NCBI GenBank assembly: GCA_003225005.1
Contig: QIAN01000263.1
Location: forward strand, 1 to 64,000
DNA: 64,000 bases
Direction of reading: 5' to 3'
Source of the DNA: Acidobacteriota bacterium
GTDB lineage: Bacteria > Acidobacteriota > Terriglobia > Terriglobales > Acidobacteriaceae
The notes under the pieces were generated by a model, which saw only the letters and a program-made list of their open reading frames with translations, was not told where the DNA came from and did not search any database. The translations under genes and the position numbers were made by a program. This document shows positions 1-64,000 of this stretch, one piece after another; position 1 is the stretch's first letter; every line of letters begins with the position of its first letter.

Positions 1-2
1 AA

Positions 3-140
3 GGAGCACGCAGCCAAGGCATCTTGGTCAGCATTCTGCAAACCTGTCGCCAGCAACTCCGATGTGCCTCCTCTCTTCTACAGACTCTGATTTGTTCCTC
101 TCAGCCCAGGGTACTGGATTTAACCGCCCCTATGCGCTAA
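3..140 (+). pseudogene. Possible transposase C-terminal remnant
   Basis: An open frame runs in from the window edge to a TAA stop at 138-140. It contains the string SQGILVSILQTCRQQ, which resembles the C-terminal tail of IS66-type transposases, where a similar helix precedes the stop. Only about 45 codons are visible and the beginning is outside the window, so it could be the true end of a transposase or a relic. No inverted repeat was recognised near it. This is a weak family assignment made from a short motif. Confidence 0.35.
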
Positions 141-262
141 ACAATTACGTCTTCTTATATCTCTGCGATTAGTTCACCTTTTGATTGATGGTTAGCCTCG
201 TTAGGTGCTGTACCAATGCCCTCAATCACTGCTCGCTACTGAAGCGTAGCCTTAGTTAGGGT

Positions 263-487
263 ATGTACACCACGACCAGAAACATTGCGGGCGGCACTTT
301 TATGACGTGCAAAGATTGCGGGCACGCGATCAGCATGAACAAGATTTGCGACCAGCCGATTCAATCGGCGACGGAAATCTTAAAGCACATGGCTACCCAC
401 AACGCCTGCGCCCTCGCCGCCGGTGGTCACGTCACTCCGGAACTCGAAGCCGTCCGCGCTCCACGCGAAGCATGGCGTCCCAACTAA
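263..487 (+). CDS. Small hypothetical protein with Cys pairs
   Basis: The frame encodes 74 residues; the second Met, at 302, may be the true start and would give about 61 residues beginning MTCKDCGHAI. A CxxC pair (CKDC) followed by further cysteines hints at a small metal-binding knuckle, but a classical zinc ribbon is not complete. No strong ribosome-binding site precedes either start. I do not recognise a function. It lies upstream of the Crp/Fnr gene with a 230-bp gap in which I see no gene. Confidence 0.45.
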   Translation: MYTTTRNIAGGTFMTCKDCGHAISMNKICDQPIQSATEILKHMATHNACALAAGGHVTPELEAVRAPREAWRPN

Positions 488-725
488 ACGACCTGACACC
501 GCGTCAGGCCTGTCCAGATGCACTCACTTCCGCGCAACCGCCCCAACGGAACCGGAAGATGACGTCCATAGAAGATCATCTGTACGATACCGCACATAGG
601 TGTAGAATTGTCTTCGTAAAGCCCTGACACCTAGCAAAGTATCGCAAGGAACAAAGTGCCGCACCACTCGCGACACATCGTATCGACCAACAAGGGCGAC
701 TTCGACCCAAGGAGATTCCTTGCGA

Positions 726-1328
726 ATGTCGGCGAGGGGCAGCAAGTCCTTTGCCAAGACGCAAACCATCTTCACACAGGGGGACGCGGCTGACTCAGTC
801 TTCTACATTCAGGAAGGCAATATTAGACTCAGCGTCGTATCCAAGTCTGGCAAGGAAGCGACCCTTGGCATATTAAATGCTGGAGACTTCTTCGGAGAGG
901 GTAGCCTCGCTGGACAGCCCTTACGCATGGGGTCGGCCACAGCAATGACCGCCTGCACGCTTCTGCGCATCGACAAGAAGTCAATGATGCATGCCCTCCA
1001 GCACGAACACAAATTCTCGGATGTGTTCGTAACCTATCTGCTGGCACGGAATATCCGATACGAAGAAGACTTGGTTGACCAACTCTTCAATTCCAGCGAG
1101 AGGAGATTAGCTCGGCTTCTGCTGTTGCTTGCTCGATTCGGCAAGGAAGGGATACCGGAGACTCTGATCCCCAAGATCAGTCAGCAAACCCTCGCAGAAA
1201 TGATTGGCACGACGCGGTCACGGGTCAGTTTTTTCATGAATCGGTTCAGACAGTTAGGCTTCGTTGAGTATGACGAGAACGGGATACAGGTCCATGGTTC
1301 CCTTCTAAATGTCATTCTCCACGACTAG
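726..1328 (+). CDS. Crp/Fnr family transcriptional regulator
   Basis: This about 200-residue protein has the two-part Crp/Fnr layout. An N-terminal cyclic-nucleotide-binding beta-barrel covers roughly residues 10-120 (IFTQGDAADSVFYIQ, GDFFGEGSLAG), followed by a dimerisation helix. A C-terminal winged helix-turn-helix lies near 150-190 (QQTLAEMIGTTRSRVSFFM). There is no N-terminal cysteine cluster, so an Fnr-type iron-sulfur sensor is unlikely and the ligand is unknown. A TTG at 720 is also possible, but ATG 726 is chosen because AAGGAG at about 710-715 is then well spaced. The gene stands alone, and nothing in the sequence shows which genes it controls. Confidence 0.9.
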   Translation: MSARGSKSFAKTQTIFTQGDAADSVFYIQEGNIRLSVVSKSGKEATLGILNAGDFFGEGSLAGQPLRMGSATAMTACTLLRIDKKSMMHALQHEHKFSDVFVTYLLARNIRYEEDLVDQLFNSSERRLARLLLLLARFGKEGIPETLIPKISQQTLAEMIGTTRSRVSFFMNRFRQLGFVEYDENGIQVHGSLLNVILHD

Positions 1329-1472
1329 GCATCATCAGTTTTCGCTTGACCAGCGCCGAACCGGGCATCTGGCGGCTATCGAAACCAGGTTCACCCTCAG
1401 GGCAGCATTCGTCGGCGTAGAAGCCAATTCTTTGACCGTGATCCGCCCGCTATGCGGTGCTAGCCTATCGTC

Positions 1473-1667
1473 ATGCAGAATCCCGTCAAAGAACGAATCG
1501 CGAAGTTGCGGGACGAAATAGCGCAAATAAGTGAAGCGAACCGACTGCACTTGCATGGCGGCAAAAAGAAGCCACAGGGAGCTGCGGGGGATCACGAACG
1601 TCGGCTTCAAAGATTGCAGGAAATTCTGGACGAATTAGTGGCGCTGACCGACTGGAAAAAGCTATGA
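1473..1667 (+). CDS. Small charged coiled-coil protein
   Basis: A 64-residue hydrophilic protein rich in Arg, Lys, Glu and Leu, with heptad-like spacing (RIAKLRDEIAQI and RRLQRLQEILDELVAL) around a central Gly/Lys-rich linker, which suggests a helical hairpin. No membrane segment or signal peptide is present. The composition and clean ORF argue for a real gene, and I associate similar short proteins with Acidobacteria, but no function is known to me. It lies 144 bp after the Crp/Fnr gene on the same strand. Confidence 0.6.
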   Translation: MQNPVKERIAKLRDEIAQISEANRLHLHGGKKKPQGAAGDHERRLQRLQEILDELVALTDWKKL

Positions 1668-1803
1668 AAATCGCGAACGAGACCTGCATGAGGCACAAAT
1701 GCAGGGTGAGAAGCGTACTCCGCGCACCACGATATTGAAATCGAGTCGCAGCCGAGGGGCGCCAATCTTGGAGGACGCGCTCACCGGCATCCTCTGACTC
1801 GCA

Positions 1804-2154
1804 TCACGGGAGATCAGGCCGTGTCAGGGATTGGTCAATCGCAAGGTCGCGACATGTGCGACGAATGAGTTCGTGCGCGGAGTCTGAATCAACGAACTCG
1901 AAGCCGTAGCGAAATGCGTTCCTTTGGCGGCCTATCGCCTGAATCGTCACAGCACCGCAGGGGAGCGCGAAGCCCAACTCCACGACCTCGCCCAAGGACG
2001 CTTCAATTCTCAGCATGGCTGCGATCCCGGATTCGCTAATATCCACGGTATACCCGTTCAGCACACCACACTTGCGGGAATTGATTCTGATATCGACCTC
2101 AATTTTGAACCGGGGCTGGCGACGGGCGTCGGGAATCATAGGAACGGGCAACAT
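1804..2154 (-). CDS. PilZ domain protein
   Basis: The ORF track extends to 2316, but ATG at 2154 (or GTG at 2157) is preceded by a strong GGGGAG site and gives a compact 116-residue single-domain protein. PilZ hallmarks are visible: an RxxxR-type motif near the start (ARRQPRFKI) and the D/NxSxxG motif (DISESGIA) about 30 residues later. PilZ domains bind cyclic di-GMP and pass the signal to motility, exopolysaccharide or secretion machinery. As a stand-alone domain its partner cannot be inferred here, since none of the neighbours is a motility or polysaccharide gene. Confidence 0.8.
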   Translation of the reverse strand: MLPVPMIPDARRQPRFKIEVDIRINSRKCGVLNGYTVDISESGIAAMLRIEASLGEVVELGFALPCGAVTIQAIGRQRNAFRYGFEFVDSDSAHELIRRTCRDLAIDQSLTRPDLP

Positions 2155-2969
2155 CACTTTCTCCCCTCTGGTTCGATGATGTTCCAAAAGTGTTCTTGCC
2201 TCAACCGGCTGTGAGCGTTCGTCAATCGCGATGCGACTCACAGGCAAGCGAGCAAAAAACAAACCTCGCGGTTCTCCTCCGATCCTCCGTAAGTCAACAA
2301 CACACACCGCGAGCATCTATGTAGGTCTTGTCTATAGCATAGATAATGCCCCCTACTGCGGTGCGGGGGTGTTCACTCTCGGACACTCTCGGCAATTATT
2401 GTGAAAAAACAGTCACCTCACGCTAGACATGGCGAGGGTTATTTCACAACTGTGCAATCTTGAACAGACACGAAATAGGGGACGACTGTAAATTGTAGTG
2501 AATTGTCGTAGACGTAGAGGAACTGATGTGGCCCTCCCGTGGTCTTTCCGGTTCCTATTCTAGTGGCGCAGCCCATGCGACCGCTGCGCCACGCCATCGG
2601 GACTACCACTGTGATGAATAAAATACCGTTTGCCGATCGATCGCCCGATCGAGACGACCACTGTGGCGGACCCGAGCTGTCTGAGCTTCTCGTCACCAGA
2701 CCGACGGCTGCGTTTCAGTGGCCCCCCGATTGCTCTTGGCCGTTCATTGATCACGGGCGGGAGAGCGATACCTAGACCCCTTGTTGCTCGGCAGCTTCGC
2801 ATCAGTGGCGAGAGTGGTGTCTGTGAAGTGGCGACACTGGCCGGAGCCCCCCTAATCGCGAGTCACACAGCTTCCATTGCAGGTCCACTCGGACTCCGTC
2901 CGCTCTGGGAACACGAACTCCAACAGTTCTTTGGCTCCCCGGTTGCCGATGTAAGCCTGCCCTAAAGCG
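2155..2969. other. Gene-poor stretch
   Basis: About 0.8 kb without a convincing gene. Short ORFs overlap on both strands but none shows a recognisable motif, a ribosome-binding site or protein-like composition. A short direct repeat (CACTCTCGG twice) lies near 2370-2390, and a small cluster of overlapping CGATCG palindromes lies near 2635-2652. The stretch leads into a decayed glycoside hydrolase, so part of it may be older relic sequence. Confidence 0.5.
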
Positions 2970-3505
2970 TGCCCTACAAGGAAGAGGGTGGCTTGTTCGG
3001 AGGCGCGCGCCTATCAAGCAAGCGACCAACGCGCAGTGTGGGCACAGGAAGTCGGAACATCCAGCGAGTGGATGCCGGAGGCTACGTTTCCGAATAGGCG
3101 CCGAGGCTGTGAGAGAACGCGGCCGCGTGCCAAAAGGTTTGGGGCTTCACCTGGTGGTGCTCGCGCGACATCGATCCCGCGATGAAGGAGTTTCTGAGCC
3201 TGGAGTACACGCTGGGAGTCTTGGATCAACAGAACCGAGTGAAGCCGCTGGGACGAACATTGTCCAGCCTCGCCGACGAATGGCGCAAGAATCCGCCGGC
3301 TGTGATTTCTCGCTCCGTAGCGCTGGTGATTCCCGACAAAGGGCTTTCCAAAAAAGGGCGACGTGGCCGATTGGAGCGTCGCGAAATAATATTATGGACC
3401 TGGTCAGTCGCGGGGTGCGACCGGCAATCGTGCTGGAGAGCCGTGCCGGGGACAAAGCTTATCTCAGGAGCAGAGGGATCGAAGAGCTGATCGAGGCCGC
3501 GGTGC
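2970..3505 (+). pseudogene. Decayed glycoside hydrolase (cellulase-like) fragment
   Basis: Three frames must be read in turn to recover one protein-like string: QRAVWAQEVGTSSEWMPEA, then GFTWWCSRDIDPAMKEF continuing to LGVLDQQNRVKPLGRTL, then DLVSRGVRPAIVLESRAG. The WWCS-D-D and LEYTLGVLD...KPLG patterns recall the end of a TIM-barrel of the GH5/cellulase-like type. Only the C-terminal third is present and at least two frameshifts break it, so no functional product is expected. It sits directly upstream of an intact GH2 gene on the same strand, suggesting that a polysaccharide-degradation cluster once included both. The exact GH family is uncertain. Confidence 0.6.
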
Positions 3506-3640
3506 GACAACTCGTAACCAGCACTCCTCCCCAAATTCAATTGAGAGGAGGGCGTTGCGACACCAGGACCAATGCAACAATGAATTCTGAGGGAAACTAT
3601 GATCCGAGGGAGCAGGTAATAACGGTCCCAAGGAGAGAAC

Positions 3641-5962
3641 ATGGATCGACGTAACTTCCTGAAGAACAGCGGCACATTGCTTGCTGGAGCTACCCTTGTA
3701 CCCCACGCGCTGTCCAAGGCTTCCGAATCCCGGGCAGCCAATCGGGCAGGACGGTTGGTTCTTCCCATGAACCGGAACTGGCGTTACAGCGGTCGCTCTG
3801 GCGAGGGAGCCCATTCGAAAGATTTTGACGACTCAGGGTTTGAGCGTGTTGCTATTCCGCACGCTAACGTGCGCCTACCCTGGCATGGCTTCGACGAGAA
3901 GACTTACGAGTTTGTTTCGATTTATCGCCGCCATTTCAAGCTTCCCGAGGAAGCTCGCGGCAAGCGAGTGTTCGTCGATTTCGAAGCGGCGATGACCGCC
4001 TCCACCGTGTGGATCAACGGCACGCGCGTTGGAGAGTATCGGGGAGGATACACGCCATTTTTCTTTGAGCTGACGCCTCACCTCGACTTCGACGGTGAAA
4101 ATGTCCTGGCACTCCAGCTTGACTCCCAGGAGCGGCCGGATATTCCGCCTTTCGGCGATGAAATCGACTACCTGACGTTTGGCGGCATCTACCGCGAAGT
4201 TTTCTTACGTGTCGTTCCCGCGACCTTTATTGAAAACGTCTTTGTCAGAGTCAAAAACGCTCTGGGCGCACATCCAAGCGTCGAGGTCGACTGTTTTCTG
4301 GAGCATTTGGAGCCGTTGCGTGACGCCCTGACGCTTGACGCTGAACTGGTTGATGGCGAGCGCTCCCTGGCGCGATCCTCCCAGCGCATTCCTCCCTCGA
4401 AGGTCTCGACCGAAGCCGTTGCTCACACCGTGCACCTCGACCATCTGAACGACATCAAACTATGGAATCTTGAACAGCCGAATCTCTACTCCGTTCGCGT
4501 GTGTCTACAACGAGGAACCGAGGTACTCGATGAGCATTCCTGTCGCTTTGGTTTTCGGGAGGCCCATTTCACTGATCATGGCTTTGAGCTGAATGGCAAA
4601 GTGCTCAAGCTTCGCGGCCTCGACCGGCACCAAACGTTTCCATTCGTGGGCCAGGCAATGCCTGGGCGTTGTCAGCGTCGTGATGCCCAGATACTTCGGA
4701 AACAGCTCAAGTGCAATATCGTCCGCACCTCCCATTACCCACAGTCGCGTCATTTCCTCGACGCGTGCGACGAGGCAGGCTTGCTGGTTTTGGAAGAAAT
4801 TCCTGGATGGCAGCACATTGGCGATCAGGGATGGAAGGAGCTTTCGATCGACAACCTCCGCCGGATGATCCGGCGCGACTGGAACCATCCTTATATTGTT
4901 TTGTGGGGTGTGCGCATCAACGAATCCCGGGACGATCATGACCTTTACTCTCGAACGAACGCGCTAGCGCATCAGCTTGATACGACGCGCCAAACCGGGG
5001 GGATCCGCGATTCCCAGGAGTCTGAGTTCCTGGAAGATGTGTTTACCATGAACGACTTCGGATTCCCACTGAAGCCTCCGAACCACTCCCGCTACTTGAA
5101 TACTGAATTCGTGGGTCACACCTATCCCACCAAGACTATCGACAATGTGGAGCGCCTCACTGAGCACACCATTCGTCATGCTCGTGTTCATGACCAACTC
5201 GCGTCGAATCCCCAATATGCGGGAGGCATTGGCTGGTGTGCGTTCGACTACAACACCCACGCCAACTTCGGTTCCGGAGACCGGCTTTGTTATCACGGCG
5301 TCAGCGACATTTTTCGCGAACCGAAACCGGCAGCCGGCTTCTACAAGTCGCAGTGTGATCCTGGGGAAGAGGTCGTGCTGGAACCAGCGTTTCACTGGGC
5401 TCGTGGCGACGAATCTGTGGGATTCTCAAAAGCAGTCGTCTGCTCGAACTGCGACCATCTGAAGTTCTATGTTGGCGGCAAACTGGTTCGAGAAGCGGAG
5501 CCCGACCGCGAGCAGTTTGGCCACCTTCGCTACGCGCCCTTTGTCGTTCACCTGGGAGAGCTCTTTGACAAATGGGGAGATCTTCGTATCGAAGGTTATA
5601 TCCAGGGCAAGCAGGTGATTGCGAAAAATTATTCTGGAAAGGGCGTAGACCGAAGATTTGATCTTCTCCCCGATGACAAGGAGTTGATTGGCGATGGCGC
5701 CGATTCTACCCGCGTGGTGCTCCGCGTCACCGACGAATTCGGAGCGATTCGGCCGTTTGCCAACGATGCCGTCAGACTCGAGCTGGAGGGACCGGCAGAT
5801 GTCATCGGCGATAACCCTTTTTCACTGATCGGCGGAACCGGCGCAGTTTGGATTCGGGCAAAAGAGCAGGCTGGAAGAGTACGCCTGAAAGCGATTCACC
5901 CCCAGCTGGGCACGCGAGTAGTCGAGATCGAAATCGCCGCCGCGCCTCAGGAAAGAATTTAG
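3641..5962 (+). CDS. Exported glycoside hydrolase family 2 protein
   Basis: A 773-residue enzyme with a Tat-type signal (MDRRNFLKNSGTLLAGATLV). The GH2 layout is complete: a jelly-roll sugar-binding domain about 45-195, an immunoglobulin-like domain about 200-305, and a TIM barrel from about 310 to 580. The likely acid/base is Glu428 (WGVRINE) and the likely nucleophile is Glu489 (LNTEFVGH). The C-terminal region resembles the extra beta-sandwich domains of bacterial beta-galactosidases. GH2 enzymes release terminal beta-galactosyl, beta-mannosyl or beta-glucuronosyl groups; the substrate cannot be told from sequence alone. AAGGAGAG precedes the ATG. Tat export implies folding before transport to the periplasm or outside. 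Confidence 0.9.
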   Translation: MDRRNFLKNSGTLLAGATLVPHALSKASESRAANRAGRLVLPMNRNWRYSGRSGEGAHSKDFDDSGFERVAIPHANVRLPWHGFDEKTYEFVSIYRRHFKLPEEARGKRVFVDFEAAMTASTVWINGTRVGEYRGGYTPFFFELTPHLDFDGENVLALQLDSQERPDIPPFGDEIDYLTFGGIYREVFLRVVPATFIENVFVRVKNALGAHPSVEVDCFLEHLEPLRDALTLDAELVDGERSLARSSQRIPPSKVSTEAVAHTVHLDHLNDIKLWNLEQPNLYSVRVCLQRGTEVLDEHSCRFGFREAHFTDHGFELNGKVLKLRGLDRHQTFPFVGQAMPGRCQRRDAQILRKQLKCNIVRTSHYPQSRHFLDACDEAGLLVLEEIPGWQHIGDQGWKELSIDNLRRMIRRDWNHPYIVLWGVRINESRDDHDLYSRTNALAHQLDTTRQTGGIRDSQESEFLEDVFTMNDFGFPLKPPNHSRYLNTEFVGHTYPTKTIDNVERLTEHTIRHARVHDQLASNPQYAGGIGWCAFDYNTHANFGSGDRLCYHGVSDIFREPKPAAGFYKSQCDPGEEVVLEPAFHWARGDESVGFSKAVVCSNCDHLKFYVGGKLVREAEPDREQFGHLRYAPFVVHLGELFDKWGDLRIEGYIQGKQVIAKNYSGKGVDRRFDLLPDDKELIGDGADSTRVVLRVTDEFGAIRPFANDAVRLELEGPADVIGDNPFSLIGGTGAVWIRAKEQAGRVRLKAIHPQLGTRVVEIEIAAAPQERI

Positions 5963-6115
5963 TGGCGATTTTTTGGGCAGGAGCGTTCAGCGTGAAACTG
6001 ACTCCACCCATTCGAGCGATGTGCGTGAGATGATGCGCGTGAGACGAAGAGGATCGAAACCGGGACGAACGAATACGCGTGCCTGGGATGGGGCCACGAC
6101 CCCAAATTTCCGCTC

Positions 6116-7324
6116 TCAGTCGACTTCCATGATCGGTTGCTGTGGCTTGGCCAAGAACGAGGCTGCGAGACCGCAGGCGGCTGCGAAGGACAACCACAGA
6201 CCCGGAATCGCCCTATTCCCGGTAACGTGAATCAGATAAGTGCTGATGGCTGGAGTAAACCCACCGAAGATCGCTGTGGCCAGGCTATAGGCCAGAGCAA
6301 AGCCTGTAGTCCGCACATTCACCGGCATGATCTCGGTAAGAAAAACCACCATGGCGCCGTTGTAGCTGCCATAGATAAAGGATAGCCAGAGTTCGACGCT
6401 CAGCAATCTTGAGAACGATGGATTACGAACCAGCCAAAGCATTGCTGGATATGCTGTGATCAGCATCAGGATCGTACACAGAACCAGTAGGGGCCGGCGG
6501 CCTATCCGATCGGACAGAGTTCCCATTACAGGGAGCCAGAACAGATTAGAAGCCCCAACCCACAGAGTCACGATCAGACTGTCTAGGCTTGCCAGATGCA
6601 GCACCGAACTGCCGAATGTGGGCGTATAAGCGGTGATCATGTAGAAAGACACGGTGGTCATGGTCACCATCATGACTCCGATGATCACAATCCCCCAGTT
6701 TGCGGTGAGCGAGCGGAGAATTTCTGAGGTGCTTGGCCTGTGCTTGCGGGCGATAAATTCGTCAGTCTCTTGAAGCGAACGCCTGAGCCTGAACAGGAAC
6801 GGAAGTATGGCACAGCCCAGGAGAAGGGGAATTCGCCATCCCCACTGCAGCATTTTCTGAGGCGGAAGAGCGGAACTCAACATCACTCCAACCAGTGCGG
6901 CGAACATGACCGCCACCTGCTGGCTCGCCGATTGCCAGCTGACGTAGAAGCCCTTGTGCCCCGGAGTGGCGATCTCCGACAAGTAAACCGAGACGCCGCC
7001 CAACTCCATGCCCGCCGAAAAGCCCTGTAGCAGGCGGCCAGTCAGTACGAGCAGCGGTGCCAACAAGCCGATGATCGCGTATCCCGGCATGAACGCAATA
7101 GAAATGATTCCAACCGACATCAGGCCCAGCGTGAGAATCAGGCCGGCGCGGCGTCCATGACGATCCGTGTATGCTCCGAGCACGATGGCTCCGAGGGGCC
7201 GCATCAGAAAACCAGCGCCAAACGTCATCAGCGACAGCATCAACGAAAGAAATGGATTACCGCTGGGGAAGAAGGCATTGCCGATCGCGGATGCATAATA
7301 ACCGAAGACCATGAAGTCGTACAT
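6116..7324 (-). CDS. MFS transporter, MHS (metabolite:H+ symporter) type
   Basis: A 12-helix major-facilitator protein of the MHS family, which moves citrate, tricarballylate, ketoglutarate or similar acids with protons. The motif [12 protein letters not shown] after helix 2 is the MFS signature, and it is repeated as [11 protein letters not shown] in the second half. The ORF starts at [11 protein letters not shown], but the conserved first helix clearly continues upstream in frame ([15 protein letters not shown]) to an in-frame TGA with no ATG, GTG or TTG between. The true start is therefore a rare codon such as ATT, or has been lost to a frameshift. It is the last gene of the leftward operon, behind the tartrate/D-malate dehydrogenase, and fits uptake of that enzyme's acid substrate. 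Confidence 0.85.
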
Positions 7325-7506
7325 CTCCAGAAAATTGCCGCTGGAGACGCGGACTACAGCCCAGATTTTTGATTTCCGGTCAGAGAGAGCGATCGTAGGA
7401 CTTTGATAGGACTCAGTAATCGTTTCTTCCTCACGTGAAGGAAGGACTCGAAGAGCGCGGATAGATGATTTTCATCCCCGAGTGCACGCTGAACGAGACA
7501 GCCCAG

Positions 7507-8589
7507 CTACCGCATACTTGAATGACTTACCTCACTCACCTGCGAGGCGATGGCTGCGCCCATATCTTTGGTGGTGGCCTGCCCTCCGATATCCGGAGTA
7601 CGAACTTCAGATTGCGCCAGAGTCTCCGCAATGGCACGCTCGACTGCATCTGCGGCTTCCGCAACTCCGAGATGTCTTAGCATCATAGCGCCTGACCAGA
7701 TCTGCCCGATGGGATTTGCTATGCCTTTTCCGGCTATGTCGGGTGCCGAGCCGTGTACTGGCTCGAACATAGACGGGTATTCCTTCTCTGGATTGAGGTT
7801 GGCTGAGGGAGCGATGCCGATGGACCCGACGACCGCTGGCCCCAGATCAGAAAGAATGTCCCCAAAAAGATTGGACCCTACGACAACGTCGAACCAGTCA
7901 GGATGGCGCACGAAGTGAGCGGTGAGGATATCGATGTGATACTGGTCTGTGCGTATATCCGGATATTGCGCCGCCATCTCATGGAAACATTCATCCCAGA
8001 AGGGCATGGTGTGGATGATGCCGTTCGATTTTGTGGCCGAGGTCAGATGCTTCTTTCTCTTCCTAGCCAAATCGAAGGCGTGCCGGAGGACTCGGTTCAC
8101 TCCACGGCGGGTAAAAACTGTCTGTTGAACGGCCATCTCGTCGTCCGTTCCCTCATAGAGCCGCCCGCCTATATTTGAATACTCGCCCTCGTTGTTTTCG
8201 CGAACGATACAGAAATCAATCTGGCCGGGCTTCCAATGTTTAAGGGGAGTTTCAATCCCTTCAAAAAGGCGCACGGGCCGCAGATTAACGTATTGGCGGA
8301 AATGGCGGCGGATGGGAATCAACAATCCCCACAACGAAACATGATCGGGAACGCTGGGGTGTCCGACAGCGCCCAGGAAGATAGCGTCAAAGGGCCGCAG
8401 CTGCTCAATGCCGTTCGCCGGCATCATGCTTCCGGTCTGGACATAGGTTTCGCAGCTCCAATCGAAAGGGTGCCATTTGAATTGGAATCCAAAGCGCTGT
8501 CCTGCGGCTTCCAGAACCCGGATGCCCTCCGGAACCACTTCTTTCCCAATACCATCTCCGGCAATCACGGCTACGTCGAAAGTGTTCAT
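7507..8589 (-). CDS. ttuC: Tartrate/D-malate dehydrogenase
   Basis: A 360-residue member of the isocitrate/isopropylmalate dehydrogenase superfamily. IAGDGIGKEV begins the fold and the substrate loop reads LIPIRRHFRQYVNLRP; the family's metal-binding aspartates fall in GSNLFGDILSDLGP, and the NAD-site motif EPVHGSAPDIAGKG follows. The decarboxylating D-malate/tartrate branch (TtuC, DmlA) fits better than LeuB because of the first-helix and loop wording and the absence of leucine genes. It would oxidise D-malate or tartrate with NAD+ and Mn2+ in the cytoplasm, giving pyruvate, glycerate or oxaloglycolate. It lies 12 bp downstream of a PrpD-type gene and upstream of an MHS acid transporter in the same operon. 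Confidence 0.85.
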   Translation of the reverse strand: MNTFDVAVIAGDGIGKEVVPEGIRVLEAAGQRFGFQFKWHPFDWSCETYVQTGSMMPANGIEQLRPFDAIFLGAVGHPSVPDHVSLWGLLIPIRRHFRQYVNLRPVRLFEGIETPLKHWKPGQIDFCIVRENNEGEYSNIGGRLYEGTDDEMAVQQTVFTRRGVNRVLRHAFDLARKRKKHLTSATKSNGIIHTMPFWDECFHEMAAQYPDIRTDQYHIDILTAHFVRHPDWFDVVVGSNLFGDILSDLGPAVVGSIGIAPSANLNPEKEYPSMFEPVHGSAPDIAGKGIANPIGQIWSGAMMLRHLGVAEAADAVERAIAETLAQSEVRTPDIGGQATTKDMGAAIASQVSEVSHSSMR

Positions 8590-8601
8590 GGACGGTGTAG
8601 T

Positions 8602-10116
8602 TTATCCTTTCTCGACTGACAACAACGGCCCGAGCACATCCACATCCGGAACCGAGTCTAGCGTCCTGAGCAAAGAGATTATTTTCTCGGCCTTCGACTT
8701 GGAACAACCCGCGTATTCCGCACACCCGCGGAATTTTGTGGCCGCTTCTTCAAAGGTCATCGGATTCGCAGGGCTGCCCTTAGCGAAATCCGCCCGGCCC
8801 GTGATCATTCTTCCGTCTTTTAGGTGAATTTTCAGGATCGAGGTCATTTTGTCGAATCCGGCACTCTCGGCCTCGGGGTCGACGTAAAAGTTGATCTTTC
8901 GAATCATCTCCTGAACCTCAGGTCGATGCACGACTTTTTCCGAGAATTCTCCCAAACCGGCTTTTCTCTTCAGGAGCAAAATTGCCAGGCAGAACTCCAT
9001 GCTGAACTTGGCTTCCAGTCCGGTCTTTGGCTGGTGGTGAAGAAGAGTCGTTGTCATGTTGTGATTTGCACCGCAATCCAGCTTTTCCACTTGATCCGGT
9101 TGTACATTGTTGGCCTCGATCAGACGCATGAGTTCCGTCATCGCCGGGTGCGTGAGGGAGCCTGAAGGATAAGGCTTCAACGAAACCCCCGGGGAGGCGA
9201 ATGTCCACGGCTTTCCCAGGCGATCCATGATCGCAGCCGGATCATAAGATCCACCGAAGGCATGGAAGAAGCCGCGATCTGCTTCCAGAATTTGTTGCGC
9301 AGCCGTCCAACCCAGTGCGACAAGGTCAGCGGATACAACTCCGCTCTCGGCTGCGTGTCCCGCCTGAAACGGCTTGGTCATGGTGCCGAAATTTTCTCTC
9401 AGGCCGCCGGACTGACTGGCGACCAGGCCGAAAGTGTTCAGAATCTTCGATTGATCGAAGCCAACGAGCTTTGCCGAAGCCGCTGCGGAACCGAAGGCTC
9501 CGCATGTGCCCGTGGAATGAAATCCATCTTGATAGTGGCGGGGCGAGATCGCTTCCGCGATCTTGCATTCCACCTCGACGCCTAGGTGGTAGGCGAGCAT
9601 GAATTCCTTGCCCGAAATATTTCGCTGGGCGGAAAGTGCCAGGATCGCGGGAAGTACGGGCACGGTAGGATGGACCAGCAGGCCGTATACGCGGTCCTTC
9701 GCGGCAGAGAGTTGCGTGTCGTCAAAATCATCGGCATGAATCGAAACTCCATTCACGAATGCGGCGAAGCGTGGCGAGGTTTTGAGCGCCGATCCCGCGA
9801 TGGTGGCCTGTCCTCCGCATACTCCCATATTCTTCAGATATTGGCGGCCTATGGTTCCGGTTTCAGCTCGCGATCCTGCCAAGGCTAACCCCAATCCATC
9901 GAGGATTGACTTCTTGCCGAGTTCGATCACCTCTGGGGGAATGTCCTCGTACTTTGTGGTCGCGACAAAGCGGCCGACATAGTCGGTCAGACCAGGAGTT
10001 TTGGGGAAGTCGTTGGCCGAAACAGCGCCCGAGCCTCGCGCCGCCAGCACCGGCTTGATGAGCGCGGTGGACGCCATCGCCCCTAAGGCTAGTTTTCCGA
10101 AGTCACGCCTTAACAT
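8602..10116 (-). CDS. Exported MmgE/PrpD family protein (copy 1)
   Basis: A 504-residue MmgE/PrpD protein. The all-helical N-terminal domain begins around residue 45 (TDYVGRFVATTKYEDIPPEV) with the typical KKSILDGLGLALAG string, and the smaller alpha/beta lid follows near 290-430. Family members include 2-methylcitrate dehydratase and other hydroxy-acid dehydratases; the natural substrate here is unknown. Unusually, the N-terminus looks like a Tat signal (MLRRDFGKLALGAMASTALI), whereas known PrpD enzymes are cytoplasmic. A second exported copy lies at 21.1 kb. Spacing to its neighbours (23 bp and 12 bp) indicates one transcript with the amidohydrolase and the dehydrogenase. Confidence 0.88.
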   Translation of the reverse strand: MLRRDFGKLALGAMASTALIKPVLAARGSGAVSANDFPKTPGLTDYVGRFVATTKYEDIPPEVIELGKKSILDGLGLALAGSRAETGTIGRQYLKNMGVCGGQATIAGSALKTSPRFAAFVNGVSIHADDFDDTQLSAAKDRVYGLLVHPTVPVLPAILALSAQRNISGKEFMLAYHLGVEVECKIAEAISPRHYQDGFHSTGTCGAFGSAAASAKLVGFDQSKILNTFGLVASQSGGLRENFGTMTKPFQAGHAAESGVVSADLVALGWTAAQQILEADRGFFHAFGGSYDPAAIMDRLGKPWTFASPGVSLKPYPSGSLTHPAMTELMRLIEANNVQPDQVEKLDCGANHNMTTTLLHHQPKTGLEAKFSMEFCLAILLLKRKAGLGEFSEKVVHRPEVQEMIRKINFYVDPEAESAGFDKMTSILKIHLKDGRMITGRADFAKGSPANPMTFEEAATKFRGCAEYAGCSKSKAEKIISLLRTLDSVPDVDVLGPLLSVEKG

Positions 10117-10139
10117 TTCTTACCCGCCATTTTTCGAAT

Positions 10140-11537
10140 TTACTTCTGGCTGCATCCTTTGCCCCCTGGAGAGTTCAGATCGTTGCGGAGAACTTGACCG
10201 CCCTTCATAACGAATTTCACCCGCTCCAATTCTGTGATCTCAGCGAGCGGGTCACCGCACACGGCGACGAAGTCGGCAAATTTCCCGCGCTCGATGGAAC
10301 CGATGTCAGCGTCCCATCCCATGATCTGCGCGTCCACCATGGTGGCAGCGCGAATAACCTGCGCTGGACTCATTCCAAACTTCACCATGTATTCGAACTC
10401 TTTGGTTTGCGTCCCGTGCGGAAAGGGTCCAACTCCTGTCCCAAAGCCAATCTTGACGCCCGCGGCAACCGCACGCCGGAAGTTCGGCTCCGAGACTTCC
10501 GCCACCATGTGCCCGCCGTATTTCTTGGCATCGTGTTGCCGATCCAGCTGGTAGTGATACAGAGTGGGAATGAGGTAGATGCCCTTTGTCTTGAACAGCT
10601 GAATGTCCTCATCGGACAACTGCACTCCGTGCTCAACTGTATCCACACCGGCGACCAGACAATTGTGTAGTCCCGGCCCGGCAAATGCGTGGCAAGAAAC
10701 CTTATGCCCTTTCGCATGCGCCTCGTCAACAAATGCCTGCACTTCCTCCAGGGTGAAGGTCGGCGGATTGATGATTTTGCCGTCGGGCGAAAAACTAAAC
10801 TCGTATGCCGCGTAGAATTTTACCCAATCGGTGCCGTTCATGAGCTGCTCGCGCACGCCTTTGCGCGCTTCCCACGGCGAATCCACGGTTTCGAGCATCG
10901 ACGGCAACGGAATATCGCGCGAATAACCCTTGGGACGAAAGCCTCCGGTGGTGGCAAAACCGCGTCCCGAAACCTGTAGCCGGGGGCCTTGCACTAGTCC
11001 GTTGTTGATGGCGTCACGCAGATCTACGTCGCCATACATGCCGCCCAGTGTCTTGAGGTCGCGTAGGGTCGTGAAGCCGACGTACAAGTCACGCTGTGCA
11101 TTGACCATCGCTTCGAGGATGCGGTACTGCAGCGGCTCTTTCAACATCTGGGCATCCAGATCAGGGCCACCGGAGAAGATGTGAGTATGTCCATCGATCA
11201 GTCCGGGCAGGACGGTCGCGTTGCTCAGATCCACTACATCCGTACCCGCTGGAATGTGAACGTCGTTGGCCGATCCGACCTGCGTGATTCGAGCTCCTTC
11301 GATGAGGATTACCTGTTGCTTAGCCAGTTGCTCGGATTTTCCGTCAAACATACGTCCGGCGCGAATCGCCAGCCGCTCATGGGTTCGGGTTTGGGGCGGC
11401 GGAAGGGGCGGAGGGGGCGGAGTTTCACGTTCTTGTTCTTGCCCCGGCAAAGAGCACGGAGAGAAGCACACAGCCAAAACTAGCATCGCCGCAGTGCGCA
11501 TGAAGGTTCCAGCTGGCCGATTTGCCTCAAACGACAT
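10140..11537 (-). CDS. Secreted metal-dependent amidohydrolase
   Basis: A 465-residue amidohydrolase-superfamily protein of the imidazolonepropionase/prolidase-like group. After a signal peptide (AAMLVLAVCFSPC) comes a proline-rich linker (TPPPPPLPPP). The beta-sandwich then carries the first metal motif, DGHTHIFSGG. Later metal ligands fall in VSCHAFAG and TVEHGVQL, and the closing motif is FADFVAVCGDPL. Members hydrolyse C-N bonds in cyclic amides or Xaa-Pro peptides; the substrate is unknown. The start at 11537 is supported by AGGAGG four bases upstream. The gene begins 8 bp after the ACS-type transporter ends, so the two are probably co-translated. Confidence 0.87.
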   Translation of the reverse strand: MSFEANRPAGTFMRTAAMLVLAVCFSPCSLPGQEQERETPPPPPLPPPQTRTHERLAIRAGRMFDGKSEQLAKQQVILIEGARITQVGSANDVHIPAGTDVVDLSNATVLPGLIDGHTHIFSGGPDLDAQMLKEPLQYRILEAMVNAQRDLYVGFTTLRDLKTLGGMYGDVDLRDAINNGLVQGPRLQVSGRGFATTGGFRPKGYSRDIPLPSMLETVDSPWEARKGVREQLMNGTDWVKFYAAYEFSFSPDGKIINPPTFTLEEVQAFVDEAHAKGHKVSCHAFAGPGLHNCLVAGVDTVEHGVQLSDEDIQLFKTKGIYLIPTLYHYQLDRQHDAKKYGGHMVAEVSEPNFRRAVAAGVKIGFGTGVGPFPHGTQTKEFEYMVKFGMSPAQVIRAATMVDAQIMGWDADIGSIERGKFADFVAVCGDPLAEITELERVKFVMKGGQVLRNDLNSPGGKGCSQK

Positions 11538-11545
11538 CGTCCCTC

Positions 11546-12847
11546 CTACGATCTGGCGTCCGCATCTTTGGGAGCAGTCTTGATAAGAATGGTGAGTCCG
11601 GCAGCGACCAAGGTAATCACGCCCAGATAGGTGAATCCCGACAGGAAACTTCCCGTCCGTTTGTTGAGATACCCCACGATTAACGGGGCGAAATACGCAC
11701 CCAGGTTGCCGATAGCGTTTACAAAACCCATTACCGAGCCGACGATCTTCGGTGACAACGTTTCTGTTGGGATAGCCCAGAATGCGCCCATGGGGCCGTA
11801 AGCTCCTACGCCGCTCAGTGCGATAAAGGTAAAAGCAATCAGCAGTGAATGAGGAATGCTGAGGACAGCGAGAAGGATCGAAGTCCCACCAAACAACATG
11901 GCTGCGGCGGCATGCAAACGGCGCTCCCGCATTTTATCCGAATGACGCGAGACCAGCAGCACAGAGACGGCGCCCACGATGAAAGGCATGGTGTACAGAA
12001 TTCCTGTCGAAAGGCTGCTGAGTATCCTGAATTTTCCCATGGCGCTGGGCAGCCAAAATAACAGCCCCATCTGTCCACTCACGAAACAGAAATAGATGGC
12101 TGCCAGAAGAAACACCTGAGGCCGCAGCAGCGCGCGAAGAAAGGGAACTTTTTCCGATCCTTCCAGCGCAGACGACTCGCGACGCAGAGTCTCTACCAGC
12201 CGAATGCGCTCGTCCTCTGGTAGCCAAGCTGCCTCCGAAGGATGATCCTCGATAAATACCAGCCAGATCGCCAGCCACAAAAACGGCAAAGAACCTTCGG
12301 CGACCAGCATCACACGCCAGTTCCAGTGGTCCAAAATCCACCCAGAAAAAGGCGAGGCCAATATTACAGCTCCCGGCAAGCAGAGCAGCCAAAATGCATT
12401 GGCGCGGGCACGCTCGGAGCGGGAGAACCAGTGCGAGAGCAGGATCAACGTGGCCGGATAAACCCCGCTCTCCGCCACGCCCAGCAGCAAGCGCAGCCAC
12501 AGGAGTTCGTGATAGCTACGGGCAAAGCCGCATCCCACCGCAAACAGAGCCCACAGAACCAGTAGAACGCTGATGAACTTCTTCGCGCTCCAATGCTTGG
12601 CCAGATGCCCGCCGGGAATCTGCAATGCCAGGTAGCCCCAGAAGAAGATGCCGGCCACAGTTCCGGCTTGTTGCGGATCCAGATGGAGATCGCGGCTGAT
12701 GTGCGGCAAGGCGAGAGATATGTTCGTCCGATCGATAAAGGCGATCGTGTACATAATCAGCGCCACGGGGATGATGCGGATCCAGCGGATTGAAGTCCGC
12801 GATGCACTCATTTCGCCCTTGGCATCGGTCTGGTCGTCGGTTGTCAT
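11546..12847 (-). CDS. MFS transporter, anion:cation symporter (ACS) type
   Basis: A 433-residue, 12-helix major-facilitator protein. The opening reads RIIPVALIMYTIAFIDRTNIS, the ACS-family signature shared with galactonate, hexuronate, phthalate and tartrate transporters. Helix 4-5 carries RLLLGVAESGVYPA and RSERARANAFW, also typical. It would import an organic anion with protons across the inner membrane. As second gene in the leftward operon, followed by amidohydrolase, PrpD and tartrate/malate dehydrogenase genes, it is a likely uptake route for the compound those enzymes process. No clear ribosome-binding site precedes ATG 12847. Confidence 0.9.
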   Translation of the reverse strand: MTTDDQTDAKGEMSASRTSIRWIRIIPVALIMYTIAFIDRTNISLALPHISRDLHLDPQQAGTVAGIFFWGYLALQIPGGHLAKHWSAKKFISVLLVLWALFAVGCGFARSYHELLWLRLLLGVAESGVYPATLILLSHWFSRSERARANAFWLLCLPGAVILASPFSGWILDHWNWRVMLVAEGSLPFLWLAIWLVFIEDHPSEAAWLPEDERIRLVETLRRESSALEGSEKVPFLRALLRPQVFLLAAIYFCFVSGQMGLLFWLPSAMGKFRILSSLSTGILYTMPFIVGAVSVLLVSRHSDKMRERRLHAAAAMLFGGTSILLAVLSIPHSLLIAFTFIALSGVGAYGPMGAFWAIPTETLSPKIVGSVMGFVNAIGNLGAYFAPLIVGYLNKRTGSFLSGFTYLGVITLVAAGLTILIKTAPKDADARS

Positions 12848-12925
12848 TGAGATAACTGAGGATCGCGAATGTGACCGTCCAGACCACAGACCGGGAACGG
12901 ATGCGCCAGTCCAGCAAAGCCTTCG

Positions 12926-13945
12926 CTAGGGCTGTATCTCGTATACGCGAACTTCGGCGTCCTTATTCTCGTGATGAGGGACGGCGAGATAGTAGCGATT
13001 TAATTCCGGCACCACAATGCCCGTCTTTGCCCGGAACGCTCCGGGAACCTTGGCCAACAAAGCGTAATGATCGGAGTCTTTCTGCTCGAAAACGTCCACA
13101 GCCCCGTCGCCGGCCAGATAAAGGCGCTTATGCGGGGCGTCATAACTCATGTCATCGACCATGCCCACTGCTGGCAAGCTGGTGATGACTTTGCCGCTGT
13201 CCGAGTTAAGCACAATCAACTTTCCCGGATTTCTGGTGGTCACAAACAAGCGGTGCTCCGGTTCGTCAAAAGCCATGGCCACATTCAGTTTGTCGCCCGC
13301 GGGCAAAGGCCAAGTGGCCGACAATGCAGACTTGTTCCGGTCGAGGACCCCGACCGCACTCTTACCCGTAAGATTGATGAACATGCGTGGTCCAGACTTC
13401 TCCAGGACGATCGCCTCGACATGATTGGTGTCTATTTTTATATCGCGTAGCTTCTTGGAGTTGTCGGTATCAATCACACTGATCAACGAATATGGGGTAT
13501 GCGCCTCCCGCCCACCGTTGACGACGTAAAGGTAATGAGTGGCGGGATCGTACGCGATGGAATCCGCATCGACAGAGACTTTGATCTCGCCCAGCAATTT
13601 ATAACTATCGCGGTCATATATCTGGACCGCGGAAGCGTCACCCGCCACGATGAAAAGCTTCTCTAAATCCTTACGGATGAGAATTGCATGTGGCGCCTTC
13701 ACATCTTCAATGGTGTGAATCAGCTGGTTTGTGTTGGTATCGAAGACCAGAACCTTCCCATTCTCCTCGCCGGTCAGGAAGAGACGGTGCCCATCGACGT
13801 CGGGAGCGAAATGGTCGAAGTCGCCATCGTGGAGCCCGGGCAGGGGAATAGTCGCTACCAGCTTCAGGGGTGCGTGATCTTGACCTTGGCAGCTGACTGC
13901 GAGAGCGACCCAAAGCGCACAAATGACCCGTTGCCTGGGCTTCAT
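12926..13945 (-). CDS. Exported YVTN/YncE-like beta-propeller (copy 1)
   Basis: A 339-residue protein with a signal peptide (QRVICALWVALAVSCQG) and a seven-bladed beta-propeller made of YVTN repeats, visible as recurring strings such as KVLVFDTNTNQLIHTI and GKLIVLNSDSGKVI. There are no haem motifs or catalytic residues. Propellers of this type bind ligands or partner proteins in the periplasm; YncE of E. coli is the best-known relative. It is the first gene of the leftward operon and is divergent from copy 2 at 14.26 kb. Copies 1, 2 and 3 (at 22.6 kb) share length and wording and look like paralogues. Confidence 0.85.
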   Translation of the reverse strand: MKPRQRVICALWVALAVSCQGQDHAPLKLVATIPLPGLHDGDFDHFAPDVDGHRLFLTGEENGKVLVFDTNTNQLIHTIEDVKAPHAILIRKDLEKLFIVAGDASAVQIYDRDSYKLLGEIKVSVDADSIAYDPATHYLYVVNGGREAHTPYSLISVIDTDNSKKLRDIKIDTNHVEAIVLEKSGPRMFINLTGKSAVGVLDRNKSALSATWPLPAGDKLNVAMAFDEPEHRLFVTTRNPGKLIVLNSDSGKVITSLPAVGMVDDMSYDAPHKRLYLAGDGAVDVFEQKDSDHYALLAKVPGAFRAKTGIVVPELNRYYLAVPHHENKDAEVRVYEIQP

Positions 13946-14004
13946 GATTTCCCTCCGAAGTGATGCGCAAGCCGATGAAAATCTTGGTGCTCGACGGGCG
14001 GATG

Positions 14005-14018
14005 CTACGCTAGCGTAG
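14005..14018. promoter_or_regulatory. 14-bp perfect palindrome in divergent promoter region
   Basis: CTACGCTAGCGTAG reads identically on both strands. It lies 60 bp upstream of the leftward propeller gene and about 240 bp upstream of the rightward one. Such a site would suit a dimeric repressor or activator binding near the leftward promoter. No regulator is assigned, and the reading as an operator is inference from position and symmetry. Confidence 0.5.
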
Positions 14019-14125
14019 TTATTGAGTCAACGTCTCCTCTCCGTGGGGAGAGACCAGGGAGCGATGCGGCGGACCAAAGTAGCGTGTTTTCAAGCAAAAC
14101 TCATGCTGTCCCGTTTTGTCAGCTA

Positions 14126-14143
14126 AACAGAAATTAATGTTGG
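14126..14143 (+). promoter_or_regulatory. 18-bp repeated element, copy A
   Basis: AACAGAAATTAATGTTGG lies about 115 bp before the start of propeller copy 2. The identical 18 bases recur at 17439-17456 in front of the TonB receptor gene. The two-component system encoded between the copies makes an OmpR-type binding site a reasonable guess, but no repeat spacing typical of OmpR boxes could be confirmed. Confidence 0.5.
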
Positions 14144-14258
14144 TTTCAGTTCACATTGCGATGGATGAATTATGCTGTCCGCGCTGCTTGTGGCGCGGGC
14201 TGCGAGGCCGCAGCAGATCCGTCCCACAAAATATGGAACTCACGTTAGGGAGAGAATC

Positions 14259-15269
14259 ATGAAGAAATGGGTTTTCGTTCTGATGACGGTTTTCATCGCT
14301 CTGGATACCCCGGTGCAGAGTCAAGAGACCGCGCCGCTCAAGCTGGTCCAGACCATTACGCTGCCTCCCGACGTGAAAGGACATTTTGATCATTTTGAGG
14401 TCGATATAAAGGGCAACCGGCTTTTTGCGACTCCGGAGTCCTATAAAGCTGTGCTGGTTTTTGATCTCAAGACGGGCAAGCCCGTCCACACCATATCCGG
14501 GATCGAGAGGCCCCATGCCGTGCTCTATCGCGAAGACCTCAACCGCATCTATGTGACCGATGGGGAGGCGGGGGATCTCAAGATATTTGACGGCAAAACC
14601 TACACTCTGCTGTCCCGCGTGAAGCTGCTGGAGGACGCTGATTCAATCGGATACGATCCGACCACCAAGTATCTATATATCGACAATGGCGGTGGGGACG
14701 TCCACCAGACGTACTCCATGCTCAGCGTCGTAGATACTACCGCAGGCAAAAAACTCGCCGATATCAAGATCGACGGGGAAACGCTGGAGGCCATGGCGCT
14801 GGAGAAATCCAGTCCTAAGATGTACGTCAACAACCGGGACAAGAGTCAGGTTGACGTGGTTGACCGAGACAAACGCGAGGTGGTCGCCAGTTGGCCTGTC
14901 ACCAAATGTAAGGGCCCGGTGGCGATGGGGTTCGACGAGACGAACCATCGGTTATTCGTGGCTTGCCGCAGCGGAGACATCGTGGTGTTGAACACGCAAA
15001 CCGGAAAGGAAGTTACCGCTTTAGCCATGACAAAAGGTGTCGATGACCTGACTTACGATCCGGCCAAAAAGCGTATTTATGCCGCGGGTGACGGCAGCGT
15101 AGATGTGTATGAGCAGATGGATCGAGACAGCTACAAGCTGCTTGCAAAAATACCGACGGGGCCGGTCGGAAGAACGGCGCGCCTGGTTCCTGAACTGAAT
15201 CGCTACTTCGTGGCGGTTCCCCAGCACGGTACGACGAGCGCCGAGATTCTGGTCTTCGAGGTGCACTAA
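14259..15269 (+). CDS. Exported YVTN/YncE-like beta-propeller (copy 2)
   Basis: The ORF track begins at 14172, but ATG 14259 follows an AGGGAGAGA site and gives a standard signal peptide (MKKWVFVLMTVFIALDTPVQS) and a 336-residue protein matching copies 1 and 3 in length. YVTN-type blades recur (VLVFDLKTGKPVHTI, DVVDRDKREVV, IVVLNTQTGKEV). The protein should be periplasmic and probably binds a ligand or partner. It precedes the response regulator by 93 bp on the same strand, and the 18-bp element lies upstream, so its expression may be tied to the adjacent two-component system. Confidence 0.87.
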   Translation: MKKWVFVLMTVFIALDTPVQSQETAPLKLVQTITLPPDVKGHFDHFEVDIKGNRLFATPESYKAVLVFDLKTGKPVHTISGIERPHAVLYREDLNRIYVTDGEAGDLKIFDGKTYTLLSRVKLLEDADSIGYDPTTKYLYIDNGGGDVHQTYSMLSVVDTTAGKKLADIKIDGETLEAMALEKSSPKMYVNNRDKSQVDVVDRDKREVVASWPVTKCKGPVAMGFDETNHRLFVACRSGDIVVLNTQTGKEVTALAMTKGVDDLTYDPAKKRIYAAGDGSVDVYEQMDRDSYKLLAKIPTGPVGRTARLVPELNRYFVAVPQHGTTSAEILVFEVH

Positions 15270-15362
15270 GGACCTGGGAAAGAAAGGCGGGATCAAACCG
15301 ATCGAGTGGGCGCTTGGTTTGATGGGGGCGCAAGCAAAGTGCGATGATATTGAGGAAGGTCT

Positions 15363-16040
15363 ATGCGGATCTTGTTGGTCGAAGACGAACGAAAGGTTGC
15401 CAGCTTCATCGCACGCGCCTTGCGAGAAAACACATACGCAGTGGACGTGGTTGAAACCGGCGAGAAGGCCCTTGAGTCCGGCATAGATGTTTCTTACGAC
15501 GCCATCCTCCTCGACGTCCGGTTGCCTGGTCTTAGCGGGATCGAAGTCTGCCGCGAGTTGCGCCAACGCGGGATAGAGGCTCCCGTCATGATGCTCACGG
15601 CTCGGGGTTTGATCGAGCAGAGAGTGGAGGGACTCGATGCCGGCGCTGACGACTACCTCACCAAGCCCTTTGTCCTGGCAGAGCTCCTCGCGCGGGTGCG
15701 GGCGCTGGTTCGGCGCGGCTTCCATAGCGGCAACGCAAAGCTGCGCTATGGAGACCTCGCTCTCGATCGTCACCGCCGCCGGGCTACACGCGGGCAGGAG
15801 ATCATTCCCCTTACCACCAAAGAATTCGCTCTGCTCGAGCTTTTCCTGCTACGTGCTCCGGAACTGGTTACCCGCAGCGAAATCGTCGAGCATGTATGGG
15901 ATTGTCACTTCGACAGCCAGACCAACCTGGTCGAGGTGTACATCAACCGTTTGCGCCAGAAACTTGACCAGAATCGATCGGCAAAGCTGATTCATACCGT
16001 TCGGGGCGTCGGCTATCGCCTGGGAGTGCCGGAATCATGA
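15363..16040 (+). CDS. OmpR-family response regulator
   Basis: A 225-residue regulator. The receiver domain (1-115) carries the acidic pocket VEDE, the phospho-acceptor Asp51 (ILLDVRLPGL) and the conserved Lys101 (LTKPF). The C-terminal winged-helix DNA-binding domain spans about 125-222 (LTTKEFALLELFL, VEVYINRLRQKL, HTVRGVGYRLG). The wording is closest to the CusR/copper-type branch, although no metal gene is nearby. The stop overlaps the kinase start by four bases (ATGA), so the pair is translationally coupled. Probable targets are the propeller and TonB receptor genes that carry the shared 18-bp element. Confidence 0.93.
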   Translation: MRILLVEDERKVASFIARALRENTYAVDVVETGEKALESGIDVSYDAILLDVRLPGLSGIEVCRELRQRGIEAPVMMLTARGLIEQRVEGLDAGADDYLTKPFVLAELLARVRALVRRGFHSGNAKLRYGDLALDRHRRRATRGQEIIPLTTKEFALLELFLLRAPELVTRSEIVEHVWDCHFDSQTNLVEVYINRLRQKLDQNRSAKLIHTVRGVGYRLGVPES

Positions 16041-17461
16041 AAGCGAAAACGCTTCGTTTTCGAATGATGTTGCTCTTCACTACCGTAGTTGGGGTACTGC
16101 TGGCTGGGTCCTATCTTGCATTCTGGGGGCTCCTGTCCCACGAAATTCCCACTCAACTCAACCGCCAGCTGCTGGAGACGTCTCGTCCCCTTATTGCTGA
16201 CATCATTACAGAACCGAACGCACAGGATATCAAGCGGCTGGACATCCCGGGCGAGTTTTTCGAGTTGCTGGATGCTACCGGCGGCATTCTTCAATATTCG
16301 AGAAATCTTACAACTCCAATCGCTTTGAATGGAATGAGTCTGCCCATTTCACGTCCCACTTTCGGAATTGGAACCATCGGGAACACCCAAACGCTGCGCG
16401 TCGCCCTGATCCCTTTTCAACAAGGGAGTCGGTCACGTGTTCTGGTGGTGGCTATCCCGACGCTTGGCACTAGCCGCGTGCTGGATAGCTTTGGCAGCAT
16501 CGCCTTGCTGCTTTTCCCCTTGAGTCTGCTGCTCACGGCGGGCATCTCCGCTTTCTATGTAGGCAGAAGCCTTGCACCGGTGACAGCGCTTACCCAGCAC
16601 GCCGCCCTGATGGCGAAGCGGGTCACAAACCGCCAGGGATTCTGGACACCTCTGCCGGTATCTTCTCCCCATGACGAACTGGGGCTGTTGGCGGAGACGT
16701 TTAATCACCTCTTGCGGGGGGTAGATTCAGCGGTGGGCCAGTTGCGGCAATTTGTGACGGACGCCTCGCACGAGCTGCGGACCCCGCTGGCCGTCCTTCA
16801 CGGCGAGACTGAGTTGTTGCTTTCCAAACCGCGCAGCGCTGAGGAATATCGAAGAACTCTTGTCTTGTTCGATGATGAGTTCAAAAAACTGACTCGGATC
16901 GTGGAAGGTCTATTTACGCTTTCGATGGCCGATGCCGGACAACTTCACCTGCTGTCTGAGCCGCTCTACATCAACGAGGTTCTGGAAGAGGCTTGCGCGC
17001 TGGTGACATCGCGTGCGCGTGCAAAAAATATTGCCATCCTACGAGAGCTGAGTCGGGAAGTTGCCTACTGCGGGGACGAAGCTTTCCTCCATCAACTGTT
17101 TCTAATATTTCTCGATAATGCGATCAAGTACTCCCCTGAGTGCACCCAGGTTCGCGTGTCTCTGGTCGAGCAGGATGGAACGATACAGGCTCGTTTTGAA
17201 GACCAGGGCATCGGAATCTCCAGCGAGCATCTGGCCTTCATATTTGAGCGCTTCTACCGTGCCGCGCCGCCCACTGGCGTGGAGGCTCATAGCGGAGGTC
17301 TCGGCCTGGCCATCGCACAGGCCATCGTCCGTACCCAAGGTGGCGTCATCGAGTGCCACTCTACCCTGGGAGTCGGCTCAACCTTCACTGTGGTACTGCC
17401 GACTGCTTCCCCCGAGACTAACCTCAAAAGTAAACCTGAACAGAAATTAATGTTGGGTTAA
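16037..17461 (+). CDS. Sensor histidine kinase
   Basis: A 474-residue membrane kinase. TM1 lies at about 10-33 and a periplasmic sensor of some 115 residues follows. TM2 is at about 153-175, with a HAMP linker from about 176. The dimerisation helix bears His245 in DASHELRTPLAVLHGE. The ATP-binding domain has an N box (FLDNAIKYSPE), G1 (FEDQGIGIS) and G2 (SGGLGLAIAQAI). It should phosphorylate the upstream OmpR-type regulator. The signal it senses is unknown, and the sensor shows no cysteine or histidine cluster that would suggest metal binding. The last codons (EQKLMLG) are themselves part of the second 18-bp element. Confidence 0.93.
   Translation: MKAKTLRFRMMLLFTTVVGVLLAGSYLAFWGLLSHEIPTQLNRQLLETSRPLIADIITEPNAQDIKRLDIPGEFFELLDATGGILQYSRNLTTPIALNGMSLPISRPTFGIGTIGNTQTLRVALIPFQQGSRSRVLVVAIPTLGTSRVLDSFGSIALLLFPLSLLLTAGISAFYVGRSLAPVTALTQHAALMAKRVTNRQGFWTPLPVSSPHDELGLLAETFNHLLRGVDSAVGQLRQFVTDASHELRTPLAVLHGETELLLSKPRSAEEYRRTLVLFDDEFKKLTRIVEGLFTLSMADAGQLHLLSEPLYINEVLEEACALVTSRARAKNIAILRELSREVAYCGDEAFLHQLFLIFLDNAIKYSPECTQVRVSLVEQDGTIQARFEDQGIGISSEHLAFIFERFYRAAPPTGVEAHSGGLGLAIAQAIVRTQGGVIECHSTLGVGSTFTVVLPTASPETNLKSKPEQKLMLG
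17439..17456 (+). promoter_or_regulatory. 18-bp repeated element, copy B
   Basis: AACAGAAATTAATGTTGG overlaps the 3' end of the histidine kinase gene and lies 54 bp before the TonB receptor start. It is identical to the copy upstream of propeller 2. Being inside coding sequence in one copy and intergenic in the other, the identity is not explained by a shared protein motif and favours a regulatory role. Confidence 0.5.
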
Positions 17462-17510
17462 CTGCGCGATAGGCGTACAGTGGCACCGCCACGAGTGTGG
17501 AGGGAGCCCA

Positions 17511-20500
17511 ATGTCTTCTCGAAGAATTTCCGCAGGGTGCGCGGTATGTCTCGGAACAGTCTTGATTTTAGTAGTCCTGTCTTCAGTTCCATCTAGCGCG
17601 CAGGTTACCGGAGCAACTCTCTCCGGCACTATAACCGACTCATCCGGCGGGGTTGTTCCTGACAGCCGAGTGGTGATCACGAATGTAGCCACAGGCGTGA
17701 CCACGAACGTTACAACCAACTCGGATGGTTTCTTTACAGCCGCGAATCTGCTGCCGGGAGAATACAACGTTACTATCTCGGCCAAGGGATACACCACCCA
17801 AGAAAGAACCGGGATCTCGCTCACAGTCGGAGCGCAGCAGGTCTTTGACCTTACTCTGCGCGTCGGGAGCGCTTCGACAGAAGTAATGGTGGTTACAGCC
17901 GAAGCGCCTGCCGTGCAACTCAACAGCTCAGACATCAGCGCAGTGGTGAACGCGACCACGGTGCGGGAGTTGCCTCTCAATGGCCGCAGTTGGACGGACC
18001 TGGCAACCCTGCAGCCCGGCGTGAATAGAATTCAGACTCAGCCCGACTTCGCCCAAGGCACGGACCGAGGGAACCGCGGTTTCGGACAACAACTCACGAT
18101 TTCCGGCGCCCGGCCGCAGCAGAACAACTATCGTTTGGATGGCGTTAGCCTCAATGACTACGCAAATGGAGCACCCGGCAGCGTGCTGGGAGGAAGCTTG
18201 GGTGTGGATGCCATTCAGGAGTTCTCTGTCCTGACCAGCAACTACTCGGCCGAGTACGGCAAGACCTCGGGGGGCGTCGTCAATGCGATTACGCGGTCAG
18301 GCACGAATCAGATTCACGGCAGCGCGTACGAGTTTCTTCGCAATAGCGCTCTGGATTCCAAGAACTATTTCGATGTCGGAAAAATTCCGCCCTTCAAGCG
18401 AAACCAGTTTGGCGGAGCGATCGGCGGGCCGATTGTGAAAGACCACACATTTTTCTTTGCCGACTACGAAGGCATCCGGCAGTCCCTGGGAATCTCGACA
18501 CTAACCACCGTGCCGTCGCAAAATGCGCGCAATGGACTGATGTGCTCGAATCCGGCAGGGGCGGATCCTTCCAATCCATGTTCGCCTTTTCAGCTTCCCC
18601 TAGGGCCGAACACCGATGCGAATGGCGTGGATCTGAACGCAAAGGCTTACCTTACTTTCTATCATTTGCCCAATGGACCAATCCTGGGCAACGGGGACAC
18701 CGGAGAATACACGTTCTCGGGGCAGCAGATCGTCAGCGAGAACTTCTTTACGGCGCGCATCGATCACAGGTTCTCCAGCAATGACAGTCTGTTCGGTTCG
18801 TACATGTTCGACAAAACCCCGTACTCGTCGCCTGACGGACTGAATAACGTTGAGTTCGACACATTGACCTCGCGGCAGTTCCTTTCGGTAGAGGAGACGC
18901 ACATCTTTACACCTCGCTTCGCCAATTCCGTTCGTGTTGGCGGGAATCACGAGGCGGTAAACAACAATCAGAGCCTGAAGGCGCTCAATCCGGATGCCGC
19001 GAGGGCCGACCTGGGCGTCGGTGGCACAGGATTTAAGGGCCGCGACGCAACCCAGGTTCTTGTCGGCGGGCTCAGTGACTTTACGGGCGGAGTGGGCGGG
19101 AGCCCAACCTATTTTTACCATTGGAATTCCCTCCAGCTCTATGACGACGCCTTCCTCACCCGAGGCACACACTCCATCCGGTTTGGTATCGCCGCCGAAC
19201 GAATGATGCTCAACGTGGTTGCCGACACCGATCCCAATGGAATCTGGAACTTCGACAACGTGCAGGGGTTTCTCACCAACCAGCCCACGAAATTCCAGGG
19301 TGGAATTGCCAGCACGCTTTCTCCCCGCAATCTGCGGCAGACTCTCTTCGGCGCCTACATACAGGATGATTGGCGGGCGCGGCCGAACCTGACGCTGAAC
19401 CTCGGCTTGCGTTACGAAATGTCAACCGTGATCAGTGAGACGGCTGGCAAGCTGGCAAATTTGAGGAACATCACGGATGCGACCGCCCATCTCGGAGATC
19501 CTTTTTTCAGCAATCCAACGCTGAAGGATTTCGAGCCGCGCATCGGTTTTGCATGGGACCCCTGGCAGAACGGAAAAACCGCCGTGCGCGGAGGAATTGG
19601 GATGTTCGATGTTCAGCCGCTGCCTTATCAGTTCGTCCTTCTTGCCACCCAGGCAGTACCGTTTTTTAAGTACACCGTGGTCAAGGATCCCGTGGGAGAA
19701 TGCACCGCCCCCCTCAACCCTTGCCCGAATCCCTTTCCCAATTTTGGCGGCCAGGACATTACATTTCCGGCAAACCGGTTGCGCTCAACTTATGCTGAAC
19801 CCAACCCGAAACGCAATTACGTGATTCAGTGGAATCTTAATGTGCAACAGCAGCTCACCCCAAGCTTGGCCGCGATGGTGGCTTACGTTGGCTCGCGTGG
19901 CGTGCATCAGCCATTCCGGGTGGACGAGGCCGACCTTGTCATTCCGACGAAGACATCGGCCGGTTATGTCTGGCCCTACGTTACCGACCCCACCGATCCA
20001 AATTTTGGAGGTCCGCTGGATCCGATCAATCCGAACTTCGGCTCGGTCCGGGGAATGTTTTATGACGGGCACTCTTACTACAATGCATTTGAAGCACAGT
20101 TGGCCAAGCGCATGAGCCACGGCTTTCAAATGCAGGGCACATTTACGTGGAGCAAGAGCATGGACACCAGCTCCGCGTCGGTTGCGGGAGACACTTTCGG
20201 CAATTCAATTTCCAGTCTTCACTGGTTCGACATGAGGTTGAGCCGCGGCCTCTCGGATTTCAATGTTGGTCGTACGGTGGTGCTCAACGGTACCTGGGAG
20301 GTCCCTACGCGAAAGTCTCTTGCGGGGCCCGCCCAATGGGCATTGGGAGGATGGGAACTCGGACTGATCTTTACCGCCAGCGACGGAATCCCATTCACTG
20401 CCACGTGGGGGACCGGCTCAGACCCGGCAAATACCAACAGTGGCGACGACTGGGCATTTCCGAACCGGCTGGGTGGGCCCGGCTGTAACACCCTTACGAA

Positions 20501-20927
20501 CCCCGGAAACCCCAACAACTACATCAAAACCCAATGCTTCGCTATACCCACGGCGCCTGATGTGGCATTTTGGAACCAGTATTGCGATCCTTTGCCGCCA
20601 AGCATCGGAGCACCTGTGGCCTTTCCATTGTGTTACAACCTCCGCGGCAACGCCGGCCGTAATATTCTGATCGGCCCTGGCCTGACGGACCTGGACTTCT
20701 CCCTGTTCAAGAACAACTACATCAAGAGGATCTCGGAGAGGTTCAACGTGCAGTTCCGCGCGGAGATTTTCAATATTCTCAACCATGTCAACTTTGCTCC
20801 GCCAGCCACGCCCACCAACACCGATATTTTCGATGGTGCCGGAAACCCAAACACCGTGGCGGGTCAACTCACCAAAACCACCACCACGGCGCGCGAGATT
20901 CAGTTTGCCGTCAAAGTGATCTTCTAG
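17511..20927 (+). CDS. TonB-dependent receptor, Oar-like
   Basis: A 1138-residue outer-membrane protein with a signal peptide (CLGTVLILVVLSSVPSSAQ). Residues about 32-120 form a carboxypeptidase-regulatory-like beta-sandwich (LSGTITDSSGGVVPDSRV). The plug follows (ELPLNGRSWTDLATLQPGV, TISGARPQQNNYRLDGVSL), and a long beta-barrel ends in an aromatic-terminated strand (EIQFAVKVIF), the usual outer-membrane assembly signal. The Oar-like type is very common in Acidobacteriota and is thought to import sugars or peptides using TonB energy; the ligand here is unknown. It follows the two-component system by 49 bp and carries an 18-bp element upstream. GGAGGGAG precedes the ATG. Confidence 0.93.
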   Translation: MSSRRISAGCAVCLGTVLILVVLSSVPSSAQVTGATLSGTITDSSGGVVPDSRVVITNVATGVTTNVTTNSDGFFTAANLLPGEYNVTISAKGYTTQERTGISLTVGAQQVFDLTLRVGSASTEVMVVTAEAPAVQLNSSDISAVVNATTVRELPLNGRSWTDLATLQPGVNRIQTQPDFAQGTDRGNRGFGQQLTISGARPQQNNYRLDGVSLNDYANGAPGSVLGGSLGVDAIQEFSVLTSNYSAEYGKTSGGVVNAITRSGTNQIHGSAYEFLRNSALDSKNYFDVGKIPPFKRNQFGGAIGGPIVKDHTFFFADYEGIRQSLGISTLTTVPSQNARNGLMCSNPAGADPSNPCSPFQLPLGPNTDANGVDLNAKAYLTFYHLPNGPILGNGDTGEYTFSGQQIVSENFFTARIDHRFSSNDSLFGSYMFDKTPYSSPDGLNNVEFDTLTSRQFLSVEETHIFTPRFANSVRVGGNHEAVNNNQSLKALNPDAARADLGVGGTGFKGRDATQVLVGGLSDFTGGVGGSPTYFYHWNSLQLYDDAFLTRGTHSIRFGIAAERMMLNVVADTDPNGIWNFDNVQGFLTNQPTKFQGGIASTLSPRNLRQTLFGAYIQDDWRARPNLTLNLGLRYEMSTVISETAGKLANLRNITDATAHLGDPFFSNPTLKDFEPRIGFAWDPWQNGKTAVRGGIGMFDVQPLPYQFVLLATQAVPFFKYTVVKDPVGECTAPLNPCPNPFPNFGGQDITFPANRLRSTYAEPNPKRNYVIQWNLNVQQQLTPSLAAMVAYVGSRGVHQPFRVDEADLVIPTKTSAGYVWPYVTDPTDPNFGGPLDPINPNFGSVRGMFYDGHSYYNAFEAQLAKRMSHGFQMQGTFTWSKSMDTSSASVAGDTFGNSISSLHWFDMRLSRGLSDFNVGRTVVLNGTWEVPTRKSLAGPAQWALGGWELGLIFTASDGIPFTATWGTGSDPANTNSGDDWAFPNRLGGPGCNTLTNPGNPNNYIKTQCFAIPTAPDVAFWNQYCDPLPPSIGAPVAFPLCYNLRGNAGRNILIGPGLTDLDFSLFKNNYIKRISERFNVQFRAEIFNILNHVNFAPPATPTNTDIFDGAGNPNTVAGQLTKTTTTAREIQFAVKVIF

Positions 20928-20936
20928 CGTGTGTGG

Positions 20937-20966
20937 AGCACCGACTCTCGGTAAAGGGTCGGTGCT
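20937..20966 (+). terminator. Hairpin after TonB receptor gene
   Basis: A 9-bp perfect stem (AGCACCGAC pairing with GTCGGTGCT) with a 12-base loop begins 10 bp after the receptor stop. It lacks a run of T on the + side, so it may end transcription weakly or protect the 3' end of the mRNA. Confidence 0.5.
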
Positions 20967-21100
20967 TCGCGGCCAAAGAATCCGCGGGTTATCGTAGCCT
21001 TCCCCCGCAATCCGCGGATGCCGCAACCTCGGTCAGTTCGTTGTAACCGCTCATTGACGGTGCGCGAGGAGTACTAGCTTCACAAAAAGTTTTTATCCAG

Positions 21101-22600
21101 GTGGAGAAAGTGAATTCAACAGACCACTACCGAGACCAGCACTGTGAATCCCGCCCACTCACCCTGACCCGACGGGCATGGTTCGAGAACGCGGCCCTAA
21201 TGACCGCCGCTGCGGCGTTTCCGCGCATAGCACTGGCGGCGGCCGCTGGCCAGGGCATCAGCCCGGTCATGGAGAAGCTCTGCGTCTACATGGCCGACGC
21301 CCGTAACCAGGCCCTGTCGGACCATGTGGTGCAGGAGGCAAAGCATCACATTCTCGACACCATTGCCGCCATGGTGTCGGGAGCGGATCTCCCTCCCGGA
21401 CGTTTGGCGATTCAATTCGCTCGATCTTACGGGGGCGAAAAGGTCGCCACCGTGGTCGCCTCCAATATCCTCTGTGGACCGATCGAGGCGGCATTCGCGA
21501 ACGGTGAGCTTGCTCACTCCGACGAAACCGATGATGACTTCACCACCGGAGGAGCCCATCCCGGGTGCGCTCTCGTGCCCGCCGCCCTGGCTGCCGGCGA
21601 ACAATTCGTCATAAGTGGGACCCATTTCGTGCGGGCTGTGACGTTGGGATATGACATCGCGATGCGGGCCATGAAGACGGTCGGTCCGGGAATGAAGGAA
21701 ACACACAACCTGGTGGGAACCATGGGCGCGACCGCCGCTGCCGGTTGCGCCGCCAGTCTGAATGCCCAGCAGATGCGCTGGCTGCTGGATTATGCCGCGC
21801 AGCAGGCCGGCGCCGGCATCGGTGCCTGGCGACGCGACACGGACCATATCGAAAAAGGTTTTCTTTTCGGCGCCATGGGAGCGCGTAACGGCGTCCATGC
21901 AGCACTCGTGGTTCACGCCGGCTGGACAGGCGTCGACGACGTTCTCTCCGGGCCCAACAATTTTGTAGAGTCTTACAACTCCAAGGCCGACCCCGCGGGT
22001 CTGATCGATCAACTCGGCCAGGTCTACGGAGTGACCGAAACCACGCTGAAAAAGTGGACGACGGGTGGTCCAATCCAGGCGCCACTTGATGCAATGGAAA
22101 ATCTTTACAAGCGCCAGCCCTTCCAGGCGGATCAGGTAAAACAGGTTGTGGTGCGTGTCGCCACCAGCGCGGCCTACACCGTCAACAACCGCGACATGCC
22201 CGATATCTCTCTCCAGCATTTGGTCGCGGTGATGCTGCTCGACAAAACCGTCTCTTTCCACGCAGCCCACGACAAGCCACGCATGCAGGATCCGGCCGTC
22301 CTGCGCGAGCGCGCTAAAATACAACTCGTCCCCGATGACGAGTTAGAGAAGCTGATACCCGTGCGAGTCGCCATGGTTGAGGTTACGCTCAACAACGGGA
22401 CGCGGTTGAGCGAACGTGTAGAGCATGTGCGAGGCACTCCCGAGAATCCCATGACGACCGAAGAAGTGGTTGCCAAGGCGCGCGAGTTGATGACGCCAGT
22501 CCTCGGCGCCGCAAATTGTTCGAAGCTCATCGAGCGAGTGATGGGACTCCATAACGTGAACGACATCCGGGAGCTGCGTCCGTTACTGCAACGGAGCTGA
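21101..22600 (+). CDS. Exported MmgE/PrpD family protein (copy 2)
   Basis: A 499-residue MmgE/PrpD protein, a paralogue of the 8.6-10.1 kb gene. The helical domain holds HHILDTIAAMVSGADLP and HSDETDDDF, and the C-terminal lid holds VNNRDMPDISLQHLVAVMLL. The N-terminus carries TRRAWFENAALMTAAAAFPRIALAA, a Tat-like signal, so this copy also appears exported. GTG 21101 and GTG 21110 are both possible starts; neither has an ideally spaced ribosome-binding site. It probably acts on a hydroxy acid, but no substrate can be named. It is followed 10 bp later by propeller copy 3, so the two are likely co-transcribed. Confidence 0.87.
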   Translation: MEKVNSTDHYRDQHCESRPLTLTRRAWFENAALMTAAAAFPRIALAAAAGQGISPVMEKLCVYMADARNQALSDHVVQEAKHHILDTIAAMVSGADLPPGRLAIQFARSYGGEKVATVVASNILCGPIEAAFANGELAHSDETDDDFTTGGAHPGCALVPAALAAGEQFVISGTHFVRAVTLGYDIAMRAMKTVGPGMKETHNLVGTMGATAAAGCAASLNAQQMRWLLDYAAQQAGAGIGAWRRDTDHIEKGFLFGAMGARNGVHAALVVHAGWTGVDDVLSGPNNFVESYNSKADPAGLIDQLGQVYGVTETTLKKWTTGGPIQAPLDAMENLYKRQPFQADQVKQVVVRVATSAAYTVNNRDMPDISLQHLVAVMLLDKTVSFHAAHDKPRMQDPAVLRERAKIQLVPDDELEKLIPVRVAMVEVTLNNGTRLSERVEHVRGTPENPMTTEEVVAKARELMTPVLGAANCSKLIERVMGLHNVNDIRELRPLLQRS

Positions 22601-22610
22601 GCACGCGAAC

Positions 22611-23627
22611 ATGAAAAACCTATCCATATTGGGTCTCGCAACCTTGATCTGTGGATCGGTTGGATTCTCGCAGGAGCAGTCCCGGGCCCCTGAAACGAGT
22701 CCTTTACTGCTAGTCCAGGAGATTCCACTGCCGAATGTTGGAGGGCGGATCGATCACTTCACCTTCGACCGAAAACGCAAGCGTGTCATGGGCGCGGCTC
22801 TGGGCAACAACACGGTTGAAGTCGTGGATACATTTTCCGGCCGGGACATACACAGCATCACCGGCGCTGCCGAACCGCAAGGCGTAGTGTACCTAGGGGA
22901 GCTCAATAGGCTCTTCGTCGCCAACGGGACAGACGGAAAGCTCAGGGTTTACGACGGAGACGGTTTCAAACTGCTGAACACGCGCGATATCGGAGAAGAT
23001 GCCGACAACGTGCGGTACGACCCTGCAGAAAAACGAGTGTATGTCGCCCATGGTGGAGATCAGGAAGGCGGCATGGCAGTCGTCGACGCCACAAGCATGA
23101 AACGCCCGGATGACGTCGCCAAGCTCGACGCTCATCCCGAATCTTTCCAGATTGCCGTCTCGCGACCCGTGATCTATGCCAATATCGCCACGAAAGCAAA
23201 GGTTGTGCTCATCGATCGGAACACACACAAGGTCACAGATTGGCTCCTGAGGACCGGCAAGGCCAACTACCCGATGGCGCTGGACGAAGCCGATCACCGA
23301 ATCTTCGTGGTGACCCGAAGGCCGGCACAGCTCGTCGTGATCGACTCAGACAGCGGCGCGATGGTGGCCAGCGTTGCATGTGTAAACGACGCTGACGATC
23401 TGTACTATGACGCTGGCCGAAAACGTATCTATATTCCGGGAGGAGAGGGCTTCCTCAGTGTCATCCAACAGACGGACCGAGACCATTATCAATCGCTGGC
23501 AAAAGTCCCGACCACAATAGGAGCGCGTACTGGCCTGTGGTATGAGAAACGAGACCGGTTCTATTTGGCTGTGCCCGCTGGTTCCAAGCAGGGTGCGGCA
23601 TTATGGGTGTATGCACCCGAGGACTGA
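22611..23627 (+). CDS. Exported YVTN/YncE-like beta-propeller (copy 3)
   Basis: A 338-residue propeller with signal peptide MKNLSILGLATLICGSVGF. The blades repeat strings such as NTVEVVDTFSGRDIHSI, KVVLIDRNTHKVTDWL and QLVVIDSDSGAMV. It shares length and wording with copies 1 and 2 and also the closing pattern (TGLWYEKRDRFYLAVPA compared with ARLVPELNRYFVAVPQ). It is sandwiched between the exported PrpD gene (10 bp before) and the diheme-propeller gene (about 10 bp after), which suggests a periplasmic complex or pathway. No catalytic motif is visible. Confidence 0.87.
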   Translation: MKNLSILGLATLICGSVGFSQEQSRAPETSPLLLVQEIPLPNVGGRIDHFTFDRKRKRVMGAALGNNTVEVVDTFSGRDIHSITGAAEPQGVVYLGELNRLFVANGTDGKLRVYDGDGFKLLNTRDIGEDADNVRYDPAEKRVYVAHGGDQEGGMAVVDATSMKRPDDVAKLDAHPESFQIAVSRPVIYANIATKAKVVLIDRNTHKVTDWLLRTGKANYPMALDEADHRIFVVTRRPAQLVVIDSDSGAMVASVACVNDADDLYYDAGRKRIYIPGGEGFLSVIQQTDRDHYQSLAKVPTTIGARTGLWYEKRDRFYLAVPAGSKQGAALWVYAPED

Positions 23628-23636
23628 GCCGGCGTC

Positions 23637-25547
23637 ATGATCAGGTTTTTCTTCCATGGGTTGGCTGGTTTTATTTTCGTGATGGAAATGAATCACCGGG
23701 CGAACGTGACACGAGCACTGCTAGCCGTCGTTGCCTTCAGCGGCTTGATTCTGGAGGCCCGAGAACCGCGACAGTCAGGCCGAGGAACGGCGCAGGCCTC
23801 TTCCGATCTTGAGGCTTACCGAACTCGCATCGAGCCAATTTTTCTCAAACCACGGCAAGACGGAGTGCGCTGCTACGATTGCCATTCGAAGTTGGTCACG
23901 CGCCTTCGTCTGGAACCGCTTTCGCCGGGAAGTTCGTCGTGGACTGAGGAGCAATCGCGGCGAAACTTTGCGGTCGTCTCCCAGCTGATCACGCCGTCGC
24001 AACCGCTCAAGAGCCGCTTACTCCTTCATCCTCTGGCGCAGGAGGCTGGGGGAGATGCTTACCACACGGGCGGCAAATTCTGGGCCTCCGAGGACGATCC
24101 CGAATGGCAAATGCTTGCGGATTGGGTGAGTCACAGCGTCGAGACCAAGGCGGCGGTTGAAGTGCCACGGCGTTCGGTGACGGCCGAAGCTCTCGATTTC
24201 CAATTCTTTAAAACCAGGGTTCAGCCTGTCTTTTTGAACGAACGAGGCGGTCACGCTCGGTGCTACGGCTGCCACATCCTTGGGGACAAGAATTTTCACT
24301 TGGAAACGTTGTTACCCGGTCACTCGACTTGGACCGACGAGCAATCACAGCGTAATTTTGAAAACGCTGTACAGCAGGTCGTTCCCGGGGATCCGGCGTC
24401 CAGCCGGCTCTTGATCCACCCACTGGCGCCTGAGGCCGGGGGAGATCCCTTTCATTCCGGGGGCAGACAGTTCGCCTCTCAGACCGACCCCGATTGGCTT
24501 GTCCTGGCTGACTGGGTTCGCGGCCTCCGGTCAGTAGCCGCTCCCGATCCTTCATCCGGAGAGACAGTGCGGATTTATGTCACAAACAGTGCTGGTGACA
24601 CTATCGACGTCATTGATCCGGCTACAAACAAAGTCGTGCAAGTCATCCGGGGGATCGAGCTGCCGCATGGCATCGCCTTTTCTCCGGACGGAACGCGAGT
24701 CTATGTCAGCAATGAAGCAGAGAGTGTGCTCGACGTAGTGGATCGAACCAGCGGTGAGATTCTTCAGAAAGTACCCCTCAGTGCCCGTCCCAACAATCTC
24801 GCGATCACTAAAGATGGAAGCCGCGTGCTGGTGGGCATCCGGGCTGGGGCAGGCGTCGTCGATGTGATCGACACAACTTCGCTAAAGCGTACAAAAAGCG
24901 TTCCCGTTGACGGCAGCGTGCACAATGTATTCGTCACACCGGACGGCAAGTATGCGGTCAGTGGTTCGATAGAAAATAAAGCTGCCACAGTGATCGATCT
25001 TGCCACCGAAATCGTGGTCTGGGAAGTTAAGTTCGACCGGCCTGTGCGGCCCATGGCCTTCGAGACAAATCCTGATGGCTCAACCAACCGTATTTTCGTC
25101 CAACTCGGCGGCTTCAACGGATTCGCGGTTGTGGATTTTCGAAAACGCGCGGAGGTCACCAGAGTGAAGTTGCCGCGTCAACCGGGTGGATTCGGAGTCG
25201 GCGAGGGTCGAACCGCCACTCCCTCCCACGGAATCGCGGTTGCGCCCGACGGGAAATCGCTCTGGGTCAACAGCACTGTTGCCAATGCGGTCTTCAAGTA
25301 CTCCCTTCCGGAGCTGAAATTAGTCGGCTATCGAGCCTTGCCCGAAGTACATCCGCTGGGTCGTTCACCAGCCGGTTCGGTGCCGGAGTGGATCACGTTT
25401 ACGCCAGACAGCAAAGTTGTCTATGTTTCCAACTCGGCCGCGAGATCGGTATCCGCCATTGATGCAAATACGCTGAGGGAAATAGCGGTGATTCCCGTGG
25501 GAGAAGTGCCCAAGCGCATCAATACCTTCGTCCTTCACGGGCACTAG
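23637..25547 (+). CDS. Diheme c-type cytochrome fused to YVTN beta-propeller
   Basis: A 636-residue exported protein. Two tandem homologous modules (about 58-165 and 190-297) each hold one haem c site, CYDCH (Cys79-Cys82-His83) and CYGCH (Cys209-Cys212-His213). Each is followed by matching strings (LHPLAQEAGGDAYHTGG and IHPLAPEAGGDPFHSGG), so the pair arose by internal duplication. From about 310 a YVTN propeller follows (IYVTNSAGDTIDVIDPAT, RVYVSNEAESVLDVVDRT). It could carry electrons from a periplasmic oxidation, with the propeller acting as the docking or substrate face; this is inference. ATG 23637 is used, but a Met about 15 residues later is also possible. Confidence 0.85.
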   Translation: MIRFFFHGLAGFIFVMEMNHRANVTRALLAVVAFSGLILEAREPRQSGRGTAQASSDLEAYRTRIEPIFLKPRQDGVRCYDCHSKLVTRLRLEPLSPGSSSWTEEQSRRNFAVVSQLITPSQPLKSRLLLHPLAQEAGGDAYHTGGKFWASEDDPEWQMLADWVSHSVETKAAVEVPRRSVTAEALDFQFFKTRVQPVFLNERGGHARCYGCHILGDKNFHLETLLPGHSTWTDEQSQRNFENAVQQVVPGDPASSRLLIHPLAPEAGGDPFHSGGRQFASQTDPDWLVLADWVRGLRSVAAPDPSSGETVRIYVTNSAGDTIDVIDPATNKVVQVIRGIELPHGIAFSPDGTRVYVSNEAESVLDVVDRTSGEILQKVPLSARPNNLAITKDGSRVLVGIRAGAGVVDVIDTTSLKRTKSVPVDGSVHNVFVTPDGKYAVSGSIENKAATVIDLATEIVVWEVKFDRPVRPMAFETNPDGSTNRIFVQLGGFNGFAVVDFRKRAEVTRVKLPRQPGGFGVGEGRTATPSHGIAVAPDGKSLWVNSTVANAVFKYSLPELKLVGYRALPEVHPLGRSPAGSVPEWITFTPDSKVVYVSNSAARSVSAIDANTLREIAVIPVGEVPKRINTFVLHGH

Positions 25548-25727
25548 CCGCCCCACAGGTTGCCCACAACCGACAGGTTCAATCCTGAAGTCGTGTGGCG
25601 TGGCTGAAGACAAAATTCGATTCGCCAATTCGCCTCTATAGAAGGGTGAGATTTTTCCTTGTACGCCGTCCAAACCCGTTATAAAGGACGTTGAAGGATT
25701 CCGAATCTTTTTTCCGAGGAGACAGAG

Positions 25728-27179
25728 ATGGCACAGCAAACCTCGCGGCGGAGTTTTCTCGGAATCTCAGCCCTGGGACTGGCCGCAGCGGTTGCTCCCG
25801 ACGAACTGGTCGGGCCGGCCGTCGCAGCGAGCGAGCCCGAAAACCAGCGGTCAAATATCCATCCGGATATTTCTGTCCGGGTGACGTCTGGCGACCAGCG
25901 TTTTGCCGCCGCTCCCAAGGCCACGTGGCGTCGAGCTTCGCCGACCCCCGGCAGCGATCAACTCCGGCTAAATCCCGGAACAAAATTTCAGCCGATATTG
26001 GGATTCGGGGGCGCCTTTAGCGACGCCGCCTGCTACACGTTCAATCGACTTGCGCCTCCAGCACGAGAGCAACTGTTTCACGAACTGTTCCATCCGTCGG
26101 AAATGGGCTTAAGCGTTGGCCGCATCTGCGTCGGAGCCAGCGATTATTCGACGAAACTCTACAGCTACGATGACGGGGAAGCCGATCCGGAGCTGACGCG
26201 ATTCTCGATTGAGCACGACCGCGAATACATTCTTCCGGTGCTGCGCCAGGCGCGGCAGGCGAATCCTGATCTGTTTCTTTTTTCATCCCCCTGGAGCCCG
26301 CCTGGCTGGATGAAGTTCAATGGCACCATGCTGGGAGGCCCGATGCGCAATCACTACTTCGCGGCTTACGCGAAATACTATTTGAAGTTTCTTGACGGGT
26401 ACGCAGCCGAAGGCGTGCCGGTGCAAGCGCTCACGACGCAGAACGAAGTGGATACCGATCAGGATAGCAGAATGCCCGCTTGCATCTGGCCACAGGAGTA
26501 CGAAATCCAGTTCATTCGCGACCATCTGGGGCCGCTTTTGGAAAGCAGCGCGACGCCGGTCAAGATCTGGCTTCTGGATCATAACTACAATTTGTGGGGA
26601 CGGATCGTGTGCTCACTGGAGGACGACAAGCTTCGCAAATACGCGAATACGGTCGCTTGGCACGGCTATGCAGGAACTCCCGACATGATGAGCAAGGTCC
26701 ATGACGCCTATCCGGAAACAGAGATGCACTGGACGGAAGGCGGCCCGGAACATACAGATCCCGGTTATCTAACGGATTGGTGCAAGTGGAGCGGGACTTT
26801 CAGCGAGGTGCTGAAGCATTGGTGCCGCTCCATTACCGCCTGGAACCTCGCTCTCGATGAGCATGGCAGCCCGAACATCGGACCGTTTCCCTGCGGCGGC
26901 GTGGTAACCATCAATTCCGAGACCAAGGAGATCACGCGTAGCGGACAATACTGGGCTTTTGCTCACTACGCACGCGTCGTCCGTCGCGGGGCCCGCCGGT
27001 TTGACTCCGAGAGCGCGGCCGCTGACCTCGAGCACGTCGCGCTTGAAAATCCGGACGGCCAGCAGGTGCTCATCGTCACCAACACGGGAGCTCGAAGGAC
27101 GATCGAACTGCGGCTCGCGAATATGGCGGCTCCGGTTCCATTGGAGGCAAATTCGGTGACCACCTTGGTTTGGAAGTAG
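25728..27179 (+). CDS. Exported glycoside hydrolase family 30 protein
   Basis: A 483-residue enzyme with a Tat signal (SRRSFLGISALGLAAAVAP). GH30 features are clear: FQPILGFGGAFSDAACYTF at the barrel start, FSSPWSPPGWMK, the acid/base Glu240 in TTQNEVD, and the nucleophile Glu337 in HWTEGGPEH. The C-terminal beta-domain ends near residue 480. GH30 includes glucosylceramidases, beta-1,6-glucanases and xylanases; the wording resembles the glucosylceramidase-like branch. Export and neighbouring GH2 and GH15 genes point to use of plant, fungal or bacterial glycans. GAGGAGACAGAG precedes the ATG. Confidence 0.9.
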   Translation: MAQQTSRRSFLGISALGLAAAVAPDELVGPAVAASEPENQRSNIHPDISVRVTSGDQRFAAAPKATWRRASPTPGSDQLRLNPGTKFQPILGFGGAFSDAACYTFNRLAPPAREQLFHELFHPSEMGLSVGRICVGASDYSTKLYSYDDGEADPELTRFSIEHDREYILPVLRQARQANPDLFLFSSPWSPPGWMKFNGTMLGGPMRNHYFAAYAKYYLKFLDGYAAEGVPVQALTTQNEVDTDQDSRMPACIWPQEYEIQFIRDHLGPLLESSATPVKIWLLDHNYNLWGRIVCSLEDDKLRKYANTVAWHGYAGTPDMMSKVHDAYPETEMHWTEGGPEHTDPGYLTDWCKWSGTFSEVLKHWCRSITAWNLALDEHGSPNIGPFPCGGVVTINSETKEITRSGQYWAFAHYARVVRRGARRFDSESAAADLEHVALENPDGQQVLIVTNTGARRTIELRLANMAAPVPLEANSVTTLVWK

Positions 27180-27218
27180 TCTGTCCAACTCATGGTGAGA
27201 GCAAGCCTTCAATAAGAA

Positions 27219-28412
27219 CTACTCTTCCGGCTTGCTTGCTCCGCGAAAAATCGGCTCGAGCATCGTCGCTATTAATGTGAACATCGCCGCGCATCCCGCC
27301 AGTGGCACTATGAGACCAGCCCGCAAGCTTCCCATTCTTGTCGACATCACTCCTACAAGCCACGGCATCGTAGCCCCCCATTCCCGCAAGCCCGAACATA
27401 ATCGCCCCGATTCGCCTTGACCTCTCGCCAAATGCCTTTACCAGCCACGCAACCAGGATGGGATAAGTCCCAGCTAGTCCCAATCCGGCGGCGGTCACCG
27501 AGATTGCGACGCTTTCGAAGGTCCTTGCTTCGAGCAGAAGGCAGATGCCAGCAGCTGCCAACATCAAACCGCTCGCCAGCAGCGTGCGTTCGCGCCGCCG
27601 CAGTGGAACCAGCGGTACGAGCGCGTCCGGCTAACAGTCCTCCCCAGAAAAACATGGGCGTCAAAGCCCACAGGTCCCCAGAACCAGGGTTGGTTCGTTT
27701 CGTCAGTGAGGCCACCCAACCCGCAACCGAATTCTCGGAGCCGACATATAGAAAAAACAGCGCGGCCAGACTCACAGTGCTTCGCGTGCTGATATTCTCC
27801 GCGCGCGCGGGACCACGCTGTTCCTCTTCTTCCGTTGTTCCTCTCTCCAAGTTCATCCCGGCCAAAATCAAGGCGGTAAACAGCGCGCCAACCGCAATGG
27901 CATAGAGAAGCCATGCCGTTGCTCCGCGCCGCTCGGCAAGCATGACCAGTGGGGAGGAAGAAATTGCGCCGAGTCCCCACATCAGGTTCAGAATGCTGAG
28001 TGCCGCCACTCGACGGGTTTTCGCAACTTCTGCCACCCATAAGTTCGTGGCAGAAAGAACCTGCCCCAATCCACAGCCGAACACCGCGGCTGCAGCCAGG
28101 CTCGCAACATAGCTACCCAGGTTTAACCCTGCCACTCCCGCCGCGATCAGGCTGAAGCCGCATACGAACGCGTGCCGATATCCTCGTTGGATCAGCCAGC
28201 CGAGCGAAGCGACCCCCGCCATCGAGCCCGAAAACTGCGCCGTGAAAAATAGACCGGCATGCTGGTCGGTTAAAGACCACCGGCCAATGAGTATCGGCAA
28301 GATAGGGCCAATCAGCGTCGTCACGATTCCCGCGACCACAAATCCGCCGTAGAACCACGGATGCAGCCGAAGAGGTCGGAAGCGGAGCTGGCCGAGTTTG
28401 GATCGAGCTCAT
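27219..28412 (-). pseudogene. Frameshifted MFS sugar-type transporter
   Basis: One MFS protein is spread over three frames. The N-terminal half is read from FYGGFVVAGIVTTLIGPIL to ALTPMFFWGGLLAGRA, the middle from LMLAAAGICLLLEARTF to FGLAGMG, and the end from ATMPWLVGVMSTRMG to FRGASKPEE. One break lies near 27625 and another at a run of six G (minus strand) near 27380. A third shift is needed to reach an ATG (28410-28412). The wording resembles FucP/sugar MFS proteins. Either this is a true pseudogene or it contains several assembly indels. It is convergent with GH30 and follows the GH15 gene on the same strand, so it may once have imported released sugars. Confidence 0.7.
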
Positions 28413-28417
28413 GCTCA

Positions 28418-28438
28418 AAGCATTCTGTCGGAATGCTT
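28418..28438. promoter_or_regulatory. Inverted repeat upstream of MFS gene
   Basis: Two 8-bp arms, AAGCATTC and GAATGCTT, are separated by 5 bases and lie 5 bp before the MFS ATG on the minus strand. This is the size of a LacI/GntR-type operator; it could also form an mRNA hairpin over the ribosome-binding region. No second copy was noticed. Confidence 0.4.
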
Positions 28439-28620
28439 GCCTGTGGCCACTTCGCGGACAACCAAGAGCGTCGGGCAAGATGTAAGGTAATGGTGATTCT
28501 ACAGACGGGCGGTTACAGCCGGTTATGCCAATAAGCACACTAAGTTTAGGAAATGTTCCGGCTGATCGCTATGGGCCTTTTCACCGGTGCTGTTCAAAAC
28601 TCGCTCGTCCGGCGGCTGAA

Positions 28621-31029
28621 CTACTCCACCGCGACGCCATAGTTTGTGCCTTCCCAACGATTTTCCTGCCGCCAGAAAAATGTGAAGACGACCTGGCTCC
28701 CGGGAGGAAGGGAAGCCGTGGGCAGATCGAGCGTGTGGATTCCCAACCCGGTGTCGCGAGTGCTGGTATCCTCGAAACTTTGCCAGCCATCCAGAGTCCA
28801 GCGCACTATGGCGGGTGAAAGCAAGACCAACCGCAGTTTTTTGCTGCGCGGGACGGTGCGACATTTATTATTAAACCTCCACCCGAAGATTTGCCTCTCA
28901 GGCTTTTGAATCAGATAGCGTTGTACTGTTTGCGGCGGTTGATCGAAAATCTTGCCTTCGCGCAGGGAACGGCGGAGTTTTACATACTCCGAGTGAGCCC
29001 AGACCAAGGGGCAGGCTGAGCCCGAGGGTTTACCGCGAAAAAGTTCCAGGGATGGTATATCGGCGGCATCCCACACTTGCTCCGGAAGCAGGCGGCTTTG
29101 GCCAGATGTGGATTTCTCGATGACAGAAAGAAGAGCTTCTGCCTCTTTCCGACGTCCTGCAGCCAGTTCGTAGTGAGCGCGTTCTCCAGCGAGCAAGGGC
29201 CAAGGACGACCTATCCCAGTGCCGTCAAAGGGAGAACCATCCTGGTGCTCGCCGTAACCATCGCCGTTGTAGCGGTACCAGCAGGGTCCTTGCGGCAGCT
29301 GCACCCGGAGCAGGGCGTCAATGGCTTTGACGGTGTCAAGGATTCGGGGATCATTGGGAGCCCTGAGTCCGAAGCGCACCAGCGCCAATGAGTCGGGGCT
29401 GATGACGTGAGAGGCCCGCTCCAGATTGTCGCCCGGCGGTCGATTCTTAATGGGCACGAAACCCTGCGTAGGCGACGCCGCGCCGTCGGTATCCGGCGGA
29501 GCGATGCGTACGTAATAGCCCTCCACTCCGAGCTGCTGGGCAAGGTCTCCGCCGGTGGCATAGGTCCAGCGCTCGATGTTGTCGTTCCACGCGTCGGCTG
29601 CATCTCGCAGCGTCGAGCTAGCTTCCTTGTGTCCGGTGAGCTCAGCGATGTCAGCCGCAGCCAGCAGCGCCGAGATTTCTGCGGCCAACGTGAATGGGGA
29701 ATAGCCTGCGTCCTCTTCCCATCGATCCTGTTGCGTGACCGGACCGTTGCGCAGGATGTAACTTGCGGCTTTGCGTACCATAGGCCACCAGCGTTGCGGA
29801 TTGCCCAAAGCGGCAGGCGGTGCTTCACGGCGTAGCAGATCGAGCAAGAGAATAGGGAAGGCGGTCTCATCCATCTGGACGCCGTGCCAGTACGCCCGAC
29901 CATCGAGCCACATGTTCTGGGGCCAGTTGCCTTCGGCTTCTTGCGTGGCTTCGAGATAGCGGAGCACCTTGGCCGCGTCGATCACTGCGCCGGCGGCGAG
30001 CATCGCACCAGCGGTTTCTACCAGATCGCGCGGCCAGATGAGATGGTATCCGCCCAGGTCTTCATCGCCCTTATTAAACCCCCAGGGGATGGAAAGACTG
30101 GCGATGACGCCACCCAGAAAATCTTTTGATTCGTGGGTTCGTAGCACTGCCGCGGAGGTTCGATAGAGGTCGTCCGAGCGCTGTGGTTGGTCGAGCTTGA
30201 GTAAACCGTCCTGCCAAGTCTTCCACTGGGCTACGTAGTGGCCGCGCAATTCCCCGTAATCTTCAAACAAAGCAGCCCGCGATTGCTGCCCGGCTTCCGA
30301 CCATACGGCGCCGAAGCCCAATGCCACCACGAACTCTCCCTGGCAGGCCGCAAGGTCAATCTCTCCGGTGATCGCGATGTTGCCGTTTTCAGCTCGCCTG
30401 TATGTCCACTCCATTTGAAAATGTTGTGAGAGATCTTGCCAACCGTCCGAGGCACCTACGAACCCAACCGACATCCTGCCCCAAGGCGCAGAGCTAGCCA
30501 AGGCCAGGGTGACGCCGTCGTGTTCGGCGAAAAACATCGACGCGCCCTTGTAATCGCCCACCCATCCGGTGTTGCCATAGCCGCTGTTGGCCAAGTGGGG
30601 CGACAGCAACACGTACAACCGATAATCGGAGAGTTGGCCTTTCAGGGGCGCGAAGCGAACCTTCTGGAGTACTACGTTACGGTAGGGGTCGGTGAACACC
30701 TCCTTGTGGATGCGGTAGCGGCCGCTCATGCAGGTATTAGCCAACTCAAACGCTGGAACACCGGGGTCGAAGGGGCGGTTTTCAAAAGTACAATGACGCT
30801 TTTCTTCAGAAAAAAACTCGTGGCCATCGGTGACGATAAACCCAAGATCGCGAGTACAAGCCTGGTCGACACGTGGGTAGTAAACTTCGTTGAGGATGCC
30901 GTGGCTCAGCGTAAACCAAACTTTGCTGTGCTGGTTGAGGGCCGTGCCGACCCCGGTTTTCGCGCTCGAGGTCCAGCGAGGCGCAATCCCCGGCCAGCCG
31001 GGAGCGTAACCTGTGGGAGAATCAGTCAT
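28621..31029 (-). CDS. Glycoside hydrolase family 15 glucoamylase-like enzyme
   Basis: An 802-residue protein in the bacterial glucoamylase/glucodextranase layout. An N-terminal super-beta-sandwich spans about 10-275, beginning GTALNQHSKVWFTLSHGILNE. It is followed by the (alpha/alpha)6 barrel of GH15. The catalytic acid is probably Glu388 (QMDETAFPI) and the base Glu681 (WAHSEYVKL). WPRDLVETAG is the family signature, and a short beta-domain closes the chain. No signal peptide is present, so it should act in the cytoplasm, releasing beta-D-glucose from the non-reducing ends of alpha-glucans such as glycogen or imported maltodextrin. It is divergent from the exported helical protein at 31.2 kb. 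Confidence 0.9.
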   Translation of the reverse strand: MTDSPTGYAPGWPGIAPRWTSSAKTGVGTALNQHSKVWFTLSHGILNEVYYPRVDQACTRDLGFIVTDGHEFFSEEKRHCTFENRPFDPGVPAFELANTCMSGRYRIHKEVFTDPYRNVVLQKVRFAPLKGQLSDYRLYVLLSPHLANSGYGNTGWVGDYKGASMFFAEHDGVTLALASSAPWGRMSVGFVGASDGWQDLSQHFQMEWTYRRAENGNIAITGEIDLAACQGEFVVALGFGAVWSEAGQQSRAALFEDYGELRGHYVAQWKTWQDGLLKLDQPQRSDDLYRTSAAVLRTHESKDFLGGVIASLSIPWGFNKGDEDLGGYHLIWPRDLVETAGAMLAAGAVIDAAKVLRYLEATQEAEGNWPQNMWLDGRAYWHGVQMDETAFPILLLDLLRREAPPAALGNPQRWWPMVRKAASYILRNGPVTQQDRWEEDAGYSPFTLAAEISALLAAADIAELTGHKEASSTLRDAADAWNDNIERWTYATGGDLAQQLGVEGYYVRIAPPDTDGAASPTQGFVPIKNRPPGDNLERASHVISPDSLALVRFGLRAPNDPRILDTVKAIDALLRVQLPQGPCWYRYNGDGYGEHQDGSPFDGTGIGRPWPLLAGERAHYELAAGRRKEAEALLSVIEKSTSGQSRLLPEQVWDAADIPSLELFRGKPSGSACPLVWAHSEYVKLRRSLREGKIFDQPPQTVQRYLIQKPERQIFGWRFNNKCRTVPRSKKLRLVLLSPAIVRWTLDGWQSFEDTSTRDTGLGIHTLDLPTASLPPGSQVVFTFFWRQENRWEGTNYGVAVE

Positions 31030-31185
31030 GGAGCTTCCTCGGGGGTGCCTGCTGCCAACGGATCAATTTGCTAGAAAGTCTCTTCATTGCCGGAGGTTGT
31101 ACGAAAGCGAACGAATCTGGCTGCCCTGCCGGGATTTTTGGCATCGTAATATGTACGGGAGCTTTGCGACGACTAGATCGGTGCC

Positions 31186-31213
31186 AGGATAACCGAATCA
31201 GGATAACCGAATC
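31186..31213 (+). repeat. Tandem 14-bp duplication at a translation start
   Basis: AGGATAACCGAATC occurs twice head-to-tail and ends exactly at the ATG of the next gene. Each copy supplies an AGGA; the second is correctly spaced from the start codon. Slippage between copies would move or double the ribosome-binding site without touching the coding frame. Confidence 0.75.
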
Positions 31214-32122
31214 ATGAGAGCCAGCCACTACGATTCCCGCCCTTCGAAGTTCCGAACTGACGGGAGCCCCCTTGTTCGGACAATCACCTGGTGTCTCGGG
31301 GCCGCGTTCTGCGTGTGTCTGCTATTCATGCTCAGCGCACATGCCAGTCCGGTCCCATTGGACGGGACGGCTCTGGATGAGGGTTTCCTGGACCTATATA
31401 ACTTGCATTTTGATGTTGCGCAGAGGGACTTCGCTCGATGGGAGTCACAGCATCCGGATGATCCCATGGGGCCGGTGAGCCAATCTGCCGGACTGTTGTT
31501 CTCCGAATTCAACCGACTGGGTGTACTGGAGTCGCAGTTTTACGAGAACGATGATGCCTTTGAACGCCGCGCGAAGGTGTTGCCTGATCCCGCCGTCAGA
31601 GGGCGATTCCGGGTGTATTTGGAAAGGGCGTCGAATCTGGCTCATCTTCGGCTGACAAAGGACAGCAAGGATAAAGATGCTCTGTTTGCCTTGACTTTGT
31701 CAGCCGGTCTCGAAGCCGACTACGCAGCACTCATAGAGAAGCGCAACCTGGCATCATTGCACTCCGCCAAAGAGGCTTCGGTCTGGGCGCAGCAGTTGCT
31801 GGCGGTTTGTCCCAACTGTTACGACGCTCTATTGGCCACCGGTTTCAGCAAGTACATTATCGGGAGCATGGCCGCCCCCGTGCGCTGGATACTTCGCCTT
31901 GGCGGTTTGCCGGGGGACAAGAAATCGGGAATTGCCGACCTCGAGCTTACCGCGCGACGAGGACACTACCTGGCTCCTTTCGCGCGCATTCTTCTGGCAA
32001 TTGCGTACGTGCGCGATAAAGATAAGCCTCGCGCTCTCCAGATGCTCGACGGGCTGCGAACTGAGTTCCCCGGAAACACGCTCTTTCCACGCGAAATTGC
32101 CCGACTGGAACGAGCGCATTAG
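31214..32122 (+). CDS. Exported helical-repeat (TPR-like) protein of unknown function
   Basis: A 302-residue protein with a long N-terminus and a signal anchor (WCLGAAFCVCLLFMLSAHA, about 27-45). The mature part is largely helical, with TPR-like elements (LDLYNLHFDVAQRDFARW near 60 and AFARILLAIAYVRDKDKPRALQML near the end). No enzyme motif is seen. I do not recognise the family beyond the helical-repeat character. The start is fixed by the 14-bp repeat carrying AGGA upstream. The gene lies between the GH15 gene (divergent) and pstS (158 bp downstream, same strand). Confidence 0.7.
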   Translation: MRASHYDSRPSKFRTDGSPLVRTITWCLGAAFCVCLLFMLSAHASPVPLDGTALDEGFLDLYNLHFDVAQRDFARWESQHPDDPMGPVSQSAGLLFSEFNRLGVLESQFYENDDAFERRAKVLPDPAVRGRFRVYLERASNLAHLRLTKDSKDKDALFALTLSAGLEADYAALIEKRNLASLHSAKEASVWAQQLLAVCPNCYDALLATGFSKYIIGSMAAPVRWILRLGGLPGDKKSGIADLELTARRGHYLAPFARILLAIAYVRDKDKPRALQMLDGLRTEFPGNTLFPREIARLERAH

Positions 32123-32215
32123 CCAATCCATTTTGGCAATTGCCCTCCCCATCGCGCATCCCTGACATTCGACGGGGGGATTCGACTCTCTCCATTTATC
32201 AGAAATTCACCAATT

Positions 32216-32231
32216 TGTAACTGTCCTGTAA
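32216..32231 (+). promoter_or_regulatory. Pho-box-like direct repeat before pstS
   Basis: TGTAACTGTCCTGTAA contains TGTAA twice with an 11-bp period, the spacing used by PhoB-type OmpR-family regulators. It lies about 50 bp before the pstS start, where a Pho box would be expected. A related repeat with the same period precedes pstC. The regulator itself is not in the window. Confidence 0.5.
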
Positions 32232-32282
32232 TATTTACCCGCTAGTACTGGAAGGAAACAATTTAAGGAGACCCATCGAGTG

Positions 32283-33287
32283 ATGCGCAGAATAACGCTG
32301 CTGCTATGGTGTGCCCTAGTCGCCCCGCCGGCCTTTGGGCAGACGACGCTGAATGGAGCAGGTGCTACCTTTCCCTATCCAATCTATTCGAAGTGGTTTA
32401 GCGAGTACCACAAGCTCCATCCTGATATCCAAATCAATTACCAGTCTATTGGAAGCGGCGGGGGAATCCGACAGGTGATCGCCGGTACGGTCGACTTTGG
32501 CGCCAGCGATGGCCCCATGACGGATGACCAACTGAAAGAGGCAAAGATCAAGATTCTGCACGCACCTACGGTGTTGGGTGCCGATGTTCCCGCTTACAAC
32601 ATACCCGGCGTGACCGGGGAGCTGAAATTTACACCCCAGGTGCTGGCTGGAATCTTTCTGGGCAAGATCACCAACTGGAATGACAAAGCCATCGCCGCCG
32701 CCAATCCGGGAGTAACTCTTCCCAACCAAGATATCATCGTGGTGCATCGCTCTGATGGCAGCGGAACCACCTACATCTTTACCGATTACTTGGCCAAGGT
32801 CAGCCCGGAGTGGCAAAGTCAGGTCGGCAAGGGTACTTCCGTCAAATGGCCAACTGGAATCGGCGGCAAGGGCAATGAAGGAGTAGCGGGTTCGATCCGT
32901 ACCCTACCCGGATCCATCGGCTATGTCGAACTTGTTTATGCCGTACAGAACAACATTGCCTATGGCAGCATAAGAAATTCGGCGGGAGTGTTCTTGAAGG
33001 CTTCCTTAGAGGGAGTAACCGCTGCTGCCGCGTCGGTTGCGAGTATGCCGGCTGACTTCCGGGTATCCATCACCAACGCGCCCGGCAAGGACGCATACCC
33101 GATTTCCAGCTTCACTTGGCTGCTGATTCCGGCGCAATCCAAAGATCCAGCCAAGGGGAAGATTCTAGCGGACTTTCTGAACTGGATGGTCACCGATGGC
33201 CAGAAGATGGCGGCTCCATTGTCCTACGCGCCGCTGCCGGACAGTATCGCCGAAAAAGTGAAAGAAGAAATCAAACAGGTCCGATGA
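32283..33287 (+). CDS. pstS: Phosphate ABC transporter substrate-binding protein
   Basis: A 334-residue periplasmic binding protein with a signal peptide (MRRITLLLWCALVAPPAFG). The PstS wording is unmistakable: LNGAGATFPYPIYSKWF at the mature start, IGSGGGIRQV and DFGASDGPM in the phosphate pocket, and HRSDGSGTTYIF in the second lobe. It captures phosphate for PstCAB. ATG 32283 is preferred to GTG 32280 because AAGGAG at about 32264-32269 suits it. The permease genes are not adjacent: they lie 7.5 kb downstream, past an IS element, ppk1, sixA, ppx and a CHAD gene. A Pho-box-like repeat precedes it. Confidence 0.95.
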   Translation: MRRITLLLWCALVAPPAFGQTTLNGAGATFPYPIYSKWFSEYHKLHPDIQINYQSIGSGGGIRQVIAGTVDFGASDGPMTDDQLKEAKIKILHAPTVLGADVPAYNIPGVTGELKFTPQVLAGIFLGKITNWNDKAIAAANPGVTLPNQDIIVVHRSDGSGTTYIFTDYLAKVSPEWQSQVGKGTSVKWPTGIGGKGNEGVAGSIRTLPGSIGYVELVYAVQNNIAYGSIRNSAGVFLKASLEGVTAAAASVASMPADFRVSITNAPGKDAYPISSFTWLLIPAQSKDPAKGKILADFLNWMVTDGQKMAAPLSYAPLPDSIAEKVKEEIKQVR

Positions 33288-33455
33288 CCTCTCGCGAGCG
33301 CGGAATTCCTGGCACGCCAACTACAGCTGAGGTGTGCCTTGCGGCCGGCAGCGACTCCCCATACGCGTAGCCGAGCGCCCGATTCGAAAAGCTCGTTCCG
33401 TTGTGTCACCGTCGATACATCCCCGTCAGCTTATGTTCTATACTTGGGCCTAGCG

Positions 33456-33670
33456 ATGGCGAGCAAATTGGCATTGTCGATTCGCATTTTTGGCCTGGGG
33501 CTCGTTAATTTGCCGGTCGTCTGTGCTACGCAAAAACCATACGTTCAGGGCAAGTTTCTCGCCATTCAGCAGAAAAGTAGAGATCGGGTTGACCTGTATT
33601 TAGTAACACGCCAATCACGACGGCCGTGCCCTATTTTGAAATCACCGTGGAATTCGGGGACCTCGATTAC
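33456..33670 (+). pseudogene. 5' half of small exported-protein gene split by IS element
   Basis: The fragment opens with a signal-like stretch (LALSIRIFGLGLVNLPVVCA), continues QGKFLAIQQKSRDRVDLYLV, then, after a single missing A in GTAACACG, NTPITTAVPYFEITVEFGD and LDY. It stops at TTAC, the IS200/IS605 target. The second half resumes at 35297 as VAEYTPRHSGEELPEAW. Together, with the missing base restored, they make a 127-residue protein that I recognise as a conserved acidobacterial exported family of unknown function. Both the IS insertion and the one-base deletion inactivate the gene, unless the deletion is a sequencing error. Confidence 0.7.
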
Positions 33671-33782
33671 CGAAAAGGCGCCGTAAAGCCCCCGCCCTTT
33701 AGGGCTGGGGATATAAGGCGTATTTTGCGAAGCAAAACCGATTTCGCGTGTATTAGATAGATGCCTGTGGTATAGTTCAAGC

Positions 33783-34184
33783 ATGGCACTAGAAGGGTAC
33801 AAATCGAACAATAATGTGGTGTATTCCAGCAAATATCATTGCGTGTGGACGCCCAAGTATCGGCGCAGCGTGCTTGTTGGTCCGATTGCAAAACGCTGTG
33901 AACAGGTGATTAGACAGACCGCTAAAAAATATCGGGCTGAAATCATCGCCTTGGAAATCATGCCCGACCACGTGCATGTGCTCCTCGAAGTGGACCCGCA
34001 GTTCGGCATCCACAGATTGGTCAAGAATCTCAAGGGAGTTTCATCGCACACCTTGCGGCAAGAGTTTCGCACATTGAAATCACGGCTACCCACACTTTGG
34101 ACGAATCGCTATTTCGTATCCACGGTTGGCGGGGCACCACTGGCGGTGATAAAGCAATATGTTGAAAATCAGAAAGACGTTTAA
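33783..34184 (+). CDS. tnpA: IS200/IS605 transposase, Y1 HUH type
   Basis: A 133-residue single-domain HUH transposase. The metal-binding pair is His63 and His65 (PDHVHVLLEV), and the catalytic Tyr126 lies in KQYVENQ. It cuts and joins single-stranded DNA at the element ends during replication, recognising the terminal hairpins. All key residues are present, so the element could be mobile. Length matches the family. Its 3' end overlaps tnpB by 26 bp. The ribosome-binding site before ATG 33783 is weak. Confidence 0.93.
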   Translation: MALEGYKSNNNVVYSSKYHCVWTPKYRRSVLVGPIAKRCEQVIRQTAKKYRAEIIALEIMPDHVHVLLEVDPQFGIHRLVKNLKGVSSHTLRQEFRTLKSRLPTLWTNRYFVSTVGGAPLAVIKQYVENQKDV

Positions 34185-35292
34185 GTACCGCTTATATCCC
34201 AACCGCAAGCAGCGGGAATCCCTGCTGGCCACGTTGGACGTGTGTCGCTATTTGTACAACGATGCCCTACAGGAGCGCCGCGAGGCTTGGAAGCTTTGCC
34301 GAAAGTCAATCCCATTCGCGATGCAGTCGGCACAGTTGCCGGCCTGCAAACAAGCCGATGCACCCATGCGAGGCGTGTATTCGCAGGTACTGCAAGATGT
34401 GCTGCACCGCGTGGATAAAACCTACAAGGGGTTCTTTCGCCGTGGCAACGGTTTCCCGCGATTCAAGGGCAAAGGCTGGTTCGATTCCTTCACCTATCCG
34501 CAAGCAGGTTTCCGTGTGGAAGGAAGCCAAGTATCACTATCGAAAATCGGCAATGTGAAAATCAAGTGGCACCGCCCGCTTGCTGGCGCAGTAAAAACGC
34601 TCACCCTGAAACACGAAAATGGCAAGTGGTATGCCTGTTTCTCGTGCATCGTGGACGTAGAACCACTACCTGCCAATGATTCTGTGGTGGGCATAGATGT
34701 TGGCTTGGAATGCTTCGCTGTCACCAGCGATGCGGAAATCGTGGACAACCCACGTTGGTTTGGTACTGCCCAAAAGAAACTGCGGGTTATGCAGCGCCAC
34801 GTATCCCGCTGCAGCAAGCGGTCTGGAGGCTGGCGTAAGGCGTGTATGTTTGTTGCTCAACTGCATCGCCACGTATTCAACCAACGCAACGATTTCCAGC
34901 ACAAGCTATCTCGTGAACTGGTAAATCATCATGGCTTCATTGCCGTGGAAGATTTGCATGTGAAAGGCTTGGCTGGCGGAATGCTTGCGAAGTCAGTACA
35001 GGATGCCGCGTGGTCAAGCTTCATCGCAAAGTTGTCCTATAAGGCTGAAAGTGCCGATAGGCTGCTGGTGAAAGTGAATGCCCGTGGAACCTCGCAACAA
35101 TGCCCTTGTGGTGCGCCTGTGCCCAAGAAACTTTGGGACAGGTTGCACAAATGCGCGGCTTGCGGTTTGAAAACAACCCGCGACCACGCATCGGCATTGG
35201 AGATTTTAAGGCGTGGACTGCGCCTGAGAACCGAAACGCCTGCGATAGCGGGCGTGGCTCTTGAAGCCCCGAGCTTTAGCTATGGGGCGTAG
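34159..35292 (+). CDS. tnpB: TnpB RNA-guided nuclease of the IS605 element
   Basis: A 377-residue TnpB with an intact RuvC site: Asp180 (VVGIDVGLECF), Glu264 (IAVEDLHVKG) and Asp342 (TTRDHASALEIL). A zinc-finger insert is formed by CPC near 315 and CAAC near 332. The N-terminal part holds the helix-turn-helix and WED-like regions (KTFKYRLYPNRKQRESL). TnpB proteins use an RNA copied from the right end of the element to cut DNA beside the target motif, which keeps the element in the genome after excision. By that logic the motif here would be TTAC. The size and residues indicate an active protein. Confidence 0.93.
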   Translation: MLKIRKTFKYRLYPNRKQRESLLATLDVCRYLYNDALQERREAWKLCRKSIPFAMQSAQLPACKQADAPMRGVYSQVLQDVLHRVDKTYKGFFRRGNGFPRFKGKGWFDSFTYPQAGFRVEGSQVSLSKIGNVKIKWHRPLAGAVKTLTLKHENGKWYACFSCIVDVEPLPANDSVVGIDVGLECFAVTSDAEIVDNPRWFGTAQKKLRVMQRHVSRCSKRSGGWRKACMFVAQLHRHVFNQRNDFQHKLSRELVNHHGFIAVEDLHVKGLAGGMLAKSVQDAAWSSFIAKLSYKAESADRLLVKVNARGTSQQCPCGAPVPKKLWDRLHKCAACGLKTTRDHASALEILRRGLRLRTETPAIAGVALEAPSFSYGA

Positions 35293-35312
35293 TCACGTGG
35301 CCGAGTACACGC
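35150..35312 (+). ncRNA. Predicted omega (right-end) RNA of TnpB
   Basis: In IS605 elements the guide RNA for TnpB runs through the tnpB 3' end and the right-end hairpin into flanking DNA. Here the scaffold would include the GAAGCCCC...GGGGC hairpin at 35266-35288, and the guide would begin at GTGGCCGAGTACACGC (35297 onward). The 5' limit is arbitrary; the call rests on knowledge of the family, not on a visible promoter. Confidence 0.4.
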
Positions 35313-35464
35313 CGCGGCACTCCGGAGAAGAGCTGCCGGAGGCTTGGAGGCCGGACGAAGCCGTACGCGGCAGAGTAGACAAGCATCGTCTTTATTTGCT
35401 TCGGCCCGATGGCAGCGAAATGCAATTCATCATCGAAAAAAAAGCACCACTCGGCAAGAAATAA
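35297..35464 (+). pseudogene. 3' half of small exported-protein gene split by IS element
   Basis: In-frame continuation of the 33456-33670 fragment: VAEYTPRHSGEELPEAW, then VDKHRLYLLRPDGSEMQF, ending at TAA 35462-35464. The frame joins exactly to LDY at the TTAC target when the IS is removed. The ORF track starts it inside the IS (35261), which is an artefact. The product family is of unknown function. It ends 33 bp before ppk1. Confidence 0.7.
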
Positions 35465-35497
35465 TCCAAAACCAGTAACTCGTAGCACGCATCACTC

Positions 35498-37657
35498 ATG
35501 GCTCGCCCTTCACTCGAGAATCCAGCGTATTACCTCAATCGCGATACTTCCTGGCTTGCCTTTAACCGGCGTGTGCTTGAGGAAGCAGAGGATGAGAACA
35601 ATCCTGAGCTCGAGCGGCTCAAGTTTCTGGCCATCTCTGCCAGCAATCTCGACGAATTTTTTGAGATCCGCGTGGCGGCCATGGTGCAGCAGATTGAGGA
35701 CGGCTATAACGACGCCGGCCCGGACGGCCTGACCCTGGTCGAAAGACGGGACGCCCTGGCGAGATTGACGCATGAATTCGTCGACGACCAATACCAGTGC
35801 TGGAATTCCAGGTTGAGACCTGCGCTAGGGGAGAACGGCATCCGAGTGCTGAGCCTGCACGAACTGGATCCGGCAGCCCAGAGGTTCGTCGAGCAATATT
35901 GCGAAAAAGAGCTCGACCCATTACTCACGCCGGTGACCGTGGACCCGGCTCACCCCTTTCCGCGGGTCATGAACAAGGCATTGTGCCTCGGTTTGCTCTT
36001 GCGCCGCCGTCGACGCTCCGCGCTCACTTATATGGGCGTGGTAGTCGTGCCTCGGGCTTTGCCCAGACTGGTGCGGCTACCCTCCGAGGGCAGCTCGGAT
36101 TTCATTTTCCTCGCCGACCTGGTCGCCTACCATGCCGTGCGCATGTATCGCGGTTATGACATTGTTTCGGCGGCGCCGTTTCGCGTCACCCGCAACAGCA
36201 ACCTCTACCTGCAAGAGGAAGAGGCGCGCAGCTTGCTGGAGTCGGTCCGCGCCGAATTGCATAACCGGCGCAAGGGAGATGCGGTCCGGCTCGAGATTGA
36301 GGCCGATGCCGATCCCGAAATTATCGAGCGCCTGAAGACCGTGTTTGCATTGGAGGCCTGGCAGGTTTTTCCGGTGAAAGGCCCGGTGAATCTATCGCGC
36401 CTGTTCAACATTTACGAACAGACCCAGCGCCCTGATCTCAAGTACCGCAGTTTTGCCCCGCGCGAATTGCGTCTGACGGCGAAGTCCAAAGACTTGTTTG
36501 AGGAGCTTAGGGGTCACGATATCCTGTTGCATCATCCCTACGATTCCTACGACGCAGTGATCTCTTTCATTGAGTCGGCAGCCGCGGACGACCGAGTGCT
36601 GTCGGTGAAGCAGACACTCTACCGCACCAACGAACATTCGCTCATTGTGCCTTCATTGATCGACGCGGCTTCTCGGAAGGAAGTGACCGCAGTAGTGGAG
36701 TTGAAGGCGCGTTTCGATGAGGCCTCGAATATCCGCTGGGCGCGGGAGCTGGAAGATGCGGGCGTCCAGGTATTCCACGGACTGGTCGGCCTGAAGACCC
36801 ATTGCAAGCTTTCATTGCTGGTGCGCCGCGATCCCGATGGCGTGACTCGCAGTTATGCGCACATTGGTACGGGAAACTACAATGCGACCACAGCCCGCAT
36901 CTACACCGATCTGAGCTTGTTCACGGCCGCTCCTGAAATTACTCGTGCCGTTCACGATGTTTTCAGCTTTCTCACCGCCTACGCCGAGAATCCCAGCTAT
37001 GACCCTCTGTTGGTCGCTCCCCTCGATCTGGCGGAAAAGTGCATTTGGCTGATCGACCGTGAAGCCGAGTACGCTCGCCAAGGGCGCCCGGCCAGGATCG
37101 TGGCAAAAATGAATGCACTGCTCGATAAAAATATCGTGCAAGCTCTTTATCGTGCTTCGCAGGCTGGAGTTGACATCGATTTGATCGTGCGCGGCATCTG
37201 CGCCCTACGGCCCGGCGTGCGGGGAGTGAGCGATCGTATTCGAGTTCGAAGCCTTGTGGGACGTTTCCTCGAACATAGCCGGATCTTCTATTTCGCCAAT
37301 GCCGGCCAAGACGAGATATATACGGGCAGCGCGGACTGGATGCCGCGGAATCTATACGAACGGGTCGAAGTGCTAACCCCGGTGCGGGACGAACTGCTTC
37401 GGGAGCGAGTCCGCGGAGAGATTCTCGAGGCCTATCTTGCGGACAACCTCAAAGCCCGAAATCTCCTCCAAGACGGGACCTACATTCGGGCGTGGCAAGC
37501 TGCTGGGGGTAAGCGCAAGCAGAAGCCGCCGGCGGGTGCTGCGGCCTTCAGTGCTCAAGATTTTCTGATTGCGTTGGCGGAGGGCAAACCGCCACTGAAC
37601 CCGCCCGCGGCAACGCCCGCCAGAAAACGCTGGACATTGGCGGAAAGAGTACGATAA
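35498..37657 (+). CDS. ppk1: Polyphosphate kinase 1
   Basis: A 719-residue PPK1 with the four-domain layout. The N-terminal domain opens YYLNRDTSWLAFNRRVLEEA, the head domain follows at about 120-320, and the two phospholipase-D-like catalytic domains complete the chain. His455 in SYAHIGTGNYNATTARIY matches the autophosphorylated histidine, and LEHSRIFYF carries the second catalytic His. The enzyme reversibly transfers the ATP gamma-phosphate to polyphosphate. It begins the rightward pair ppk1-sixA (6-bp gap), opposite ppx/gppA. No Pho box is visible in the 33 bp upstream, and the IS just upstream may have altered its expression. Confidence 0.96.
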   Translation: MARPSLENPAYYLNRDTSWLAFNRRVLEEAEDENNPELERLKFLAISASNLDEFFEIRVAAMVQQIEDGYNDAGPDGLTLVERRDALARLTHEFVDDQYQCWNSRLRPALGENGIRVLSLHELDPAAQRFVEQYCEKELDPLLTPVTVDPAHPFPRVMNKALCLGLLLRRRRRSALTYMGVVVVPRALPRLVRLPSEGSSDFIFLADLVAYHAVRMYRGYDIVSAAPFRVTRNSNLYLQEEEARSLLESVRAELHNRRKGDAVRLEIEADADPEIIERLKTVFALEAWQVFPVKGPVNLSRLFNIYEQTQRPDLKYRSFAPRELRLTAKSKDLFEELRGHDILLHHPYDSYDAVISFIESAAADDRVLSVKQTLYRTNEHSLIVPSLIDAASRKEVTAVVELKARFDEASNIRWARELEDAGVQVFHGLVGLKTHCKLSLLVRRDPDGVTRSYAHIGTGNYNATTARIYTDLSLFTAAPEITRAVHDVFSFLTAYAENPSYDPLLVAPLDLAEKCIWLIDREAEYARQGRPARIVAKMNALLDKNIVQALYRASQAGVDIDLIVRGICALRPGVRGVSDRIRVRSLVGRFLEHSRIFYFANAGQDEIYTGSADWMPRNLYERVEVLTPVRDELLRERVRGEILEAYLADNLKARNLLQDGTYIRAWQAAGGKRKQKPPAGAAAFSAQDFLIALAEGKPPLNPPAATPARKRWTLAERVR

Positions 37658-37663
37658 TTCGCG

Positions 37664-38194
37664 ATGATCATCTACTTTTTACGTCATGCCAGCGCCGGAG
37701 AGAATCTGGCGAACCCCAGGAAAGACGAAAAACGCGCACTGGACAAAGAGGGCATTGAACAGTGCGGCTATGTGGGCCGCGCCCTGGCCGCGCTCGAGGC
37801 GCAGGTCGATGTCATTGTTTCCAGTCCGCTCAAACGCGCCACCCAGACCGCATCTCTGGTTGGCAATGAAATGGGATATGAAGGCAAGCTACAGATCGAA
37901 ACCGGGCTTCGGCCCGAGGCCACCTTTTCCGACTTTCGCAAGCTAGTGGAAAAGTACGCGCGCCAAGAAGCCATCATGGTGGTGGGACACAATCCCAACC
38001 TTAGTCAGTTCTTGGGAGCGATCATCAGCGATTCGGGCTGCGAGGCATCGGTGGAATTAAAGAAGGGCGCAGTGGCCAAGGTGGAAATGCGTCGCAGTAC
38101 CGGCACCCTGCAATGGTGTCTGACTCCGAAACTGGTACGCGCTCTCTATGCCGCGGCGGTGGAGAGTTTACGGCCGAAGATCTCCCGGAAGTAA
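37664..38194 (+). CDS. sixA: SixA-type phosphohistidine phosphatase
   Basis: A 176-residue small histidine-phosphatase-superfamily protein. The catalytic LRHASAGE motif places the nucleophile at His8, and VVGHNPNLSQFLG supplies the second conserved His. SixA enzymes remove phosphate from histidine in phosphotransfer proteins such as ArcB or PTSNtr. It follows ppk1 by 6 bp. Its last 49 bp overlap the 3' end of the convergent ppx/gppA gene, so the two coding regions share DNA in opposite directions. The C-terminal tail (ESLRPKISRK) encoded in the overlap extends beyond the core fold. Confidence 0.9.
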   Translation: MIIYFLRHASAGENLANPRKDEKRALDKEGIEQCGYVGRALAALEAQVDVIVSSPLKRATQTASLVGNEMGYEGKLQIETGLRPEATFSDFRKLVEKYARQEAIMVVGHNPNLSQFLGAIISDSGCEASVELKKGAVAKVEMRRSTGTLQWCLTPKLVRALYAAAVESLRPKISRK

Positions 38195-39678
38195 ACACAG
38201 TCCTTCTCGATTGCCCATAGCTCCAGGTCCACCCCAACGCGGCGTCGCGGAACCAGTGTCAGCCGGACGTCTCCGGCCCGCAACCCAATTTTTACTTCCT
38301 GCACCGCACGGCTGCGGCCCAGATTGAGCGCGCGAGCCAGACGCAGGAGCAAGATGGCTTTCTGTACGCTAGCCCGGTCACTGGAATCGATGGCTTTCAT
38401 GGGTCCGTCTTCCATGGTGGGTCGCGAGTTTCCCAGATAGCGGGCGATGGCCGCAATAATCCTTCGTTGTTGCGGGGTGTAACCGAGAATCTCTGAGTTC
38501 GAGATGATGTAGTAAGTGTGCCGGTGCCTTCCGTTGCGATTGACGAAGTCTCCTACCTCGTAGAGCATGGCGGCGGCAGAGAGCCACTCGCCATACTCAG
38601 CCGGCAGTCGGTGTATCGAGCGCAGCGCTGTGAACAAGCGCATGGCGGACGCGCGTACATCCAGAGCATGCTTTCGGTCCACTCCGTAATGGGCGACAGC
38701 CTTGGCGATCGAATCCGAACGTTCGGACTCGATCTGTTTTCCGGATCGCGTGCTGCGATCGTATTCCGCTGCCATCTGAGCCAGCAATCCGTCGCGCAGC
38801 CCCAGCGGTGAGTAGCGGAATCCTTTAAGGTGACAGCGTTCGAGTAATTCATGATAGACGAACGCGCCCGCTACAATGATCTCCGCCCGTTTGGGGCCAA
38901 TACCCTGAATTTTTCGCCTCTCCCCCACCGGCAAGCGAGCCAGGAGTTTGGCGATGCGGGTCATCTCCGCACTCGAAACCGCAGCTCGTTGCCGGCTGCT
39001 TGTGTTCTTGCCCAAATGGCTGGCGGTTGCCGCCAGTGCCGCTGCCGTGCCCGACGTCGCAATGACATTTTTGACCCTTGCGGATGTGATCCGATCAGAG
39101 ATCCGGTCCACTTCGCGCGCGATGAAGCCGCGCAGACGCTTGAGTTCGCCCTTGCGCGGCGGGTCGTGCCTGAGAAATTCATCGGTGAGCCGCACCGCCC
39201 CCAAGGGCAAACTGACGGTGTCACGGATGCGGCCGCGGCCCGAGACCGTCAGCTCGCAACTGCCGCCTCCCAGGTCGATCATCAAGGCGGGAGAAGTGTC
39301 CATCCGGCGGCTGGAAACCAATCCAAGGTGGATGAGGCGTGCTTCTTCCAGTCCGGAGATGATTTCGACGCGCCAGCCCGTCGCCGATCTTACCCACTCG
39401 AGGAAAGCTTGCGAATTGCGCGCATCGCGCAGAGCACTGGTGGCCACGACTCGGACCGAGTCTGTGACGATCTGCTGAGTGGCGCGGTGGAAGCGCCGCA
39501 GCACCTTCACCGTTTCGGCAATCGAGTCCGGTGTCAGGAAGCCGGTGCGAAACACACCTTCCCCCAGCCGCGTGACCTCGCGGTCTTCGTGAGTGGCGCG
39601 CAACCGCCGCCCTTCCAGGCGGGCGATTTTCAGCCGGACGGAATTGGAGCCGATATCAACCGCGGCAAAAGTCGGCAT
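38146..39678 (-). CDS. ppx: Exopolyphosphatase / guanosine pentaphosphate phosphatase family
   Basis: About 510 residues; ATG 39678 (MPTFAAVDIGSN) is preferred to the GTG at 39690. The ASKHA-fold phosphate loops are visible: AAVDIGSNSVRLKIAR at the start and LMIDLGGGSCELTVSG near 150. A C-terminal HD-like helical domain (about 320-500) includes AMLYEVGDFVNRNGRHRH, as in long Ppx/GppA proteins. It degrades polyphosphate, and possibly pppGpp, opposing the neighbouring Ppk1. It follows the CHAD gene on the minus strand and overlaps sixA tail-to-tail by 49 bp. Confidence 0.92.
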   Translation of the reverse strand: MPTFAAVDIGSNSVRLKIARLEGRRLRATHEDREVTRLGEGVFRTGFLTPDSIAETVKVLRRFHRATQQIVTDSVRVVATSALRDARNSQAFLEWVRSATGWRVEIISGLEEARLIHLGLVSSRRMDTSPALMIDLGGGSCELTVSGRGRIRDTVSLPLGAVRLTDEFLRHDPPRKGELKRLRGFIAREVDRISDRITSARVKNVIATSGTAAALAATASHLGKNTSSRQRAAVSSAEMTRIAKLLARLPVGERRKIQGIGPKRAEIIVAGAFVYHELLERCHLKGFRYSPLGLRDGLLAQMAAEYDRSTRSGKQIESERSDSIAKAVAHYGVDRKHALDVRASAMRLFTALRSIHRLPAEYGEWLSAAAMLYEVGDFVNRNGRHRHTYYIISNSEILGYTPQQRRIIAAIARYLGNSRPTMEDGPMKAIDSSDRASVQKAILLLRLARALNLGRSRAVQEVKIGLRAGDVRLTLVPRRRVGVDLELWAIEKDCVYFREIFGRKLSTAAA

Positions 39679-39795
39679 GGGAAGCACCACAGTTTACATG
39701 GATAAGGGTCGATCGTCATTAGAAGTGGGAAAACTGACCAACGAGCAGGAAGTCGCGCTATCGAAAGCGACCGGATGGAATTGATTGGTTCGAGT

Positions 39796-40656
39796 TCAGG
39801 CGGCGGTATGGGCGGACACAGCCGGTTCCGAGGTCCTTGACTGTCGTTTCCGCGTGCCCATTGGCCCCGTCTGCAGCACCCTGGCAGCTGGGAAAGCCAG
39901 GTGCGACGCCGACAGTGAGGTCACAGCATTGCGGAACTTTGCGCCGGTCACATTGTGCAGAGCCGCCACCAGAGAAGACTCGTGCACATCGCCAAGCCGT
40001 TTCGCGGCGGATCGCGTGAGCGTGATCCAATCGTGCCAGTCGCCAAGAGCGTCCTGTACGCGCTCGATCTGAGCGATGAACTGCGCGCTTTCCGGCGACT
40101 TCGAGGCAAATTCAGCGGTGTAGCGGGCTCGCTTAGCGAGGAGTCGATATTGATGCACCAGCTCCTCTGTGGGCAAGCCATCTGCTTTCGCAATGGGCTC
40201 AAGGACCTGTCTTGCCACGGATAGAGGATCGCGGTTCACCTCAGGATGAAAGTCCTTGCGGGCCCGCTTCAGTCTCTTGTGGATTTCGCGGACCGCTTCT
40301 CTGGTCAGGGCCTTGCTTAGTTTCTTTTCCCGCTGGCCACGAAGCTCAATGAGTTGTTGCATAAGCTGAGTCTTGCGACGTGGTTCCTGTGGGAACTTCA
40401 AGCTCCGGAGGGCCGCGAGTTGCACATCGAGATCACGCACTTTCCCGGCTTTCTTTCGCATACGGGTGAGGAGCTTCAACAGTCTTTTCTGGTTACGATC
40501 ACGTGCTGGACACAACTCTTCCAGCAACGCCTGCAAGCGGCGCACGCCGGTGCGGAAGCGGTGAACTTTCTTTGCTTCCGGTTGAGCGGAAAGCCGATCG
40601 AGGTCTCGTTCCAGCTTCTGAAAGACAAGCCGGCAGCGTTCTGGCGCAATTGACAT
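39796..40656 (-). CDS. CHAD domain protein
   Basis: A 286-residue helical protein full of conserved His, Lys and Arg. The CHAD signature appears as KVHRFRTGVRRLQALLEEL near residue 29, REIHKRLKRARKDF near 125, and VHQYRLLAKRARYTAEF and VQDALGDWHDW further on. CHAD domains bind polyphosphate through this basic surface and coat polyphosphate granules. Placement between ppx and the pst operon, in line with ppk1, fits that role. It is divergent from pstC across a 140-240 bp region that carries a Pho-box-like repeat. Confidence 0.9.
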   Translation of the reverse strand: MSIAPERCRLVFQKLERDLDRLSAQPEAKKVHRFRTGVRRLQALLEELCPARDRNQKRLLKLLTRMRKKAGKVRDLDVQLAALRSLKFPQEPRRKTQLMQQLIELRGQREKKLSKALTREAVREIHKRLKRARKDFHPEVNRDPLSVARQVLEPIAKADGLPTEELVHQYRLLAKRARYTAEFASKSPESAQFIAQIERVQDALGDWHDWITLTRSAAKRLGDVHESSLVAALHNVTGAKFRNAVTSLSASHLAFPAARVLQTGPMGTRKRQSRTSEPAVSAHTAA

Positions 40657-40750
40657 AAATCAAGCAGAAAAGGGGAGTTGAAAGATATAGGCTCGTCCGC
40701 GAAAAGGCAACCGCCAAATAAATCCCGTGACTGGCCGCAGCCAGGACAGA

Positions 40751-40769
40751 TTTTAACATCCTTTTAACA
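40751..40769 (+). promoter_or_regulatory. Pho-box-like direct repeat before pstC
   Basis: TTTTAACATCCTTTTAACA is an 8-bp direct repeat with an 11-bp period, the spacing of PhoB/PhoP-type boxes and close to the TTAACA half-site of Gram-positive PhoP. It lies 26 bp before ATG 40795 and also upstream of the divergent CHAD gene, so it could serve both directions. Confidence 0.55.
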
Positions 40770-40895
40770 AGCCTCTGCTACGGTGAATCCTTGGATGGCG
40801 GACGCTGCCCTAAATTCGCCCACTAAGCCGGGACCGCAACCCGTTGAAAAAAATACGCTTAGAGGTGTGCCAGCGCCCCAGACAGCCCCCCATCG

Positions 40896-41834
40896 TTGCT
40901 CTTGACCTCGCGACACGAAATCGGCGATCCGATCTTCAAATTGGTCGTGCTGGTCTGTGCGCTCGCGATTTTAGGGCTCTTGGGCCTCATCGTGTACGAA
41001 CTCGTGTTCCGCTCAGCCCTGTCATGGCACGCGTTTGGTTTCAGGTTTTTTGCCGGCAGTGAATGGGATCCGGTTGGAGAACACTTTGGAGCACTGCCCT
41101 TCATTTACGGAACTCTGGTTTCTTCACTGCTCGCGCTTCTGATCGCGGTACCATTGGCAATCGGCGTCGCCGTCTTTACCACCGAAATGTGTCCTGGCCG
41201 TCTGCGCGGGCCGCTGTCTTTTTTCACCGAGTTGCTGGCTGCCATCCCCAGCGTGATTTACGGATTGTGGGCGATTTTTGTTTTGCTGCCGATCTTGCGC
41301 AGCTACCTTCAGCCATTTCTCGCAAAGACGTTGGGCTGGACTGGCCTTTTTGAAGGGCCGCCCTATGGTATCGGAATGCTGGCTGCCGGGATCATTCTGG
41401 CGATCATGATCATACCGATCATTTCCTCCATCACCCGCGAAGTTCTCGCGGTCGTGCCCCAGCATCAGCGCGAAGGAGTCCTGGCGCTGGGGGCCACACG
41501 CTGGGAAATGATTCGGATGGGGGTACTACGCAATGCGCGTGCCGGCATCATGGGAGGGATCATCTTAGGGTTAGGCCGAGCTCTCGGTGAAACCATGGCC
41601 GTCACCATGGTGATCGGAAACCGCCCCGAGATCGCGAAGTCCTTGTTTGCGCCCGGCTACACGATGGCCAGCGTGCTAGCGAATGAGTTCAGCGAGGCCA
41701 CCGGGGACATATATTTGTCCGCCCTGGTCGAAATTGGATTGGCCCTGTTCCTGGTGACCATTGTGGTCAATGCGTTAGCCCAGTTCCTGGTCTGGACAGT
41801 CACACGTGGCGAACCGGCGAGGGGACATGTCTGA
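40896..41834 (+). CDS. pstC: Phosphate ABC transporter permease PstC
   Basis: A 312-residue, six-helix permease. The conserved cytoplasmic loop reads VLALGATRWEMIRMGVLRNARAGIMGG, and FTTEMCPGRLRGPLSFFTELLAAIPSVIYGLWA is typical of PstC (two adjoining segments). The ORF track uses TTG 40896. A better start, ATG 40795 (MADAALNSPTKPGPQPVEKN), lies in another frame. Adding one C to the C6 run at 40886-40891 would join the two and give a roughly 346-residue protein with a normal hydrophilic N-terminus. All membrane helices lie after the break, so the shorter form may still work. First gene of pstCAB-phoU. Confidence 0.93.
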   Translation: MLLTSRHEIGDPIFKLVVLVCALAILGLLGLIVYELVFRSALSWHAFGFRFFAGSEWDPVGEHFGALPFIYGTLVSSLLALLIAVPLAIGVAVFTTEMCPGRLRGPLSFFTELLAAIPSVIYGLWAIFVLLPILRSYLQPFLAKTLGWTGLFEGPPYGIGMLAAGIILAIMIIPIISSITREVLAVVPQHQREGVLALGATRWEMIRMGVLRNARAGIMGGIILGLGRALGETMAVTMVIGNRPEIAKSLFAPGYTMASVLANEFSEATGDIYLSALVEIGLALFLVTIVVNALAQFLVWTVTRGEPARGHV

Positions 41835-42711
41835 GCCACAGAATATTAAGTCTCACGCGGGAATGCAGCCGATCAGCTGGCGTCGGCGGATCATTGATCA
41901 CTTTATGACCGGGCTAGCCGTGCTGACGGTAATTTTGGTACTGGTGCCGCTGGTAGCCATTTTCGGTTACCTGGTTTATCGCGGCATGGGTTCCATTAAC
42001 TGGGCGTTTCTCACTCAGACCCCGAGGCCGGTCGGCGAACCCGGTGGCGGAATGGCGAATGCCATCGTCGGGTCAGGTCTCATCTTGGCGATTGCCAGCT
42101 TGATGGGCGTGCCCTTTGGAGTTGGCGCTGGCATCTATCTGGCAGAATTCGGACGCAATCGCTTTGGTGACTCCATTCGTTTCACCGCGGACGTGCTTAA
42201 CGGAGTGCCTTCAATTGTGATTGGCATCGTCGCCTATTCGATCGTCGTTCTGCAGCAGAGACATTTCTCTGCGCTGGCAGGCAGCGTGGCACTAGCGATC
42301 ATGATGGTTCCTACCATCACCCGCACCACCGAGGAAATGTTGCTTCTGGTACCACAGGCGCTCCGCGAAGCCGCCTATGGGCTCGGCATCCCCCGCTGGC
42401 GGACAGCACTCTCCATTACCCTCCGTACTGCGACGTCTGGCGTGATTACGGGAATTATGCTGGCCTTTGCCCGGGTCGCGGGCGAGACCGCACCGTTGCT
42501 GTTCACCACGCTCGGGAATCAGTTCTGGAATCTGCGAGTCGACCAGCCGACGGCCGCTCTGCCGCTGCAGATATATACCTACGGTCTTTCTCCTTATGAC
42601 GATTGGCACCGGCAGGCGTGGGCGGGGGCGTTCGTGCTGATCATTCTCATCGTTACTGCGGTCGCTGCCGTGCGTTTCGCCGTGCGCCATGGTACCTTCG
42701 GATCGGCATAA
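41827..42711 (+). CDS. pstA: Phosphate ABC transporter permease PstA
   Basis: A permease of about 294 residues. ATG 41827 overlaps the pstC stop (ATGTCTGA), so translation is coupled; the ORF-track start at 41806 lies inside pstC. Six membrane helices surround the ABC-permease loop ALREAAYGLGIPRWRTALSITL. FTADVLNGVPSIVIGIVAY matches PstA. It pairs with PstC to form the membrane channel for phosphate delivered by PstS and is driven by PstB, which follows after 3 bp. Confidence 0.95.
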   Translation: MSEPQNIKSHAGMQPISWRRRIIDHFMTGLAVLTVILVLVPLVAIFGYLVYRGMGSINWAFLTQTPRPVGEPGGGMANAIVGSGLILAIASLMGVPFGVGAGIYLAEFGRNRFGDSIRFTADVLNGVPSIVIGIVAYSIVVLQQRHFSALAGSVALAIMMVPTITRTTEEMLLLVPQALREAAYGLGIPRWRTALSITLRTATSGVITGIMLAFARVAGETAPLLFTTLGNQFWNLRVDQPTAALPLQIYTYGLSPYDDWHRQAWAGAFVLIILIVTAVAAVRFAVRHGTFGSA

Positions 42712-42714
42712 TTT

Positions 42715-43473
42715 ATGGGCGTTGAAATCCAGGTCGAAAGGCTGAACGCCTGGTATGGCAAGACTCAAGCTCTGTTCGACATCGATTTGAAGGTCGCCGC
42801 CAACCATGCCACCGCCTTAATTGGTCCTTCAGGCTGCGGAAAGTCGACGTTCATTCGGTGCCTGAACCGGATGCACGAGACAATTCCTGACACCCGAATC
42901 ACCGGCCGCGTGTGCATCGGAGAGTTAGACGCTTACAACGGGACGTCTCCGACGCAACTTCGGCGTCGGGTCGGAATGGTGTTTCAAAAAGCCAATCCAT
43001 TCCCCACCATGTCGATTTATGACAATGTGGCGTCCGGATTAAAGTTGAATGGCTTCCGGGATCGCCGTAAGCTGGATGAAGTGGTACAGCGATCGCTCGA
43101 TGCCGCGGCCCTTTGGGACGAGGTGAAGGACCAAATCCATAAGACATCCGGTGCCAGCCTCTCCGGTGGACAGCAGCAGCGTTTGTGCATCGCACGTGCC
43201 CTGGCGGTTGAACCGGAAGTCTTGCTGATGGACGAGCCTTGCTCGGCACTCGATCCCATTTCCACGGGCAAGATCGAGGAATTGATCTTTCAACTCAAGG
43301 AACGGTATACCATCGTAATCGTAACCCATAACATGCAGCAGGCGGCCCGGGTTGCGGAATTCACCGGCTTTTTCCTGCTGGGCAAGCTGATTGAGTTCGA
43401 CAAGACAGAAAAGATTTTCACCAAACCGTCGAACAAGAAGACGGAAGATTATATTACAGGCAGGTTCGGATAA
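42715..43473 (+). CDS. pstB: Phosphate ABC transporter ATPase PstB
   Basis: A 252-residue ABC ATPase. The Walker A motif is GPSGCGKST, the signature is [16 protein letters not shown], Walker B is [13 protein letters not shown], and the switch His lies in [17 protein letters not shown]. The Q loop reads [19 protein letters not shown], characteristic of PstB. It energises phosphate import through PstCA. Its stop overlaps the phoU start by one base (TAATG). Confidence 0.97.
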
Positions 43474-44183
43474 TGCGTACACGGTTCCAGCAGGGTCTCG
43501 ATGACCTGCGGCAAAAGTTGCTCCGCATGGGCGGACTGGCCGAGCAGGCAGTCGATCGCGCCCGTCAGGCATACGTTGACCGCGATCTGACGCGATGTCA
43601 GATGATACTAGAGGGCGAGACTCTGATCAACGCCGCCGAACGTGAAATCGATGAGGCCGCGTTTGACCTGTTGGCCATGCAGCAGCCCATGGCCGTGGAC
43701 CTGCGCTTCATCCTCGCCGTCACCAAGATTAACTCTGACCTGGAGCGTGTCGGCGATCAGGCGGTCAACATCGCCGAGCGTGTCATGGACATGACGGAAC
43801 TACCAGCAGTGGATCTGCCCATTGATATCGCGCGCATGGGCGCGGCCGTGAGTGCCATGGTGCGGCGGGCTCTGGAGTCTTTCATCGAAGGCAAAGCGGA
43901 GCTGGCACAGGCTGTGCTCGAAATGGATAACGTCGTGGATCGGATGAAGGACGATGCCTTCATCCAACTGGTGAAGACCATGAACCAGCGGCCGGAAATC
44001 GTTCGCCAGGCTCTGGACGCCTTGCTCATTGCGCGCAATCTGGAACGCGTTGCCGACCATGCCACCAACATCGCAGAGGACGTTATCTTCTGGGTGCAGG
44101 GCTCCGATGTGCGTCACAATGCTCCCATAGAACATCCCGAACCGCCTGCGGTAGGGGAAACTTCGCGGCCTACCCAAGCCTAG
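43473..44183 (+). CDS. phoU: Phosphate signalling regulator PhoU
   Basis: A 236-residue, all-helical protein with two PhoU repeats. Each repeat contains a metal-binding E/DxxxD-type motif, seen as LERVGDQAVNIAERV near 90 and LERVADHATNIAEDVIFW near 195. PhoU ties PstSCAB activity to a PhoR-type kinase and restrains the Pho response when phosphate is plentiful. Neither phoR nor phoB is in the window. The C-terminal tail is slightly extended and proline-rich. Confidence 0.96.
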   Translation: MRTRFQQGLDDLRQKLLRMGGLAEQAVDRARQAYVDRDLTRCQMILEGETLINAAEREIDEAAFDLLAMQQPMAVDLRFILAVTKINSDLERVGDQAVNIAERVMDMTELPAVDLPIDIARMGAAVSAMVRRALESFIEGKAELAQAVLEMDNVVDRMKDDAFIQLVKTMNQRPEIVRQALDALLIARNLERVADHATNIAEDVIFWVQGSDVRHNAPIEHPEPPAVGETSRPTQA

Positions 44184-44325
44184 TGAATTCTCATCCGCAA
44201 CTTCCAGGTGGCAATGGCGAAACCCTTCCATTCTTACGGGCAATTCCTCTGCCGGGGGCTGTCTTTCTGTAAGATACGTGGGTCGCTTGGTTCTTGTATC
44301 GCTGTGGTGGTTTGGGGGGAATACT

Positions 44326-47196
44326 GTGAGTCCATTTTCCCGTAGGCTCCATCGTCTGCGCCTGGCCGTATCTTTTTTCCTACCGCTGGTTACTCTAGCC
44401 TCCGCGCAACGGTCGGCACAGGACAACCGCCGGTCATTACCTTTACCCAGCAGCAAAATGTTGAGCGTGCCCTCGCCTGGTCGGATCACCGACACCAATA
44501 GTTTCCCCGCCACCATGGCTGTCAGTCCAGACGGGCGCTATGCCGCCATGCTCAATGACGGATATGGCACCCAGGAAACTCTCGCTCGACAGTCCATCGC
44601 CATCCTTGATTTGAAGAACAACCATATCTTCGATTATCCCGATTCTCGACTGAGCGACGAATCACATCAAAGCTACTTCATTGGCTTGGCATTCAGTTCC
44701 GATGGCAAGCGCCTCTACGCGTCGGTAGGTTCGGTGACGGATCCCCGCGGCGAGAGGGCAGGGGATCTGGGGAACGGCATTGCGATGTATAGCTTTTCCC
44801 AGGGCAAAGTAACTGCGGATCGCTTCATTCCCATTCGACCACAGCCGATTGCGCCGGGGAAGAAGGCCGCGATTGCACTGCAGAAAACGCCGCCGCAGAC
44901 GGCCATCCCATACCCGGCGGGCCTGGCCGTGATTTCGGCTGGATCAACCGCCGGAAATTCCATCCCGGGATCGGGAGACGACCAACTCCTGGTTGCGAAT
45001 AATCTATCCGACAACGTTGTACTCCTCGATACCGGCAGTGGGAAAGTGTTGCGGAGATTCGACCTAAGCACGAGCAATCTTATTCCGTCGTCTTTCCCCT
45101 ACACGGTAGTAGCGACTCGGGATGGTCGCCGCGCTTGGTGCAGCTTGTGGAACGCGTCTCAAGTTGACGAACTCGACCTGAGCACCGGCGAAGTTGTCCG
45201 ACGGATCAAATTGCTCGAACCTCAGGATCGGATCGCTCCCGGCTCGCATCCGACGGCACTGTTGCTGAGCCCGGACGAAAAGATTCTTTACGCGGCGTTG
45301 TCCAACGCCGACGTCATCGCAGCGATTTCGGTAAGCGACGGCAGGCCATTTCATCATTTTTCGACCAACGCCCCCGCGCAAAACTATGCCGGCAGCCAAC
45401 CGACGGCGCTGGCCCAAAGTTCCGATGGCAAGTTTTTGTTTGCCGCTGATTCTGCGCTGGACGCGGTTGCGGTCTTCGACACTCGAGCACTCGACCCCGC
45501 TGCAGGCGGCAATCCCGGAAATCCTCAGACCGCCTTGGGATTCATCCCTACGGACTGGTATCCGAGCGCTCTCGCCGTACACGGCGACGATCTGTTCATC
45601 GCCACCGCAAAGGGGAAGGGAAGCGGTCCTAATACTGCAATGGGAAAAACTGCTGATGAGAAAAAGCATCATGCGCACGCTTACATTCCCACGCTGCTCA
45701 GAGGTTCGATCGCGCGCCTCAATATCCAGTTCGCGCTGAGCAAACTGGATGAACTTACACGCACCGTCGAGCAGGACAATCTGCTCGACAGCGATCCTGG
45801 AAAGATTCAGTTTGCCCAAGGCTCAAACCCCATCCATCACGTGATTTATGTGATCAAAGAGAACCGCACATACGACCAGGTGCTGGGCGACCTGAAAGTG
45901 GGTAACGGAGCCCCGGAGCTCAATCTCTACGGTTCCGATATCACCCCCAATGAACACAAGCTAGCTTTGCAGTTCGGCGTCCTCGACAATTTTTACGACA
46001 GCGGCGAGGTTTCCGGCGACGGGCATCTTTGGTCGACTGCCGCCATCACCAGTGATTACAACGAAAAGACCTGGCAAATTGCCTATCGCGGCCACGAGCG
46101 TATCTACGATTTCCAGGGCACAGTAGGGGATGAATATCCGCTGGATCACAACCAGCCTGATATCGATGATCCTTCCACCGGCTTCCTCTGGGACAACGTC
46201 GCACGCCGTGGTCTAACCTATCGCGACTATGGGGAGTTCGTGAACGCGGAGTGGTGCGCCAAGAATCGGCGCGCTTCGTCGCCCAAGCAGGGAACTCCTT
46301 CCACGTTGGCGGGTGCTTGCCCCCGTACGGAAATCAACAAGGGCGATCCGCTGCCGCCCAACGTCGGCAATCCGCACGCTGCGCCAAGTCCCTGGCCTTG
46401 GCCCGTACCCTTGCTGAAACAAGTAAAACCGACGAAGGCAGTGCTCCGCGGTCACTACGATCCGTTGTATCCGGATTTCAACACCGACTATCCCGACCAA
46501 CTCCGGGCTGACGAATTCCTGAATGAGTTCGGCGCGTATGTGCGCGCCCGCAAGGACCATGCCGGCCAGGAGCTCGAGCTGCCCAACTTCGTCTTGCTCT
46601 ATCTTCCCGATGACCACACTGGCGGCACGCGGCCCAATCGGCCGCGGCCAGCCGCCTCTGTGGCCGACAACGATTTGGCCCTCGGCCGCGTTGTCGAAGC
46701 CGTCTCGCACAGCCCGTACTGGGACGATACCGCCATCTTTGTGCTCGAAGACGATGCTCAGGATGGCGCCGACCACGTCGATGCCCACCGATCCATTGCT
46801 TTCGTCGTTAGCAAATATTCGCCAGGGTCGCTCGAGCTGCCGTTCGTGCACCACGGTTTTTACACCACCGTGAACATGATCCACACCCTGGAGATGCTGC
46901 TGGGCCTTCCTCCCATGAATCAGAACGACGCCTATGCCCCGGTCATGGGAGCTCTGTTCTCGGGTGCCGGTGACCAACCGGCGTTTGCTGCAGATTACCG
47001 CAATCGCGACAACGGTCTGATCTATGAGACCAACAAACGTGAAGCTCCCGGCGCAAACGCGTCCTCAAAGATGGACTTCTCCCGCCCTGATGCGGCGGGG
47101 GCCAAGCGTTTGAATGAAGTTCTTTGGCGCGATCAGAAGGGCGACACGCCAGTGCCAGCGCCACGGCATGTGGTATTTCCTGCTGACGGCGATTAG
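44326..47196 (+). CDS. Exported beta-propeller fused to phosphoesterase
   Basis: About 956 residues from GTG 44326, chosen because GGGGGGAA precedes it and a signal peptide follows (LRLAVSFFLPLVTLASA); GTG 44278 is less likely. Residues about 40-490 form a YVTN propeller (LLVANNLSDNVVLLDTGSGK, FLFAADSALDAVAVFDTRA). The C-terminal half is an alkaline-phosphatase-superfamily phosphoesterase domain with IYVIKENRTYDQVLGDL near its start and DDAQDGADHVDAHRSIAF near its end. Such domains occur in acid phosphatases and phospholipase C. Position 95 bp after phoU suggests phosphate scavenging from organic phosphate outside the cell. Confidence 0.88.
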   Translation: MSPFSRRLHRLRLAVSFFLPLVTLASAQRSAQDNRRSLPLPSSKMLSVPSPGRITDTNSFPATMAVSPDGRYAAMLNDGYGTQETLARQSIAILDLKNNHIFDYPDSRLSDESHQSYFIGLAFSSDGKRLYASVGSVTDPRGERAGDLGNGIAMYSFSQGKVTADRFIPIRPQPIAPGKKAAIALQKTPPQTAIPYPAGLAVISAGSTAGNSIPGSGDDQLLVANNLSDNVVLLDTGSGKVLRRFDLSTSNLIPSSFPYTVVATRDGRRAWCSLWNASQVDELDLSTGEVVRRIKLLEPQDRIAPGSHPTALLLSPDEKILYAALSNADVIAAISVSDGRPFHHFSTNAPAQNYAGSQPTALAQSSDGKFLFAADSALDAVAVFDTRALDPAAGGNPGNPQTALGFIPTDWYPSALAVHGDDLFIATAKGKGSGPNTAMGKTADEKKHHAHAYIPTLLRGSIARLNIQFALSKLDELTRTVEQDNLLDSDPGKIQFAQGSNPIHHVIYVIKENRTYDQVLGDLKVGNGAPELNLYGSDITPNEHKLALQFGVLDNFYDSGEVSGDGHLWSTAAITSDYNEKTWQIAYRGHERIYDFQGTVGDEYPLDHNQPDIDDPSTGFLWDNVARRGLTYRDYGEFVNAEWCAKNRRASSPKQGTPSTLAGACPRTEINKGDPLPPNVGNPHAAPSPWPWPVPLLKQVKPTKAVLRGHYDPLYPDFNTDYPDQLRADEFLNEFGAYVRARKDHAGQELELPNFVLLYLPDDHTGGTRPNRPRPAASVADNDLALGRVVEAVSHSPYWDDTAIFVLEDDAQDGADHVDAHRSIAFVVSKYSPGSLELPFVHHGFYTTVNMIHTLEMLLGLPPMNQNDAYAPVMGALFSGAGDQPAFAADYRNRDNGLIYETNKREAPGANASSKMDFSRPDAAGAKRLNEVLWRDQKGDTPVPAPRHVVFPADGD

Positions 47197-47332
47197 CAAT
47201 CTGTCGTGATGCTGGCAGTCGGCGTTTTTCTCTGCGTTCGTTGCGGCGCTTCTTCGCGAACTCTGCGATTGAGTGCCGTTCTAGCCGGCGGGCACACTTG
47301 GAGTCTAACGGCCCTACCTTTACACTAAATAT

Positions 47333-48973
47333 GTGAAGGTAGCCTTAGGCCAGATTAACCCCACGGTCGGAGACTTTTCCGGCAACGCCGCGAAAATCGT
47401 CGATTACTCGCGCCGGGCTCAATCCCATGGCGCAGGGCTGATCCTGTTCCCCGAGCTCGCCGTTTGCGGCTATCCGCCACGCGATCTCGTGGAACGCTCT
47501 TCTTTCGTTGCGCGCAATCGTGAAACCGTCGATCGCATCGCCGCGGAAACCCGCGGCATCGCCGTGATATGTGGCTTGGTCACTCCCGCGGATTCCGCTG
47601 CGGGCAAATCCGTGATGAACTCCGCCGCCCTGCTCCTGGATGGCAAAGTCGCCTTCTTGCAATCGAAGATGCTGCTGCCCACCTATGACGTCTTCGACGA
47701 AATGCGAAACTTTGCGCCGGCCAAGAGCCAGGAGCTTTTTGACTTCTGCGGCAACCGCATGGCGCTTACCATCTGCGAAGATGCCTGGAACGACAAGCAG
47801 TTCTGGAACAAACGGCTGTACACCTTCGATCCCGTGGAAGCTCTTATGCGCGCGGGGGGGAACTTCGTGCTTAACATTTCGGCCTCGCCCTTCTGGATCG
47901 GTAAGCGCGAGTTGCGCCGCGACATGCTGGCGACGATTGCCCGCAACTACAAAGTTCCGGTTGCCATGGTGAACCAAGTCGGGGGTAACGACAGCTTGGT
48001 CTTTGACGGTTCGAGTCTGGTGCTCAACGCGGAGGGCAAGCTCGTCGCGCAAGGCCGCTCCTTCGAGGAGGACCTCATCTATTTCGATTCCAAAACGTTA
48101 ACCGGTGAAGTGCGCGAGCAGGTCGCGGGCGAAGAGGCCAGCGTCTACGCCGCGCTGGTTCTGGGTACGCGCGACTACATGCATAAATGCGGCTTTCAGA
48201 AAGCGATCGTAGGTCTAAGCGGTGGCATCGATTCGGCTCTTACCGCCGCTATCGCCACTGCAGCGGTGGGTCCTGAGAATGTCCGGGGGATTGGCATGCC
48301 GGGACCGTTCTCTTCAGAAGGCTCGATCGAGGATGCCCGCGCATTGGCCCAGAACCTCGGCATCCGGTTCGAGTTGCTTCCGATTAACCATGTCTTCGAG
48401 GCTTACCGTCAAACCTTGCAAGAAGTATTCGCGGGCCGAAAACAAGACGTCACGGAAGAAAACCTCCAATCACGCGCGCGCGGCACACTCCTGATGGCGC
48501 TGTCCAACAAGTTGTGCGCCATCGTGCTGTCGACCGGGAACAAGAGTGAGCTGGGCGTTGGCTACTGTACACTTTACGGGGACATGGTGGGAGGGCTGGC
48601 AGTGATCTCGGATGTGCCAAAAACACTTGTCTATCGTTTGAGCCATTATGTCAACTCGCGCCGGCCCGTAATTCCGCCGGCCACGCTAGAAAAGCCGCCG
48701 TCGGCCGAATTACGGCCGAATCAGAAAGACACCGACACGCTGCCGCCCTACGAAGTAATCGACGCCGTACTCGAAGACTATGTGGAAGACTCGCATCCGC
48801 CCGAGCGCATTGCCGCCGATCACGGCTTTGATGTCGCGCTGGTTCGCCGGGTCATCGGCATGGTGGATCGCGCAGAGTACAAGCGGCAGCAAGCGGCACC
48901 GGGCATTAAAATTTCCCCCAAAGCCTTCGGCTATGGCCGCCGCCTTCCCATTGCCGCCAAGTGCGAGGTCTGA
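47333..48973 (+). CDS. nadE: Glutamine-dependent NAD+ synthetase
   Basis: A 546-residue two-domain enzyme. The N-terminal nitrilase-like glutaminase (1-270) has the triad Glu41 (LFPELAVCGYPPRD), Lys112 (SKMLLPTYDVFDE) and Cys148 (LTICEDAWND). The synthetase domain has the ATP P-loop GLSGGIDSALTAAIA and STGNKSELGVGYCTLYGDM. It makes NAD+ from deamido-NAD+, ATP and glutamine in the cytoplasm. It starts with GTG. It stands apart from the phosphate genes by 136 bp and is followed by a DsbA-like gene. Confidence 0.96.
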   Translation: MKVALGQINPTVGDFSGNAAKIVDYSRRAQSHGAGLILFPELAVCGYPPRDLVERSSFVARNRETVDRIAAETRGIAVICGLVTPADSAAGKSVMNSAALLLDGKVAFLQSKMLLPTYDVFDEMRNFAPAKSQELFDFCGNRMALTICEDAWNDKQFWNKRLYTFDPVEALMRAGGNFVLNISASPFWIGKRELRRDMLATIARNYKVPVAMVNQVGGNDSLVFDGSSLVLNAEGKLVAQGRSFEEDLIYFDSKTLTGEVREQVAGEEASVYAALVLGTRDYMHKCGFQKAIVGLSGGIDSALTAAIATAAVGPENVRGIGMPGPFSSEGSIEDARALAQNLGIRFELLPINHVFEAYRQTLQEVFAGRKQDVTEENLQSRARGTLLMALSNKLCAIVLSTGNKSELGVGYCTLYGDMVGGLAVISDVPKTLVYRLSHYVNSRRPVIPPATLEKPPSAELRPNQKDTDTLPPYEVIDAVLEDYVEDSHPPERIAADHGFDVALVRRVIGMVDRAEYKRQQAAPGIKISPKAFGYGRRLPIAAKCEV

Positions 48974-49040
48974 AATATCTGACATAGCGTTTGCCGAAAA
49001 CGTCACACGACTCCGATTTCACTTGCATGCGAAAGGAACC

Positions 49041-49958
49041 ATGCGCAGTTATCTCAACTTGACCGTCATCATTCTCCTGGTCTCGGTTTTGTCCGTGGCC
49101 AAGCAAAAGACAGTTGCCGAAAAGCCCGCCGACGATTCAGCGGGAAAGACTGCGGTGTCGGCACCCGCAATCAACCTGCCTTCGGAACAAACCGTCGATG
49201 GGTTCATGCAGCAAACCGTCGGCTACGATCCGCAAATAAGCTGGAAAATCACTAGCATTCGGCCCGCCCCGGTTCCAGGATTGGCCGAAGTGCTGGTTAC
49301 CGTCGCGAGCCCGAAAGGCCAGCAGATCAGCCGTTTCTATGTGACCGGCGATGGGGAACACGCAGTTGTGGGCGATATCATTCCGTTCGGCGCCGCCCCA
49401 TTCGCCTCCGCTCGCAAGCTGCTGGACAAAGGGATCACTGGCCCGGCGCGTGGACCCAAAGACGCGCCGGTTACGATTGTTGAGTTCGGCGATCTGCAGT
49501 GTCCAGCCTGCAAGAGCGCGCAACCTGCCATTGAAGGCCTGGTGAAGGCTGAACCGAAGGCCCGCTTCGTCTTCCAGAATTATCCGCTGGAGATGCATAA
49601 CTGGGCAGCCAAGGGCGCGGCTTACGCCGACTGTGTCGGACGTGCTTCCGACGACATTTTCTGGCAATTCATCGCCAAGACCTACGAGCAACAATCCGAC
49701 ATAACGGCAGAGAACGCGGACCAGAAACTTGCGGCCATCGCCGAAGCCACCGGGGCGAAAGGCGCCGACATTGCCGCGTGCGCCGCTATGCCTGCCACCA
49801 AAGCCCGGGTGGACGCGTCGATGGCCTTGGGCAAGTCGGTGGATGTGAGTGGCACGCCCACGCTGTTCATCAATGGCCGCAAGATCGGTAATGTCGGCCA
49901 GATTCCCGCAGAGGTGTTGAAACAACTTGTTGAGTTTGCGGGAAAACCGGGAAAGTAA
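49041..49958 (+). CDS. DsbA-like exported thioredoxin-fold protein
   Basis: The ORF track starts inside nadE; ATG 49041, preceded by GAAAGGAA, gives a 305-residue protein with a signal peptide (MRSYLNLTVIILLVSVLSVA). An N-terminal domain of about 90 residues precedes the DsbA/DSBA-family fold. The active site is Cys154-Pro-Ala-Cys157 (GDLQCPACKSA), and the cis-Pro loop reads VSGTPTLFING. It probably oxidises or isomerises disulfides in the cell envelope. CPAC, rather than CPHC, makes the exact redox role uncertain. Confidence 0.9.
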   Translation: MRSYLNLTVIILLVSVLSVAKQKTVAEKPADDSAGKTAVSAPAINLPSEQTVDGFMQQTVGYDPQISWKITSIRPAPVPGLAEVLVTVASPKGQQISRFYVTGDGEHAVVGDIIPFGAAPFASARKLLDKGITGPARGPKDAPVTIVEFGDLQCPACKSAQPAIEGLVKAEPKARFVFQNYPLEMHNWAAKGAAYADCVGRASDDIFWQFIAKTYEQQSDITAENADQKLAAIAEATGAKGADIAACAAMPATKARVDASMALGKSVDVSGTPTLFINGRKIGNVGQIPAEVLKQLVEFAGKPGK

Positions 49959-50050
49959 GTTCGGTCACGGTACCACGGCGCCGTTCCGAAGCCCGATTCT
50001 CTGTGTCGAGACCCCGTGCGCTCGAACCGGATGCCAACCGGCCCCTCGTT

Positions 50051-51913
50051 CTACTTTGCGGTTATCCAAATCTCTTCAGTCGAGCGAGCGGTATTGGAGA
50101 GCACGTGAGGAGTAATGACGATGAGCAGTTCATCGTCTTGTTCGCCCTTGCTGTTGCTCACCATGACCTGATTTAAGCCGGGGATCTGTCCCAACCCCGG
50201 AATTCCGCTGAGCGAGCGCTGTTCGGTGAGGGAGACCTGCCCCGCCACGGCGGCGGGTTCACCGTCTTTTAAGTTGATGCTCCCCTGGTACTCGCGATTG
50301 GAAATGATCGGTTGTCCGTTCCTGCTGCTACCCGTAAGCGAGCGGACTTGCAGGTTCAACTGGATGCTTACATCTCCATTACCATGGACGGTCGGCTTGG
50401 CTTTGAGGTTCAATCCAAGGTCCTCATAGCTGACCGACGGTACAGGCGCGATGTAAGACTGGTTTCCGAGTACCTTGGAAATCGCGGACGAATTAAAAAT
50501 AGGCGCATACGTCGCATTGACGATGGGATAACGCGTACCCAGATGAAAGTTTGCCTCGTTGCCCTGGCCGGTGCGCAGGGTTAAGTGATCCAGGCTTTGA
50601 GCCCACGATTCATTCACCGACAGCTGGAACGCGAGCTGATCAAGACTTAGGCCCATCAAGGTCAGGCCGCCGCCAAAGGTGGCCAGCGGCTGGCTGAAGA
50701 CGGAGCTCCGTTGACTCCCGAGTTGCGCGAGCAGGGCCGATAGTGATGTGCTGTTGGCTTGGTTGATGCCGCCCGAGGAAATCAGTTGGTTGATGAGTTG
50801 CTGAACGTTCTGTCCTCCCAAGGCCGCCAGTGCTCCTGCCGGAATATTGAACAGGTTGAACTGATCCGGAATATGCAAGCCGATATTGCGGGCCAGGTTG
50901 TGGCTGATTTGGTAAACCGTGAGGTCGAGCACCACCTGGGGTCGTTCGGTACTCAGTTGTTCCATGAGCCGCGTCAACGCCCCGGTGACAGCTTGCGGAG
51001 CCCTTACTTCAACGGTGCCGGCCGTCTGCCCGGAGCTCACGAAGTGCAGGTCAAACATGTTGCGCATGGTGGTCACGATCTCGGTGGCTTCCTGCGGCGT
51101 GGTGTGCGAAGGCAAGGTGAACGTAGCGAGAGACATGCGGTCAAACTGCTTGTGATTTTCCGGGCTGTCGGCGGCGACCAGAAGTCGGTGCGCATCCAGC
51201 GCAGACCACATGGTCTTACTCACGTCGCAGGCTAGGCGAAGTGCGGTGAAGAAGTCCACGTCGTCAACGAAAAAGCGCACCTGCCGCGGAGTTACGGAGT
51301 CGTCGAATGTCACCGTCACGCCGTACGCGGAAGCTAGCTCTCCAAACAGGCCGTGAACATCGCCACGATAGTGGAAGGCGTCGCGGTCGTTCTTGGGTTC
51401 GAGATGGATCTCGCCCATATCCGTCCAAGTCGTGGGTACCACCGGCGTAGGAGGCGGCGCAGATTGCTGCAAAGCATCAGCCAGCCTTTGCTGCGCGAAC
51501 GGGTTTCCCGAATCCAGTTCCAACGCACGCTTGAATTCCGCTGCAGCCGGTGCAGGTTGGCCAGCCGCGAGCAAGGCGTTACCCTGTTCCATGTGATTAA
51601 AGACGAGCTGCGCCTTCACCAACTCGCGATGCGTCAGGAACTGTGTGTCGTGTGGAACCAGGCGCGAGGCCTCGTCGAATTGCGTGAAAGCCTCTTCCAG
51701 GTGATGACCACTTTCCAGCTTCAGCGCGCGCTCAAAGGCCACGCCTGCCCGTTTGAGATCTTTTTTAGAAACTACGCAGTTGGTGCCTCCGGGAACTCCG
51801 CTGGCGCACAACACAGGTGGAGACGCCCCGCTGGGCGCATCGGCGCCGGCAAAAACCGATAACGCGACCAGTAGAGTCGCCGCCAGGATAAGGATGAAGA
51901 ACGCCCGCTGCAT
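50051..51913 (-). CDS. TPR-secretin outer-membrane protein
   Basis: About 620 residues from ATG 51913 (MQRAFFILILAATLLVALSVFAG, signal peptide); the ORF-track start lies upstream, in the non-coding gap before the YmdB gene. Residues about 45-160 contain TPR-like helices (ALKLESGHHLEEAFTQF, AAAEFKRALELDSGNPFAQQ). Next come secretin N-type domains (VEVRAPQAVTGALTRLMEQL), and the secretin barrel ends with SLSGIPGLGQIPGL and DELLIVITPHVLS. Secretins form large outer-membrane pores for type II secretion or type IV pili. No other secretion gene is nearby, so it is an orphan here. Confidence 0.87.
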   Translation of the reverse strand: MQRAFFILILAATLLVALSVFAGADAPSGASPPVLCASGVPGGTNCVVSKKDLKRAGVAFERALKLESGHHLEEAFTQFDEASRLVPHDTQFLTHRELVKAQLVFNHMEQGNALLAAGQPAPAAAEFKRALELDSGNPFAQQRLADALQQSAPPPTPVVPTTWTDMGEIHLEPKNDRDAFHYRGDVHGLFGELASAYGVTVTFDDSVTPRQVRFFVDDVDFFTALRLACDVSKTMWSALDAHRLLVAADSPENHKQFDRMSLATFTLPSHTTPQEATEIVTTMRNMFDLHFVSSGQTAGTVEVRAPQAVTGALTRLMEQLSTERPQVVLDLTVYQISHNLARNIGLHIPDQFNLFNIPAGALAALGGQNVQQLINQLISSGGINQANSTSLSALLAQLGSQRSSVFSQPLATFGGGLTLMGLSLDQLAFQLSVNESWAQSLDHLTLRTGQGNEANFHLGTRYPIVNATYAPIFNSSAISKVLGNQSYIAPVPSVSYEDLGLNLKAKPTVHGNGDVSIQLNLQVRSLTGSSRNGQPIISNREYQGSINLKDGEPAAVAGQVSLTEQRSLSGIPGLGQIPGLNQVMVSNSKGEQDDELLIVITPHVLSNTARSTEEIWITAK

Positions 51914-52034
51914 TCGCTTGATTCTAACCCGGAACAGAGGTCGCGTGGAGCCTCCCGTTGAACCCGGCACCTTCGATTTCACTGGGTTCAGGCTGGCGGA
52001 ATAAGCCAGCGAGCAGGCAGGTAGAACGTCCGCG

Positions 52035-52847
52035 TTACGGTTGCTTGCGAGATGTTTCCTGAAGCATGATTCTCTCAATACTGCGTGCTTTCCCCGTGTT
52101 TTCCTCGCAATCGACCACTACCGCGCAAAGCCGCACGTCGCCGGTCGCGGGCTCGAAGCGGACGGGCATTCCGTTAAGAAACTTTCCCACCACCAATTCC
52201 TTCTTAACACCAATTACCCCGTCGTAGGGACCAGTCATGCCAACATCGGTAATGTAGGCGGTGCCATTGGGCAGAACCCGCTCGTCCGCTGTGGGAACAT
52301 GGGTGTGCGTGCCGACCAGCGCGGTGACGCGACCGTCGAGATACCAGCCGAGTGAGATCTTCTCCGAGGTCGCTTCCGCATGCAGATCCACGAAAATGAC
52401 TTTGGCCTCAATTTGCTTCAAGAGATTATCCGCAGTACGAAAGGGGTCGTCATTGGAGGCCATGAACACGCGACCCTGCAAGTTAATGACCGCATAAGGC
52501 ACCGGCCCCTTGCGTCCCTCGTATAGCCCCCATCCGGGCATGTCATTCGGGTAGTTTGCCGGCCGCAACAATCGCTTCGCCGGACTGTGCGCATCGCCAT
52601 TCGCCATCTGGAAGTAATCGAGGATTTCGCGCTTGTCCCACACGTGATTTCCGGTGGTGAGCACGTCGATATTCAGGTCGAACAATTCTTCGGCGAGTGA
52701 CGGCGTAATACCAAAACCCGCAGCGGCGTTCTCTCCGTTTGCAATCACAAGATCGATGGCGTGGTCTCGAACCAGGCCGCGCAAGCGGTCCTTGACAATA
52801 TTCCGTCCCGGCCGTCCGAAAATGTCGCCAATGAAGAGAATCCGCAT
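52035..52847 (-). CDS. YmdB-family metallophosphoesterase
   Basis: A 270-residue protein of the YmdB/TIGR00282 family. The dinuclear metal motifs are MRILFIGDIFGRPGRNIV, ANGENAAAGFG, TGNHVWDK and LVGTHTHVPTADERVL. Family members hydrolyse 2',3'-cyclic nucleotides and affect mRNA decay or biofilm behaviour. There is no signal peptide, so it is cytoplasmic. It lies between the secretin gene (121 bp downstream) and the peptide-binding lipoprotein gene (130 bp upstream), both on the same strand. Confidence 0.92.
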   Translation of the reverse strand: MRILFIGDIFGRPGRNIVKDRLRGLVRDHAIDLVIANGENAAAGFGITPSLAEELFDLNIDVLTTGNHVWDKREILDYFQMANGDAHSPAKRLLRPANYPNDMPGWGLYEGRKGPVPYAVINLQGRVFMASNDDPFRTADNLLKQIEAKVIFVDLHAEATSEKISLGWYLDGRVTALVGTHTHVPTADERVLPNGTAYITDVGMTGPYDGVIGVKKELVVGKFLNGMPVRFEPATGDVRLCAVVVDCEENTGKARSIERIMLQETSRKQP

Positions 52848-52977
52848 GCAGTTTCAGGGGTCAACTTCGATGGTAACACGCGAGAACGCGGGTCCCGGCG
52901 GTCGCACAAGCGCATTTTGTTTCTGTCGATTTGCTTTCTCGGCGTTCTCCGGCAGTGTTCTCCGTGAACTCTGCGGT

Positions 52978-54615
52978 TTAAGGTTGGGCTGGTCCCGACT
53001 CCCAGTTCGGCACGAGTTCCGCAGTCCGCAGAAAATCGTAATTTCCCGCCGGATTCAGCTTAAGGTTCCGAACCCGGCGGTTGTGGACTAGCACATTATC
53101 CAGATACCACAAATCGATGTAGGGCAGTTCATCCGCCAGCACCCACTGCACCTCGGCGTAGAGTTGCTTGCGTACTTTCAAATCCACTTGGGCACGCGCC
53201 TGGTCAATCAGCACGTCCACCCGGGGATTGGCATAATGCCCGCGGTTGGCCCCATGCGGCGGAAATTTTGACGAGTGAAAGGCGTATTCGAAAATGTCCG
53301 GATCTTCGTTGCCCCCGATCCAGCGCAGGCCATAAAGCTGAAATGCGCCATGGGCCACGTCGGCAAAGAAAGTGCCGAACTCGAAGCTGCGGATATCGAG
53401 CGCAATCCCCACATTTCGTAGTTCCTGCTGAATCACGGCGACCATCAGCCGCGTGTTCTCGTCCGTCGAGGTTTTCATGGTGATGTGAAAGCGCAGCCCA
53501 TTCACCCGAGGGTAGCCAGCCGCATCCAGCAATTTCTCAGCCTTCTCGGCATCATGATCGTAGCGGGGAACGTCGCCGTTGTAGGCCCAGCTCTGCGGGG
53601 GAAGAACGCTCCGAGCCGGCTGCGCTTCGCCGCGCCACAGATACTCCATCATCGGCTTCCGGTCGAGCGCGTAGGCGATTGCCTGCCGTACCCGAACATC
53701 CTTAAGAATAGGATCGAGCAAATTAAATCCCAGATAGGCCAGCCTTGTCCCCGGCCCACGCTCGACTGCTAGCCGCGGGTCCTGCTGCAACGTAAGCACG
53801 GTATCGGGAGTAAGCGAGTTGATGGTCACATCTCCACTGCCTTTGCGAAGTTCAAGAGCCTGCGTGGTCGCATCGGGCACCACCGCAAATCGTACCCGAG
53901 CCAGATGCGCCTTCTCACCCCAGTATTCGTCATTGCGCTCGATGATGACTTGCCTATCCGTTTCGGCGCTGACAAACTTGAAAGGCCCGGAACCGATCGG
54001 CTGGCGTGATACTTCGTCGCCGCTGCCATAAGGCACAATGCCAATGGCTCCATCTGAAAGATTCCACAGCAGGGTTGCGAAGGGCTCTTTAAGGTGGAAG
54101 ACGACGGTGAAGTCGTCGCTCGCGTCAATGTGATCGACCAAGCGGTAGACCGCCGTCTTGGTGCTGCGAATCTTGCCCTGAAGCAGGGAATCGAAGGTCC
54201 ACTTGACATCGCGTGAGCCAAGCGGACGGCCGTCGTGAAACTTCACGCCCCGGTGCAAATGGAAGATGTAGGTGAGTGGATCGGGAATCTCCCAGCGCTC
54301 GGCCAAGCCTGGGGCCACGTTTAAGTCGTCTCCTCTGGAGAGAAGATCGTCGAAAATCAAGTTGTCAATCCGTTCGGACCCCCCATCGATTCCCACGCGC
54401 GGGTCCAGATTCATGGGGCTCGACTCGATGATCATCACCAGTGTGTTGGGGTCGGGCTGGGCCGCACAGGAAGGCAGGAAGCACAACGACGCAACCGTGA
54501 CGACAGAAAACATTGCTCGAATCGCCAGGATCGCGAATGGATAAAAAAGCTGCTCCCCGCCCCTCGCCGTCAAAACAGAGTCTGGCTTCGGTCCTGAGCG
54601 CCCGCTCGCCTTCAT
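52978..54615 (-). CDS. Peptide-type ABC substrate-binding lipoprotein
   Basis: About 545 residues from ATG 54615, which overlaps the upstream DUF1697 stop as ATGA; the ORF-track start at 54768 lies inside that gene. A late hydrophobic segment with a lipobox (SLCFLPSC) suggests a lipoprotein after a long N-terminal tail. SBP_bac_5 features are clear: NLIFDDLLSRGDDLNVAPGL, LTYIFHLHRGVKFHDGRPL, IGSGPFKFVS and RQAIAYALDRKPMM. It would bind peptides or similar ligands. No permease or ATPase gene is adjacent, so the transporter partner is unknown. Confidence 0.88.
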   Translation of the reverse strand: MKASGRSGPKPDSVLTARGGEQLFYPFAILAIRAMFSVVTVASLCFLPSCAAQPDPNTLVMIIESSPMNLDPRVGIDGGSERIDNLIFDDLLSRGDDLNVAPGLAERWEIPDPLTYIFHLHRGVKFHDGRPLGSRDVKWTFDSLLQGKIRSTKTAVYRLVDHIDASDDFTVVFHLKEPFATLLWNLSDGAIGIVPYGSGDEVSRQPIGSGPFKFVSAETDRQVIIERNDEYWGEKAHLARVRFAVVPDATTQALELRKGSGDVTINSLTPDTVLTLQQDPRLAVERGPGTRLAYLGFNLLDPILKDVRVRQAIAYALDRKPMMEYLWRGEAQPARSVLPPQSWAYNGDVPRYDHDAEKAEKLLDAAGYPRVNGLRFHITMKTSTDENTRLMVAVIQQELRNVGIALDIRSFEFGTFFADVAHGAFQLYGLRWIGGNEDPDIFEYAFHSSKFPPHGANRGHYANPRVDVLIDQARAQVDLKVRKQLYAEVQWVLADELPYIDLWYLDNVLVHNRRVRNLKLNPAGNYDFLRTAELVPNWESGPAQP

Positions 54616-55160
54616 CCGCAGTCCAGACACATCTGATAGAGGTTGCTCACGGTTCTCCAATTGCGCATTGTGGCACGCTTCAATAACCGTCTTTCCAAGG
54701 GATTGTTCGCCAAGCTGCTTTCGGCAACTCCATTCGGGAGGTAGAGGTAAATCTCCTTGCCCAAACAACGGGACTGATCCGGCGCCGCAGTCAGTCCCTC
54801 GAACTGCTTGAGATCAGATGGCACAGGACTTTCAGGCAGGAACATCACATGCAGGTTCGCCTGGTCGATTCCGCGCTTCTTCAAGAACGGATTGGTTTCA
54901 ATGGTTTCCCCCATTTCGTCCAGGGTGCGCGAGATCACCGAAACAGAATGGCCGAAGTCGCGGAGGATGCGTTCTTCGATTCGCTTCGACAGTCCGGCCG
55001 GGGAAACCTTCGCGGTGTTGAAGACCACGTTTCCACTCTGGATGTAAGTCTTCACCCGCTCAAACCCCAATGCTTCGAATGACTTTCGCAGTTGTTCCAT
55101 CTTTATCCGCTTGTGTCCGCCAACGTTAATGCCCCGCAACATCGCCACACAAACCGCCAT
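54612..55160 (-). CDS. DUF1697 family protein
   Basis: From ATG 55160, 182 residues matching DUF1697: CVAMLRGINVGGHKRIKMEQL at the start, GFERVKTYIQSGNVVF, and ERRLLKRATMRNWRTVSNLYQM at the end. The ORF-track start at 55328 lies inside anmK. The biochemical role is not established. Its stop overlaps the start of the lipoprotein gene by four bases, indicating coupling. Confidence 0.9.
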   Translation of the reverse strand: MAVCVAMLRGINVGGHKRIKMEQLRKSFEALGFERVKTYIQSGNVVFNTAKVSPAGLSKRIEERILRDFGHSVSVISRTLDEMGETIETNPFLKKRGIDQANLHVMFLPESPVPSDLKQFEGLTAAPDQSRCLGKEIYLYLPNGVAESSLANNPLERRLLKRATMRNWRTVSNLYQMCLDCG

Positions 55161-55182
55161 AGTCAGCACCGTCCGCAATAAG

Positions 55183-56430
55183 TTATGGATATGAAATCTT
55201 CCCCAACACCGCCGCCCGTTTCGCTCCTGTCGCCGATGGCAGGTTCGAAGGCCGCCGATGCCAGGTCTCGTAGGCCAGCATCGCGAAGGCCACGGCCTCT
55301 TTCGCCTCTGAGGGTAACCCGAACTCATCCGAGAATCGAATCTTTATACCCACCGAAGCCAGTTCGTGAGACAACATTCGAACCAGAGTCGGATTCTTTG
55401 CCCCACCACCCGAGAGAATCATTTCGGCATAGGGTTGCTTCCGCCCCCCGGGGCAAGCGTTCACCACAAATCGTACTGCATCCGCGATCGACCTGGCGGT
55501 CAGCGTCGTAGCCGTGGCCACAACATCCTGTTTGCGGGCGCGACCGCAGCTTTGCAAAAACTCTCGCACGAACTCACGGCCAAATTCCTCGCGCCCTGCC
55601 ACCTTCGGCGGCGCCTTGCGGAAGAAAGGACGGCGCAGGATATCGTCGATCACCCGATCGAGTGAGTCTCCGGAAGCGGCGATCTTTCCGCCACGATCGT
55701 AAGGGCGACCGAAAAGCTCTTCCGTGACCGCATCCATCACCATATTTCCCGGACCCGTATCGAACGCAACAACCTCACTGGCCGCCGCCCCGGCGGGAAT
55801 GGCCGTCAGATTCGCAATGCCGCCGATGTTCTGTACAACGCGCCCCCCTGTGGAATCGGCGAACAGCAGATAGTCGAGGAAGGGAACCAGCGGTGCGCCC
55901 TTGCCCCCCACTGCCATGTCCGCCGGACGAAAATCGGAAACCACCGGCACACCTACCCGCGCCGCAATAGTTGCGGCCTCGCCCGTCTGCCACGTTGTCG
56001 CCACCTGGCGACCCAGGAACGGCTTCGGCTCGCCCTGGTGATAAAGCGTCTGCCCGTGACAACCCACGAGTTCAGTTTTCACTCGAAAGCGGCGCTGTGC
56101 CGAGAGCACGGCGTCGGCATACAACTCCCCCAGCAAAAAGTTCAGACGCGCTAACTCGGCCACCGATATTTCCCCCGCATTCATGGCACCTAAGACCGCT
56201 GACCGGACTTGCTTCGCATACGGGAACTCGACGTGCCCGAGGAGCTTGACGGTGTGGCCAGGACACTCGTGCCCGCGAACCATATCGCGGGACCACGCGC
56301 GGGAAGCCGTTCCGGACCGTTGCCGGGCGCCGCCACGCGTGTCACCCACCCGCACCAGCGCCACATTAATTCCGTCCGCCGAGGTCCCACTCATCACTCC
56401 GGCCACGACCAGCATACCTTTGGGTTTCAT
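55183..56430 (-). CDS. anmK: Anhydro-N-acetylmuramic acid kinase
   Basis: A 415-residue AnmK. The ATP loop is VAGVMSGTSADGINVALV, further signatures are GCHGQTLYHQGEP and VQNIGGIANLTAIP, and the catalytic region holds AFDTGPGNMVMDAV. It converts 1,6-anhydro-MurNAc into MurNAc-6-phosphate during recycling of cell-wall fragments. Its ATG overlaps the nagZ stop (ATGA). The gene is slightly longer than usual because of an insert near residue 33-55 (RVGDTRGGARQRSGTASRA). Confidence 0.94.
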   Translation of the reverse strand: MKPKGMLVVAGVMSGTSADGINVALVRVGDTRGGARQRSGTASRAWSRDMVRGHECPGHTVKLLGHVEFPYAKQVRSAVLGAMNAGEISVAELARLNFLLGELYADAVLSAQRRFRVKTELVGCHGQTLYHQGEPKPFLGRQVATTWQTGEAATIAARVGVPVVSDFRPADMAVGGKGAPLVPFLDYLLFADSTGGRVVQNIGGIANLTAIPAGAAASEVVAFDTGPGNMVMDAVTEELFGRPYDRGGKIAASGDSLDRVIDDILRRPFFRKAPPKVAGREEFGREFVREFLQSCGRARKQDVVATATTLTARSIADAVRFVVNACPGGRKQPYAEMILSGGGAKNPTLVRMLSHELASVGIKIRFSDEFGLPSEAKEAVAFAMLAYETWHRRPSNLPSATGAKRAAVLGKISYP

Positions 56431-57560
56431 GTTCGCAGCCGCCGCCGCGCGCTCTCCACGCGGTTCAGAACTTCAAGCCGCACCTGCTCCCCGAACTCCC
56501 ACAATTTTCGCGATAGCCGGTCGGTGCTGCCCGCAGACCGCACTTTCGCCTTGCTCTTCAACTCTTTCGATCTATTCTTGAAAGCCATAACCCGCTCCGC
56601 TGCTTGCTCGACACGCCGAGCAAACTTACGATCTCGTTCCGCCGTCTCGACGAGTTGTTCGTATGCTTGCCTGATGTAATCTTCACGGTGGCAGATCAGG
56701 CACAAATCTCCTCCTGCACCAATATGTCCAACCACAGCATCGCCAATCGACGCAGCCGTAAGCACCGCCTCCATCTCAAGATCGTCAGACACGATCAGCC
56801 CGCGGTAGCCGATTTTCTTCTTCAACACATCGGTAATCCATTTCCGTGAAAGCGAAGCCGGCGTGCTCGCACGCGTGACGGCCGGATAAGCCGCGTGCGA
56901 AATCATCACCATGGGGAAATCACGCCGCAGGGCACGGTAGGGAGCCAAATCTTCGTTCCACAACCTACGAAAAGATTTGCTTACTGAGGGCAGCTCGCGG
57001 TGCGTGTCGAAATTGGCCTCGCCCAGGCCGGGAAAATGTTTGCCGCATCCCATTACGCCTGCCGCCCGCAATCCCCTTAGAAACTCGCGCGCATAGCTGA
57101 CCACTTTCTTAGGATCGTCGGAAACCGCGCGCGAACCCATGACCGTGCGCGAAGCCTCGAATGCTAGATCCACCGAGGGAGCGAAGTCCGTGTTGAAGCC
57201 TAGCGCCCGGCAGCATTCGCCGATGATCTGCCCGTGTCTGCGGAAGAGCTTGCGATCGCCGGTGGCGAACACATCCGCCGCCGATGGCGCCGGACCGAGC
57301 ACGTCGCGAAAGCGATCCACGCGCCCACCTTCGAGGTCCACGCATGCAAAAAGCTGCGTAGTCACGCATTTCTGGCAGTCCTCGAGAAGCCGCCACGTCT
57401 GTTCAGCTCCGGTAATGTTGCGAGCGAATAGGATCACTCCTGCTGGCTGCAGCTTGGTGAGAAGGGAACTGAGCCGTCGAGTTATCTCCGTACCGTCGAA
57501 GCCGACGATCAGCAGTTGTCCAACGTTATGGATGTTCGAGGATTTATTCTTTGCTGACAT
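56427..57560 (-). CDS. nagZ: Beta-N-acetylglucosaminidase NagZ-like (GH3)
   Basis: A 377-residue GH3 hydrolase. KHFPGLGEANFDTHRELP is the NagZ signature, carrying the His of the His/Asp dyad; LIVSDDLEMEAV carries the nucleophile Asp. No signal peptide is present, so it is probably cytoplasmic. NagZ cleaves GlcNAc from anhydro-muropeptides, directly feeding the AnmK encoded next to it with a four-base overlap. Together they form a compact murein-recycling pair. Confidence 0.92.
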   Translation of the reverse strand: MSAKNKSSNIHNVGQLLIVGFDGTEITRRLSSLLTKLQPAGVILFARNITGAEQTWRLLEDCQKCVTTQLFACVDLEGGRVDRFRDVLGPAPSAADVFATGDRKLFRRHGQIIGECCRALGFNTDFAPSVDLAFEASRTVMGSRAVSDDPKKVVSYAREFLRGLRAAGVMGCGKHFPGLGEANFDTHRELPSVSKSFRRLWNEDLAPYRALRRDFPMVMISHAAYPAVTRASTPASLSRKWITDVLKKKIGYRGLIVSDDLEMEAVLTAASIGDAVVGHIGAGGDLCLICHREDYIRQAYEQLVETAERDRKFARRVEQAAERVMAFKNRSKELKSKAKVRSAGSTDRLSRKLWEFGEQVRLEVLNRVESARRRLRT

Positions 57561-57625
57561 TATCTATTCTTTGCTTACATGTATGTGAATGAAGGATGAA
57601 GTTCTCTGTGTCCTCTGTGGCGGTG

Positions 57626-60427
57626 TCAGATTTCCTTTTTCAGCTCGGCCAGCAAATTCAACGCCTCCAGGGGCGTGAGGCGATTTAAATCCACTTCGCG
57701 CAGCCTCTCCAGCACCGGTTGCGACAGGGGAGTGAAAATTGTCAGCTGGGCCGGCGGGGGATCCGCCCCCGGCGATAGGTGCCCGGTCAGTGCACGTTCC
57801 GCCGACTCATGTTCCGCCAGCACCTCCCGCGCCCGTAGGATCACTTCATTCGGCAGACCTGCCAGCTTGGCAACTTCGATGCCGTAGCTGCGGTCCGCTG
57901 CGCCCGCCTCGACCTTTCGCAAAAAGACTATCCCGCCGCCGGTCTCCTTCACCGAAACGTGATAATTCTTCACGCCCGCAAGCTGCTCGGCCAGTTCGGT
58001 AAGCTCGAAATAGTGAGTGGCGAAAAGCGTCTTAGCCCGTACTCGCGAATGCAGATATTCGACGGCAGCCCAGGCAATCGCCAGTCCGTCGTAGGTAGCC
58101 GTTCCGCGGCCCACTTCGTCCAACAAGACCAGTGAACGGGGCGTTGCGGTGTGCAGGATCGCCGCCGTTTCCGTCATCTCCACCATGAATGTGGAGCGCC
58201 CCCGCGCCAGGTTATCGCTCGCGCCGATTCGAGTGAAAATGCGATCCACCACGCCCAGACGTGCCGATCGCGCCGGAACAAATGACCCCATCTGCGCCAG
58301 AATCACGATCAGCGCCGCTTGCCGTAAATAAGTCGACTTACCGCCCATGTTCGGTCCCGTCAGCAGGAGAATATTGTGAGTGGAGGAATTTACATAAAGA
58401 TCGTTGGGCACGAAACGTTCGCTGCCGCCCGCCCATTCCTGCTGCTCGATTACGGGATGCCGGCCTTCGATGATCTCCAGGTCTCCGGCGTCCTCATTCC
58501 ATCGAGCGGCGCTGGCAGTGTCATCATGATGCGCACCCACAAACTTGGGTCGGCAGTAGTTCCTGAGCGCTGCGAGGTGGGCCAGAGAAGCCAGCACGTC
58601 CAGTTCCGCCAAAGCCATCGCCGTCCGGCGGATGGGCTTGGCCTCACCGGCAATCGCCGTCCGCAAGTCGGTGAACAGCCGCCTCTCGATCTCCGTGATC
58701 TTTTCCTGTGCGTCGAGAATCTTGGTTTCATATTCCTTCAGTTCAGGAGTGGTGAAGCGCTCCGCGCCCACCAGCGTCTGCTTGCGCTCATAGTCCTGCG
58801 GAGCGAGATGCAAATTCGGCTTCGAAATCTCGATGTAGTAACCAAAGACAGAATTGAACTTAACCTTCAGAGAAGTAATGCCCGTCCGCTGCCGCTCCCG
58901 CTGTTCCACCTGCGCCAACACCTGCTTGCTGTTGCGACTCAGGTCGCGCAGTTGGTCAAGCTCGCGATCCACGCCCGCAGCGATCACGCCACCATCAGCG
59001 ACACTCAGGGGCGGTTCGGGAACGATCGTGGTATCGATGCGCTGCCGAAGCTCGCTCAATTCATCGAGGGCCCCGTGAAGAGTCTTCAGTCGCTCCGCAC
59101 CCAGGCGGCCCACAGCGGACTTGACTGCGGGAATCCTCCCCAGCGATGCCGCGAGAGCAAGCACATCGCGTGGATTCGCTGTCTCCAGCGTTACGCGGCT
59201 GAGTAGTCGCTCTAGATCGAGCACCCCGTCGAGAGCCCGTCGCAGCTCTTCCCGGGAGATGGTGTCCTGCACTCCCGCTTCCACCGCATCCAGCCGAGCA
59301 TGGATCTCGCTTAGATCGAGCGATGGCCGCAGCAGCCATGAGCGCAGCAATCGCTTACCCATGGGCGTAACGGCGCAGTCCATCGAGCCGAACAGCGTGA
59401 CTCCTGCGTCTGTTCCCGCGAACAGCGGTTCAATCAGTTCCAGATTTCTGACCGTCACCGCGTCCAGCACCAGATAATTCTGTCGCTCATACACGCCAAT
59501 GCGATCTACATGGTGGAGCGATCCCCGTTGCGTGGAGCGCACATAATGAAGAATGGCCCCCGCCGCAGCCGCGGCCGCTGTCCGCCCGGCCAGCCCAAAC
59601 CCTTCGAGCGACAGAACCCCAAAGTGATTCTCCAGCAGTGGGATGGCATGATCGGGAGAAAAAATCCAATCATCCAGCGGAGTCTCAGTGCACATGGCTC
59701 CTGCGGCGCGCGGCCGCGGAAATGAATGATGCTGAGACGGCTGCCCCAAGCTGTCCGGCCGAGCGAAGCTCGGCAGCGCCGCCGTCGCATCTGCTTCAGC
59801 AGACATCCCGGGCTCTTTTGTGGACGCGACTGATTCGCCAGCGCCCCCGAGCGAAGCTGGCCTGTCCTGTCGATCAAACAACGGTGCTGCCGATCCATAC
59901 AGCACCTCCTTCGGCCGTAACTGCTCCAGCTCCTCCTGCACGCGCCGGAGCGCGTTCTCGCCCCTGAACTCAGTGGCGCGAAACTCGCCGGTGGAAACAT
60001 CCAATGCCGCAAATCCCACCCGATCGCCAACTTGTGCGATGGCCGCTAAGAAGTTGTTCTCTTCCGAGCCTAGCGACGAGTCCGCCGAGGTTCCCGGCGT
60101 GACTACCCGCGTCACTTCCCGGCGCACAATCTTTTTCGTCAGCCGCGGATCTTCCATCTGTTCGCAAATCGCTACCTTGTAGCCTTTGCGAATGAGCTTG
60201 CCGATATATCCTTCTGCCGCGTGATGCGGCACGCCGCACATGGGAACCGCAATTCCTTTCTCTTTGTTCCGTGAGGTTAGGGTGATCTGCAGCTCGCGTG
60301 ATGCCACAATGGCGTCGTCAAAGAAAAGCTCGTAAAAATCACCCAAACGGAAGAACAGCAGCGCGGTAGGATGGTCTTTCTTGACCGCGGCATACTGCCG
60401 CATTAACGGCGTGGACGGCTCGGACAT
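57626..60427 (-). CDS. mutS: DNA mismatch repair protein MutS
   Basis: About 933 residues from ATG 60427 ([20 protein letters not shown]). The mismatch-recognition Phe-x-Glu lies in [12 protein letters not shown]. The clamp and lever domains span the middle. The ATPase has Walker [17 protein letters not shown] and Walker [18 protein letters not shown]. An insert of some 80 residues near 180-260 ([20 protein letters not shown]) makes it longer than the usual 850 residues. It detects mismatches after replication. It is divergent from galT, with 121 bp between the chosen starts. Confidence 0.96.
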
Positions 60428-60548
60428 TGCGGTGGGCTTCGAGCGCGGATTATAACAAAGCTTCATGCCCATCTTCTGCGGCACACGTCGCATCACCGCA
60501 GTGGAAATCCGAGTTGACGCCCGCTTCGGCTCAGTGTTCTCTTATCCC

Positions 60549-61544
60549 ATGGAACTCCGTAAAGATCCCATCACGCGCTCCTGGGTCATCACCGGCGACG
60601 ATCCCGTCGATGGCAACGCTCGCCAGCGTGGCGCGTGTCCGTTCTGCCCAGACTCCCCCAATGCGGCGCAGATCATTTCGACCCAGATGGGCTCTCAGGG
60701 TGCTGCCTGGGCCGCACGCGCCGTGGTTCACCCCACTCCGCTGTATCGGATCGAGGGAGATCCCGGCAGGCGCGGCGACGGTCTTTACGACCGCATGCGC
60801 TCGGTGGGCGCGCACGAGGTGCTGGTCGAGAACCCTAACCATCAGCGCCATTTGTGGCAGGCGACGGATCGCGAAATCGAGCAGTTCCTGCGCCTCGCGG
60901 CCGAGCGCATCCTCGACCTCAAGAATGATGCACGGATCAAGTACGTGAGTCTATTCAAGGACTACGGCTCTCACGCAGGGCAGGAATTCGAGCATCCGAC
61001 CTCGCAGCTTACGGCGACTATGTTCGTACCTCGCCGCGTGCTCTATGAGTTGCGTGCCAGCCGTGAATATTTCCTAAGCAAGGAACGCTGCGTTTTCTGC
61101 GACATTCTGAACCAGGAGGAACGTCAAGCCGTGCGCGTCGTGGAAGCTCGTGGAGATTATGTTGCCCTTTGTCCTTACGCGCCGCGCGTTCCTTATGAAA
61201 CCTGGATTCTCCCGCGCACCCATGAGGCGGGGTTCGAGCGTACAGCGTTGGTCCGGCCCGACATGCTAGGTGAGTTAGCCGCGATTTTGCGCCGCACCCT
61301 GCAGCGCATACGCACCGTGGGCGAGGACTTCCACCTCGTGCTGCACACTTCGCCCAACAGTTTGCATCCTTCGAAGACCTTGGGTTTCTGGAAGACCATT
61401 GAGGACGACTACCACTGGCACATCGAGATGCTGCCCGTCATCGGCTCTAAATCGCGGTCGTACACGTTCAAAGAAGTGTATTACTCGCCTGTGACCTCGG
61501 AAGCCGCGGTAAAGCATCTGCGCGCCGCGAAGATTGAAGGCTGA
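60549..61544 (+). CDS. galT: Galactose-1-phosphate uridylyltransferase
   Basis: A 331-residue GalT-fold enzyme from ATG 60549 (MELRKDPITRSWVITGDDP); the upstream Met at 60465 would overlap the mutS promoter region. Zinc-type motifs CPFCPDSP and CVFCDIL are present, and YHWHIEMLPV corresponds to the family HxH active-site strand. It exchanges UMP between UDP-glucose and galactose-1-phosphate. Other Leloir genes are absent here, so galactose use or a related nucleotidyltransfer is both possible. The chromosome edge of this conserved block appears to end at this gene. Confidence 0.88.
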   Translation: MELRKDPITRSWVITGDDPVDGNARQRGACPFCPDSPNAAQIISTQMGSQGAAWAARAVVHPTPLYRIEGDPGRRGDGLYDRMRSVGAHEVLVENPNHQRHLWQATDREIEQFLRLAAERILDLKNDARIKYVSLFKDYGSHAGQEFEHPTSQLTATMFVPRRVLYELRASREYFLSKERCVFCDILNQEERQAVRVVEARGDYVALCPYAPRVPYETWILPRTHEAGFERTALVRPDMLGELAAILRRTLQRIRTVGEDFHLVLHTSPNSLHPSKTLGFWKTIEDDYHWHIEMLPVIGSKSRSYTFKEVYYSPVTSEAAVKHLRAAKIEG

Positions 61545-62193
61545 AGCGCGCTTCGCCGTATGGTTTAGGCGCCCAGCAGCACCTGGAGAAATATGCCGTC
61601 AGAGTCGCTCTCGCCGCAGGAAGCCAAATGACCTGTTGCATGAGCTCATCACCGAATCGAGCCGAGTTCAGGGTGCCTTTGTGAGTCCGGTGTCCGGTGT
61701 ACGCGCTGTCGTCTGGGGTGTCATCCGCGTTTCTTCAACTGGATCACTCAATATCTTCGAGCGGGAGGATGACACTACTTCGCCGATCATATGCTTCGAT
61801 TCCGTCACCCGCTGCGTTGCGAAGGTTAAGGGACGAGAGGTCGATAAAAGAAAATCCCCAGTGGTTGAGTTCTTTAAGAGCTTCTAACGAAACCCCGTTT
61901 CCAATAGCCTTCACCAGGATCGGCGGCCTAGCAGCAGGCGACAGCACTGCGAGATCGCGAGAGCGCAACTCGCTTCGGTCATCGACCTGGATTCGCGGAA
62001 CTTCAATGAGCGATCAACATCGTTTCCTCTCGGCCGATAACTTTTATTGCGATGCCTACTCGCGATGCCAGACTGCGGAGAGCATGCTAAATACGGCCAT
62101 TACTCGCGCCGAGATTAGCAGAAGCTTCGAAGAATATCTTGAGATCGTCGGACGGGTGTTCGCAATTGCGGGGAGAGTTGAGGAAGCCCGGAA
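61545..62193. other. Decayed region without an intact gene
   Basis: Open frames overlap on both strands but none is convincing. A protein-like piece starts at ATG 62006 (LSADNFYCDAYSRCQTAES, then ITRAEISRSFEEYLEI) and loses sense near 62150, where it may have been joined by deletion to unrelated sequence. A minus-strand ORF at 61744-61968 also reads protein-like but has no recognised relatives. I treat the stretch as gene remnants. Confidence 0.45.
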
Positions 62194-62489
62194 GATTGCG
62201 GAAGTCGGACATTGCACGGCGGGATTCTTTGCGCCATTGCTGACGCCCACATGGGGATGGCATTTGCAAGCACCCTCACAGCGGAGGAATCTTTCACCAC
62301 GGCAGAGTGAAGATCAATTTCTTTCGCCCTATTTGGCAGGCAGAACTCAAAGCGGAAGGAACCGTCGCGCAGCGAGGCCGCACGATTGGCTACGTAGAAT
62401 GCAACATAACCGACGAGCAAAACCGGCTGGTCGCGAGAGCGGCTTCCACTTGCATGGTGCTTTGCGGCCAGAAGGCGTCAGGACGGTAA
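62194..62489 (+). pseudogene. PaaI-type thioesterase remnant
   Basis: Reading TLHGGILCAIADAHMGMAF, then ASTLTAEESFTTAE, meets a TGA; shifting one base gives KINFFRPIWQAELKAEG, then RGRTIGYVECNITDEQNRL. Together these are the second half of a hotdog-fold PaaI acyl-CoA thioesterase, with the catalytic-region HGG. The N-terminal third is missing and one base is lost at the break, so the gene is truncated as well as frameshifted. Confidence 0.7.
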
Positions 62490-62787
62490 TCCCACACTCA
62501 GCTTAGCATTGCGCATTCAGCGCAGCCACCTTGCCACACCAACGGGCTTCCGGGCCGCTCCTTCGAGAATGTTGGAGCTGCCCTCAGCGGCGCTGGTCGT
62601 CAAAAATAAATCTTGCGAACGTATTGCGACCGAACGGTCTCTTCTGTCCCTCTCATCGAGGTGATGCGGACCCGGACGGGAACAAGCCAAGTGTGTGGCG
62701 CCGGCTCGGGGACCGGCGGCTGGTCAGTCGCTGGCCCGGCTTCTGTATGTTTTCTGGCGGATGAGGTGGTCATCGCCGCCTTCTCTC

Positions 62788-63750
62788 CTATGTCTCGTCG
62801 TCGGGCGGACCCGCGGCGCCGGCAAGATCCTGAGGCCTGATCTTTTCGACGCTGAACTTCACCACGCGCTCGCGCATTGTGTGCAGAACCTCTTCGAGAG
62901 GCGGAGGGTCGCCTTTGATCCAGCGCAACGGGTTGATGCGCGCCACAACGAACGAGCGTAGGTATGGACTCACCAGTCCGCGTTCCTTCAGCTTTTTGAC
63001 GACTGCGGCGACTTTTTCCTCGAGCTCCAGCACCATAGAGGCGTGCTTCTCATGTTGTTTGAGGGCGGTGCGCAATGAGTCATCAGTGAAGTTTTCAAGG
63101 CGCCGGAGGATCGGGTGGTAAGCGCCCCCGCCGAAGCGCTTGACCCGTTCGTAACACCCCCCCAAGGTGACAAGTGCGGCCTGATCGAGATAGAAGGCGA
63201 ACCCGGATTCGGGCCGCGAGGCATCCTCGTCGACCAGGCCACGGTAGATCCGTATGACTTCTAGTGAGCGCTCTTTCAGGTTATGGGCTTTTTCCGTGTT
63301 CAGAGCCAGGATCTGCCACGCGACCTCGCGTTCTGCGACGACCAGAGCCGTGATGGATTTAGCCCCAAGGCGGCGCATGGCCTCGAGGCGATGCCGGCCG
63401 TTGGGGGTCCAGAAGTCGCCGCCCGGCGCCACGATAGCGATGACAGGGTCGAGAAAACGCCCAGTCTTACTGATAACGTCGGCTAGCCGTTTGTGGTGAG
63501 CGTCGGAGAGATCGCGTTGAAACGGCGTAGGCTCGATCCTGTCGATGGGCAGAATCGAGAGCAGGGTCTGATGACCGCCAAGCGGTTCCTTATAGAGGCC
63601 CACGACGCAGCCCCCAGCCTTCTCGACAGCTTCCGCGGCCTCCGTGGCAGATCCTTGTGGTTGTTCTAAGCGGCACTCCGCCGGCTCGAGACCCTTGGTG
63701 CCAGGCTTGGCCTTGCGAGGACGTCGTCGGGCAGGTGCGCGCTTTGCCAT
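62788..63750 (-). CDS. ParB-like nuclease-domain protein
   Basis: A 320-residue protein with a basic N-terminal tail (MAKRAPARRRPRKAKPGTKG) and a ParB/Srx-type domain around 65-160. The latter includes LPIDRIEPTPFQRDLSDAH and NGRHRLEAMRRLGAKSITA, the latter close to the ParB GxxR box. The C-terminal half is helical and charged, with a possible coiled coil (ELEEKVAAVVKKLKERG). No parA or parS is seen. Such orphan ParB-like proteins occur on mobile or integrated elements and as chromosomal regulators. It stands alone among gene remnants, consistent with acquisition by transfer, though not proof of it. Confidence 0.75.
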   Translation of the reverse strand: MAKRAPARRRPRKAKPGTKGLEPAECRLEQPQGSATEAAEAVEKAGGCVVGLYKEPLGGHQTLLSILPIDRIEPTPFQRDLSDAHHKRLADVISKTGRFLDPVIAIVAPGGDFWTPNGRHRLEAMRRLGAKSITALVVAEREVAWQILALNTEKAHNLKERSLEVIRIYRGLVDEDASRPESGFAFYLDQAALVTLGGCYERVKRFGGGAYHPILRRLENFTDDSLRTALKQHEKHASMVLELEEKVAAVVKKLKERGLVSPYLRSFVVARINPLRWIKGDPPPLEEVLHTMRERVVKFSVEKIRPQDLAGAAGPPDDET

Positions 63751-63890
63751 CTTGAGACTTTAACGTATCTGCGGTGGAGCTGCCGAAGGTCGTTGGAAAG
63801 CCTTGGTTCCTTGGTTCGTTCGAATCCCACTTTCTTTCAGCCACGTAACATCGCTGATGGGAAGCCGTTAAAGTGATGTGCTGACGTCCT

Positions 63891-64000
63891 CTAGCGTCCA
63901 TAAATGCGAATCGCCGCACCTATCTCTTTCGCATGCGTTTCCAGCGCAAAGTGGCCGGTATCGTAGAAATGGACTTCGGCACTCGGGTTGTCGCGCTTGA
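63891..64000 (-). CDS. Alpha/beta hydrolase, C-terminal end only
   Basis: The reverse strand from the window edge reads NPSAEVHFYDTGHFALETH, then AKEIGAAIRIYGR and TAG at 63891-63893. DTGHFALETH is the typical catalytic-His strand near the end of alpha/beta hydrolases. The rest of the gene lies beyond the window, so the substrate and length are unknown. It is absent from the ORF track because it has no start in view. Confidence 0.75.
   Translation of the reverse strand, partial: KRDNPSAEVHFYDTGHFALETHAKEIGAAIRIYGR

Follow-up and report, generated by a model that had tools for sequence, protein, structure and literature searches.

Introduction

One of the known systems closest to the arrangement reported here is the repeat tract in the hmw1A promoter region of Haemophilus influenzae, which consists of 11-24 seven-base units and for which both variation between strains and effects on expression have been proven (PMC8262952). 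In Beggiatoaceae, direct repeats of a single heptamer, TAACTGA, lie 5' of start codons in 169 sets across a genome (PMC4679880). A related layout without repeats is that of leaderless genes, in which a TA-like -10 signal stands about 12 bp before the start; such signals have been detected in some Acidobacteria (PMC3160421).

The locus considered here lies in a 64,000-nt stretch of DNA from a soil acidobacterium (the window), from a genome that, judging by its named relatives, groups with the Candidatus Sulfotelmatobacter-type Acidobacteriota. In it, a 14-bp unit is doubled immediately before a gene for an exported 302-aa protein (Table 1). As at hmw1A, the tandem repeat would lie between the -10 box and the coding sequence, overlapping the former and forming part of the 5' leader, so that copy number would alter leader length. 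Unlike the hmw1A tract, with its 11-24 variable heptamers, it has just two units, of 14 bases each, and nothing indicates that they vary, and unlike the Beggiatoaceae heptamer, the unit is found at one site only. The GATAAC of its second copy starts 12 nt before the ATG, as the signals of leaderless genes do, and a leaderless layout is what would be predicted for a one-copy allele. In the present two-copy form, however, copy 2 has no -35 element, whereas the much higher score belongs to copy 1, from which a leader of about 14 nt is predicted.

A literature search by title brought up no paper that deals with the gene for the 302-aa protein or with promoters of this form in Acidobacteria. The value of the locus is modest, as a worked case in which a seemingly doubled ribosome site overlaps what relatives indicate to be a gene-specific promoter conserved in an uncultured acidobacterial genus, and in which the layout of the repeat makes plain which features extra or missing units could change and which they would leave as they are.

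Table 1. Features of the locus, in window coordinates
Feature	Coordinates	Strand	Remarks
GH15 glucoamylase/glucodextranase gene	28621..31029	-	Divergent, conserved neighbour
-35-like TTGCGA	31164..31169	+	6.1 bits by the orthologue matrix; 18 bp before the first GATAAC
Repeat copy 1, AGGATAACCGAATC	31186..31199	+	Probable -10 GATAAC at 31188-31193, first base 26 nt from the ATG
Repeat copy 2, predicted 5' leader	31200..31213	+	Weak SD-like AGGA at 31200-31203, 10 nt before the ATG
Gene for exported, all-helical TPR-like protein, 302 aa	31214..32122	+	ORF, predicted structure, weak TPR matches
pstS	32280..33287	+	Conserved downstream neighbour; own Pho-box-like TTGTAACTGTCCTGTAA at 32215-32231

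Results and discussion

A tandem duplication adjoining a start codon

The first-pass annotation of this DNA had described a 14-bp head-to-tail duplication touching an ATG, and this description holds: the two copies are exact and contiguous, and the second adjoins the ATG at 31214 of the 302-aa ORF. The period-14 run extends over 31185-31214, two bases beyond the doubled unit (TRF: 2.1 copies, 100% match, score 60). Its score is the second highest among the 18 arrays of the window, and it is the only perfect array of that length; the top-scoring array, at 55231-55276, is an imperfect 22-bp tandem repeat.

Comparable runs appeared once in total in 20 shuffled windows, or 0.05 per shuffled window, and 255 kb of the same genome contained three such runs counting 31185-31214, about one per 85 kb. 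The repeat is a true duplication, above chance, though not unique in kind within its genome. A search of the genome (7.9 Mb, 550 contigs) gave no exact match to the unit beyond these two, which speaks against a dispersed repeat family, and one-mismatch sites number only five. Elsewhere in the genome, at L125:6791-6821, a 10-bp unit, AAGTCAAAAT, occurs about three times over and is unrelated to the 14-bp repeat.

A promoter-like pair conserved in orthologues

Upstream of the gene, 29 of the 32 orthologues from the genus carry either GATAAT (21) or a one-base variant of it (8). In most of these, the first base of the hexamer lies 22-29 nt before the putative ATG, and TTGC(A/G) begins 22 nt before the hexamer, giving the form TTGC(A/G)-N17-GATAAT. 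The position relative to the start codon is therefore conserved, the corresponding distance in the window being 26 nt. The intergenic region of the window is too diverged for base-by-base alignment with the orthologues, so the element is judged homologous from its motif and spacing.

A weight matrix was built from 24 orthologues, most of which contain the TTGC, with the window excluded from training, and was scanned over the window (127,760 positions). Within 31030-31300, the best site was TTGCGA-N18-GATAAC at copy 1, with 10.6 bits. Thirteen positions of the window score higher, which places this site 14th overall, but among 125 gene starts of the genome examined at the orthologous spacing of 22-29 nt it ranks first, the next reaching 7.5 bits. 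The GATAAC of copy 2, which has no -35 at the proper distance, scores 4.1 bits. This comparison with the orthologues makes copy 1 the most likely site of the conserved promoter's -10 box. The match is imperfect: the hexamer ends in C, against a final T in every one of the 24 training orthologues, the spacer is 18 bp vs 16 bp in the orthologues, and the score falls under the entire training range of 14.4-27.7 bits, partly on account of the final C, so that promoter activity is not assured. A standard strict sigma-70 scan found no promoter at the repeat region.

The element was also considered as a genome-wide promoter class and rejected as such, since counts of TTGC-N16-18-CGATAATR in six genomes were few and near those of the control; it looks specific to the gene for the 302-aa protein. 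Many genus orthologues additionally carry a TTKACAAANNNTTKACAAA-type element in the divergent intergenic region that corresponds to 31030-31213. The window contains no match to it when up to three mismatches are allowed, which indicates that its regulatory region has diverged.

Predicted geometry of promoter and leader

The reading that we favour, and consider probable, is a 14-bp tandem duplication in the promoter-leader region in which copy 1 supplies the -10 element and copy 2 the leader. The repeat, the promoter-like motif of the relatives, its best match at copy 1 and the lack of the repeat in the other genus genomes are observed; that the promoter is active, where transcription starts, how long the leader is, how the duplication arose and whether it affects expression are inferred. 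The doubling would be a recent event of the replication-slippage type, after which the GATAAC of copy 1 would serve as the -10 element in TTGCGA-N18-GATAAC, the conserved promoter. In sigma-70-type promoters, transcription begins about 7 nt after the -10 hexamer. The transcript would thus start near 31200, about 7 nt past the hexamer of copy 1, and the mRNA would have a leader of about 14 nt that is essentially copy 2, AGGAUAACCGAAUC-AUG, with AGGA near its 5' end.

On this model the duplication sets the distance between promoter and ATG, at 26 nt against a family norm of 22-29 nt, and leaves the spacing between the Shine-Dalgarno sequence and the ATG untouched. With one, two or three units, the promoter-ATG distance would be 12, 26 or 40 nt and leader length would shift in step; a single unit would predict a nearly leaderless mRNA. 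A presumed one-copy ancestor would have had its box just 12 nt from the present ATG, unlike any relative, which makes the ancestral layout hard to reconstruct.

Like slippage-driven contingency (phase-variable) loci, the locus has a tandem repeat placed where it could alter expression: perfect over 2.1 copies, it touches the ATG and overlaps the predicted -10 box. It does not consist of many short units, and a tract of just two 14-bp units is much less prone to slippage than those of known contingency loci.

Alternative readings of the repeat

The first-pass annotation had taken the doubled unit to carry the ribosome-binding site, with a copy number that drifts by slippage and so tunes translation. 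An AGGA does stand at a suitable place, and it is a plausible yet weak Shine-Dalgarno sequence: its best pairing with the anti-SD tail, -4.1 kcal/mol, is equalled or beaten by 25% of random 20-mers. The same value is reached by 46% of gene starts in the genome, where SD-like pairing is therefore enriched, and this speaks for the reading. Against it, no Shine-Dalgarno sequence is conserved in the orthologue leaders; what the orthologues do conserve is the -35/-10-like pair. Moreover, the unit reaches right up to the ATG, so the gain or loss of a unit would leave the AGGA-ATG spacing as it is. There are also only two copies, the repeat occurs in no congener, and the leader RNA folds no more strongly than shuffled sequences. 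We regard this explanation as unlikely. What survives of it is the AGGA itself and the broader idea that a change in copy number may affect expression, although not by the translational route that had been proposed. An Rfam search of 28000-36000 returned nothing.

The duplication might instead be neutral, with the promoter elsewhere and the GATAAC match a coincidence. The missing final T, the 18-bp spacer, the 13 better-scoring places in the window and the frequency of similar duplications in this genome are all consistent with such an account, whereas the rank of copy 1 as the best of 125 genes at the orthologous spacing, which by this empirical count would come up by chance in about 1 case in 125, argues for a real element; we hold neutrality to be possible but doubtful. 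Two identical sites inside a promoter region could also form an operator, with the 14-bp unit as the binding site of a regulator. A genome with no other exact copy and only five one-mismatch sites does not fit this well, nor does a unit common to no relative or a period of 14 bp, which is a non-integral number of helical turns, and an operator is very improbable.

Origin of the duplication

With up to three mismatches allowed in 28 bases, the repeat was found in none of the 44 other genus genomes (45 were searched, including its own). The comparison covered one genome of this species, and coding-base identity to the nearest orthologues is about 70-73%. The repeat copies show no differences at 16 compared sites, which limits their divergence to <0.19 per site (95%). 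Between the gene and its counterparts in the four relatives compared, 28-30% of bases differ. Since the copies are identical and the gene is so diverged, the duplication probably postdates the splits from these four relatives. It is ordinary in kind, and there is no evidence of copy-number variation.

A second duplication was found in the same -10 (GATAAT) region of one orthologue, L052 (G067:C62): the 15-bp units ACGATAATAAGGCAA and ACGATAATCTGGCAA stand in tandem with 13 of 15 positions identical, and the pair occupies roughly the stretch from 163 to 133 nt ahead of the codon that corresponds to residue 52. This duplication, missing in the sister L065 (87% identity in the coding sequence), arose independently of the 14-bp event in the window. 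Two duplications at one promoter may be coincidence and do not demonstrate selection. A recurrent site of 14-15-bp duplications, arising independently in the two species and adjusting the promoter-ATG distance, with a change from near-leaderless to leadered in the window, seems to us very unlikely.

The gene and its neighbourhood

The ATG at 31214 is the sole in-frame ATG, GTG or TTG ahead of the hydrophobic signal core in the N-terminal segment of the 302-aa protein. The predicted structure is all-helical (mean pLDDT 86), and family and fold searches gave just weak TPR matches (best fold E 0.0029), in agreement with the earlier label of a helical-repeat protein; a PDB sequence search gave no match.

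In the 42 loci of relatives, some of them incomplete, the GH15 gene is divergent in 22 and pstS lies downstream in 30. The Pho-box-like direct repeat 5' of pstS has a chance expectation of 0.02, and related forms are also present 5' of pstS in relatives. Further downstream, an IS200/IS605-type element at 33783-35292, with a Y1 transposase ORF overlapping a TnpB-like ORF, sits between pstS and a 719-aa ORF (35498-37657) that, judged by eye, resembles polyphosphate kinase.

What the first reader, a model, noticed from the sequence alone, without database searches (positions are those of the whole stretch)
33456..35464. IS605 element caught inside a small exported-protein gene, with its exact boundaries readable
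The half-gene ending in ...EFGDLDY at TTAC (33667-33670) and the half starting VAEYTPRHSGEELPEAW at 35297 belong to one protein. Removing 33671-35296 joins TTAC to GTGGCC in frame. This gives both IS ends without a second copy for comparison, predicts TTAC as target and TCAC as the right cleavage motif, and shows recent insertion, because both halves are still readable.
Basis: partly seen in the sequence, partly recalled or inferred. Interest (0 to 1): 0.78.

Follow-up and report, generated by a model that had tools for sequence, protein, structure and literature searches.

The report
Ordinary IS608-like jumping gene, boundaries confirmed

Summary
Window 33671-35296 is a complete IS200/IS605 element (tnpA, tnpB, subterminal hairpins). 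Its ends were confirmed independently: five left ends in the same draft genome start directly after TTAC and four right ends stop at TCAC, in unrelated surroundings. A congener (G039) has an intact orthologue of the split gene that aligns without a gap across the junction (...AYLAEYTPR). Corrections: (1) the 127-residue protein is not one reading frame even without the element, since the left half is one base short near 33604 relative to the orthologue (383 nt, not 384). (2) "Recent" is not shown: the window copy differs by about 3-5% from most other copies. (3) TTAC/TCAC follow the known IS608 rule: TnpA matches IS608 TnpA (E 8e-50); the left pair AAAG/TTAC is as in IS608, the right pair is GAAG/TCAC where IS608 has GAAT/TCAA, apparently a compensatory change. 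The window copy has the only complete TnpA with an intact HUH motif in the assembly; two other copies at different sites share an H65P change, suggesting movement in trans. New member of a known kind; low surprise.

The parts
33456..33670 (+). 5' part of the interrupted gene (probable signal peptide), ending at target TTAC; carries a one-base deletion near 33604
   Evidence: tblastn/blastn against intact G039 orthologue L014; ORFs; L014 sequence
33667..33670 (+). TTAC target / left cleavage motif (CL), retained in the left flank
   Evidence: precedes all five left ends in the genome and a related element in an Acidobacteria gp1 MAG, L050
33671..35296 (+). IS200/IS605-family (IS608-like) insertion sequence, 1626 nt
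33685..33688 (+). predicted left guide GL, AAAG, directly 5' of the left hairpin
   Evidence: sequence; same as IS608 GL (PMC5934647)
33689..33710 (+). left-end subterminal hairpin CCCC-C-GCCC-TTTA-GGGC-T-GGGG
   Evidence: DNA fold
33783..34184 (+). tnpA, 133 aa, Y1 HUH transposase; HVH at residues 63-65, Y126
   Evidence: Pfam Y1_Tnp 2.1e-42; IS608 TnpA 2a6m 7.8e-50; residue numbers
34159..35292 (+). tnpB, 377 aa; overlaps tnpA by 26 nt; RuvC residues D180/E264/D342 and zinc-finger cysteines present
   Evidence: Pfam OrfB_IS605, HTH_OrfB_IS605, Cas12f1-like_TNB; ISDra2 TnpB 8bf8 2.5e-48
35263..35266 (+). predicted right guide GR, GAAG
   Evidence: sequence; IS608 GR is GAAT (PMC5934647)
35267..35287 (+). 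right-end hairpin CCCC-G-AGC-TTTA-GCT-AT-GGGG; one base (35271) departs from three other copies and loses one pair
   Evidence: DNA fold; copy comparison
35293..35296 (+). TCAC right cleavage motif (CR), last four bases of the element, directly after the tnpB stop codon
   Evidence: identical in the C272, C114 and C234-66.9kb copies
35297..35312 (+). first 16 nt of right flank: predicted guide of the TnpB omega-RNA (inference)
   Evidence: by analogy with ISDra2 reRNA (PMC8612924); not tested
35297..35464 (+). 3' part of the interrupted gene, VAEYTPRHSGEELPEAW...KKAPLGKK*
   Evidence: homology to L014, ppk downstream in both

Best explanation
A complete IS608-like member of the IS200/IS605 family inserted directly 3' of a TTAC tetranucleotide, without target duplication, in a small probable exported-protein gene lying upstream of polyphosphate kinase. 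Shown here: the exact ends, gene content, the split gene and the agreement of motifs with the IS608 rule. Inferred from IS608 and ISDra2: TnpA recognises the two hairpins on one DNA strand; guides AAAG and GAAG pair with TTAC and TCAC to position cleavage; the element moves as a single-stranded circle; TnpB, guided by RNA from the right end plus about 16 nt of flank, cuts the resealed site next to TTAC and so helps keep the element in place.
For: Five left ends after TTAC and four right ends at TCAC in unrelated surroundings. Gap-free alignment of the joined gene to the intact G039 orthologue, both followed by ppk. Pfam Y1_Tnp and OrfB_IS605/TNB. IS608 TnpA 7.8e-50 and ISDra2 TnpB 2.5e-48. HVH, Y126 and RuvC residues intact. 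IS608 CL/GL TTAC/AAAG and CR/GR TCAA/GAAT (PMC5934647), against TTAC/AAAG and TCAC/GAAG here. End hairpins fold better than shuffles when whole, z -2.2 to -2.4 in this copy. A TnpB with TTAC TAM is published (PMC12781874).
Against: No read-level or experimental evidence of transposition. The right hairpin of this copy carries a substitution that loses one pair. No Rfam RNA family matched, so the omega-RNA is inferred only. The G039 orthologue reads CTAT rather than TTAC at the site, so a true empty TTAC site in a close strain was not seen.
Confidence: 0.96

Rival explanations
1. The ends are shifted by four bases: TTAC belongs to the element and TCAC stays in the flank.
For: Both tetranucleotides are conserved in all copies, so copy comparison alone cannot tell which one is in the element; both choices keep frame.
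Against: The IS608 mechanism leaves TTAC in the flank (PMC5934647). A TTAC junction gives Y at the junction, as in G039 (TAT = Y); the shifted choice would give H.
Confidence: 0.03
2. The contig is a chimera joined at a repeated element, and the two half genes do not belong together.
For: Most other copies lie at contig ends, as expected where assemblies break at repeats.
Against: Both halves align without a gap to one orthologue in G039, with ppk downstream in both.
Confidence: 0.01
3. On the history of the host gene (compatible with the main explanation): the gene was already a pseudogene, by the frameshift near 33604, before the element arrived.
For: One base is missing relative to the orthologue in the left half.
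Against: The frameshift may equally have arisen after the insertion or be a sequencing error; no further stops are seen in the joined frame.
Confidence: 0.3

Closest known systems
IS608 (ISHp608, Helicobacter pylori), IS200/IS605 family
   Same: TnpA by sequence (E 7.8e-50), TTAC target, AAAG left guide, hairpins with guide at their 5' foot
   Different: Right motif TCAC with guide GAAG instead of TCAA/GAAT; the right hairpin ends only 5 nt before TCAC, which abuts the tnpB stop codon
ISDra2 (Deinococcus radiodurans), IS200/IS605 family
   Same: Overlapping tnpA-tnpB; TnpB homologous over nearly its full length (2.5e-48) with RuvC residues kept; expected right-end guide RNA
   Different: ISDra2 uses TTGAT; its TnpA is more distant (E about 3e-24)
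SfaTnpB
   Same: TnpB reported with a TTAC TAM (PMC12781874), as predicted here
   Different: Not compared by sequence here

Membership tests
IS200/IS605 (IS608-like) | Y1 HUH transposase TnpA with HUH motif and catalytic Tyr | tested here: met
IS200/IS605 (IS608-like) | subterminal hairpins at both ends | tested here: met
IS200/IS605 (IS608-like) | insertion 3' of a fixed short target without target duplication | tested here: met
   five TTAC left flanks; gap-free orthologue alignment
IS200/IS605 (IS608-like) | guides at the 5' foot of the hairpins matching the cleavage motifs by the IS608 scheme | tested here: met
   sequence compared with the IS608 motifs in PMC5934647; the pairing itself was not assayed
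IS200/IS605 (IS608-like) | single-strand circle excision and integration by TnpA | not testable with these tools
   needs biochemistry
TnpB RNA-guided nuclease | RuvC D/E/D and zinc finger | tested here: met
TnpB RNA-guided nuclease | omega-RNA (reRNA) from the right end | tested here: inconclusive
   RNA fold z -2.1; no Rfam match

The most novel reading that the evidence does not exclude
The window copy is the one remaining source of active TnpA in this genome, and a sub-lineage of copies with a broken HUH motif (H65P) spread by using TnpA made elsewhere; the right-end motif and its guide changed together relative to IS608 (TCAA/GAAT to TCAC/GAAG).
Probability: 0.45. Interest if true: 0.3.

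Novelty: new member of a known kind. Interest (0 to 1): 0.2.

Why it matters
It is a clean example of an IS608-like element whose ends are fixed by independent routes (sister copies, a related element in another genome, an intact orthologue of the split gene), with an apparently compensatory change in the right guide and cleavage motif. It predicts a TTAC TAM for a 377-aa TnpB. It does not change the picture of the family.

Tried and rejected
Rfam search of the element at E up to 1: no match. Pfam on the host gene halves and on the intact G039 orthologue: no family. Plasmid search for the host protein: one weak partial match, under a gene annotated nrdF, not pursued. A first fold of the right end was cut inside the stem (35268-35300) and was no better than shuffles, z -0.6; refolded with the whole stem it gave z -2.4. 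The G006 relatives of tnpA (about 80% DNA identity) have a different or degenerate downstream gene and no clear matching ends, so they were not used for the boundary test. Pairing the other copies' left and right contig ends into one broken gene gave no obvious match by eye. A paper on Halanaerobium IS605 elements held no motif data.

Full report
Observation. The window carries TTAC at 33667-33670, then 1626 nt, then GTGGCCGAGTACACGCC from 35297. The insert holds tnpA (33783-34184, 133 aa) and tnpB (34159-35292, 377 aa), overlapping by 26 nt. Pfam gives Y1_Tnp (2.1e-42) for the first and HTH_OrfB_IS605, OrfB_IS605 and Cas12f1-like_TNB for the second. The nearest solved structures are IS608 TnpA (2a6m, 7.8e-50) and, among natural proteins, ISDra2 TnpB (8bf8/8h1j, about 2.5e-48). 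The HVH motif (63-65), Y126, and D180/E264/D342 of TnpB are in place.

Ends. The draft genome (7.9 Mb, 550 contigs) has several, mostly at contig ends. Five left ends (window, C505, C293, C316, C177) begin to match exactly at TTAC, and four right ends (window, C272, C114, C234 near 66.9 kb) stop at TCAC; the flanks are unrelated. A related element in an Acidobacteria gp1 MAG (L050, TnpB 78% identical where it aligns) also reads TTAC|CGA...AAAG. The ends are therefore not in doubt, apart from the formal question whether TTAC or TCAC is the one left in the host. The IS608 mechanism and the tyrosine codon at the same place in the orthologue both favour TTAC in the host.

Host gene. A genome of the same genus (G039, locus L014) has an intact orthologue directly upstream of ppk, as in the window. 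The joined window sequence aligns to it without a gap across the junction...FEITVEFGDLDY|VAEYTPRHSGEELPEAWRPDE against ...FEVSVELRETAYLAEYTPRRAGEELPEAWRVGE (58 of 97 residues identical). More distant homologues in four other genera of the family (G057, G052, G049, G056) also lie next to ppk.

Correction to the host gene. The frame of the ATG at 33456 runs to ...RVDLYLV and continues as TRQSRRPCP; the frame that gives ...EFGDLDY is another one. The orthologue shows one base missing in the window near 33604. The two pieces add up to 383 nt. Whether this is a true second lesion or a sequencing error cannot be told here. It removes the argument that the gene was intact but for the element.

Age. 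The window copy is about 97% identical to C272, C234-66.9kb and C114 over the right part and about 95% to C316 over the left part; C293 is lower mainly through a deletion, and C505 is 95-99% in its two pieces. Over 1181 positions covered by at least two other copies, the window differs from all of them at 20. Differences between copies are at least as often amino-acid changing as silent in most comparisons, so much of the divergence looks like decay. These copies are not a fresh burst. The lack of further stops in the host gene suggests that the insertion is not very old, but no date can be given.

Which copy is alive. C316 and C293 both have H65P in the HVH motif, an extra alanine codon and an 8-nt deletion before tnpA, yet lie at different TTAC sites; C293 also has a frame-breaking deletion in tnpA. 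C505 lacks TnpA residues 23-93. The outgroup L050 has the base of the histidine codon, so H65P is derived. The window copy is the only one in the assembly with a complete TnpA and intact HUH motif. The simplest reading is that the H65P lineage was moved by TnpA supplied in trans; this is inference, and copies cut by contig ends cannot be fully judged.

Mechanism. In IS608 the cleavage motifs TTAC and TCAA pair with guides AAAG and GAAT at the 5' foot of each hairpin (PMC5934647). Here AAAG (33685-33688) stands at the left hairpin, and GAAG (35263-35266) at the right hairpin before TCAC. The fourth base of the right motif (A to C) and the fourth base of its guide (T to G) differ together from IS608, as pairing would require. 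That these two positions pair follows the IS608 scheme as I know it; no assay was run. The hairpins fold better than shuffled sequence when taken whole. In the window copy the right hairpin has G at 35271 where three other copies have T, which loses one pair; whether this lowers activity is unknown.

TnpB. By analogy with ISDra2 (PMC8612924), the 3' end of tnpB plus about 16 nt of flank would give the guide RNA, and TTAC would be the TAM; a TnpB with TTAC TAM is reported (PMC12781874). The stop codon of tnpB lies directly before TCAC, so the element's part of the RNA would overlap the coding sequence almost fully. The region folds with z -2.1, and no Rfam family matches.

Verdict. A well-read but ordinary IS608-like insertion.

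Noticed in passing
L003 (C316:1-606) and L005 (C293:1-525): Two sister copies at different TTAC sites share H65P in the TnpA HUH motif, an extra alanine codon and an 8-nt deletion upstream of tnpA; suggests spread by TnpA supplied in trans.
   Followed up: partly
G000 C234:66909-67482 (beyond the window end), L004: A second copy of the element in opposite orientation about 31.6 kb downstream on the same contig, cut by the contig end.
   Followed up: partly
L012 (C16:72-96): A 25-nt stub, one base different from the right terminus, ending TCAC, with no left arm of the hairpin; relic or assembly edge.
   Followed up: no
window 33423-33446: A TATACT-like stretch (GCTTATGTTCTATACTTGG) upstream of the interrupted gene is shared with the homologues in L015 and L016; possible conserved promoter of the gene upstream of ppk.
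   Followed up: no
L007 (C114:64995-65328): A 5'-truncated copy whose tnpB part carries an in-frame stop.
   Followed up: no
G000 C83, C450, C34, C535 (L061, L064, L067, L068): Other, more distant Y1 transposase genes or fragments (31-47% identical) in the same genome.
   Followed up: no
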